Below are positions 1-31,995 of a stretch of 31,995 nt of DNA, piece after piece. The translations under genes and the position numbers were made by a program. Origin of the DNA: a virus. The notes beneath the pieces are model-generated. The model was not told where the DNA came from. It did not search any database and saw only the letters and a program-made list of their open reading frames with translations. How positions within the stretch are numbered: position 1 is the first letter of the stretch; every line of letters starts with the position of its first letter. The DNA is taken from the IMG/VR virus record IMGVR_UViG_3300030380_001603, positions 1 through 31,995 of that record; one strand, written 5' to 3'.

Positions 1-129
1 AGATACATTTCAAGATATGAAATAAAATCTTATTTTACCAAAACAGGAACTGACCCACAAATCGGTGAAACTGTTACCTACTATATCAATCACAGCACAA
101 CAAACATTGGAGCAACACGCTTCCATTGG
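1..129 (+). repeat. Terminal overlap copy, left (pairs with 31867-31995)
   Basis: Bases 1-77 are identical to 31867-31943. Bases 78-129 align without gaps to 31944-31995 with 10 substitutions, and both copies stay open in the same frame. I read this as the overlap of a circular or permuted genome, with strain variation beyond base 77, rather than a biological terminal repeat. Confidence 0.85.
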
Positions 130-1167
130 CAAAACAGATTGGGCGGCATTGACAGTTACACCTTTGAAGATACTATGATAAAGTCGCTGATGACATCATC
201 AAGTACCTTTGAGCAAACAATATACCCTAAGTTTGGCGACCAACTTGGAGAATCTCCTTCTACAAACTTTTACCTCAACACAGCAAACGAGCAAAGAACA
301 GGAGGCATCACATCTGACCAATACCATTCTGTTGCAAAGTCTAATATCAAGTCATACAGAAATGGTCAGGCAGTATCAAGACCTATAAGCAACAGCGAGA
401 TACCAATGATGGAGGATTTACTTTCATCACCAAGAGTATGGATTGAAGGTGGTTGGATAGGCAGAGAGGTGTTTAGAGATAACTTTGATGTTGTTTTAAG
501 TGAAGATAATTGGCAAAAAACACAAGGAAGCTATGATAATGTTCAATTAACAACTTCCAACAACCACATAGCAGGTTCAGGAAATCTTGTATTTGGAGAT
601 AACTCAGGAAATGATGAATTTCGAGCAGTAAGTAGAAAAAGAATACCATACGACCCAAACAAGATATATGAGATTGAGATAAGAACCAAGAGGTCGGGAA
701 GTGGTGATGGAACTACTTATTGTGGTTTTACGGCTTACAATTCTAGTGGTACTAATCTTGGTATTCACTACCCAACATTAAATAATTACGACCAAATTAG
801 TGATGACGAATGGGAAACTTGGAGGGGTTATGTTTCAGGTTTGGGCGAAAATTCTACTGACAAGGTTGTTAGTCAAAGAAATAATGCTAACAACCCTGCC
901 TATCCAAGTTCTGACGCAGCATTTATTTCTGCCTTTTTTATAGTTGGGTTTGAAGATGAGGAAACGATTACTGAAATAGACTACATAAAGATAACTGAGT
1001 ATGAATCAGACCTTCCTAATACCGAGAGATGGTATTCTACATTGAACAGAAACTACTACATTCCTGTTGTAATCAAGGATTCAACAACTACAATGTTTGA
1101 CAGTAATAATGTGCAGAAAATCACCGTAGATTATATGCACAGTAAAGAGCAAAAAACACTTAAATAA
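1..1167 (+). CDS. Tail protein, C-terminal part (continues from 30901-31995 across the circular join)
   Basis: The reading frame is open from base 1 and ends with TAA at 1165-1167. The first 43 codons repeat, with a few changes, the last 43 codons of the frame starting at 30901, so this is the C-terminal part of one gene of about 710 codons when the ends are joined. The TTG at 139 is internal, not a start. Residues encoded around 463-1010 look like an inserted beta-rich carbohydrate-binding-type domain, set between a segment ending VWIEGGWIGREV and a closing segment with YYIPVVIKDSTTT. The position in the tail block, next to two LamG-bearing genes, suggests a distal-tail or receptor-binding component. 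The exact role is not recognised. The stop overlaps the next ATG in TAATG. Confidence 0.75.
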   Translation, partial: RYISRYEIKSYFTKTGTDPQIGETVTYYINHSTTNIGATRFHWQNRLGGIDSYTFEDTMIKSLMTSSSTFEQTIYPKFGDQLGESPSTNFYLNTANEQRTGGITSDQYHSVAKSNIKSYRNGQAVSRPISNSEIPMMEDLLSSPRVWIEGGWIGREVFRDNFDVVLSEDNWQKTQGSYDNVQLTTSNNHIAGSGNLVFGDNSGNDEFRAVSRKRIPYDPNKIYEIEIRTKRSGSGDGTTYCGFTAYNSSGTNLGIHYPTLNNYDQISDDEWETWRGYVSGLGENSTDKVVSQRNNANNPAYPSSDAAFISAFFIVGFEDEETITEIDYIKITEYESDLPNTERWYSTLNRNYYIPVVIKDSTTTMFDSNNVQKITVDYMHSKEQKTLK

Positions 1168-3737
1168 TGGCTGAGATAAGAGTAGAGATAAGACATTACA
1201 ACACCTCAACATCTTCATTTGATGTTTATGGAGATTTGGATATTGTTTCAAGCGACAACTTTCCATTGTCATTGACTTTCAAAAATTTTGATATTAGAGA
1301 TTTGAACTCAAGGGGTGGTAGCTTTAGTAAGTCTTTCAAAGTTCCTGCCACCAAAAACAACAACAAGATATTTGGTCATATACACAAAGATGGTAACATA
1401 GATACAAAGGGTGTTAAGCGTGATTTAGACTCTATAATTTACTTAGACAACTCTCCTGTAATATCAGGAACTATTAGAATGTCCAAGATTATAAGCAATA
1501 AAGATGTTATAGAGTATGAGTGCGTTTTTCTTGGCGACAATATGAATTGGGCATCAAACATAAAAAACTTAGACTTGAAAGAGCTTAAATTTAGTTCTCA
1601 GTCATACACAAGCTATCCACCTGTACCTGAAGTTCCGTTTACCTTTGAAAATCCTAGGCAAACATTCAAAGATTACGTATTTAATAAAGACAGATTAGTG
1701 TACCCTTTGATTACTGTTGGTGAGAGTGATTCAAGTGCTAACGCTACAATAGATAGCGATTATATTCCCTGTGTTTATATAAAAAATGTTTGGGATAAGA
1801 TATTTCAAGCACAGGGTTATACTGTTTCTTCGACATTTTGTAATAGTGATTTTTTTAGAAACCTCATAATGCCTCTTATATTCCAAAAGCCAAAGGAGAT
1901 TACAGACCTTTCTTTTGGTAGAGTTTCATCTAGTGTTGAAGAAACTATATTTACTTTGGATTACGGTGAAACTGATGAGGGGGTTGCCTACGAAGAGCCA
2001 CGTTCAATAGGGAATCAATCATTCACAATAGATGAGTATGGATATAATGATAGCGACTTTGTTCTTGATTTTATAACTTCTGCTGACACCCTGCAAGATG
2101 ATGCACCACTACAACAAGGTGAAGATACTGACGACTATGGGAACGCACAGTTGGGGATTGAGCATACAGGGGGCTTCAAAAATGGCTTAGTGGTGGCTGC
2201 TCAGGGTAGTGGAACTTTTAACTTAAACGCAGAAGTATCTATTGAATTTCACAGCGATGGTGATGCTAATGCAGGAAGAATGAGCTACCAACTTCAAGTA
2301 TCAATAGCAAAACTTACAAGTGGTGCTGATGATGATGGCACTTTTACGGACTTGGTTGTCCTTCAAAATAACACTGAAACGATATATTTGCATCCTGTAA
2401 CAACACACACCCATCAATTTAATTTAGAAGCTCTTGATGTTTCTGCTGAAGCAGGTGATATTTTTGCCTTGAAAATAAAATTTATACATAAGTATGCCAC
2501 TAATCAACAGGGAATTAATCCTAACACAAATACACTAACTTTAAAAACTAAACCAAACAGCTATTTACAAATAGAGCAAACAGGTTCTTACTTTAATGGT
2601 GAAGAAATAAAGGGTGTTCAGAATATGCTTCCAAAAGGAACTCAAGCTGACTTCGTGAAAGGTTTATCTCAACTGTTCAACCTTCAGTTTAAAACTGACC
2701 CAATATCAAAAATTGTATATGTCGAACCTTACGACCACTTCTATAAATCAACATCAGAAGCCGTTGATTGGTCTGATAAGATAGACTACTCAAAAGATAT
2801 AGAGAATGAGTTTTTGTATGACATAAAATCAAAGATATTATTCAAGTATAAAGATGCTAGTAATGATGGATTGATAAATAGATATAACAAAAGAAATAAT
2901 GTAGATTGGGGTGCTTACCAAGAGATTGACGATAGTGGCAAGTTCGCCACAGGTGAGTTTAAGGTTGAAAATGCTTACTTTTCACCCACCTTTAATTGGG
3001 TAGAGCCAAACTATATTAAGTCAAGTTTAATTGCTCAAAGTCCTTTGATACCAATGTATTTTAGTGAATATAGCGACTTATCAATATCTAGTGCTATCGA
3101 AAGACCTGAAAAGCAGTTTGAGATAGGTGCTAGAATACTTATTAGGGTAGATGATTTTCAGGGTTTGTACTCATCATCAAACGGAAAGAGAATGAGGATG
3201 TATTACAATATAGATAACATTGACAATGATAATATAGGTGGCTATTACTCTTGGAAAAAGGCATCTTTTTGTGCTTTTGACAACTTAAACTCAACAGAGC
3301 CATATGACAGCAATAATACAGCACCATATAACGAACCTGCAATAAGCACCCTTTCTGAACATACAGTATCAGATGGTTATAATGACTTGAAATATAATCT
3401 ATCATTTTCGGATATATCTCACAATACAGTTATAAGTAGTGACAGGGAGGTAAAGAAGGGTTTGTATAGCTTGTATTATTCCAAGATGATTGAGCAGTTA
3501 AAACAAAACCCTAGATTAAAAATAGTTTATCTTAATCTAAAAGTGTCTGATATGATGCTGTTAGATTTTCAGAAGTTGGTATATATAAATGGGGTTTATT
3601 ACAGAATAAACAAAATAATAGACTTTCAGCCACACAAACAGCAATCAACAAAGGTTGAATTGCAGGAATATGTTTTTTTAGGAGATACAACAACACCAAC
3701 TGCATTACATATTGATGTAGAAAATATAAATCTTTAA
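1167..3737 (+). CDS. Large tail protein (distal tail / baseplate-type, 856 aa)
   Basis: A long protein rich in beta-strand-like sequence. Its N-terminus (about residues 35-75) carries FKNFDIRDLNSRGGSFSKSF, a block I associate with minor tail proteins of Bacteroidota phages. The middle (about 290-470) is acidic and rich in D, G and T, like a surface insertion. The C-terminal half has mixed hub-like sequence ending in a K/V-rich strand region. It starts on the TAATG overlap with the upstream tail gene and ends on another TAATG with the LamG gene, so all three are probably translationally coupled. A baseplate hub or distal tail role is inferred from size and position; no enzymatic motif was seen. 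Confidence 0.65.
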   Translation: MAEIRVEIRHYNTSTSSFDVYGDLDIVSSDNFPLSLTFKNFDIRDLNSRGGSFSKSFKVPATKNNNKIFGHIHKDGNIDTKGVKRDLDSIIYLDNSPVISGTIRMSKIISNKDVIEYECVFLGDNMNWASNIKNLDLKELKFSSQSYTSYPPVPEVPFTFENPRQTFKDYVFNKDRLVYPLITVGESDSSANATIDSDYIPCVYIKNVWDKIFQAQGYTVSSTFCNSDFFRNLIMPLIFQKPKEITDLSFGRVSSSVEETIFTLDYGETDEGVAYEEPRSIGNQSFTIDEYGYNDSDFVLDFITSADTLQDDAPLQQGEDTDDYGNAQLGIEHTGGFKNGLVVAAQGSGTFNLNAEVSIEFHSDGDANAGRMSYQLQVSIAKLTSGADDDGTFTDLVVLQNNTETIYLHPVTTHTHQFNLEALDVSAEAGDIFALKIKFIHKYATNQQGINPNTNTLTLKTKPNSYLQIEQTGSYFNGEEIKGVQNMLPKGTQADFVKGLSQLFNLQFKTDPISKIVYVEPYDHFYKSTSEAVDWSDKIDYSKDIENEFLYDIKSKILFKYKDASNDGLINRYNKRNNVDWGAYQEIDDSGKFATGEFKVENAYFSPTFNWVEPNYIKSSLIAQSPLIPMYFSEYSDLSISSAIERPEKQFEIGARILIRVDDFQGLYSSSNGKRMRMYYNIDNIDNDNIGGYYSWKKASFCAFDNLNSTEPYDSNNTAPYNEPAISTLSEHTVSDGYNDLKYNLSFSDISHNTVISSDREVKKGLYSLYYSKMIEQLKQNPRLKIVYLNLKVSDMMLLDFQKLVYINGVYYRINKIIDFQPHKQQSTKVELQEYVFLGDTTTPTALHIDVENINL

Positions 3738-4708
3738 TGAGAAGGATAAAAAGAAGTATAAAACAGTTAGCTGTTATAAATCAAGACACAAAAAAAGATG
3801 TCATCTACGCAACGATTGACAACGTGCTTCAACCTATTGTCTATGATAGAACTTCAGACAATCAAACTGTTATAAAGCAGAATGTTTATATGACGCCTGA
3901 AAGAAGGTTGGCTAGAAGAATTAAGGCATCTAACACAGCATCTACTGCTGTTTCTCAGTTTGAGGGTGATACTATTATAAATCCAATAATTTCATTTGAC
4001 TACAACAGAGGTTTTGCAACGGTTACAAGTGGAAACAATATACAGCTTTGGAAGCCATCTTTTGGTAACAACAACTTGAATCAAACAACAACAGCAAATC
4101 AACCTGACATTGGTTTTGAGGGCAGGGGTGTAAACGGAAAATATCCTGCTTATTTCAAGAGAGATAACTCTGATTTTATGACATTTGATTCCTCTGTAAC
4201 CATCTCAGGAGATTTTACAATGTTCTTTTATATAGAGCCAATAGCAGACCCTTTACACAAGCAATATCGACTGTTGGGAAAGAGTGATGATAACAATATG
4301 TTTATATCAATAGGTGAGTCTTTTAATAAATCTTACAACATTAGCTTTGCTTCAGGAAGTGAATATGAAGCAACAGTTTCAGGTTATTGGCAGCCGTCAA
4401 AAAGGGATTTGCTTATTACTATTCAAAGAAACAACGATAGAGTCATAATAAGAGAGAATGGTGTTCAGATTGAAACAGGAGTAATACCAACATCGGACTT
4501 TGTTTTTGACCAATTTGGAAAGATAGGCAATCTATCAATACCAACCTTTAACGGAAGGTTTTACCACTTCTCTGCCTTTGATGGTTATATTGTAGCTGAG
4601 TTAGAAAAATTAGAAAACTCCATAATGAAAAAAGCTGAACTAGCAGGTAGAGTCGGTAGCGTTCAAGCTGATTATTCGTTTGAAGGAGATGAAATTATAG
4701 AGTTTTAA
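3737..4708 (+). CDS. Tail-associated protein with LamG/concanavalin-like domain
   Basis: A 323-residue protein. The first ~75 residues are basic and probably a docking region. From about residue 85 the sequence has the layout of a laminin-G/concanavalin-type sugar-binding fold: an FDYNRG start, a PAYFKRDNSDFMTFDSS block, then FTMFFYIEP and the strand pair RDLLITIQRNNDRVIIRENG. Family knowledge: such modules on phage tails bind cell-surface or free polysaccharide. A related module sits in the C-terminus of the 29729 gene. The start is fixed by the TAATG overlap. Receptor or glycan adhesion is an inference. Confidence 0.6.
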   Translation: MRRIKRSIKQLAVINQDTKKDVIYATIDNVLQPIVYDRTSDNQTVIKQNVYMTPERRLARRIKASNTASTAVSQFEGDTIINPIISFDYNRGFATVTSGNNIQLWKPSFGNNNLNQTTTANQPDIGFEGRGVNGKYPAYFKRDNSDFMTFDSSVTISGDFTMFFYIEPIADPLHKQYRLLGKSDDNNMFISIGESFNKSYNISFASGSEYEATVSGYWQPSKRDLLITIQRNNDRVIIRENGVQIETGVIPTSDFVFDQFGKIGNLSIPTFNGRFYHFSAFDGYIVAELEKLENSIMKKAELAGRVGSVQADYSFEGDEIIEF

Positions 4709-4713
4709 TAGTT

Positions 4714-5217
4714 ATGAAGAATATACTAAAGACATTTGATAGAACAATAAATGCAATAGGTAAGAAACTTATTGATGGCTTTAGAAATGAGCTTGAGGTT
4801 CAAAATAGTATAGCAACAGGAAAACTTGCAGACTCCATGTTTTATGACCTTGATGAAACTGCCGACTCGATTGAGTTAGTAATTCAGACAAAGGCAAAAT
4901 ATGTTGATATTGTTAACAATGGAATGAAAGCAGGTAATATGCCTAGTCTTACTGCCATCAAGGATTGGATGGATGCTAAGGGGATAAAACATTCAAACGA
5001 GAACGAGAAAGAAAGTGTAGCTTATGCAATAGCTAAAAGAATAAAGATTGAGGGTTTGCCAACGCAAGGTGGTAAGCGACTTTCTTCAACAAGGGAAAAG
5101 ACAAACTTCATAGGAAATGTTGTGAACAGAAGAAGTAAGAAGAATGACAATTCAATACATTCATCAATAGGGAAAGACATAGATAATATATTTAAACAAC
5201 TACCAAAACAAATATAA
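4714..5217 (+). CDS. HK97 gp10-like head-tail joining / tail completion protein (putative)
   Basis: A 167-residue protein with an amphipathic N-terminal helix, a central YVDIVNNGMKAGNMPSL region and a segment near AYAIAKRIKIEGLPTQGG. That arrangement resembles gp10/Mu gpG-type virion morphogenesis proteins, which assemble at the head-tail interface. The C-terminus is basic (RRSKKND). It lies five bases after the LamG gene and overlaps the tape measure start by one base in TAATG, so it belongs to the tail operon. The similarity is judged by eye; a general tail assembly protein is the alternative. Confidence 0.45.
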   Translation: MKNILKTFDRTINAIGKKLIDGFRNELEVQNSIATGKLADSMFYDLDETADSIELVIQTKAKYVDIVNNGMKAGNMPSLTAIKDWMDAKGIKHSNENEKESVAYAIAKRIKIEGLPTQGGKRLSSTREKTNFIGNVVNRRSKKNDNSIHSSIGKDIDNIFKQLPKQI

Positions 5218-7940
5218 TGGCTAGAAAACAAGAATCAGTATATAAGATTAAAGTATTAGGTCTTAATGATGTTAAGTCCTTAAATACTGAGATAGAGAAG
5301 TTAAATGGCAACTACGATAAGTTAAGCAAGGAGAGTGGTAAGGCATCAAAATCAACAGGAGATGTCGGTAAAACTTCAAAAAACACATCTGTTGGTATTA
5401 CAGGAATGACAAAGGCAATAGGTGCTGCTACTATTGCTTTGGTTGCCTTTAACAAAGTGCAAAAGTTTGCTAGAAAGGAACTTCAACAAGCGTTTAATGT
5501 TTTTAAGGGTTATGAGTTTCAGATGCAAAAGGTAAAAGCAATATCAGGTGCAACAACAACTGAATTTACCTCATTAAATAAAACAGCACAAGAATTAGGT
5601 CGTTCAACCTTCTTTACAGCAGAACAAGTGGCTGCGTTACAGCTTAACTTTTCAAAACTAGGTTTTACAGCATCAGAAGTTTTAAATGTTCAAGAAGCTG
5701 CCTTATTGGCTGCCACAGCAACAGGTGAGGACTTAGCAAGAACAGCAACTGTGATTGGCTCTACGATTAGAGGTTTTGGTTTAGATGCTAGTGAGGGTGC
5801 TAGAGTTGCAGATGTTATGGCTGCTTCATTTACAAGCTCTGCTCTTACTCTTGAGAAGTTTCAAACATCAATGACAAAGGTTTCTCCTGTTGCGAAACTG
5901 CTAGGTATGGACTTGGAGGAAACAACTGCTGTTATGGGTGTGCTTACAGATGCAGGTATCGAAGCATCTATCGCAGGTACATCGCTTCGTAACATATTTC
6001 TTAAACTAGGTGACCCTTCATCTGATTTAGCCAAGTCAATCGGCTTTACCGTAAACTCAGGAGAGGATATGGTTCGTGAGTTTAGAAGAATGAGAGATGA
6101 GGGTGTTAACGTTGAGAAGATGCTCAAGGTTGTTGATGTAAGGCAAGTTGCTGCTATATCCACAATGATTGAGCATATTGACAAGATAGAAGAACAAACA
6201 GAAGCATTTAGAAATTCATCAGGTGCTGCTTCTGATATGGCAGGAATTATAGGTGATTCATTGCAGGGTGCTGTATTAAGGTTTCAGTCGGCTATTGATG
6301 GACTAAGAATTGTTTTTGTTGATGCTTTTGCACCTGCTTTACAGGGAGTTATTGATGGTTTTGCTTCTTTCTTTAATAGTGTTGCTAAATTCTTAGAAAT
6401 ACCCCTAGAAGAACAGCTAGCTAGAGATGCTCACAATATGGATGTAATGTTTCAAACTTTGCAAAGAACAAATATAGAGCAAGAAACTAGAAACAGAATA
6501 ATAGGTAGATTAAATAGAGAATATAAAGATTATCTTCCAAACTTGCTAAAGGAAGAATCTACTTTGGATGATATAAAGATAGCTCAAGATGCAGCAAATG
6601 CAGCGATGGAAACTCGCATAAACATGATGGCTGCTGAATCTAAATTGTTAGAGAATAAAAACAGGCAGCTTGAAATAGAAGCTGAAAATGTTAGGTTATC
6701 TCTTGAAGAAACGGATTTACGAGATAAACAATTAGAAAGAAGTGCTGTTACAAATAAAATTGCATCTGAATCGCTACATGGTGTTGATAATGAAATATCA
6801 AACATTAATTTATCACTTACTGAAAATACAAACAAACAAAAAGCAAATAGGCAAGAAATTATAAATCTTAAAAATGAATATGATATTTTGATAAAGGCGT
6901 ATTCTAATTTAGGTGGCTCGATTGATGATTTAATTACAAAAACAGGTGGTGGTAATGGTAGAGTTGACGTTCCATCTGTTATAGGTTTACCTGAAGTTGG
7001 TATTGTTTCAGATAGGATGCAGGAAATAGAAAATGCAATAGCTGACAAAACTGCCGACTTGCAACAACAATATGTAGATGGCAGGATAGCAACGGAAGGG
7101 CAGTTGCAACAAGCTATATTTGATATGAAGTTTGAGATGTATCAAAAAGAACTAGAGCTTGTAAATATGTCATCAGTTGCACATAATGAAGCAGCACAAA
7201 AACTACTTGATTTAGAGGTTAAGAAAAGAACAGAGCAACAAAAGTCTTTTGAAGCAGCTAGAGATGGTTATGAGAAAGAGCAACAAGCATTGGCATTATT
7301 GCAACAAAAAGAAGATGAAAAAATACAAAATGTTATACTAAATGCCCAAACAGCAGAAGAAGCTCTAGCTAATCTTCTAAGCATGAAGATTAATGAGATA
7401 CTGCTAGAAGCAATGGCATCTCTTTGGAAGGATGGTTCTATTCCGTTTTTAGCAAAAGTTGGATTAGCTGTTGGCATGAAAGCATTAATAACACCATTAA
7501 TAAACAATCTACTTGGAGGTGGTGGAGGTGGCGGCTCTGCTAGTGGAGATACCGAACAGTCAGTAAGTGTTCAGTTTGAGAAGGGTGGACTTACAAGAGG
7601 TGGAATGTTTCAGGGTGCATCACACGCAAATGGTGGTGTTAAGTTTAGAGTAGGTGGAACGATACACGAAGCAGAAGGTGGTGAAGCTATAATCAACAAG
7701 AGGTCAACTGCTAAATTTAGACCAATACTATCAGCGATAAACTCCTACAATGGTAATGGTGTTAAGTTTGCTGATGGAGGTATTATATCTCAAGGAGAGA
7801 AGTTTGCGATGGGTGGTGAGCTGAGAAGCGTACAATCAATGGTTAGTGGCTCAACAACTCAAAAGGTTGTCTTAGTTGAAAGTGATGTTACTGAAACTCA
7901 AAACAGAATATCAGCACTTGAAAGTCAATCCTCTTTTTAA
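5217..7940 (+). CDS. Tail tape measure protein (TP901 type)
   Basis: A 907-residue protein. Residues ~95-330 form the TP901-type tape measure core: FQMQKVKAISGATTTEF, LGRSTFFTAEQVAALQLNFS, a run of Ala-rich helices and LTDAGIEASIAGTSLRNIF. The middle (~450-720) is long coiled coil rich in E, K and Q. A hydrophobic stretch (~740-765) is followed by a glycine run and a C-terminal domain with GGLTRGG, HANGGVKFRVGG and EAEGGEAIINKRS, typical tape-measure endings. It sets tail length and forms the tail core; by the usual rule of about 0.15 nm per residue a tail near 130 nm would be expected (inference). It ends just before a promoter for the next gene. Confidence 0.92.
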   Translation: MARKQESVYKIKVLGLNDVKSLNTEIEKLNGNYDKLSKESGKASKSTGDVGKTSKNTSVGITGMTKAIGAATIALVAFNKVQKFARKELQQAFNVFKGYEFQMQKVKAISGATTTEFTSLNKTAQELGRSTFFTAEQVAALQLNFSKLGFTASEVLNVQEAALLAATATGEDLARTATVIGSTIRGFGLDASEGARVADVMAASFTSSALTLEKFQTSMTKVSPVAKLLGMDLEETTAVMGVLTDAGIEASIAGTSLRNIFLKLGDPSSDLAKSIGFTVNSGEDMVREFRRMRDEGVNVEKMLKVVDVRQVAAISTMIEHIDKIEEQTEAFRNSSGAASDMAGIIGDSLQGAVLRFQSAIDGLRIVFVDAFAPALQGVIDGFASFFNSVAKFLEIPLEEQLARDAHNMDVMFQTLQRTNIEQETRNRIIGRLNREYKDYLPNLLKEESTLDDIKIAQDAANAAMETRINMMAAESKLLENKNRQLEIEAENVRLSLEETDLRDKQLERSAVTNKIASESLHGVDNEISNINLSLTENTNKQKANRQEIINLKNEYDILIKAYSNLGGSIDDLITKTGGGNGRVDVPSVIGLPEVGIVSDRMQEIENAIADKTADLQQQYVDGRIATEGQLQQAIFDMKFEMYQKELELVNMSSVAHNEAAQKLLDLEVKKRTEQQKSFEAARDGYEKEQQALALLQQKEDEKIQNVILNAQTAEEALANLLSMKINEILLEAMASLWKDGSIPFLAKVGLAVGMKALITPLINNLLGGGGGGGSASGDTEQSVSVQFEKGGLTRGGMFQGASHANGGVKFRVGGTIHEAEGGEAIINKRSTAKFRPILSAINSYNGNGVKFADGGIISQGEKFAMGGELRSVQSMVSGSTTQKVVLVESDVTETQNRISALESQSSF

Positions 7941-7948
7941 TACCTTTG
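7918..7948 (+). promoter_or_regulatory. Bacteroidota-type promoter, leaderless class
   Basis: TTG at 7918-7920 and TACCTTTG at 7941-7948 are separated by 20 bases, which fits the Bacteroidota -33/-7 consensus TTG...TAnnTTTG. The ATG of the following gene begins only four bases after the -7 element, so transcription would start at or beside the start codon. The -33 part lies inside the end of the tape measure gene. Confidence 0.65.
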
Positions 7949-7952
7949 CGAA

Positions 7953-8270
7953 ATGATAAGACAAAACAGCATTGAGATAGTAAATGAGTTCATAGATATT
8001 ATCTACAAAGAAGTTAAAATAAAATACTCTGAAGAAGCAGGGATAAAAAACGTGCTTAACCATCTTGCTGAAAGAGGTCTTATCGAGCCGAGAAAACTTA
8101 GGGATTTTATGATAATCAAAGACTTTGACAAGATGTTGGAGTTAAACGATGGAAACTATACCTACACCTACATGGACATATCCATAAAGTATGATGTTTC
8201 CGAAAGGACAATACAGAACATAATCTACAAGCACAAAAGGAAGTACAATAAGGATTATAACATTAGATAA
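7953..8270 (+). CDS. Small helix-turn-helix protein, possible transcription regulator
   Basis: A 105-residue protein. The C-terminal third reads as a helix-turn-helix: YMDISIKYDVSERTIQNIIY followed by a basic KHKRKYNK tail, which would be the recognition helix and DNA contact. The N-terminal part is helical and charged. It has its own promoter at 7918-7948 and sits between the tail and head blocks, just before the late-type promoter of the protease gene. Control of head or other late genes is plausible. No family was recognised with certainty. Confidence 0.6.
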   Translation: MIRQNSIEIVNEFIDIIYKEVKIKYSEEAGIKNVLNHLAERGLIEPRKLRDFMIIKDFDKMLELNDGNYTYTYMDISIKYDVSERTIQNIIYKHKRKYNKDYNIR

Positions 8271-8273
8271 CTT

Positions 8274-8308
8274 TTGCGAAGATTTACGATTTTAATTAAT
8301 TAATTTTG
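8274..8308 (+). promoter_or_regulatory. Late-type promoter upstream of head block
   Basis: TTGCGA at 8274-8279 and TAATTTTG at 8301-8308; the ATG of the protease gene follows five bases later. The same arrangement, with identical 27-base start-to-start spacing, occurs before the gene at 28487 (28447 and 28474). The -33 to -7 gap (24 after TTG) is longer than usual, but the matched spacing in two places supports function. Confidence 0.65.
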
Positions 8309-8313
8309 CATTT

Positions 8314-9312
8314 ATGAATAATTGGTACAATATAAAAAATACAGATGAATCTGCTGAAATATCTATCTTTGACGAGATAGGTGACTACGGTACATCTGCA
8401 AAAGATTTCGTTGAGCATATATCAAGTATCGGCAAGAAGGACATTACACTAAGAATCAACTCTGTTGGTGGAAGTGTTTTTGATGGTCTTGCCATATACA
8501 ATGCTTTGCGTTCACATAGTGGTTATGTGCAAATAAAGATTGAGGGTTTGGCTGCTTCTATATCTACTGTTATTGCAATGGCAGGAGATAGCGTAGAAAT
8601 GGCTGAAAACGGATTCTTTATGATACATAACCCATTCGGACAATCGGCAGGGGAAGCTACTGACTTCCGTAAAACTGCTGATTTGCTTGACAAGATAAAA
8701 GATGAAATCATCGAGATATATCAAAGAAAAACAAAACTACCTTATGATGTTTTGTCTAAAATGATGGATGAGGAAACTTGGTTGTCTAGTCAAGAAGCAC
8801 AGGAATTTGGTTTCATTGATGATATTACTGAGCCAATGAGAGTTGCTGCTAAGTTTGATTTATCTAAATTTACTAATGTAGATGAAAGAAAAGTCAAAGA
8901 TGTTTTAGAATTAAATAATAATAAAAAACTTTTTAAAATGACCGAAGAATTAAAAACTTGGTTTAACAGTCTTAAAGAGGAAATCGTTATGGCTGTTAAG
9001 GGAGAGGATGCTACTACTCCTAGCGAAGTTTCTGTTGTTCTTTCTGATAACGAAGATGTTGTAAACAAGTTCACTGAGCTTGAAGAAAATGCACAGTCTT
9101 TGAAAGAGGAAAAAGAAGAACTAGCAGGTCTTGTTGGTGAAAAGGAAAGCACTATTGCTGACCTACAAAACAAGGTTGCTGAGATGGAAGCTAAACTAAA
9201 CAAAAGTGAAGCTACTGAAACTGTTGTAGAAGCAGAACAAGAGCCAACAATTACTCCAACTGAGGAAGTTGTCAACGAGTGGGATGCTTTTGCTAAATCA
9301 ATCTTAAAATAA
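8314..9312 (+). CDS. ClpP-like (S14) prohead protease fused to scaffold
   Basis: Residues 1-~175 are a ClpP-fold serine protease: the GGSVFDGLAIYNAL block, the nucleophile in GLAASISTVIAMAG (Ser82), His105 in MIHNPFGQ and a likely acidic partner in MMDEETWLS (Asp152), followed by EAQEFGFIDDI. Family knowledge: such proteases mature the prohead by cutting scaffold and capsid. From about residue 209 the sequence becomes a Glu/Lys coiled coil (to ~295) and ends in an acidic PT-rich tail, as in scaffolds. An in-frame ATG at 8938 marks the scaffold start (separate entry). It sits just before the major capsid gene, as usual for this pair. Confidence 0.88.
   Translation: MNNWYNIKNTDESAEISIFDEIGDYGTSAKDFVEHISSIGKKDITLRINSVGGSVFDGLAIYNALRSHSGYVQIKIEGLAASISTVIAMAGDSVEMAENGFFMIHNPFGQSAGEATDFRKTADLLDKIKDEIIEIYQRKTKLPYDVLSKMMDEETWLSSQEAQEFGFIDDITEPMRVAAKFDLSKFTNVDERKVKDVLELNNNKKLFKMTEELKTWFNSLKEEIVMAVKGEDATTPSEVSVVLSDNEDVVNKFTELEENAQSLKEEKEELAGLVGEKESTIADLQNKVAEMEAKLNKSEATETVVEAEQEPTITPTEEVVNEWDAFAKSILK
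8938..9312 (+). CDS. Nested in-frame scaffold protein (putative internal start)
   Basis: An ATG at 8938, in frame with the protease gene, would give a 124-residue protein that is almost entirely scaffold: acidic coiled coil plus C-terminal acidic tail ending WDAFAKSILK. The bases before it form an A/T-rich leader (AATAATAATAAAAAACTTTT) like the CTTTTAA-type leaders before 9335 and 10434, while the residues just upstream (NNNKKLFK) look like a spacer. The layout parallels lambda C/Nu3, where scaffold is made from an internal start. The sequence supports the start; its use is inferred. Confidence 0.5.
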   Translation: MTEELKTWFNSLKEEIVMAVKGEDATTPSEVSVVLSDNEDVVNKFTELEENAQSLKEEKEELAGLVGEKESTIADLQNKVAEMEAKLNKSEATETVVEAEQEPTITPTEEVVNEWDAFAKSILK

Positions 9313-9334
9313 TTAACTTTTAAAATAATATAAA
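9313..9334 (+). promoter_or_regulatory. A/T-rich translation leader of major capsid gene
   Basis: TTAACTTTTAAAATAATA at 9313-9330 precedes the capsid ATG. A near copy, TTAACTTTTAATATAATA, begins at 10411 before the gene at 10434. There is no Shine-Dalgarno sequence; A-rich leaders are common in Bacteroidota. Probably a strong initiation region for abundant virion proteins (inference). Confidence 0.45.
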
Positions 9335-10366
9335 ATGGCTTATACAAGTGCTAATTTACCTACTGTTAATCAGTATGATGTAAATAAAACAATACTTGAA
9401 CCTTTATTCTTAGGTCAAGATTATATGCAATATATGGATGTTATGCCAAATGTTGCAGGAACAATCGTATTAGATAGATTCCAAGCGTTAAGTGGTATTA
9501 CTAAAGCGTTTGCTTCAGGTGCTTTCTCTGCTGAAACAGGTGAGAAGGGTGCTGCTGTAACTATCACTCCAAAAAGAATGGAAGCTGAAATCGCTTTTGC
9601 AGGTAACTCTTTATTCAACAAGATGAAAGGTCAGTTGATGAGAGGTGGACATGACTTCGACAATGTTGATGGAACTGTTGTAAAAAACATTCTACTTGAC
9701 TTAATCGGACAAGGTGTTCAGTCTGACTTCAATCGTCAGTTGTGGTTATCTACTTTAGATTCATCTGCCCCTGATGCTGACTTCGGTATCTATGATGGTA
9801 TATTTGAGTCTGCCTTCAATGCTTCTGCTAACTTTATTACTAGAGAGTATTCAGGTCTTTCTACTCAAGCTGATGATGCTGTTTTAGCAACAGGTAACGG
9901 TGTTAAAATCCTACAAGGATTATATGACTCTGCTACTCCTGAGTTGCTAGGTGCAGGAAACCACGTTTTCTTTGTATCAGGTGACATCGCTGATGACTAC
10001 TTGGTTACATTAGAAGGAACAGGTTATGCAGCAGGTGGTTACGGAACTTTAGTAAACGGTATGCCACAGCTTATGTATAGAGGTATTCCTGTTGTTGTTC
10101 GTAGAGATTGGGATATTGCTTTAGCTGCTGACTCTACTCCTATCAACGGTGCTTCAAGTGCCAATGAAACTCACAGAGCAATGCTAACTACTAAGGATGC
10201 CTTCGTTGTTGCTACTGACTTCAGCTCTAACTCTGTTGAGCAGTGGTACTCAAACGATAACAAAGAGTATCGTTTCCGAGTAGCTTACTCTGTTGGTTGT
10301 GCTTTGAAAGATGGTAAACTAGCTGTTTACTATACTCCAAACGCAATGGATACTTCAGGTTACTAA
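9335..10366 (+). CDS. Major capsid protein
   Basis: A 343-residue protein directly after the protease/scaffold gene, where the major capsid is expected. The N-terminus (MAYTSANLPTVNQYDVN) leads into a helical arm, then AETGEKGAAVTITPKRMEAE, an FDNVDGTVVKNILLDLIGQG helix and long mixed alpha/beta sequence, consistent with an HK97-type capsid. Alanine, glycine, GCT and GGT codons are frequent, as in highly expressed genes. A shared A/T-rich leader precedes it and a strong terminator follows at 10381, suggesting high controlled expression. It may be cut by the upstream protease; no cleavage site was assigned. Confidence 0.85.
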   Translation: MAYTSANLPTVNQYDVNKTILEPLFLGQDYMQYMDVMPNVAGTIVLDRFQALSGITKAFASGAFSAETGEKGAAVTITPKRMEAEIAFAGNSLFNKMKGQLMRGGHDFDNVDGTVVKNILLDLIGQGVQSDFNRQLWLSTLDSSAPDADFGIYDGIFESAFNASANFITREYSGLSTQADDAVLATGNGVKILQGLYDSATPELLGAGNHVFFVSGDIADDYLVTLEGTGYAAGGYGTLVNGMPQLMYRGIPVVVRRDWDIALAADSTPINGASSANETHRAMLTTKDAFVVATDFSSNSVEQWYSNDNKEYRFRVAYSVGCALKDGKLAVYYTPNAMDTSGY

Positions 10367-10380
10367 TAATTGAATTAATT

Positions 10381-10412
10381 AAGGGGGATGAAATACTCCC
10401 CCTTATATTTTT
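10381..10412 (+). terminator. Rho-independent terminator after major capsid gene
   Basis: AAGGGGGA (10381-10388) and TCCCCCTT (10397-10404) form a perfect 8-bp stem with an 8-base loop, followed by ATATTTTT. It lies between the capsid gene and 10434. No promoter is obvious between them, so some read-through is likely. Confidence 0.85.
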
Positions 10413-10433
10413 AACTTTTAATATAATAATAAA
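10411..10433 (+). promoter_or_regulatory. A/T-rich leader, near copy of the capsid leader
   Basis: TTAACTTTTAATATAATA at 10411 differs at one position from the 18 bases before the capsid gene and is followed by a similar A-rich run to ATG. The duplication suggests the same translation-boosting leader serves two abundant virion proteins. Confidence 0.4.
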
Positions 10434-10997
10434 ATGGCAATAGAAAATATCTCAGTAGCACATACTGATATGGAGAACAGAGGTGGTCTTAAAGCTCTAG
10501 GTGTTTATTTGTTTTCTGACATTTCTGCTATCACTTTTGATACGGATGGGAATCATCAGATTACTGCTATAACTGATTCAAGCGGTAAGTTGTTTGAGTT
10601 AAAGCAAGGCACAGGTTCTTTGACCTCAACAGGAACTAAGGAGGGCGGAACTATTATGTTTGAACATACTGTTACAGCATATATTCCAAACCTTTCTGAT
10701 GCACATTTAAGTGCAATAGACAATCTTTCAAACAGAAATTTAGTTGTTATGTGTCAAGATTATAATGACAACACATACGCTGTTGGTTTGTCGCAAAAAT
10801 TTCACGTTGGTGCAGCTACGGATGCTCACAACCAAATGTTTGCAAGATTATCAAGTGTTGAAATGAACACAGGTGCTGCCTTAGGAGATGAAACAGGTGC
10901 TACACTTACATTTACTTGTAGCTCAGGTGAGCTTCCTTACTTAATTGAGGATGCTGTAACGATTGATGCCGCAGCAGGTACATTCTCAATAGCTTAA
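10434..10997 (+). CDS. Putative major tail tube protein (virion structural)
   Basis: A 187-residue protein of mostly beta-type sequence: ITFDTDGNHQITAIT, a GSLTSTGTKEGGTIMFEHTV block, RNLVVMCQDYNDNTYAVG, then GATLTFTCSSGELPYL near the end. Tail tube proteins of siphoviruses have this size and strand-rich pattern, and the gene is bracketed by its own leader and by terminators on both sides, like a highly expressed protein. Its place beside the capsid gene fits tube or head-decoration roles. The tail-tube call is an inference without a diagnostic motif. Confidence 0.5.
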   Translation: MAIENISVAHTDMENRGGLKALGVYLFSDISAITFDTDGNHQITAITDSSGKLFELKQGTGSLTSTGTKEGGTIMFEHTVTAYIPNLSDAHLSAIDNLSNRNLVVMCQDYNDNTYAVGLSQKFHVGAATDAHNQMFARLSSVEMNTGAALGDETGATLTFTCSSGELPYLIEDAVTIDAAAGTFSIA

Positions 10998-11017
10998 TAC
11001 TAATACTTAATACTTAG

Positions 11018-11049
11018 TTGGGGGTTCGCCCCTGACTTTGTATTTTTTT
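11018..11049 (+). terminator. Terminator with UUCG-type loop
   Basis: GGGGG at 11020-11024, TTCG loop and CCCC at 11029-11032 give a tight stem of four G-C pairs, followed after a short spacer by a run of eight T. It separates the tube candidate from the portal block. Confidence 0.7.
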
Positions 11050-11063
11050 TTATATATTGCACT

Positions 11064-11267
11064 ATGGCGTATAAAGCGAAAAAGAAATCAGGGGTTACTT
11101 ATTTTAAAGAAATCTCTATTGATTGGTCGAAAGCTACTCAAAAAGATTTGAAAAGCATTTTTGACTTAGGATATACTAAATTTGTAACAAAAGAAGATGC
11201 AAAACCGAAGAAAACCAAATCAAAAGCAAAAGAAGAATCAAGTCAAGACAACTCCGACAAAGAGTAG
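11064..11267 (+). CDS. Small basic/acidic protein before portal
   Basis: A 67-residue protein: an N-terminal basic part (MAYKAKKKSG), a middle segment with WSKATQKDLKSIFDLGYTKFV that could form a small helical fold, and a low-complexity K/E/S tail. Its last ~70 bases overlap the start of the portal gene in another frame. Small proteins of this kind often precede portals in Flavobacteriia phages and may be minor head proteins. No function recognised. Confidence 0.6.
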   Translation: MAYKAKKKSGVTYFKEISIDWSKATQKDLKSIFDLGYTKFVTKEDAKPKKTKSKAKEESSQDNSDKE

Positions 11268-12489
11268 TTTTAACACTAAGTATGCTTTTGTAAACCTATC
11301 CACCCCTGAAGTTAGTACAGAGGTTAAAGACCTTGACAGATTAAGAGAGGAATATATACCTTTTGGTAAAGACAATTTGTTTCCTCAGTATTTAGCTGAG
11401 TTAAAAAGACAGTCCTCAACGCATCGTTCAGTACTAGCTCAAAAGACCACGTTCACAACAGGTAGTGGATTTTTTACAAGAAACGAATCATTAGCAGAAT
11501 ACATTGACGACATCAACGCAGATGGAGAAAGTCTAAAGGATGTATTCAAGAAGTTGGCTGATGACTATTTTACTTATGGCAACGCCTATCTTGAAGGTGT
11601 TGTTTATGAGGGTGGTATAAACTTCTACCACAAAGATGCTGCCACAGCAAGGGTTAGTAAAAACAAGAAAACTGTTTGTTTTCACCCTGATTGGACTAAC
11701 TACAAAAAAAGTCCTGAGAAAAAGCAGGTAATACCTGTTTATCCAAATATTGCATCAAGTAGATTTGTTGTGCATTACAAAGACTATGAAAGTACATTTA
11801 ACTTTTATGGTTTGCCTGATTATGTTGCTTCTCTCGAACACATAGCGATTGACTATGAGATTGGTAAATTTAATCACACAGCATTTAAGAATGGCTTTAG
11901 TCCTTCAGCAATCGTTACAGTAAATAGCGACTTTGGTGAAGCAGAAGCTGAAAAGTTTGTTGAAACTGCCAAAGAAACATTGACAGGTAGTGGAAACAAC
12001 TCCAAGATATTATTCCTTGTTAAGAATGGTGAGGACAGCAGAGGTACTGACGTTCAGATAATTAGCAACAAGGAAGATGGTGACTTCTTAGATTTACAGA
12101 AGTTAACCGACCAAAATATTATTACTGCTCACAGATGGCAACCTGCCTTGAGTGGTATTGTTTCATCAGGAAAGATGAATAACACAGGTAGTGAGATTAG
12201 AATAGCTTATGAGTTGGCTATGAGTACGGTAATCAAAGACACTACAAATATTCTGCTATCACCAATCAAAAAGGTGTTAAGCAAAGAGTTAGGACTTGAT
12301 ACTGAGGATTTGCAGGTTGTGTATGAGCCACCAATCTCATTCCTATCAGACCTAGACCCCAAGCAAGTTCTTACAATCAACGAGCAGAGAATGATGTTAA
12401 ACAAAGACCTTCCTGAAATTGAGGATGGTGAGTTGTTAATATCTGACAGACAGACAATTAGAGTTGAACGACAAAACACAAACGTATAA
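11197..12489 (+). CDS. Portal protein
   Basis: A 430-residue protein with portal features: KYAFVNLSTPEV start, FGKDNLFPQYLAELKRQSS, TTFTTGSGFF, an LKDVFKKLADDYFTYGNAYL helix, the FYGLPDYVASLEHIAIDYEI stem region and the TAHRWQPALSGIVSSGKMNN segment. It forms the ring at the capsid vertex through which DNA is packaged. The only available ATG in frame is 11197, inside the preceding gene; conserved-looking sequence begins about 26 residues later, so the true start is uncertain. It ends in TAATG with the connector gene. Confidence 0.85.
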   Translation: MQNRRKPNQKQKKNQVKTTPTKSSFNTKYAFVNLSTPEVSTEVKDLDRLREEYIPFGKDNLFPQYLAELKRQSSTHRSVLAQKTTFTTGSGFFTRNESLAEYIDDINADGESLKDVFKKLADDYFTYGNAYLEGVVYEGGINFYHKDAATARVSKNKKTVCFHPDWTNYKKSPEKKQVIPVYPNIASSRFVVHYKDYESTFNFYGLPDYVASLEHIAIDYEIGKFNHTAFKNGFSPSAIVTVNSDFGEAEAEKFVETAKETLTGSGNNSKILFLVKNGEDSRGTDVQIISNKEDGDFLDLQKLTDQNIITAHRWQPALSGIVSSGKMNNTGSEIRIAYELAMSTVIKDTTNILLSPIKKVLSKELGLDTEDLQVVYEPPISFLSDLDPKQVLTINEQRMMLNKDLPEIEDGELLISDRQTIRVERQNTNV

Positions 12490-13019
12490 TGGCAAATGTA
12501 AGACAGTATAACAATCTTGTTACAGCATCTGAGGTGATTACACAATCGTTCACTAATCAAGCAACAGACCAAGCGTTGATTAGTAATGAGATAATTACCA
12601 TAGCTGAGTTAGCACATATCAAACCTTATCTTGGATTGGATATGTACGAGGAGTTAAAGACTCAAAATCACAATGATACTCTTACAACTGCCAACTCTGA
12701 CTTGCTTACCCACTACCTAAAACCTGCTCTTTGTTGGTATGTTAGATTTGAGGTTATGAATGAGATACAATACAACACAACCTCAGCAGGTCTTGTTGTC
12801 AACACATCTGACTTTAGCAGTCCTGCAAACGTAGAGCAGTTCAATCAGATGAAGAATGACACATTCAGAAAGGCACAAGTTCTTTTGGATGATATGATTG
12901 CTTACATCACACATGAAGACCAAACTAATGACTATCCTTTGTATGGTAAAGATGGTGATTACTCCACTCCTAATGATGGTGATTTGGCTAAGAAAATGAA
13001 CGGAATAATTTTTTACTAA
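12489..13019 (+). CDS. Head-tail connector protein (gp6-like)
   Basis: A 176-residue mostly helical protein: VTASEVITQSFTNQA, LAHIKPYLGLDMYEELK and a long helix LLTHYLKPALCWYVRFEVM, a pattern of gp6/gp15-type adaptor proteins that sit below the portal. It follows the portal by a TAATG overlap, the usual place for the first connector. The C-terminal ~30 residues are D/G-rich and probably flexible. The assignment rests on helix pattern and context. Confidence 0.6.
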   Translation: MANVRQYNNLVTASEVITQSFTNQATDQALISNEIITIAELAHIKPYLGLDMYEELKTQNHNDTLTTANSDLLTHYLKPALCWYVRFEVMNEIQYNTTSAGLVVNTSDFSSPANVEQFNQMKNDTFRKAQVLLDDMIAYITHEDQTNDYPLYGKDGDYSTPNDGDLAKKMNGIIFY

Positions 13020-14092
13020 TGGCAACAGACTTTCCGAAAAAAGGTGATGACAAAAAGATTTCTTTGCGTAACAGCGAGGAAAAGCAGTTTGACTATGAGT
13101 TTGCTAAAAATCTAAAAGAGCAACAGCCAAAGATATGGAAGGCAGGAGGTAACATTCGTGGTAACGAAGCGTTTATGCTTTGGGGTAGAGCTAGAGATGG
13201 TCAAGATACTGAAGCTATAAGAGAGTGGATAAAGGAAAGGGAAGCGTGGGCAAAAAGACATTTTAGAGATGGTCAAAAGTTTAAAGGAGATGTTGAGCCG
13301 AATCTCAGTAATGTGGCAGGAGTTGTCGCACAGATTAAATGGGGTGTTATCGGAAATCTTGGAGAACGAGGAATGAAAGATGTCATCTTGGAACTAACAA
13401 AAAAGTTGGAAGGAAGAAAAGATAATATGAAAAATAATATAGACCACGACTTACACATAGAGTTTAGTCAAGAAATGATGAAAGAGCTACATGAAAATGG
13501 TGAGCTTGAAATGACAACTGATGAGATGGGTGAGCCAATAGTTATAAAGTTCATGTATGATGCCGAAAAGTCTGATGAACTTATGAACGTAACTCCAACC
13601 GTCAAGAAAGGTTTAGAGGACAAGGTAAAAGAACATAACGAAGAAGTTAAAGACTTAAAAGTAGATTGGAATCCAAGAGTTACTTACAAGAAGTTGGAAA
13701 AAGTTTTTGACAGGGGAATCGGTGCGTATAAGACTAACCCTGAGAGTGTTAGACCTAACGTAAAAAGTCCTGAGCAGTGGGCATTTGCTCGTGTAAATTC
13801 TTTTCTTTTTGTAATGCGTAAAGGTCGTTTTCAAGGTGGTCAACACGACACCGACTTATTGCCCAAAGACCATCCTATGAAAAAAGCTATGGATGATGCT
13901 GAAAATCAGAAGGTTAGAAAAAACCCTGACTGCCCTGATGGGTATGAACATCAAATGCCTGATGGTAGCTATATGTGCGGCAAAGAGCATGGTGGTGGTG
14001 GTTATGGAAACTATGATGAGAAAAAGATTTTGAATTTCCTAAATATAATTAAAGAAGATTTAATAACACAAATAAAACTAATTAAGAAGTAA
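13019..14092 (+). CDS. Virion-associated protein with C-terminal DUF5824-like region
   Basis: A 357-residue protein in two parts. Residues ~60-125 contain IREWIKEREAWAKRHFRDG and NLSNVAGVVAQIKWGVIGNL, a block I have seen in marine phage virion proteins. Residues ~220-285 contain YKKLEKVFDRGIGAYKTN and SPEQWAFARVNSFLFVMRKG, resembling DUF5824. The tail has CPDGYEHQMPDGSYMCG and a glycine run, possibly a small metal-binding or cross-linked end. It starts in TAATG with the connector gene. Probably a structural or ejected protein; function unknown. Confidence 0.55.
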   Translation: MATDFPKKGDDKKISLRNSEEKQFDYEFAKNLKEQQPKIWKAGGNIRGNEAFMLWGRARDGQDTEAIREWIKEREAWAKRHFRDGQKFKGDVEPNLSNVAGVVAQIKWGVIGNLGERGMKDVILELTKKLEGRKDNMKNNIDHDLHIEFSQEMMKELHENGELEMTTDEMGEPIVIKFMYDAEKSDELMNVTPTVKKGLEDKVKEHNEEVKDLKVDWNPRVTYKKLEKVFDRGIGAYKTNPESVRPNVKSPEQWAFARVNSFLFVMRKGRFQGGQHDTDLLPKDHPMKKAMDDAENQKVRKNPDCPDGYEHQMPDGSYMCGKEHGGGGYGNYDEKKILNFLNIIKEDLITQIKLIKK

Positions 14093-14093
14093 A

Positions 14094-14558
14094 ATGGCAA
14101 CAACAATACAAAATGCAACCCTTACTGTTGTGGTAACAGAAACACTTTCTTTAGGTGGAACTCAGTATGGTGGCACAAAAACTCTTGAGATAGCTGACAT
14201 AAATGAAGTGTTTAAAAGAATAGTAAAGTGTTCAGCTAGTCAAACCACAACTATTGCAACATTCAACGGAAACGCTTTTGCATCAGATAATGCTATTGAT
14301 TTAGAGGATGCCAAGTATATCAGAGTAACTAACCTTGATGATACCAACCCTGTTGAGTTGGCTATCGTAGGTGCTGCTACATTATATCAAGTAAGACTTG
14401 GTGCAGGTGAATCTCATATGCTAGGTGCACCTGATGATTTGATGTTAGCAGAAGCAGACACATCTCCTAGCTTTGGCACTATGGCTGACATAGCTAGTGT
14501 TCAGGTTAACCCTGCAAGTAATGACGTAGATATTGAAATTTTTGTAGCATCAGCATAA
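14094..14558 (+). CDS. Putative virion structural protein (154 aa)
   Basis: A beta-rich, threonine- and alanine-rich protein with VVVTETLSLGGTQYGG, IVKCSASQTTTIATFNG and YIRVTNLDDTNPVELAIVG, strongly resembling decoration or fibre-type virion proteins of marine phages. There are no membrane segments or enzymatic motifs. It is separated from its neighbours by a single base on each side, so it is in the same operon as the connector and fibre-like genes. The exact virion location is not known. Confidence 0.55.
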   Translation: MATTIQNATLTVVVTETLSLGGTQYGGTKTLEIADINEVFKRIVKCSASQTTTIATFNGNAFASDNAIDLEDAKYIRVTNLDDTNPVELAIVGAATLYQVRLGAGESHMLGAPDDLMLAEADTSPSFGTMADIASVQVNPASNDVDIEIFVASA

Positions 14559-14559
14559 T

Positions 14560-15165
14560 ATGGCAAGTAACGAACACAGCAGTTTAGACAACTCACAACT
14601 TCACGTTCCTAAAGATTTTAGTTCAGCAGCTAACAATACTGTTCTTACCAAGAATAGTGCAGGTAGCTTGGAGTGGCAAGACGATAGATTAAGAACCACT
14701 CACTTTGTAAGAGTTTCAGGATTTTTAAGCAAGTCAACGACAGATGAATATGCACCAACTTATGCAGGTAACGCAACACACACGTTTGATACTGTCGTAA
14801 CCAACCCAACTAATGACGGACAAGATGCTGTGGCTCAATCTGTACTTTATTGCTTGAGAGATGGGTATGTAGGTGCATTTGGCGGTGTAATTGCTATAAA
14901 CAGTCCAAGAAGCGTTGAGATAAGAATATACAAAGGAACTCCTACTGATGAGAGTAGTTCAGGTTTTGCTTTGACACAATTAGGAGATACGATAACAGAA
15001 GGAGGAGAGGGTGCTACTACACCAAATGTTTTTTCAGTAACTTCTTTATCTTCATCATCATCTTTTTCAGCAGGTGATGTTTTAATAGTAACGCTGAAGC
15101 CAACAGCAGCATCAGCAACGACAGCAAGACTTAATTCAACCGTTGAGGTTGTTTATACAGCATAA
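14560..15165 (+). CDS. Putative head fibre / decoration protein
   Basis: A 201-residue protein. The N-terminus NEHSSLDNSQLHVPKDF followed by NTVLTKNSAGSLEWQDD is a recognisable opening of fibre-like virion proteins in Flavobacteriia phages. The rest is strand-rich and ends in a serine-rich stretch and a jelly-roll-like closing pair (VLIVTLKPTAASATTARLN). It is probably attached to the virion by its N-terminus with an outward C-terminal domain. Surface adhesion is inferred. Confidence 0.5.
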   Translation: MASNEHSSLDNSQLHVPKDFSSAANNTVLTKNSAGSLEWQDDRLRTTHFVRVSGFLSKSTTDEYAPTYAGNATHTFDTVVTNPTNDGQDAVAQSVLYCLRDGYVGAFGGVIAINSPRSVEIRIYKGTPTDESSSGFALTQLGDTITEGGEGATTPNVFSVTSLSSSSSFSAGDVLIVTLKPTAASATTARLNSTVEVVYTA

Positions 15166-15167
15166 CA

Positions 15168-15419
15168 ATGGCAAGAGCAACAGCAGCACAAGAAATAGCA
15201 CTTATGAAACAAAGAATGGACTCTATGGAGGATAAGTTAGATAAAATGGATAAAAAGCTAGACGACTTAACAAAGAATCTTCTTGACCCTGATAGGGGTG
15301 TTGTTTCTAGGGTAAACATAAACACATCTGCTAGACTTACTATGCAGAAAGCATTATGGACTTTGTGGACTGTTGTAATCGGCTCATTGGTAGCTTATTT
15401 CTTCTCTAACAATGGCTAA
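15168..15419 (+). CDS. Small coiled-coil membrane protein
   Basis: An 83-residue protein: coiled coil at ~10-40 (MKQRMDSMEDKLDKMDKKLD), a short linker, then one C-terminal membrane segment (LWTLWTVVIGSLVAYFF, ~62-80). It begins the run of small membrane proteins before the lysis gene and overlaps the next small gene by eight bases. It could be a holin accessory or a spanin-like element. Confidence 0.6.
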   Translation: MARATAAQEIALMKQRMDSMEDKLDKMDKKLDDLTKNLLDPDRGVVSRVNINTSARLTMQKALWTLWTVVIGSLVAYFFSNNG

Positions 15420-15543
15420 GGGTATATCTTTTAAGTTTAGAGAGAAGCCAAAAACTAAAAGGAAGGGCATACACTCTAAGAATAAGAGTAGAACAAAGGG
15501 TGGAAAGCAATACAAGAAATCATATAACGGACAAGGCAAATGA
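15412..15543 (+). CDS. 43-aa strongly basic miniprotein
   Basis: ATG at 15412 and TGA at 15541-15543 give 43 residues, about 40% Lys/Arg, starting MAKGISFKFREKPKTKRKG and ending in a glycine/lysine-rich tail. It overlaps both neighbours (start inside the previous gene, stop in ATGA with the next), so it is part of the operon. Small basic proteins of this type occur in related phage structural/lysis regions; nucleic-acid binding is a guess. Confidence 0.6.
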   Translation: MAKGISFKFREKPKTKRKGIHSKNKSRTKGGKQYKKSYNGQGK

Positions 15544-15755
15544 TGGAAGAAATTTTAAAGTTAATAGAAGGTTATGGTTTGCCATTAGTTTTATTATTAG
15601 GTGCTTTGTATGCTCTTTATCGTTTCCTAGTTTTTTCACTTTATGAGGTAAAAAACCAATTTAGTCGACATCACGAACGAGCAGCAGATAATATCAATGA
15701 AATGATGAAAAAAATTGATATTATATTAGAGTTCATAAAAAGAAATGATAAGTAA
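15540..15755 (+). CDS. Small membrane protein, possible holin or holin accessory
   Basis: 71 residues with one N-terminal membrane segment (GYGLPLVLLLGALYALYRFLVF, ~11-32) and a charged amphipathic C-terminal half. It is within the lysis region, overlapping the basic miniprotein by ATGATG and the next membrane gene by 11 bases. The topology resembles single-span holin-type proteins (BhlA-like), but the 3TM holin at 16649 is the stronger holin candidate. Confidence 0.55.
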   Translation: MMEEILKLIEGYGLPLVLLLGALYALYRFLVFSLYEVKNQFSRHHERAADNINEMMKKIDIILEFIKRNDK

Positions 15756-15963
15756 AAATTTTGAAATATCTGTTGGTAATATAATATGGATAGTGGGTGT
15801 TATATTTACAATGGGTATTGCATATAGTCAAATAGGACAGTTAGAAGAAGATATAGTTGTTCTTGAAAGAAGATTGGAAAAGAAGATAAAAGTTATCAAT
15901 GAGAATGACGATAAGATAAATGAATTAGAAAAAGAAATAGCTAAATTAAAAGGTTGTAAATAA
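15745..15963 (+). CDS. Membrane-anchored coiled-coil protein, i-spanin candidate
   Basis: 72 residues: a membrane segment near the N-terminus (IIWIVGVIFTMGIAYSQIG) and then an uninterrupted coiled coil (LEEDIVVLERRLEKKIKVI onward). That is the layout of inner-membrane spanins. It overlaps its neighbours and sits directly before a small Cys-rich protein and the lysis gene. Spanin function is inferred from topology and position. Confidence 0.5.
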   Translation: MISKNFEISVGNIIWIVGVIFTMGIAYSQIGQLEEDIVVLERRLEKKIKVINENDDKINELEKEIAKLKGCK

Positions 15964-16082
15964 TGAAACACATTTGTAATATAATATATATTTTGACATT
16001 TGGTAAAGTTTGTTTTGGCAAATGTAAGGTTTGTAAAAAAAGCTGTGAAACTGCTGAAACTGCTGAAACTGCTGAGTCTTAA
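15963..16082 (+). CDS. 39-aa Cys-rich miniprotein with Glu-Thr-Ala repeats
   Basis: ATG at 15963 sits in TAATG with the previous gene and the stop at 16080-16082 sits in TAATG with the next gene, so this short frame is precisely embedded. It encodes a hydrophobic N-terminus, five cysteines (FGKVCFGKCKVCKKSC) and a C-terminal (ETA)3. The three ETA units are also three tandem copies of the GAAACTGC motif. An o-spanin lipoprotein is possible, given the i-spanin candidate next door, but there is no clear lipobox. Confidence 0.5.
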   Translation: MKHICNIIYILTFGKVCFGKCKVCKKSCETAETAETAES

Positions 16083-16561
16083 TGGAATTAGTTGTACTTA
16101 GATATAACATATCATCTGATAGCACAAATGGTATGCTATTGGAAAAGACTTGGATAGGTTACGACTTTCTTTGCTACACCCTTGAGGATGAGGAAAGGGA
16201 TGTCAAGGTCAAGGGGGAAACAATGATACCCTATGGCAGATACGAAATAAAATTACGAAGGGAAGGTGGTTTTCATAAGAGATATAGCGAAAGGTTTGCT
16301 GATATACACGATGGTATGTTGCATATCACTAATGTTCCTAACTTTGAGTATATTCTTATACATTGTGGTAACACTGATGAACACACGAGTGGTTGCTTAC
16401 TTTTGGGCGATTCTCAAGAGAATAATGGCTTGATTACAGGTGGATTCATTGGCAAGTCATCACAGGCATACAAAAGGGTTTACCGTAAAATTGTTGAGGA
16501 ATTACAAAAAGGAGAACAAGTATTCATAGAATACAAACATACTAATGATTTTTTTAACTAA
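16082..16561 (+). CDS. DUF5675-family lysis-associated protein (YkuD-like motif)
   Basis: A 159-residue protein with the features of DUF5675: LVVLRYNISSD opening, FLCYTLEDEERD, GETMIPYGRYEIKLRR, and the motif IHCGNTDEHTSGCLLLG (His94, Gly96, Cys105), which is like the His/Cys site of L,D-transpeptidase-type folds. Proteins of this family are found in phage lysis regions and may act on peptidoglycan. It lies between the small membrane proteins and the holin. The cell-wall role is inferred; no signal peptide is present, so export would need the holin. Confidence 0.7.
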   Translation: MELVVLRYNISSDSTNGMLLEKTWIGYDFLCYTLEDEERDVKVKGETMIPYGRYEIKLRREGGFHKRYSERFADIHDGMLHITNVPNFEYILIHCGNTDEHTSGCLLLGDSQENNGLITGGFIGKSSQAYKRVYRKIVEELQKGEQVFIEYKHTNDFFN

Positions 16562-16570
16562 CCCTTGCCA

Positions 16571-16646
16571 AAGGGTTTGTAAAGGGTAGTTTATACCCTA
16601 TATAATAAAGATAAAACTAAATATAAAGATAAAGATAAGGTTAAGG
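16571..16646 (+). repeat. Iteron/hairpin module, copy A
   Basis: AAGGGTTTGTAAAGGGT at 16571-16587, inverted repeat AGGGTA/TACCCT at 16583-16588 and 16594-16599, then ATAAAG-type repeats ending AAAGATAAAGATAAGG (16625-16640). The 29-base layout from first AAGGGT to end of the inverted repeat is the same as in copy C (26495). An extra inverted repeat, AACCCTT/AAGGGTT, begins just upstream at 16560. It is between the lysis gene and the holin gene. Confidence 0.7.
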
Positions 16647-16648
16647 AT

Positions 16649-17038
16649 ATGAATATATTGGGAAAGATTTTTTCTTCAGGTGCAAAAGATTTGGTAGACT
16701 CCGTTGGAACTGCCATAGATAAGATACATACCTCAGCAGAGGAAAAGGAACTCATAAAAGCTGAGGTGGAAAAGATAATACTAGACCACGACCACAGGAT
16801 GCAACAGGAGGTAACTAAGCGTTGGGAAGCTGATATGCAGGGTAATTGGCTAACAAAGTCCATTAGACCACTATCATTGGCTTTCTTGCTTGTTGTTCTT
16901 ACGATATTTACCTTAGTTGACTTCGGATTTGTGGACTTGCAAATTAAAGATTCTTGGATTGACCTTTGGCAATTACTAGCCATTACTGCTTTTGGTGCAT
17001 ATTTTGGAGGTCGTTCCATCGAAAAAACACGAAAATAA
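16649..17038 (+). CDS. Holin, 3TM/GTA type
   Basis: A 129-residue protein. A charged N-terminal half with helix EEKELIKAEVEKIILDHDHR is followed by the typical NWLTKSIRPLSLAFLLVVL motif, a membrane segment at ~74-92, a short loop, and a second segment at ~104-121 ending GAYFGGRSIEKTRK. This pattern is characteristic of the 3TM (GTA-type) holin family, which forms pores in the inner membrane at lysis. It follows the iteron module A and precedes a promoter region. The family call is confident. Confidence 0.8.
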   Translation: MNILGKIFSSGAKDLVDSVGTAIDKIHTSAEEKELIKAEVEKIILDHDHRMQQEVTKRWEADMQGNWLTKSIRPLSLAFLLVVLTIFTLVDFGFVDLQIKDSWIDLWQLLAITAFGAYFGGRSIEKTRK

Positions 17039-17061
17039 CTTTTTACTTCTCATTTTTTTCT

Positions 17062-17069
17062 TATATTTG
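17062..17069 (+). promoter_or_regulatory. Upstream copy of duplicated promoter core
   Basis: TATATTTG within the first copy of the 20-bp direct repeat. A transcript from here would run through the hairpin at 17111-17136 before the second promoter. No well-spaced TTG was found upstream, so activity is less certain than for the second copy. Confidence 0.4.
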
Positions 17070-17110
17070 CACATACGTTTGTATGACATTCAATTTTGTT
17101 TTAGTTTTCG

Positions 17111-17136
17111 AGGGGGGTGTTTAGTCGCACCTCCCT
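17111..17136 (+). terminator. Hairpin, possible attenuator or terminator
   Basis: AGGGGGGTG (17111-17119) pairs with CACCTCCCT (17128-17136) over nine pairs with one G-T, with an 8-base loop. T-rich sequence follows, but the longest T-run starts 13 bases later. The 3' arm abuts the TTG of the downstream promoter, so it could stop the upstream transcript or act as an operator. Confidence 0.5.
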
Positions 17137-17166
17137 TGACATTTTAACATTTTTTTCTTATATTTG
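17136..17166 (+). promoter_or_regulatory. Promoter of the metallophosphoesterase gene
   Basis: TTG at 17136-17138 and TATATTTG at 17159-17166 with a 20-base gap match the Bacteroidota consensus. The ATG at 17184 follows after 17 bases. This would be the first promoter of the early region. Confidence 0.65.
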
Positions 17167-17183
17167 CCAAAACATAATAGCAA

Positions 17184-17936
17184 ATGAAACAATACAGACC
17201 TAGACTAAGCCAAAAAGAATTTGACCTTATCCAACAACACAGAAACGGTGGTGGTGTAGGTATCATCGGAGATACACACGAGCCATTCTGCCATCCTAAT
17301 TACAGAGATTTTTGCTACGAAGTATTCGATAGATTCGGAGTATCTGAGATAGTCCACATCGGAGATGAGGTTGACAATGCAGCGTTGTCTTATCACGAGA
17401 AAATGGCTGAGATGCCCAATGCTGAAAGCGAAGCTGAAACTGCTCAGAGAGCAATGGAGAGATGGTATGCCACGTTTCCGGATGTGAAGGTATGCGTGGG
17501 TAATCATTCGGCACTACCATTTCGTCAAGCCACCTCAGCAGGAATACCCAAAAGATTCATCAAGTCCTATGAGGAGATATGGAACGCACCTAAAGGTTGG
17601 AAGTGGGAAATGCAATGGGAGATTGATGGTGTACTATATGAGCATGGCACAGGAAGTAGTGGTGCTATGGCTCACAAGAACAGAGCAATAGCCAACAGGC
17701 AGTCAACAGTTATAGGTCATTGCCATTCCTTTGGTGGTGTAAACTATATGGCATCACGCAACGATTTGATATTCGGAATGAATGTCGGATGTGGTATTGA
17801 CGTAGATGCTATGGCATTTTCCTATGGCAAGAACTTTCCTAAGAAACCTACATTGGGTTGTGGTGTTGTTTTGGATGGTGGTCGAACAGCTATATTCATC
17901 CCAATGGACTTGGGCAGTAGAGTTTCTATAATCTAG
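17184..17936 (+). CDS. Metallophosphoesterase (calcineurin-like)
   Basis: A 250-residue phosphoesterase with the complete metal-site set: GDTH (Asp30, His32), GDEVDN (Asp61), GNHS (Asn107, His108), EHGTG (His154) and GHCH (His179, His181). Such enzymes use a two-metal centre on phosphomonoesters or phosphodiesters, including nucleotides and RNA ends. It opens the early region under its own promoter. Nucleotide turnover or host RNA/DNA processing is likely, but the substrate cannot be read from sequence. Confidence 0.85.
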   Translation: MKQYRPRLSQKEFDLIQQHRNGGGVGIIGDTHEPFCHPNYRDFCYEVFDRFGVSEIVHIGDEVDNAALSYHEKMAEMPNAESEAETAQRAMERWYATFPDVKVCVGNHSALPFRQATSAGIPKRFIKSYEEIWNAPKGWKWEMQWEIDGVLYEHGTGSSGAMAHKNRAIANRQSTVIGHCHSFGGVNYMASRNDLIFGMNVGCGIDVDAMAFSYGKNFPKKPTLGCGVVLDGGRTAIFIPMDLGSRVSII

Positions 17937-17973
17937 TAAACAAACTTTTTTTACATTTTTTTTACTTTTATTG

Positions 17974-18003
17974 TTGGATATTACAAAAATTGTTTTATCT
18001 TTG
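17974..18003 (+). promoter_or_regulatory. Early promoter with TATCTTTGCCTAAG core
   Basis: TTG at 17974-17976 and TATCTTTG at 17996-18003 with a 19-base gap. The extended core TTTATCTTTGCCTAAG also occurs at the promoter before 20594. The leader to ATG (18035) is about 31 bases. Confidence 0.75.
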
Positions 18004-18034
18004 CCTAAGATTATTAATTAAAACAAATTGAATT

Positions 18035-18262
18035 ATGCAAGATTTAAAAGTAGAAACCATCAAAAAAGGCGATGTCCTTTTCTTCCTAGACCAAGAGATT
18101 GAACTGTTAGAAAGAATCTTAAAAACAGATGAAACAGAAGAAGTCAAATGGAAATCCAACGACAACAAAACCCTAGAGGAATGGTATAATGGCAGACTTG
18201 ATGCTAGAAAGTTTGACCTAAACTCATTCAAAGAACTAAGAAAAATAATCAATAAATTGTAA
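18035..18262 (+). CDS. Small acidic early protein (75 aa)
   Basis: No family recognised. The sequence is predicted helical and charged (IELLERILKTDETEEVKWK, then FDLNSFKELRKIINKL). It is the first gene after an early promoter and is followed four bases later by the annealing-protein candidate, so it is in the recombination/replication operon. A small accessory or anti-host protein is possible. Confidence 0.6.
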   Translation: MQDLKVETIKKGDVLFFLDQEIELLERILKTDETEEVKWKSNDNKTLEEWYNGRLDARKFDLNSFKELRKIINKL

Positions 18263-18266
18263 AACT

Positions 18267-18677
18267 ATGACAGAAGTAAAAAAAGAAACTAGAAAAGATG
18301 CGTTAGCTAGACTGTTCACTACGAATGGTCTAGTCAAAGAAGATGTTTACAAAGACAAACGTGGATTCGTAATCATCACACGCACAGGTATTGACAAGAT
18401 TATCAGCAATCGTGGCATACAGTTACAGTATGAGCCAATCGTAATGGAAAGAGATTGGGTTGTGTTGAGGTGTACTGCTCAGATGGTAAAGAACAAGGAC
18501 ATAGGTCAAACTGTTGTCGAGTCTTTTGGCGAAGCATCTAAAGAAAACACTATGGGTCTTGCAGGTAAGTTTCCTGTGGCTATGGCTGAGAAACGTGCCA
18601 AGTCAAGAGCAGTATTAATGCTTACAGGATTTTATGAGCAGGGTATATACGGTCAAGACGAAATGACTGATGAGTAA
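18267..18677 (+). CDS. Putative single-strand annealing / Rad52-like recombination protein
   Basis: A 136-residue protein with GFVIITRTGIDKI, WVVLRCTAQM, ESFGEAS and PVAMAEKRAKSRAVLMLTG. The FGEA...PVAMAEKRA...R...L...G block is what I associate with short Rad52/Sak-like phage annealing proteins; an Erf-type protein is the alternative. The acidic C-terminus (DEMTDE) could contact an SSB. It lies in an operon with an SSB-like protein and PD-(D/E)XK nucleases, the usual companions. The function is inferred. Confidence 0.5.
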   Translation: MTEVKKETRKDALARLFTTNGLVKEDVYKDKRGFVIITRTGIDKIISNRGIQLQYEPIVMERDWVVLRCTAQMVKNKDIGQTVVESFGEASKENTMGLAGKFPVAMAEKRAKSRAVLMLTGFYEQGIYGQDEMTDE

Positions 18678-18918
18678 GGATTTAGAATGGATAGATGAAC
18701 TACTTGAAGGCGAACCTATCAGTAATATGCAGATAGCAGTTATTGAGGGTTTGCTGTCAAGTGTTCCTTACGAACCTGAAGTAATTAGAGATATTGACAG
18801 TGGTCTTTTGTACCTCACTTATAATGAAGCTAATCAGCTTATTACAAAGTTAAGAGAGGACTACGTTGAGAAAGACCCTAGAGAACAATTTAAAAAAATG
18901 TTTAGACATGGCAATTAG
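18670..18918 (+). CDS. Acidic hypothetical protein (82 aa)
   Basis: An acidic protein with a helical N-terminus (LEWIDELLEGEPISNMQIAV) and a basic C-terminal end. It overlaps the annealing-protein candidate by eight bases. No family recognised; coupling to the recombination operon is the only clue. Confidence 0.6.
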   Translation: MSKDLEWIDELLEGEPISNMQIAVIEGLLSSVPYEPEVIRDIDSGLLYLTYNEANQLITKLREDYVEKDPREQFKKMFRHGN

Positions 18919-19114
18919 AAAACACGCATTAACAAAGGAGGGTGCTATTATAGCAATCACTAGAAGTCAAATAGGAAAGATAGACGGCAACAAAGTACCT
19001 TCAGGAATAAGACAAACTTTCATAGATTTATATATGCAACAGTCAGATGAAAAGATTAAAAGTGCATATTTAGCAGAGTTTGAAATAAAATTAGAAATTG
19101 TAGAACTAAAATAA
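18908..19114 (+). CDS. Small hypothetical protein (68 aa)
   Basis: I chose the ATG at 18908, which overlaps the previous gene by 11 bases; an upstream TTG at 18866 would extend it but is a poorer start. The protein starts MAIRKHALTKEGAIIAITRS and is moderately charged, with a possible helix in the C-terminal half (KIKSAYLAEFEIKLEIV). No family recognised. Confidence 0.55.
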   Translation: MAIRKHALTKEGAIIAITRSQIGKIDGNKVPSGIRQTFIDLYMQQSDEKIKSAYLAEFEIKLEIVELK

Positions 19115-19116
19115 TT

Positions 19117-19338
19117 ATGAAAAAGAGAAGTAAATTTGAGAAGTATTTACGCCTAAACGGTGTAACCAAAAGAAGATTCAGCGAGATAACAGGACTGAAA
19201 GGTCAGAGTATAAACAAGTACATTGATAACCCTACTCTGCTGAGGTTGAGCCACCTGAAACTGCTATCTGAAAGCGATGAGGGTAAGTATCACGAAATGG
19301 ATGAAGTTAAACTAGTAAATGAGATAAACAAATGCTAA
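19117..19338 (+). CDS. Helix-turn-helix DNA-binding protein (73 aa)
   Basis: Residues ~10-45 (LRLNGVTKRRFSEITGLKGQSINKYID) follow the helix-turn-helix pattern of small Cro/XRE-type proteins: the RRFSEITGL helix and the GQSINKYI recognition helix. The rest is acidic. It could regulate the early region. It overlaps the next gene by seven bases. Confidence 0.6.
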   Translation: MKKRSKFEKYLRLNGVTKRRFSEITGLKGQSINKYIDNPTLLRLSHLKLLSESDEGKYHEMDEVKLVNEINKC

Positions 19339-19754
19339 ATAGTGTTGACAGGGAGGAAGCTCTTAAAAAGGCAATATGCGTAACGTATAACGTCAGTTAC
19401 GAAGATTTGTTGGGTAAGAGCCGGAAGATGACTATAATGAATGGCAGGAGAATGTTCTTCTACTTTATGCGTAAACATTTCGGTGGCACGTATTGGGGTA
19501 TGGGTAAAAGGTACAACGTACACCACGCTACAATCATGCACCACGTTAAAAGTATGGAGGGTTACTTGAGCTTCAACAAAAGAGAGATGATAAACTACAT
19601 AAAAGTAAGAGATTATGTCTTTGAACAAAATAGTGAAGTAACACTATCTGAGGAACTTGACCTCCTAAAACAAGAGCAGTCTTTGATTAATGATAGAATC
19701 AATGACATACAAAACGAATTACAATTATTAAAATCATTAGAAAATGGAAATTAA
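19332..19754 (+). CDS. DnaA domain IV-like DNA-binding protein
   Basis: A 140-residue protein. Residues ~38-78 match DnaA domain IV: an initial helix (RRMFFYFMRKHF), then TYWGMGKRYNVHHATIMHHV, equivalent to the DnaA signature helix-turn-helix. The C-terminal half is coiled coil (LSEELDLLKQEQSLINDRI). There is no ATPase domain, so it would bind DnaA-box-like DNA or act with host DnaA rather than open an origin alone. It lies next to the SSB-like gene. The DNA-binding fold is confident; the role is inferred. Confidence 0.7.
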   Translation: MLNSVDREEALKKAICVTYNVSYEDLLGKSRKMTIMNGRRMFFYFMRKHFGGTYWGMGKRYNVHHATIMHHVKSMEGYLSFNKREMINYIKVRDYVFEQNSEVTLSEELDLLKQEQSLINDRINDIQNELQLLKSLENGN

Positions 19755-20064
19755 AGGAACTTTAGAAGCTAAATTCGACACAAAAGAATTTAAAAGTGGA
19801 TTTAAGAAAAAGGAATTTGTAGTGAACACAGGTGGTGAATACCCACAGTCAATCAAGATGGAGGTCGTAAAGGACAACATTGATAAGCTAGAAGGAATAC
19901 CTGTTGGAACTGAGGTAATCTGCAAGATTGATATTAGAGGTCGCTTGTATGAAGGTAACTACTACAACAACATTTTGGCTTGGGCAGTAAACACAGGAAC
20001 GTTTACAAAGTCTGAGGACAAAGCTGTTGAGGTGGGTGCTGACGATAATGACTTACCCTTTTAA
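19744..20064 (+). CDS. SSB-like protein (DUF3127 type)
   Basis: A 106-residue protein whose order fits DUF3127: MEIKGTLEAKFDTKEF, KKKEFVVNTGGEYPQSIKME, VGTEVICKIDIRGRLYEG, YYNNILAWAV, and an acidic tip DDNDLPF like that of bacterial SSB, which recruits partner proteins. It probably binds single-stranded DNA in phage replication and recombination. It overlaps the DnaA-like gene by 11 bases. Confidence 0.75.
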   Translation: MEIKGTLEAKFDTKEFKSGFKKKEFVVNTGGEYPQSIKMEVVKDNIDKLEGIPVGTEVICKIDIRGRLYEGNYYNNILAWAVNTGTFTKSEDKAVEVGADDNDLPF

Positions 20065-20071
20065 GGTAAGA

Positions 20072-20119
20072 ATGTTTATAAAAGCATTTGATTGCGAGGT
20101 AATTGAAACTGCCAAATGA
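20072..20119 (+). CDS. Possible 15-codon leader peptide before nuclease gene
   Basis: ATG at 20072 preceded by AAGGTAAGA and ending at a TGA that overlaps the next ATG in AAATGA. It contains one GAAACTGC motif. It may only couple translation into the nuclease gene; it is too short to be sure. Confidence 0.25.
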   Translation: MFIKAFDCEVIETAK

Positions 20120-20541
20120 AATTTGAAACCCCAAAAGATAGACGTAGACAAGAGAGAGCAGTAAAGCTATTCTGCGATACTTTCAATCTTGTTTACGTTG
20201 ACAAGGGGGAATATTCCAAAGTGGACTTTGACCTACAAAACCAAAACCTAATTCACATTGGTGCATTGGAGGTGAAGGGATGTCCTGACAGGAAGATTGA
20301 CGATGGTTTGACAGTACAAGTAGCCATGAGAAAACTTATTGACCTCCAACAATACCAAAAGGAAATAAAGCATCCTGTGGCTATTTGTTGGGCATTTGAT
20401 GATGGTATCGTCTATGAACGAATAGATAATTTAGAGGGTAGATTTTATTTAGGAGGTAGAAATCCTAGAGCAGGTTCGTACTTTGATGTAGAGATGATGA
20501 CTAGTATTGAAATAAAAAAATTAAAAAAAGTTTTGTTTTAA
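20116..20541 (+). CDS. Putative PD-(D/E)XK nuclease
   Basis: A 141-residue protein with the shape of a small PD-(D/E)XK enzyme: helix PKDRRRQERAVKLFCDTF, then KVDFDL (Asp37) and LEVKG (Glu52, Lys54), followed by a helix MRKLIDLQQYQ and the strand VAICWAFDD. Small nucleases of this kind in phage recombination operons act as resolvases or exonucleases. It follows the SSB-like gene and ends before an early promoter. The family is probable; the exact activity is unknown. Confidence 0.6.
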   Translation: MKFETPKDRRRQERAVKLFCDTFNLVYVDKGEYSKVDFDLQNQNLIHIGALEVKGCPDRKIDDGLTVQVAMRKLIDLQQYQKEIKHPVAICWAFDDGIVYERIDNLEGRFYLGGRNPRAGSYFDVEMMTSIEIKKLKKVLF

Positions 20542-20563
20542 TAAAAAAAGTTATTTATCTTTG
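20533..20563 (+). promoter_or_regulatory. Early promoter, second TATCTTTGCCTAAG copy
   Basis: TTG at 20533-20535 and TATCTTTG at 20556-20563 with a 20-base gap; TTTATCTTTGCCTAAG is identical to the promoter before 18035. The leader carries AAAACTAAAACAA before ATG at 20594, also seen before 24144. Confidence 0.75.
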
Positions 20564-20593
20564 CCTAAGTATTAACAATTAAAACTAAAACAA

Positions 20594-20800
20594 ATGACTA
20601 AAGAAACTAAAAATTATGACATCAAGTTATTTACTTGCGTAGAGTTTGGAGATGTATGCCATTGGGATTATCCTGAGTATTGTGATGCTTTTATTGAGGA
20701 AGCTGAGTACGATGGCAGGGAGTTGTCTGAAGAAGAACTAGATGAGGTGAACGAAGATAGTGCTTTGGTTCACAAATTATTAATGAATTATTTATACTAA
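20594..20800 (+). CDS. Small acidic early protein (68 aa)
   Basis: Strongly acidic (EEAEYDGRELSEEELDEVNE), possibly a DNA-mimic or adaptor. It is the first gene after an early promoter and four bases before the replication organiser. No family recognised. Confidence 0.55.
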   Translation: MTKETKNYDIKLFTCVEFGDVCHWDYPEYCDAFIEEAEYDGRELSEEELDEVNEDSALVHKLLMNYLY

Positions 20801-20804
20801 GACA

Positions 20805-21476
20805 ATGGCAAAAAGAATGACAGACACAGACAAGTGGAAGAAACGCTTTCTAAGAGAGCTAAAGCCACAACACAAGCTACTATGGTTTTACATATTAGAC
20901 GACTGCAATCACGCAGGAATATGGGATGTAGATATAGAGGTGGCATCCATCAGGGTGGGAGAAGAACTAATCTACGATATGCTACCACAGGCATTTCTTG
21001 ATAAGATAGTTATCTTTGACAATGGCGATAAGTGGTTTATTCCTGACTTTATTGACTTTCAATATGGCGAACTAAACCCCAACTCTAACGTTCACAAATC
21101 AGTTATTGCATTGCTTGAGAAGTATAATCTTCAAGGGTATGTAAAGGGTTCACAAGGGGTAGAAACTACCCCACAAGATAAAGATAAGGATAAAGATATA
21201 GTTAAGGTTAAAGCTAAGGTTAAAAGGTTTGTAAAGCCAACAGTCGTAGATATTGCTGAATACTGTATTGAAAGAAACAACTCTGTTGATGCCGAAAAGT
21301 TTTACGACTACTATTCTTCTAATGGATGGAAGGTCGGAAAGAACCCCATGAAAGATTGGAAGGCATCCGTAAGGACTTGGGAGAAGAATACCTCCCAAGA
21401 GAATGAAAAGGTATCACAACCTAAAAAAGTATTAACTGCTTGGGAACAAGCTAGAACACAAATAAACAATGGCTAA
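20805..21476 (+). CDS. Replication organiser / primosome-like protein carrying iterons
   Basis: A 223-residue protein. The N-terminus (MAKRMTDTDKWKKRFLRELK, WFYILDDCNHAGIWDVD) looks like a winged-helix initiator-type domain. A charged linker (QDKDKDKDIVKVKAKVKRF, ~124-142) is followed by a DnaD/DnaT-like C-terminal region with KFYDYYSSNGWKVGKNPMKDW and VRTWEKN. The linker is encoded by the ATAAAG repeats of module B, so the gene may contain the origin, as in lambda O. It probably recruits the host helicase. Function inferred from architecture. Confidence 0.6.
   Translation: MAKRMTDTDKWKKRFLRELKPQHKLLWFYILDDCNHAGIWDVDIEVASIRVGEELIYDMLPQAFLDKIVIFDNGDKWFIPDFIDFQYGELNPNSNVHKSVIALLEKYNLQGYVKGSQGVETTPQDKDKDKDIVKVKAKVKRFVKPTVVDIAEYCIERNNSVDAEKFYDYYSSNGWKVGKNPMKDWKASVRTWEKNTSQENEKVSQPKKVLTAWEQARTQINNG
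21133..21219 (+). repeat. Iteron/hairpin module, copy B (inside replication organiser gene)
   Basis: AAGGGTATGTAAAGGGT at 21133-21149, perfect inverted repeat GGGGTAG/CTACCCC at 21156-21162 and 21166-21172, then GATAAAGATAAGGATAAAGA (21177-21196) and AGTTAAGG/GCTAAGG repeats. The distance from first repeat to end of the inverted repeat is 40 bases, 11 more than in copies A and C, about one helical turn. Confidence 0.7.
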
Positions 21477-21684
21477 GTACACAAAAGAATTTTGGATTGA
21501 ATACAACAAAAAACGCAAAGGTGCAAGTGAAGAAACCAAGCAATTTATTAAAAAGATGTTTAATAATAAGACCCTGCAACGTAGAAGTTTAAATTGGAAT
21601 AACTTTTATATGGTTACAGGAATGGTTCTCAATGATAAAGATGATTTAAGAAGATTACAAAACTACGATAATTACATATACTAA
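21469..21684 (+). CDS. Hypothetical protein (71 aa)
   Basis: A basic, aromatic-rich protein (FWIEYNKKRKGASEETKQF, LNWNNFYMVTGMVLNDK) overlapping the replication organiser by eight bases and the next gene by TAATG. No family recognised; probably a replication accessory by position. Confidence 0.55.
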   Translation: MAKYTKEFWIEYNKKRKGASEETKQFIKKMFNNKTLQRRSLNWNNFYMVTGMVLNDKDDLRRLQNYDNYIY

Positions 21685-22079
21685 TGGATAAGCAAAGACA
21701 AATTTGGTATAGATTTACCAACGATAGAGAGCAGTTAAATGTTGACTGCGTAGATATTCTCAGCAAGTGTTACCTGATGTTGGGTCAGAAACCTGATACA
21801 GAGCAGATAGTAATGATGTCGAAACTGCTTGTGGATGACCTCTCAAGATACTATGGCTCAATGGAGATGGAGGAGGTTATGTTTGCCTTCGAGCAGGGCA
21901 TCAGACATTCCGATAGTGGTGGCTTTGTCAATGTCCGGAATTGGAATATATGGCTCAAGGAGTACAAAGCTAAGGCAAATCTCAAAAGGCAACAACGCCA
22001 ACTAACTGATTATCAGAAAGATAGAGAAGGTCAGAGATTAATTAACGAAACTATTAACAAGGCAAAGCGATTGAAATGA
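21684..22079 (+). CDS. Hypothetical protein, possible helicase loader
   Basis: A 131-residue protein with a globular N-terminal part (CYLMLGQKPDTEQIVMMSKL, then MEMEEVMFAFEQGIRHSD and FVNVRNWNIWLKEY) and a basic C-terminal helix. Its position after the organiser gene is where helicase loaders of the lambda P or DnaC-partner kind are found. No ATPase motif is present, so a lambda-P-like role is only a guess. It overlaps the next gene by ATGA. Confidence 0.5.
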   Translation: MDKQRQIWYRFTNDREQLNVDCVDILSKCYLMLGQKPDTEQIVMMSKLLVDDLSRYYGSMEMEEVMFAFEQGIRHSDSGGFVNVRNWNIWLKEYKAKANLKRQQRQLTDYQKDREGQRLINETINKAKRLK

Positions 22080-22927
22080 AAACAGTAAACAGTTTAAGTG
22101 GTGGTAAAACATCAAGCTATATAGCAAAGCACTATCCTGCTGATGCAAATGTATTTTCTTTAGTAAGAACTGATGATAAAGACTGCTTATTTCCTGATAA
22201 AAAAGTAAGGCAGTTGGTTAGCGATAAGCTAGGTAAAGAATTTATAGGTACTTTAGAGGATGATACAATAATATATACAATGCTAGACTTAGAACAATTC
22301 ACAGGTCAAAAGATAGATTGGATTAGTGGTAAAACATTTGATGATATTATAAAAAGAGGAGATAAGGTTTATTTACCTAATAAAATTCAAAGATTTTGCA
22401 CAATTGAGATGAAGATAAAACCTATATTTTATTGGTGGGCAGATAAATTCAATCAAGAGCCTGTTGAGATGCGTATAGGTTTTAGAGCAAATGAGCAAAG
22501 GAGAGCAAAGAATATGCTAGATAGATGTCAAGACGGAATAGAACATATGAAAGGTACTTGGGAAAAATCTAAGAACGGTAGAAATAAATGGGAAACAATA
22601 CCTTACAGAGTGCCTACATTCCCACTAATTAACGATGGGATATTTAAAGATAATATAGAGCAATATTGGAAAGATAAGCCTGTAAGATTTGCTTATGCTA
22701 ATAATTGTGTTGGTTGTTTTCATCGCAATACAATAATGTTAAAACATATGAGTAATAAATCGCCAAAGCAGTTTAATTGGTTTGTCAAGCAAGAAGAACA
22801 AAATAAAAATCAAAATGCTAGATTTAAAACAGAAATAACTTATAATGATATTAAAAATAGCTTCAATCAGTTTGAATTATTTGATGATGATTTTACTGAT
22901 TGTGATAGTGGTTATTGTGGGCTTTAA
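22076..22927 (+). CDS. PAPS reductase-family (N-type ATP pyrophosphatase) protein
   Basis: A 283-residue protein with the PP-loop motif SLSGGKTSS (Ser8-Ser14) and cysteines arranged as CTIEMK (Cys108), CVGC (Cys211, Cys214) and CDSGYC (Cys276, Cys281), which could hold an iron-sulfur centre or carry sulfur. The family includes PAPS reductases, DndC-type DNA sulfuration proteins and tRNA-thiolation enzymes. It overlaps the gene before it by ATGA, in the replication region, which would suit nucleic-acid or nucleotide modification rather than sulfate assimilation. No dnd partners were seen. The precise reaction is unknown. Confidence 0.7.
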   Translation: MKTVNSLSGGKTSSYIAKHYPADANVFSLVRTDDKDCLFPDKKVRQLVSDKLGKEFIGTLEDDTIIYTMLDLEQFTGQKIDWISGKTFDDIIKRGDKVYLPNKIQRFCTIEMKIKPIFYWWADKFNQEPVEMRIGFRANEQRRAKNMLDRCQDGIEHMKGTWEKSKNGRNKWETIPYRVPTFPLINDGIFKDNIEQYWKDKPVRFAYANNCVGCFHRNTIMLKHMSNKSPKQFNWFVKQEEQNKNQNARFKTEITYNDIKNSFNQFELFDDDFTDCDSGYCGL

Positions 22928-22938
22928 AAAAAAACGAT

Positions 22939-23322
22939 ATGACAACGATTATTATAACATTTTTGCTTATTTCTATTTTATATCTTATATTCGCACTTCG
23001 AGATTTAAAAGCTGATGTATCTGACATAGAGTTCAGGATGGATATTTTAAAGGACATATGTGCAGATTACGAGAAGCGTATTAAGGAATTAGAATATGGC
23101 AAAGCAAGAGAGGTTAACAGAAGAAAGAGTGCAAATAAATATCGTAGATTACTTGAAACTGCAATATCCAAGTGCGTTATATACTGCTACGATGGGTGGA
23201 CAGTTTCAAAGGCATTACTCTCAAAGACTAAAAGCAAAGCGTACAGGATATTTGAAGGGAGTATCAGACCTGCTTATCTTCGAGCCAAACGAAACGTACT
23301 ACGGACTGTTTATAGAGCTTAA
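22939..23322 (+). CDS. Membrane protein with read-through C-terminus overlapping the VRR-NUC gene
   Basis: From the ATG at 22939 (better than the TTG at 22915) the frame encodes a membrane segment (TIIITFLLISILYLIF) and a coiled coil up to EKRIKELEY. At 23095 TAT-GG occurs where most neighbours have TAATGG. A single extra A would stop the protein at 52 residues in TAATG with the next gene. As it stands, it reads on 75 residues in the +2 frame of the nuclease, and that part (Arg/Lys/Tyr-rich) has no independent look. The true product is probably the short form. Confidence 0.55.
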   Translation: MTTIIITFLLISILYLIFALRDLKADVSDIEFRMDILKDICADYEKRIKELEYGKAREVNRRKSANKYRRLLETAISKCVIYCYDGWTVSKALLSKTKSKAYRIFEGSIRPAYLRAKRNVLRTVYRA

Positions 23323-23464
23323 AAAAGATAAGAAGTCATATCCCACCAAAGAGCAAAAGATATTCATTGAGAACGCTTTAAAAAGGGGTTATTACGCAAT
23401 ATGCTGTAAGGGGTTTGACCATTGCAGAGAGATAATTGATAAATACTTTAACAACGAACTATAA
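23096..23464 (+). CDS. VRR-NUC-type nuclease
   Basis: A 122-residue protein with VRR-NUC features: a basic N-terminal helix, TMGGQFQRHYSQRLKAK, the catalytic GVSDLLIF (Asp58) and LFIELKK (Glu74, Lys76), then TKEQKIFIENALKRGYYA. The family contains stand-alone phage nucleases of the PD-(D/E)XK fold acting on branched DNA. It overlaps the upstream read-through frame and ends in TAATG with the DUF3310 gene. It probably works with the other nuclease and annealing candidates. Confidence 0.8.
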   Translation: MAKQERLTEERVQINIVDYLKLQYPSALYTATMGGQFQRHYSQRLKAKRTGYLKGVSDLLIFEPNETYYGLFIELKKDKKSYPTKEQKIFIENALKRGYYAICCKGFDHCREIIDKYFNNEL

Positions 23465-23772
23465 TGGATAAGAGTAAATACTATTACGACTACAAGAGGA
23501 ATGTAAATGATTCAGCATTGGAAACTGCTAAGGAAAGAAACATACCGAGCTACTACATTGGTTCTGTGTATGGTTACGAAGCTAGGAAGGTGGTCGAGGA
23601 TTGGAGTTTATCCTACAACATTGGAACTGCTGTTACCTACTTACTGCGTTGTGGTAAGAAAGCTGAACAGGGTATGTCGAGCAAAGAAAAGCATATTGAC
23701 GATATTAAAAAAGCTATTAACCATCTCAAGTTCGAGATAGAAACATTAGAAAATGAAAAGTCAAATCAGTAG
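23464..23772 (+). CDS. DUF3310 protein (SaV-like)
   Basis: A 102-residue protein with the DUF3310 layout: PSYYIGSVYGYEARKVVEDW, SYNIGTAVTYLLRCGKKAEQ, then DDIKKAINHLKFEIETLE. The family is common in phage genomes, often annotated as nucleotide-kinase-like, but its biochemical role is unsettled. It is coupled to the nuclease by TAATG. Contains a GAAACTGC motif at 23521. Confidence 0.75.
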   Translation: MDKSKYYYDYKRNVNDSALETAKERNIPSYYIGSVYGYEARKVVEDWSLSYNIGTAVTYLLRCGKKAEQGMSSKEKHIDDIKKAINHLKFEIETLENEKSNQ

Positions 23773-23872
23773 ATGCTGTGGTGCAAACGCTGTACTTAGG
23801 TACTTCCAAGCACTAGGTCAGAGGTATTACAGGTGTTTAAGGTGTAACAAGTTCTGTTCACTAAAAAAATAA
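23753..23872 (+). CDS. 39-aa zinc-ribbon-like miniprotein
   Basis: ATG at 23753 overlaps the end of the DUF3310 gene; the stop is at 23870-23872, two bases before the next ATG. It encodes cysteines as RCCGAN at 8-9 and CLRCNKFC at 28, 31 and 35, suggesting a small zinc-binding fold, with a basic tail. Such miniproteins are often nucleic-acid or polymerase binders. Unknown function. Confidence 0.55.
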   Translation: MKSQISRCCGANAVLRYFQALGQRYYRCLRCNKFCSLKK

Positions 23873-23874
23873 TT

Positions 23875-24072
23875 ATGAGCATAAATATATACGACAGGAA
23901 AGATATGAGGGGTGGTGGCTATGCCAAACGCAAATTCACCCTTGAGGAAGCTGAGTCAATACGCAAGGAATACGATGCAGGTGGCATAAGCCAAACGAAG
24001 TTAGCCAAAAAGCATGGTGTATCTCAGCCAATAATCAATATGATTCTACGAGGGAAAACGTATAAAAATTAA
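23875..24072 (+). CDS. Small helix-turn-helix protein (65 aa)
   Basis: Residues ~20-60 form a clear resolvase/Fis-like helix-turn-helix: KFTLEEAESIRKEYDAG, ISQTKLAKKHGVSQPIINMI, ending in a basic RGKTYKN. The N-terminus is Gly-rich. It is the last gene before the G-quadruplex gene's promoter. A transcriptional switch for this promoter is plausible. Confidence 0.7.
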   Translation: MSINIYDRKDMRGGGYAKRKFTLEEAESIRKEYDAGGISQTKLAKKHGVSQPIINMILRGKTYKN

Positions 24073-24090
24073 TTTTTTTTTAAAAAAAGT

Positions 24091-24120
24091 TTGGTATATT
24101 AAAAAATAGTTTTATCTTTG
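24091..24120 (+). promoter_or_regulatory. Early promoter before 24144
   Basis: TTG at 24091-24093 and TATCTTTG at 24113-24120 with a 19-base gap. The leader shares AAAACTAAAACA before ATG with the 20594 leader. Confidence 0.75.
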
Positions 24121-24143
24121 TAGAGAATTTAAAAACTAAAACA

Positions 24144-24530
24144 ATGGGATATGGAGGTAGTCAGGGGGATAAGGGGGATAGGGGAGTAGGGGGGTACTTC
24201 GGCACTCCAATGATAAACAAATTGAATACTAACGAATTTAACTATAACAAAATGATTACAAAGAAAGAAGCAAAGCACTTATTAGAAAAGATGAAAGAGG
24301 ACAACAGAATGTTCTCACTTGAGTTCATTAAGAAGGATGGCACTAGAAGAACTATGTTGGCTAGGTTCAACGTAACAAAGTATCTGCTAGGCGAAGGCAG
24401 AAGGTATGACCCTGCCAACTACAACCTGATGACTGTGTTCGATATGAACAAGGGTGCATACAGAACAATACCATTGGATAGACTCCTGTGGGTTAGAACA
24501 AAAGGCAAGAGATACTATGTAAGTCCATGA
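24144..24530 (+). CDS. SH3-like conserved early protein with Gly-rich N-terminus
   Basis: A 128-residue protein. The first ~20 residues (GYGGSQGDKGDRGVGG) are encoded by the G-quadruplex motif. From ~37 on (MITKKEAKHLLEKMKEDN, FIKKDGTRRTMLARFNVTK, NLMTVFDMNKGAYRTIPLDR) it looks like a small beta barrel seen in Bacteroidota phages. An internal ATG at 24252 would give the folded part alone, with the G-rich run as untranslated leader. The start at 24144 fits the shared leader better. Function unknown. Confidence 0.55.
   Translation: MGYGGSQGDKGDRGVGGYFGTPMINKLNTNEFNYNKMITKKEAKHLLEKMKEDNRMFSLEFIKKDGTRRTMLARFNVTKYLLGEGRRYDPANYNLMTVFDMNKGAYRTIPLDRLLWVRTKGKRYYVSP
24164..24194 (+). promoter_or_regulatory. 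G-quadruplex-forming motif at 5' end of early gene
   Basis: G-runs of 5, 5, 4 and 6, with loops ATAA, ATA and AGTA, lie 20 bases after the start codon. This meets the standard four-tract G-quadruplex pattern and would form in both non-template DNA and mRNA. It is striking in an AT-rich genome. Confidence 0.75.
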
Positions 24531-24566
24531 TTGAATTGTTTTTGATTAATTTTTGTTTGTAAATAG

Positions 24567-24599
24567 GGTGGTGGAATTTTTCTGCCACCTTATTTTTTT
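24567..24599 (+). terminator. Rho-independent terminator
   Basis: GGTGGTGG (24567-24574) pairs with CTGCCACC (24582-24589) over eight pairs, including two G-T, with a loop of 7 and then TTATTTTTTT. The 3' arm CTGCCACC recurs twice in the repeats downstream (24612, 24627), so the 5' arm could also pair there. Confidence 0.8.
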
Positions 24600-24607
24600 A
24601 TGACCAC

Positions 24608-24654
24608 GAAACTGCCACCGTTGAAACTGCCACCGAAACTGCCCTGAAACTGCC
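24608..24654 (+). repeat. Cluster of four GAAACTGCC motifs
   Basis: GAAACTGC starts at 24608, 24623, 24635 and 24646 (spacings 15, 12 and 11), each followed by C. Two copies extend to GAAACTGCCACCG. It is the densest non-coding cluster of a motif seen 18 times in the window. Confidence 0.8.
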
Positions 24655-24816
24655 ATTGACCTGCCGAATTTTTTATACTGACCACCCCCTCCCCTACCCT
24701 ACTTAGTGTTTTTTTTACACTAACTAATTTACAGCTGTAAAAATACAGCACGTAAAAAAAAATATTATTTTTTATTTGGATATTAAAAAAGTTATTTGTA
24801 TGGGCTAAAACTTTTT

Positions 24817-24846
24817 TATTTTTGTATTAAATAATTTGTATATTTG
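24817..24846 (+). promoter_or_regulatory. Promoter region before 24867
   Basis: Two overlapping -7 candidates: TATTTTTG at 24817-24824 with TTG at 24796-24798, and TATATTTG at 24839-24846 just before ATG at 24867. The second has no well-spaced TTG but is the closer match. Confidence 0.5.
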
Positions 24847-24866
24847 TCGAAACAAAACTCAATAAA

Positions 24867-25100
24867 ATGAAAGATTTAAACTACAACACTATTTATTCAA
24901 ATTTAAAACAAGCGCAATACATTTGCGCCGAGTATCCACAATTAAATAATTTATTTGATTTAATTACCCACAATTTAAATTTATTAGATGATTACGATGA
25001 TTTTATAAAACTAGAAAAAGAAAATATATCTAATTTTAGTATTTATGCTTTTAAAACGGCTGTAGCATATAAAGAAGCCCTTAAATATTCACTAATTTAA
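24867..25100 (+). CDS. Hypothetical early protein (77 aa)
   Basis: A helical protein rich in Asn, Leu and Tyr (LNYNTIYSNLKQAQYICAEY, HNLNLLDDYDDFIKLEKEN). It is more AT-rich than its neighbours. No family recognised. It opens the last early operon after the intergenic region. Confidence 0.5.
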   Translation: MKDLNYNTIYSNLKQAQYICAEYPQLNNLFDLITHNLNLLDDYDDFIKLEKENISNFSIYAFKTAVAYKEALKYSLI

Positions 25101-25110
25101 AAAAAACAAA

Positions 25111-25203
25111 ATGAGAAATTTCAACCTTGACAATTTAGTTTTCCACCTTTGGAAAATTATAATTATAACAGTTCTATTAATTAACATTTTTAATCTATAT
25201 TAA
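25111..25203 (+). CDS. 30-aa single-span membrane miniprotein
   Basis: ATG at 25111 and TAA at 25201-25203, one base before the next ATG. The sequence (FHLWKIIIITVLLINIF) is one membrane span. A similar 31-aa span is at 25980. It could be a small membrane toxin or regulator of host function; unknown. Confidence 0.4.
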   Translation: MRNFNLDNLVFHLWKIIIITVLLINIFNLY

Positions 25204-25204
25204 T

Positions 25205-25807
25205 ATGAAAAAGCAAAGTAAATACGAATTAAGAAAAATAAGTAAAAACCTAGATTACTTTTTTAATCTAGCGACAGACGAACAAATAAAAGACGGCAAA
25301 CGATGGTATAAAGAGTCTAACGAATTTTGCCAAGAGGTAGCAAAGGAATACAACACCGACCCGTTAAAGGTTGCTTCAGTCGTTTCTGCATTAAGTCCAC
25401 GTAATAGATGGGAACAAAATTTAAAAGATGCAAAAAAAGTATTTCAGGCCATAAGCGAAGGCAAAGAAGCAAACGACATAAAAGTTTGTACTTTTAATAA
25501 GAATAAATTTAAAGCTTTTGAACTAGCTAAAGGCAATATTTTTATAACTGAAGATAGCCCCAAGACGTTTAATTTTGTGCGAAACATTGCCCACCTTTGC
25601 CCTGCATCGGTTACAGTTGATATATGGCATCTCAGAGCGTGTTTAAAGCAGTTTAAAAGCATAGGTAACGCACAAATTGGCAAAGTAGCCTATAATCAAA
25701 TAAAAGCTCTTACAATCAAAAAAGCTCATAAATTAGGGTTGACAGGTTTTGAATATCAAGCCATAATATGGATAACCGCACAAAATAACATAGATAAATT
25801 AAGATAA
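25205..25807 (+). CDS. Conserved phage protein (DUF7178-like, possible HhH-GPD relative)
   Basis: A 200-residue protein with WYKESNEFCQEVAKEYN, VASVVSALSPRNRWEQNLKD, ELAKGNIFITEDSPKTFNFV and VTVDIWHLRACLKQF. The SP-N-W-N block and a VD-W pair resemble a phage/plasmid family that in turn recalls helix-hairpin-helix glycosylases. No catalytic residue can be assigned with confidence. It ends in TAATG with the next small gene. Confidence 0.55.
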   Translation: MKKQSKYELRKISKNLDYFFNLATDEQIKDGKRWYKESNEFCQEVAKEYNTDPLKVASVVSALSPRNRWEQNLKDAKKVFQAISEGKEANDIKVCTFNKNKFKAFELAKGNIFITEDSPKTFNFVRNIAHLCPASVTVDIWHLRACLKQFKSIGNAQIGKVAYNQIKALTIKKAHKLGLTGFEYQAIIWITAQNNIDKLR

Positions 25808-25977
25808 TGAACAGATACAGAATAAATACTAAAATTAGTCATTCAGGCCGTTACTATTTCGCTTCATGGTGTTATGCTAAAAGTGTACGAGGTGCAAAGC
25901 AAACGAAAGTATACAAGCACTACCTGCAGGAATTTAACGCCTCTAGAATAGTAGGATTAGAAATTGAAAGATTCTAA
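25807..25977 (+). CDS. 56-aa basic hypothetical protein
   Basis: ATG at 25807 in TAATG with the previous gene; TAA at 25975-25977. A basic protein with aromatic residues (SGRYYFASWCYAKSVRG, KVYKHYLQEF). Coupled to the DUF7178-like gene. No family recognised. Confidence 0.5.
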   Translation: MNRYRINTKISHSGRYYFASWCYAKSVRGAKQTKVYKHYLQEFNASRIVGLEIERF

Positions 25978-25979
25978 AC

Positions 25980-26075
25980 ATGAGTAACAAGAAACGACTT
26001 GAAGACGTCAATCTTTCGTCTTTTTGGCTAATCATTACTTTTATATTAGCTCTAATAAAATCATGCTTCAGCTAG
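25980..26075 (+). CDS. 31-aa membrane miniprotein
   Basis: ATG at 25980 and TAG at 26073-26075. A basic N-terminus (MSNKKRLEDV) and one membrane span (FWLIITFILALIKSC). It follows the previous gene by two bases and is followed by a terminator, so it closes the operon. Unknown function. Confidence 0.4.
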   Translation: MSNKKRLEDVNLSSFWLIITFILALIKSCFS

Positions 26076-26098
26076 TTTTAAAGACTAATTTTTAAGAG

Positions 26099-26127
26099 AG
26101 CACCCAATAAATGAGTGCTTTTTTTTT
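26099..26127 (+). terminator. Terminator at end of early region
   Basis: AGCACCC (26099-26105) pairs with GAGTGCT (26113-26119) with one mismatch and a 7-base loop, followed by nine T. It ends the early operon. Confidence 0.75.
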
Positions 26128-26494
26128 GGCTTAATGTGTTGTTTTTTTGTTTTATTGTGGGTGAAAAATGCTCAGATTTGTGCAAATTTTCAATTTTCAA
26201 CCTATATTTTTACTAAAATTGCTAGTAATTTTTGTTGATAACTTGTTTTTTGCAGTCCGTCATATATATACTCATACAACTTAGCCACATCCACACAACC
26301 ACACAGATTTTAAATCCAATTTTATAAGCAGTATGTTTTAAGAAATAGTTTTATTGGAATACGTTTATTCAACGTTGATAGGAAAGGTACGAAGTTAGTG
26401 AAAATAATTGACAATCTTTCGCAAAAGTAGTGCGAAAAGTGCTTATGGGGTAAAAAAATTACAAAAAAATTTTAAAGTTCTATTTTATAGATTG

Positions 26495-26547
26495 AAGGGT
26501 ACGTGAAGGGTATAATATACCCTACATAATAAAGCTAAAGATAAAGC
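26495..26547 (+). repeat. Iteron/hairpin module, copy C
   Basis: AAGGGTACGTGAAGGGT at 26495-26511, inverted repeat AGGGTAT/ATACCCT at 26507-26513 and 26517-26523, then ATAATAAAGCTAAAGATAAA. The layout matches copy A (29 bases from first repeat to end of inverted repeat). It lies just upstream of the TerS promoter. Confidence 0.7.
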
Positions 26548-26549
26548 TA

Positions 26550-26580
26550 TTGTATATAATTATTATTTTTTTTAGTTTTG
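26550..26580 (+). promoter_or_regulatory. Promoter of terminase genes, leaderless class
   Basis: TTG at 26550-26552 and TAGTTTTG at 26573-26580 with a 20-base gap. ATG follows four bases later at 26585, so the transcript is probably leaderless. Confidence 0.65.
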
Positions 26581-26584
26581 TATA

Positions 26585-26995
26585 ATGAGTGACGAAAAAG
26601 ATGAAATGCCAAATCCTGACAACTATACACCAAAAAGGGTGTTCGGTCATCACAACGGAACAGGCAGGAAAAAAGGCAGTATCGCCAAAAGCACAAAGAT
26701 AACAAGAGAGATAATTGCTCATGCCCTTAGTGGACAAGAAGTAAACATTATGGATGCCCTAGAAAAGCTGTCATCCAAGAACCCTGAAGCGTACATCAAT
26801 GCCATAGCCAAGCTGCTCAACTATGCAGTTCCAAAACTTCAGTCAACGGAAATCAAATCCGAGAACAGTAGAAAGATTGAGATTAACTTAGACGACAATG
26901 TTAGCATTGATGAGCTTAAACTAAAAATGGAAAGTCTGAAGAATGAAGGTGACGATGATGACGACTTAGCCGACTACGTTGAGGTAAATGAATAA
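26585..26995 (+). CDS. terS: Small terminase subunit (putative)
   Basis: A 136-residue protein directly before TerL. It has GRKKGSIAKSTKITREIIAH, a basic DNA-binding-type segment, then a helical oligomer region (MDALEKLSSKNPEAYINAI) and an acidic tail (DDDDD), the usual small-terminase order. It recognises the packaging site and loads TerL. It overlaps TerL by eight bases. The call rests on position and size. Confidence 0.65.
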   Translation: MSDEKDEMPNPDNYTPKRVFGHHNGTGRKKGSIAKSTKITREIIAHALSGQEVNIMDALEKLSSKNPEAYINAIAKLLNYAVPKLQSTEIKSENSRKIEINLDDNVSIDELKLKMESLKNEGDDDDDLADYVEVNE

Positions 26996-28415
26996 AGAAG
27001 AAAGAAAACAGCTCTTACAGGCAATGGAGAAAGCCATTTGCGAGAAGTCCTTTTACGAGTTCTTCGTTAGGGCATTTGAAATTGCCGAACCATCAGTACC
27101 CATATCAGTAAACTTTCACCATAAATACCTTTGCGATATATTACAAGCCGAAGCCGAGAGGATAAGGGATAATAAGCCAAAGGATAAAGACATAATCATA
27201 AACATACCCTTCCGTAGCACAAAGTCACTACTTGTGACGGTTCTCTTTCCTGCTTGGTGTTGGGCAGTACATCCAAAGATGAGGTTTATCACAGCATCAT
27301 ATTCTGCCGACATTAGCATAGAACACGCAACCAAGTCAAGGGATATAATACAAAGCGAGTGGTTTCAGAAACATTGGGGTGATAGGTTTCATATCAAAAA
27401 AGACCAAAACCTAAAAGCTAGATACGAAAACAACTTCTTAGGTTCAAGACGTGCCACCTCAGTCGGAGGTTCGGTTACAGGACAAGGTGGCGACATAATA
27501 CTTGTTGATGACCCAACCTCACCAAAAAATGCAGCATCCCAGATAGAAAGAGAAAACGCAAACGAATGGTATAAGTCCACCTTGTATTCAAGGTTAAACA
27601 ACCCAACAACAGGAGTTAGGATTATCATTATGCAAAGGGTACACGAAGATGACCTTAGTGGCTATCTACTATACACCTCACCTGACAAGCATAGGCACAT
27701 ATGTATTCCTGCCGAACTTTCGGATGACTTGAAGCCAAAAGACCTATCAGAGCATTATGAGGATGGTCTTTTTTGGAAGGAAAGATTCAGTAGGGAGATT
27801 TTAGACGATTACAAATCGGCACTCGGCTCTTATGGCTACGCAGGACAGCTACAACAGCGACCTACACCTGCAAATAGTGGGATGATTAAAAAAACGTGGT
27901 TCAAGATAGATAATGAAAAAAAAGAAGGGGTAGTCAATTTTATAATCGACCCTGCATACACAGCAAGTGAGAAAAATGACCCATCAGCACTACTTGCATA
28001 CGTCTTTGCCGACAATACTTGGCAAATAACAGAAGTTCAGAACGTGAGATTGGAGTTTCCTGACCTTATCAAGCATATAGTTAAGTTTGTTGAGAAGAAT
28101 GGGTATGGTAGCCAATCAAGGATATTCGTTGAGCCAAAGGCGAGTGGTAAGTCAATCGTGCAAACGCTGATAAGAGAAACTGCCTTGAACATAAGAGAAG
28201 ATAAACCACCCACCAAAGATAAGATGGCTAGGGTGCAAGATATTAGTCCAACATTGGAAACAGGAAGGGTGAGTTTACTCAAGGGTGCTTGGAATGATGA
28301 GTTTTTGATGCAATGCCAACAATTTCCTGCTGCAAGGCACGATGATATGGTCGATTGCCTTGTTATGGCACTAAATCAGCACTTTAGAGGTAAAAAAATA
28401 GTATTCTTTGGATAA
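26988..28415 (+). CDS. terL: Large terminase subunit
   Basis: A 475-residue DNA-packaging motor. ATPase part: a Walker A-like IPFRSTKSLLV (73-83), a Walker B IILVDDP (170-176) and GQGGDI before it, with a coupling motif near IIMQRV. Nuclease part: FIIDPAYTA (Asp321), FVEPKASGKS (Glu382) and HDDMVDCLV (Asp452, Asp456), matching the RNase-H-like nuclease of TerL. It pumps DNA into the prohead and cuts it at the portal. It overlaps TerS by eight bases. Confidence 0.93.
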   Translation: MNKEERKQLLQAMEKAICEKSFYEFFVRAFEIAEPSVPISVNFHHKYLCDILQAEAERIRDNKPKDKDIIINIPFRSTKSLLVTVLFPAWCWAVHPKMRFITASYSADISIEHATKSRDIIQSEWFQKHWGDRFHIKKDQNLKARYENNFLGSRRATSVGGSVTGQGGDIILVDDPTSPKNAASQIERENANEWYKSTLYSRLNNPTTGVRIIIMQRVHEDDLSGYLLYTSPDKHRHICIPAELSDDLKPKDLSEHYEDGLFWKERFSREILDDYKSALGSYGYAGQLQQRPTPANSGMIKKTWFKIDNEKKEGVVNFIIDPAYTASEKNDPSALLAYVFADNTWQITEVQNVRLEFPDLIKHIVKFVEKNGYGSQSRIFVEPKASGKSIVQTLIRETALNIREDKPPTKDKMARVQDISPTLETGRVSLLKGAWNDEFLMQCQQFPAARHDDMVDCLVMALNQHFRGKKIVFFG

Positions 28416-28446
28416 ATGACTTATAAAATTGAATTTTACAACGAAA

Positions 28447-28481
28447 TTGCGACAAAGTACTGATATTAATAATTAATTTTG
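28447..28481 (+). promoter_or_regulatory. Late-type promoter, twin of that at 8274
   Basis: TTGCGA at 28447-28452 and TAATTTTG at 28474-28481; ATG at 28487 follows five bases later. Element spacing is the same as at 8274/8301, suggesting a shared regulator for tail and head operons. Confidence 0.65.
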
Positions 28482-28486
28482 CAAAA

Positions 28487-28879
28487 ATGGAACAACTTGT
28501 CTATATAAACGATGAACACAAGAGGATAATCGAAGATTATATGACTTTTGTTCAAAAAGAGGTCTATGAGGTTACTGAAACTGCTAAATGTGGCAAGTTT
28601 GGTGATTTTCAAGAGCTTTTACATGACATAAAGCAGTATCACAATGATTTTTTTGATATTGCAATAAAAGAAAGTGGAGTTGGTGAATGGATATTTTCTA
28701 TTCCTAATTTATGTATGTTTATGGTGATGGGGTTTTTTGCAGGGTTAAAAACTGAAGAAAACGAAGATTTAATAGAATCTCACGCAAATGAAATCCACGA
28801 GATGACGATGAACACAGTTGCTGTGCTTTCTGACTTTCTCAAGGATATGGAGGTAATAATAAACGAATCACAATGCTAA
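28487..28879 (+). CDS. Hypothetical protein at start of tail operon (130 aa)
   Basis: An acidic, mostly helical protein (HKRIIEDYMTFVQKEVYE, GDFQELLHDIKQYHND) with a hydrophobic stretch (SIPNLCMFMVMGFFAGL, ~72-88), which may be buried or membrane-facing. It is first after a late-type promoter and overlaps the chaperone gene by seven bases. No family recognised. Contains a GAAACTGC motif. Confidence 0.6.
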   Translation: MEQLVYINDEHKRIIEDYMTFVQKEVYEVTETAKCGKFGDFQELLHDIKQYHNDFFDIAIKESGVGEWIFSIPNLCMFMVMGFFAGLKTEENEDLIESHANEIHEMTMNTVAVLSDFLKDMEVIINESQC

Positions 28880-29517
28880 ACATAGAAATAAACAATAAGG
28901 AGTATAATATACCTAACAAATGGGAGGAGATGACTCTCGACTACTATTGTGGGATATATGAGATAATAAAAAAGTATCAAATCACCGAAGAAGAAGAAAA
29001 TAGTGAGAATGACCTCACAAAGTATCTTGCCAATCAAGAAAACAAGATGTATAGGGATTTATTCATCTATATGACCAAGATTGACGAGAAAACGATGAAA
29101 AATGTGCCAATTAGCGATGTATTCGCAGTAATTGAGTGCTTAGAAGAAATAATGGAGGAATATAAGCCAAAAGGTTTGGATTACTTCGAGTTTGAGGGAG
29201 ATGTGTACTATTTTCCACTAGATTTTCTAAGAACAGGCACATTTGGTGATTACATAGAGAGTCAGCAGTTGGAAATGAACACACAGTACCTAAAAAATGG
29301 TAGGTTTGACATTTTGCCTGAGCAAATGGCAATTTTGTGTAAAAAAGTGGATGAGGAGGTTGATTTAGACGATATTGACGAAAAGGCGAAGAAATTTCGT
29401 GGTTTGACAATGGACATCGTTTGGGAGTTCAGTTTTTTTTTGAACAAACGAACTTTGGCATCTCTAAACGTTATAAAAACCTTTTCAGAAATGGTGGAAC
29501 AAAAAGTATCGCAGTAG
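28873..29517 (+). CDS. Tail assembly chaperone (short form, gpG-like)
   Basis: A 214-residue acidic, helical protein: IPNKWEEMTLDYYCGIYEII, MYRDLFIYMTKIDEKTMKNV, a run with GRFDILPEQMAILCKK, and the slippery run near residue 187. Such chaperones bind the tape measure while the tail forms. A -1 frame opens at the slip site and encodes a C-terminal extension (see 29421-29729). Assignment rests on the G/GT frameshift and operon position; the tape measure itself is several genes further on. Confidence 0.7.
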   Translation: MLNIEINNKEYNIPNKWEEMTLDYYCGIYEIIKKYQITEEEENSENDLTKYLANQENKMYRDLFIYMTKIDEKTMKNVPISDVFAVIECLEEIMEEYKPKGLDYFEFEGDVYYFPLDFLRTGTFGDYIESQQLEMNTQYLKNGRFDILPEQMAILCKKVDEEVDLDDIDEKAKKFRGLTMDIVWEFSFFLNKRTLASLNVIKTFSEMVEQKVSQ

Positions 29518-29729
29518 CGAAGGCAAGTAGGATATTAAAGCCATTTGGTTGGCTAAACACCCTATACGACCTATCACTTGATGGAGTATTTACAAAAGAA
29601 GGTAAAGATGCCATGCAGAGTGTAAAAGACGAAAAGTTGTATAAGGTTTTGACATATCTGTCTTGGAAAACTGCAAAACAAGATTATGAACTAGCTGTCA
29701 ATGAAGAACAGCGAAAAAGTATAAAATAA
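29421..29729 (+). CDS. -1 frame extension of tail assembly chaperone (gpGT-like fusion part)
   Basis: In the -1 frame relative to 28873, codons continue from the nine-T run to a TAA at 29727-29729, adding about 95 residues (KASRILKPFGWLNTLYDLSL, then KLYKVLTYLSWKTAKQDYE). The only start in this frame is a TTG at 29421, poor and right at the slip, so the frame is best expressed by frameshifting. The fused product would be about 285 residues. It overlaps the next gene in TAATG. Confidence 0.65.
   Translation: MGVQFFFEQTNFGISKRYKNLFRNGGTKSIAVAKASRILKPFGWLNTLYDLSLDGVFTKEGKDAMQSVKDEKLYKVLTYLSWKTAKQDYELAVNEEQRKSIK
29433..29441 (+). promoter_or_regulatory. Ribosomal -1 frameshift site (T-run)
   Basis: Nine T in AGT-TTT-TTT-TTG; slipping back one base gives CAG-TTT-TTT-TTT-GAA. 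A T-TTT-TTT heptamer is a valid slippery site and lies at the point where the two chaperone frames meet. No downstream pseudoknot was checked. Confidence 0.7.
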
Positions 29730-30901
29730 TGAGTTTTAACAGACTTAAAGATTTAAGAGGCAGGTTTGAGCAGCAATGGATAAACGGTGGCTTTATTTTC
29801 GGCTATGAAAACGAAATAAACGAAAAGCACAACAACGACTACCCACTTTTACTTGTTCTACCACCAACATCCGAACTTCCATCTACGGAAGGCGACAGTA
29901 GAGAGGAATATACCTTTGAGTGCCTTGTAGTCAAGCCATATTACCAAAATCAATCAGGCTCTCTTGATGTAGTGCTTTCTTTGCTAGAGCAAGAGGGTTT
30001 GACTTGGATTCAAAGGGTTTTAGACAGTTATGGGAATAAAGAGGTGATACTAAGTCCTGACAGTATATCTGTCGAACGAGAAAAAGAGTTATATAATGAC
30101 AAGTTAATACAAGTCAGACTTACGTTCACTCTCGATTGCTTCTCACACAACTTCTCATTCATGGATGAGCTATTCATATCAAATCTAAGTCCTAGAGTGT
30201 GGCTTAGAAGTGATTTAGGTGTCAAGACAACATATAGTGGTGGCAATGAGGTTGTGAGCAAGTGGATTGACCAAAGTGGTAATGGTAATGACTTTGAGCA
30301 AACTACTGCAACAAAAATGCCATCATACGAATACGAGCTTTCGGATAACGGAAAACCATTCCTTTCCTTTGATGGAACGGATGATTTTATGACCTGCGTA
30401 AACGAAGGCATATCTTCAGGGGGTAATGGGATAGCTCACGACCACACTATATTCTTTGTTGCCAAAGTTGAAGATTCGGCATCCACAGGTTATATTCTTG
30501 CCAAAAACACCGAAGAATCAAATTCGACTAAGATTCTTATTGAAGCGAGAAAGACGCCTGAGGGTTCAGTTCTTAACATAGCATACATAGATTCTCTTAA
30601 TCAAGCTGCTTTTGCTGCGGGAAGCAACATTTTAAGCAATGTTGCTGTTTTTGCGATTAAGTTTCATAACAAATCATTTCACGTTTTTAGAAACGGAACT
30701 CAAACCTTTAACGACACAGAACCTTTCTATGACACCTTTGATTTTTACGAGGGCAAACCATTGGTAATTGCAGCCGACTCAATAGGTGATTCTAGGTTTT
30801 TAGAGATGAAGATGCAGGAGATGATAATTTTCAATGACGATTTTTCAGAAGAACAAATAAGTAAGGTAACCACATACCTACAACATAAATACAATATATA
30901 A
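29729..30901 (+). CDS. Tail terminator-like protein with C-terminal LamG domain
   Basis: A 390-residue protein in two parts. Residues 1-~150 (DYPLLLVLPPTSELPSTEG, FECLVVKPYYQNQSG, LTWIQRVLDSYGNKEVILSP and VRLTFTLDCFSHNF) look like a small tail-completion protein that would cap the tube. From ~155 on a LamG/concanavalin-like module begins: SPRVWLRSDLG, VVSKWIDQSGNGNDFEQ, KPFLSFDGTDDFM and HTIFFVAKVED. This second part may bind a surface glycan. The fusion is unusual. It is coupled by TAATG on both sides. Confidence 0.55.
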   Translation: MSFNRLKDLRGRFEQQWINGGFIFGYENEINEKHNNDYPLLLVLPPTSELPSTEGDSREEYTFECLVVKPYYQNQSGSLDVVLSLLEQEGLTWIQRVLDSYGNKEVILSPDSISVEREKELYNDKLIQVRLTFTLDCFSHNFSFMDELFISNLSPRVWLRSDLGVKTTYSGGNEVVSKWIDQSGNGNDFEQTTATKMPSYEYELSDNGKPFLSFDGTDDFMTCVNEGISSGGNGIAHDHTIFFVAKVEDSASTGYILAKNTEESNSTKILIEARKTPEGSVLNIAYIDSLNQAAFAAGSNILSNVAVFAIKFHNKSFHVFRNGTQTFNDTEPFYDTFDFYEGKPLVIAADSIGDSRFLEMKMQEMIIFNDDFSEEQISKVTTYLQHKYNI

Positions 30902-31995
30902 TGCCAACAGTAGAACTAATAGACAGACCCACAAACACCTTTGTAAGCGTATATGAGCCAATAAAGTTTGGTATTAGAATAGATAGCACCGACAGGGCAA
31001 AATATCCAAGCTGTCGTGTTGAAATAATACCTTATGACCTTGTAAATAACGTTTCTGAGTTTGATGACGAGGTTCAAATAAGAGTTCAGGCACAGCCAAA
31101 AAATCCAACTAACCTTGACCAAGATGCTTGGGCAGTAACCTCAACAATATACTACTCATCCGATTTAAGCTCTATATGCAGAGATTTTGTTTCCTTTGAC
31201 CTTAGACCTTGTAATCAAGACACGACAACAGGCGTAAAGAGAGATATAACTCAAGGTGCTATGATGCTTAATACGATTAAGTATTTTACCATAAAGATAT
31301 ATGTTGAAGAAATAAACAGTAGTGGTCAGTTGGTAGATTCTGATGACGTTGATGTAGTGTCTTTTAACTTTACAGCAATAAATGCAGCGTTATCAAATGA
31401 GGAACAACATGCTTCATATATTGATAATGAGCTAGTGCTAGGTTTCGGAGGTGATAATTTTGTTAATGGTGGATTTCATCGCAGATATTTACATAGTAAT
31501 ACTTCGGATAGAAACAGACTATCAAAGTATCTAACATTAAAGCCAACCAATAAGAGATATATTGGAGAGGATGAGTGTGAGTATTTGAGTATGCTTGTAA
31601 AAAGAGACGAGGGTGAATACCCATATCTTCAGGCTATATTCTATGATTTAAGTGGAAACCAAATATCAGGCTCTACAATAAATTTTAGAGGTATAGCACT
31701 TGGTGATGGCACATATTCAGACTCCCCCCTTGATTATGGAGTAAGTGGTGTTGCCCAAGAAATTCAAATGATGGTTCAGTTTGGTGTTGGAACAAGAAAT
31801 ATAAAAGAAACTATCGAAGGACTTTTGGCTGTTGATGATGGCGTTGCACCTCTTATTGGTGATTTTAGATACATTTCAAGATATGAAATAAAATCTTATT
31901 TTACCAAAACAGGAACTGACCCACAAATCGGTGAAACTGTTACATACCACATCAATCATAACACAACAAATATTGGGGAAACACGATTTCATTGG
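30901..31995 (+). CDS. Tail protein, N-terminal part (continues at 1-1167)
   Basis: The frame begins with ATG in TAATG after the LamG fusion and stays open to the end of the window, then continues at base 1 (last 43 codons repeat the first 43 of the window). It is strand-rich and D/N/S-rich (DRPTNTFVSVYEPIKFGI, CRDFVSFDLRPCNQDTTTG, FTIKIYVEEINSSGQ). The full gene is about 710 codons. A large distal-tail or fibre protein is likely; the region near the join varies between the two copies. Confidence 0.75.
   Translation, partial: MPTVELIDRPTNTFVSVYEPIKFGIRIDSTDRAKYPSCRVEIIPYDLVNNVSEFDDEVQIRVQAQPKNPTNLDQDAWAVTSTIYYSSDLSSICRDFVSFDLRPCNQDTTTGVKRDITQGAMMLNTIKYFTIKIYVEEINSSGQLVDSDDVDVVSFNFTAINAALSNEEQHASYIDNELVLGFGGDNFVNGGFHRRYLHSNTSDRNRLSKYLTLKPTNKRYIGEDECEYLSMLVKRDEGEYPYLQAIFYDLSGNQISGSTINFRGIALGDGTYSDSPLDYGVSGVAQEIQMMVQFGVGTRNIKETIEGLLAVDDGVAPLIGDFRYISRYEIKSYFTKTGTDPQIGETVTYHINHNTTNIGETRFHW
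31867..31995 (+). repeat. Terminal overlap copy, right (pairs with 1-129)
   Basis: 77 identical bases, then 52 bases with 10 changes. At codon level seven changed codons are synonymous and three change the residue (Tyr/His, Ser/Asn, Ala/Glu), as expected of real strain variation rather than sequencing error. Confidence 0.85.

Follow-up and report, generated by a model that had tools for sequence, protein, structure and literature searches.

The WYL_2 gene in the analysed stretch of DNA, 31,995 nucleotides of an IMG/VR virus record (hereafter the window), begins with an array of G-runs that very probably functions as a nucleic-acid element. The reading that we prefer, at a rough probability of 0.4, is that this array is a cis element at the start of the WYL_2 cistron, in which selection has acted on the G5 and G6 runs and not on the Gly-rich peptide that they encode. 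With about the same caution, we infer that the tract would work mainly through the mRNA, on WYL_2 expression. The feature that is conserved among the relatives is the array of long G-runs itself; a strong four-run quadruplex is a common but not a universal outcome.

In the window, which has a GC content of 36%, the array reads GGGGGATAAGGGGGATAGGGGAGTAGGGGGG, with the loops ATAA, ATA and AGTA between its runs. It starts 20 bases from the A of the WYL_2 start codon and is in frame with the open reading frame. The array forms a canonical G-quadruplex motif (four runs of at least three Gs, loops of 1-7 bases), and it is the only four-run G3+ motif that appeared when both strands of the window were scanned. 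Relaxing the pattern to three nearby G4 runs gave this position again as the sole match, against an expectation of 0.01 per shuffled window. The run lengths of 5, 5, 4 and 6, the loops of 3-4 bases and the distance to the ATG had been described correctly in an earlier, sequence-only reading of this DNA. That reading had also placed an early promoter just upstream; a match to the Bacteroidetes-type consensus is indeed present, whereas "early" is deduced from the neighbouring genes. In Flavobacterium, the corresponding -7 box is TAnnTTTG (PMC9723704). Promoter and leader of the window are near-identical in loci L001 and L002, and related versions occur in most other loci. A hairpin like the one that may overlap the last G-run is found in most relatives, with L025 and L026 bearing a different stem, AGTGCTT/GAAGCACT. 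A search against known RNA families returned no match above the gathering score. All feature coordinates are collected in Table 1.

Table 1 Features of the window around the WYL_2 gene, and sites of the strand-biased octamer
Feature	Position	Strand	Basis or remark
HTH gene c1, 65 aa, conserved upstream neighbour	23875..24072	+	PF01381 HTH_3, 1e-5
Bacteroidetes-type promoter TTTG-N19-TATCTTTG	24090..24120	+	consensus match
WYL_2 ORF, 128 aa, G-run leader included	24144..24530	+	PF10902, 3.4e-10
G-run array 5-5-4-6, potential G-quadruplex	24164..24194	+	sequence, RNA fold, nucleotide-level conservation
Possible short hairpin GGGGTA-CTTCGG-CACTCC, overlapping the last G-run	24191..24208	+	inspection, RNA folds without G4
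Alternative start codon directly after the tract	24210..24212	+	ATG/TTG in 19/19 tract sequences
Internal ATG (Met37) put forward by the sequence-only reading	24252..24254	+	invariant
Intrinsic terminator 3' of WYL_2	24561..24595	+	terminator scan
Four GAAACTGCC repeats, after the terminator	24607..24654	+	repeat search
G-rich tract GGGTAGGGGAGGGGGTGG, downstream of WYL_2	24682..24699	-	sequence
Octamer GAAACTGC, window sites, part 1	4855, 5894, 11962, 16047-16072, 17436, 19257, 20105	+	
Octamer GAAACTGC, window sites, part 2	21821, 23155, 23521, 24608-24653, 28176, 28577	+	

The gene that begins with the array lies at the end of an early-type operon. Its match to the WYL_2 profile spans residues 44-115 and scores 40.5 bits against a curated cut-off of 26.7. 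The protein may adopt the WYL fold, an Sm-like SH3 barrel; its model reached a mean pLDDT of 63.6. Its top Foldseek matches, the WYL proteins PafBC and BrxR, are weak (E about 0.02); the best PDB matches are WYL proteins as well, none of them with an E value below 0.001, and a CapW-ssDNA structure is among the weak structural matches. Residues 1-33 have a pLDDT below 50 and no predicted fold, in agreement with the sequence-only reading, which saw a tail without apparent fold in the residues encoded by the array.

To identify relatives, protein searches of IMG/VR were used, which gave 27 related loci, and a DNA pattern search added two partial ones, L055 and L066. The phages of this family are uncultured marine phages. 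A nucleotide search of known phages gave no match, and WYL_2 had only distant matches in known phages, below 60% identity. No host was identified, as GTDB genomes searched with WYL_2 and the terminase contained no relatives. The loci share a conserved gene order, in which early genes are followed by the HTH gene c1 (present in 28/28 clustered loci), a Bacteroidetes-type promoter, zero to two small genes, the G-tract and WYL_2, and then by a terminator-like hairpin, GAAACTGCC repeats, in most loci a pyrimidine tract, variable genes and the terminase. The hairpin plus T-run recurs in relatives at the place of the terminator, and the repeats were found wherever the 3' flank was covered by sequence. 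The downstream G-rich tract has as its equivalent in most relatives a pyrimidine tract of variable length, even where the upstream G-tract is missing. Pairing between the upstream G-tract and the downstream C-tract was rejected, as each occurs alone and the terminator lies between them. Two further features of this 3' region were observed. The variable part between WYL_2 and the terminase encodes a DUF7178 protein (PF23802, 1.5e-34; 25205-25807 in the window), seen in 12 of the 28 clustered loci. In L024 and L019/L020, inverted repeats of the form TTAGTGT...ACACTAA recur (as many as four times in L024) in the interval from the pyrimidine tract to the genes that follow, some 465-560 bases beyond the WYL_2 anchor.

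The position in front of WYL_2 behaves as a slot. No gene occupies it in the window, where the shared promoter leader is followed by the ATG and, almost at once, by the tract. L001 has a WYL_2 core that is 99% identical to that of the window at the DNA level, and it shares the promoter leader and the tract with the window, but here the two are separated by a whole gene, c21. In other loci, c30, c17, other genes or none are found between related promoters and the tract. Judged by this gene order, the G-tract is the 3' edge of a slot in which various small genes follow one promoter. The idea that the tract end and the hairpin form a mobile repeat was dropped, as their occurrences outside WYL_2 loci were unrelated terminator-like hairpins and one unrelated GC-rich gene.

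The strongest evidence for a nucleic-acid element comes from the way in which the G-runs are kept. In 26 of 30 loci, representing 19 distinct tract sequences, the WYL_2 gene begins with two to four G-runs, nearly all of them G5-G6; in the remaining four (L021-L024), the runs and the encoded residues are missing together. The 20 distinct 57-base upstream sequences contain 74 G-runs (43 G5, 21 G6, seven G4, two G3 and one G7), separated by 22 different short spacers. Four G3+ runs within the 57 bases occur in 14/20 of these sequences and three runs in 6/20. The canonical four-run motif is therefore not the invariant feature, since four loci lack the tract and a fourth run is missing from about a third of the upstream sequences. 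Among the Gly codons of the leader, 75 of 112 are GGG, as compared with 2 of 128 in the gene's own core and 6.1% in the window. With the residues held fixed and synonymous codons drawn according to codon usage in the window, P for the observed count of G4+ runs was 0 to 0.004 in each tract sequence, with L025/L026 as the exception (P 0.015); the related sequences are not independent samples. Relatives that keep the residues without the G-runs, which would have contradicted a role of the runs, were looked for and not seen; the opposite was found. By the GGG bias of the leader, the G-runs are thus very probably conserved at the nucleotide level and not for the encoded peptide.

The tract is nevertheless compatible with translation. 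In 19/19 tract sequences, the WYL_2 frame is open through the tract and at least one other frame has a stop, and from this pattern the tract is usually translated as well. In loci with a gene in front of WYL_2, the stop codon of that gene is found near the WYL_2 ATG where the tract starts; such an arrangement suggests that the two genes are coupled. Six loci (L009-L011 and L013-L015) have no ATG before the tract and retain it all the same; here it appears to be an untranslated leader. The sequence-only reading had proposed that the internal ATG at 24252 bypasses the tract. The 15 codons between 24210 and 24252 have 3, 4 and 10 variable sites at codon positions 1, 2 and 3, respectively, and so look translated, which makes it unlikely that 24252 is the sole start. 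A better candidate is the codon at 24210, which is ATG or TTG in every tract sequence. In all four tractless loci it is CTA, and as these come from few lineages, the pattern is a hint and not proof.

When G-quadruplexes were allowed in RNA folding, the predicted stabilisation in the window was 21.8 kcal/mol. Of 15 tract-bearing loci folded in this way, 12 showed an energy drop of 3 to 31 kcal/mol. L011, L016 and L025, each with three runs in the 57 bases scored, showed zero predicted gain. These three loci and the tractless L021-L024 count against the preferred reading.

Several other explanations for the tract have to be weighed. That the Gly-rich, collagen-like peptide (GDKGDRG) is the conserved entity would agree with the frame being open in every tract and with Gly being present in every version of the leader. 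However, codon use is far from the synonymous expectation, the residues between the glycines are not conserved, four loci do without the peptide and no fold is predicted for it; on codon use in particular, conservation of the tail at the protein level was rejected, and this explanation is now very improbable. If the tract were a simple sequence without function, kept by slippage during replication and by recent shared ancestry, repeated units such as GGGGGATA and their variable copy number would be accounted for. This explanation does not sit well with runs that remain G5-G6 and in frame while about half of the fourfold sites of the core differ between the window and most relatives, and we consider it rather improbable.

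More weight, although still well short of even odds, goes to the possibility that the tract is a boundary for gene exchange at the DNA level, with the G-tract and the first conserved WYL_2 codons as shared homology and perhaps a G-quadruplex that promotes recombination as at Neisseria pilE, where a transcribed G-quadruplex is reported to be needed for pilin recombination (PMC3547852). The changing first genes between related promoters and the tract are as expected from such exchange. Two loci, L015 and L003, look like recombinants whose switch point lies between the tract and the early part of WYL_2: L015 joins an HTH gene and a WYL_2 gene from an L008-like phage to the promoter and G-tract of an L011-like phage, its right breakpoint falling between the last tract spacer and the first WYL_2 codons, and L003 likewise switches directly after the tract. 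Pairwise identities are weakly correlated between the HTH gene and WYL_2 (Spearman 0.23) and strongly between WYL_2 and its own 3' region (0.80), by which measure the latter two share one history and WYL_2 and the HTH gene much less so. Linkage at the tract junction is, however, only the second lowest of ten junctions. The lowest, between c0 and c1, has no G-tract and is at least as decoupled (Spearman 0.02); the tract is therefore not needed for shuffling. Exchange alone also leaves unexplained why the G-runs, and not the spacers, resist mutation. The tract may thus mark an exchange boundary, and it is a candidate, not an established, cause of exchange. Alternatively, the tract could act on DNA during transcription or replication, its non-template G clusters favouring R-loops or polymerase pausing, possibly in connection with an origin close to the repeats that follow WYL_2. 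In the window, the non-template strand carries the clusters some 40-75 bases downstream of the -7 box, the repeat array and the opposite-strand G-rich tract follow the WYL_2 gene, the positive GC skew falls near 24.5 kb, and the gene at 19332-19754 has a DnaA_C-like product, in which the C-terminal DNA-binding domain (PF08299) was the one DnaA domain reported. In loci with a first gene, though, promoter and tract are about 250-600 bases apart, the upstream and downstream tracts occur independently, and the origin is putative. This role appears rather unlikely.

The preferred reading, an mRNA-level cis element, would operate as follows. The tract is placed where the WYL_2 cistron begins, which is directly behind the promoter in the window and, in other loci, behind an exchangeable first gene whose end falls at or inside the tract. 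In the mRNA, the runs would stack into a G-quadruplex, or into a competing hairpin, at the start region, and this structure would set WYL_2 output, either directly or through coupling to the preceding gene. Leader RNA G-quadruplexes are reported to change bacterial translation in reporter tests, and can raise it (PMC11087576). More speculatively, the WYL_2 protein itself might read the G-run element; such autoregulation is conceivable because the WYL fold family includes ssDNA-binding regulators, as reflected in the weak CapW-ssDNA match. The computed results appear to fit RNA-level and DNA-level selection alike. A natural G-quadruplex slot junction that at once limits or couples WYL_2 translation, closes the frame of the preceding gene and provides a shared edge for exchange seems unlikely.

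A separate observation concerns the octamer GAAACTGC, which occurs 18 times on the plus strand and never on the minus strand of the window (0.7 expected), in coding and intergenic DNA alike. Across the window and six related phage records, 84 of 84 copies are on one strand per record. No excess of the octamer was seen in Croceibacter phage P2559Y or Cellulophaga phage phi17:1. In P2559Y, one strand is strongly enriched in overlapping octamers derived from a CTCCTAAGGCGG-like word, with strand counts of 11 to 0 for CTCCTAAG. One possibility is that GAAACTGC is an oriented, Chi-like signal.

Natural conserved G-run elements in phage coding sequence under nucleotide-level selection seem to be rarely documented, and a narrow search of the open-access literature found no comparable phage element. 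With its natural four-run, three-run and tractless variants, this short element makes the RNA and DNA roles directly testable. The mobile regulatory cassettes of T4-type phages are units of a promoter plus a stem-loop between early genes. The tract resembles them as a regulatory sequence between swappable early genes; it differs in being based on G-runs, tied to WYL_2 and without copies elsewhere in the window. To the WYL regulators PafBC, BrxR and CapW, the encoded protein is linked by its WYL_2 score and by weak matches of its model to their WYL domains, but it is small and no separate HTH domain was found in it. Closer to the tract itself are the published leader RNA G-quadruplexes, which likewise have G-runs at the start region and a hairpin nearby; they sit before reporters and were tested in vitro and in E. 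coli, whereas the element of the window is natural, conserved and usually translated (PMC11087576). The pilE G-quadruplex of Neisseria gonorrhoeae is also a G-rich element in transcribed DNA beside frequent gene exchange. At pilE, silent copies serve programmed gene conversion (PMC3547852), whereas the family of the window exhibits mosaicism between phages, for which a driving role of the tract would be hypothetical.
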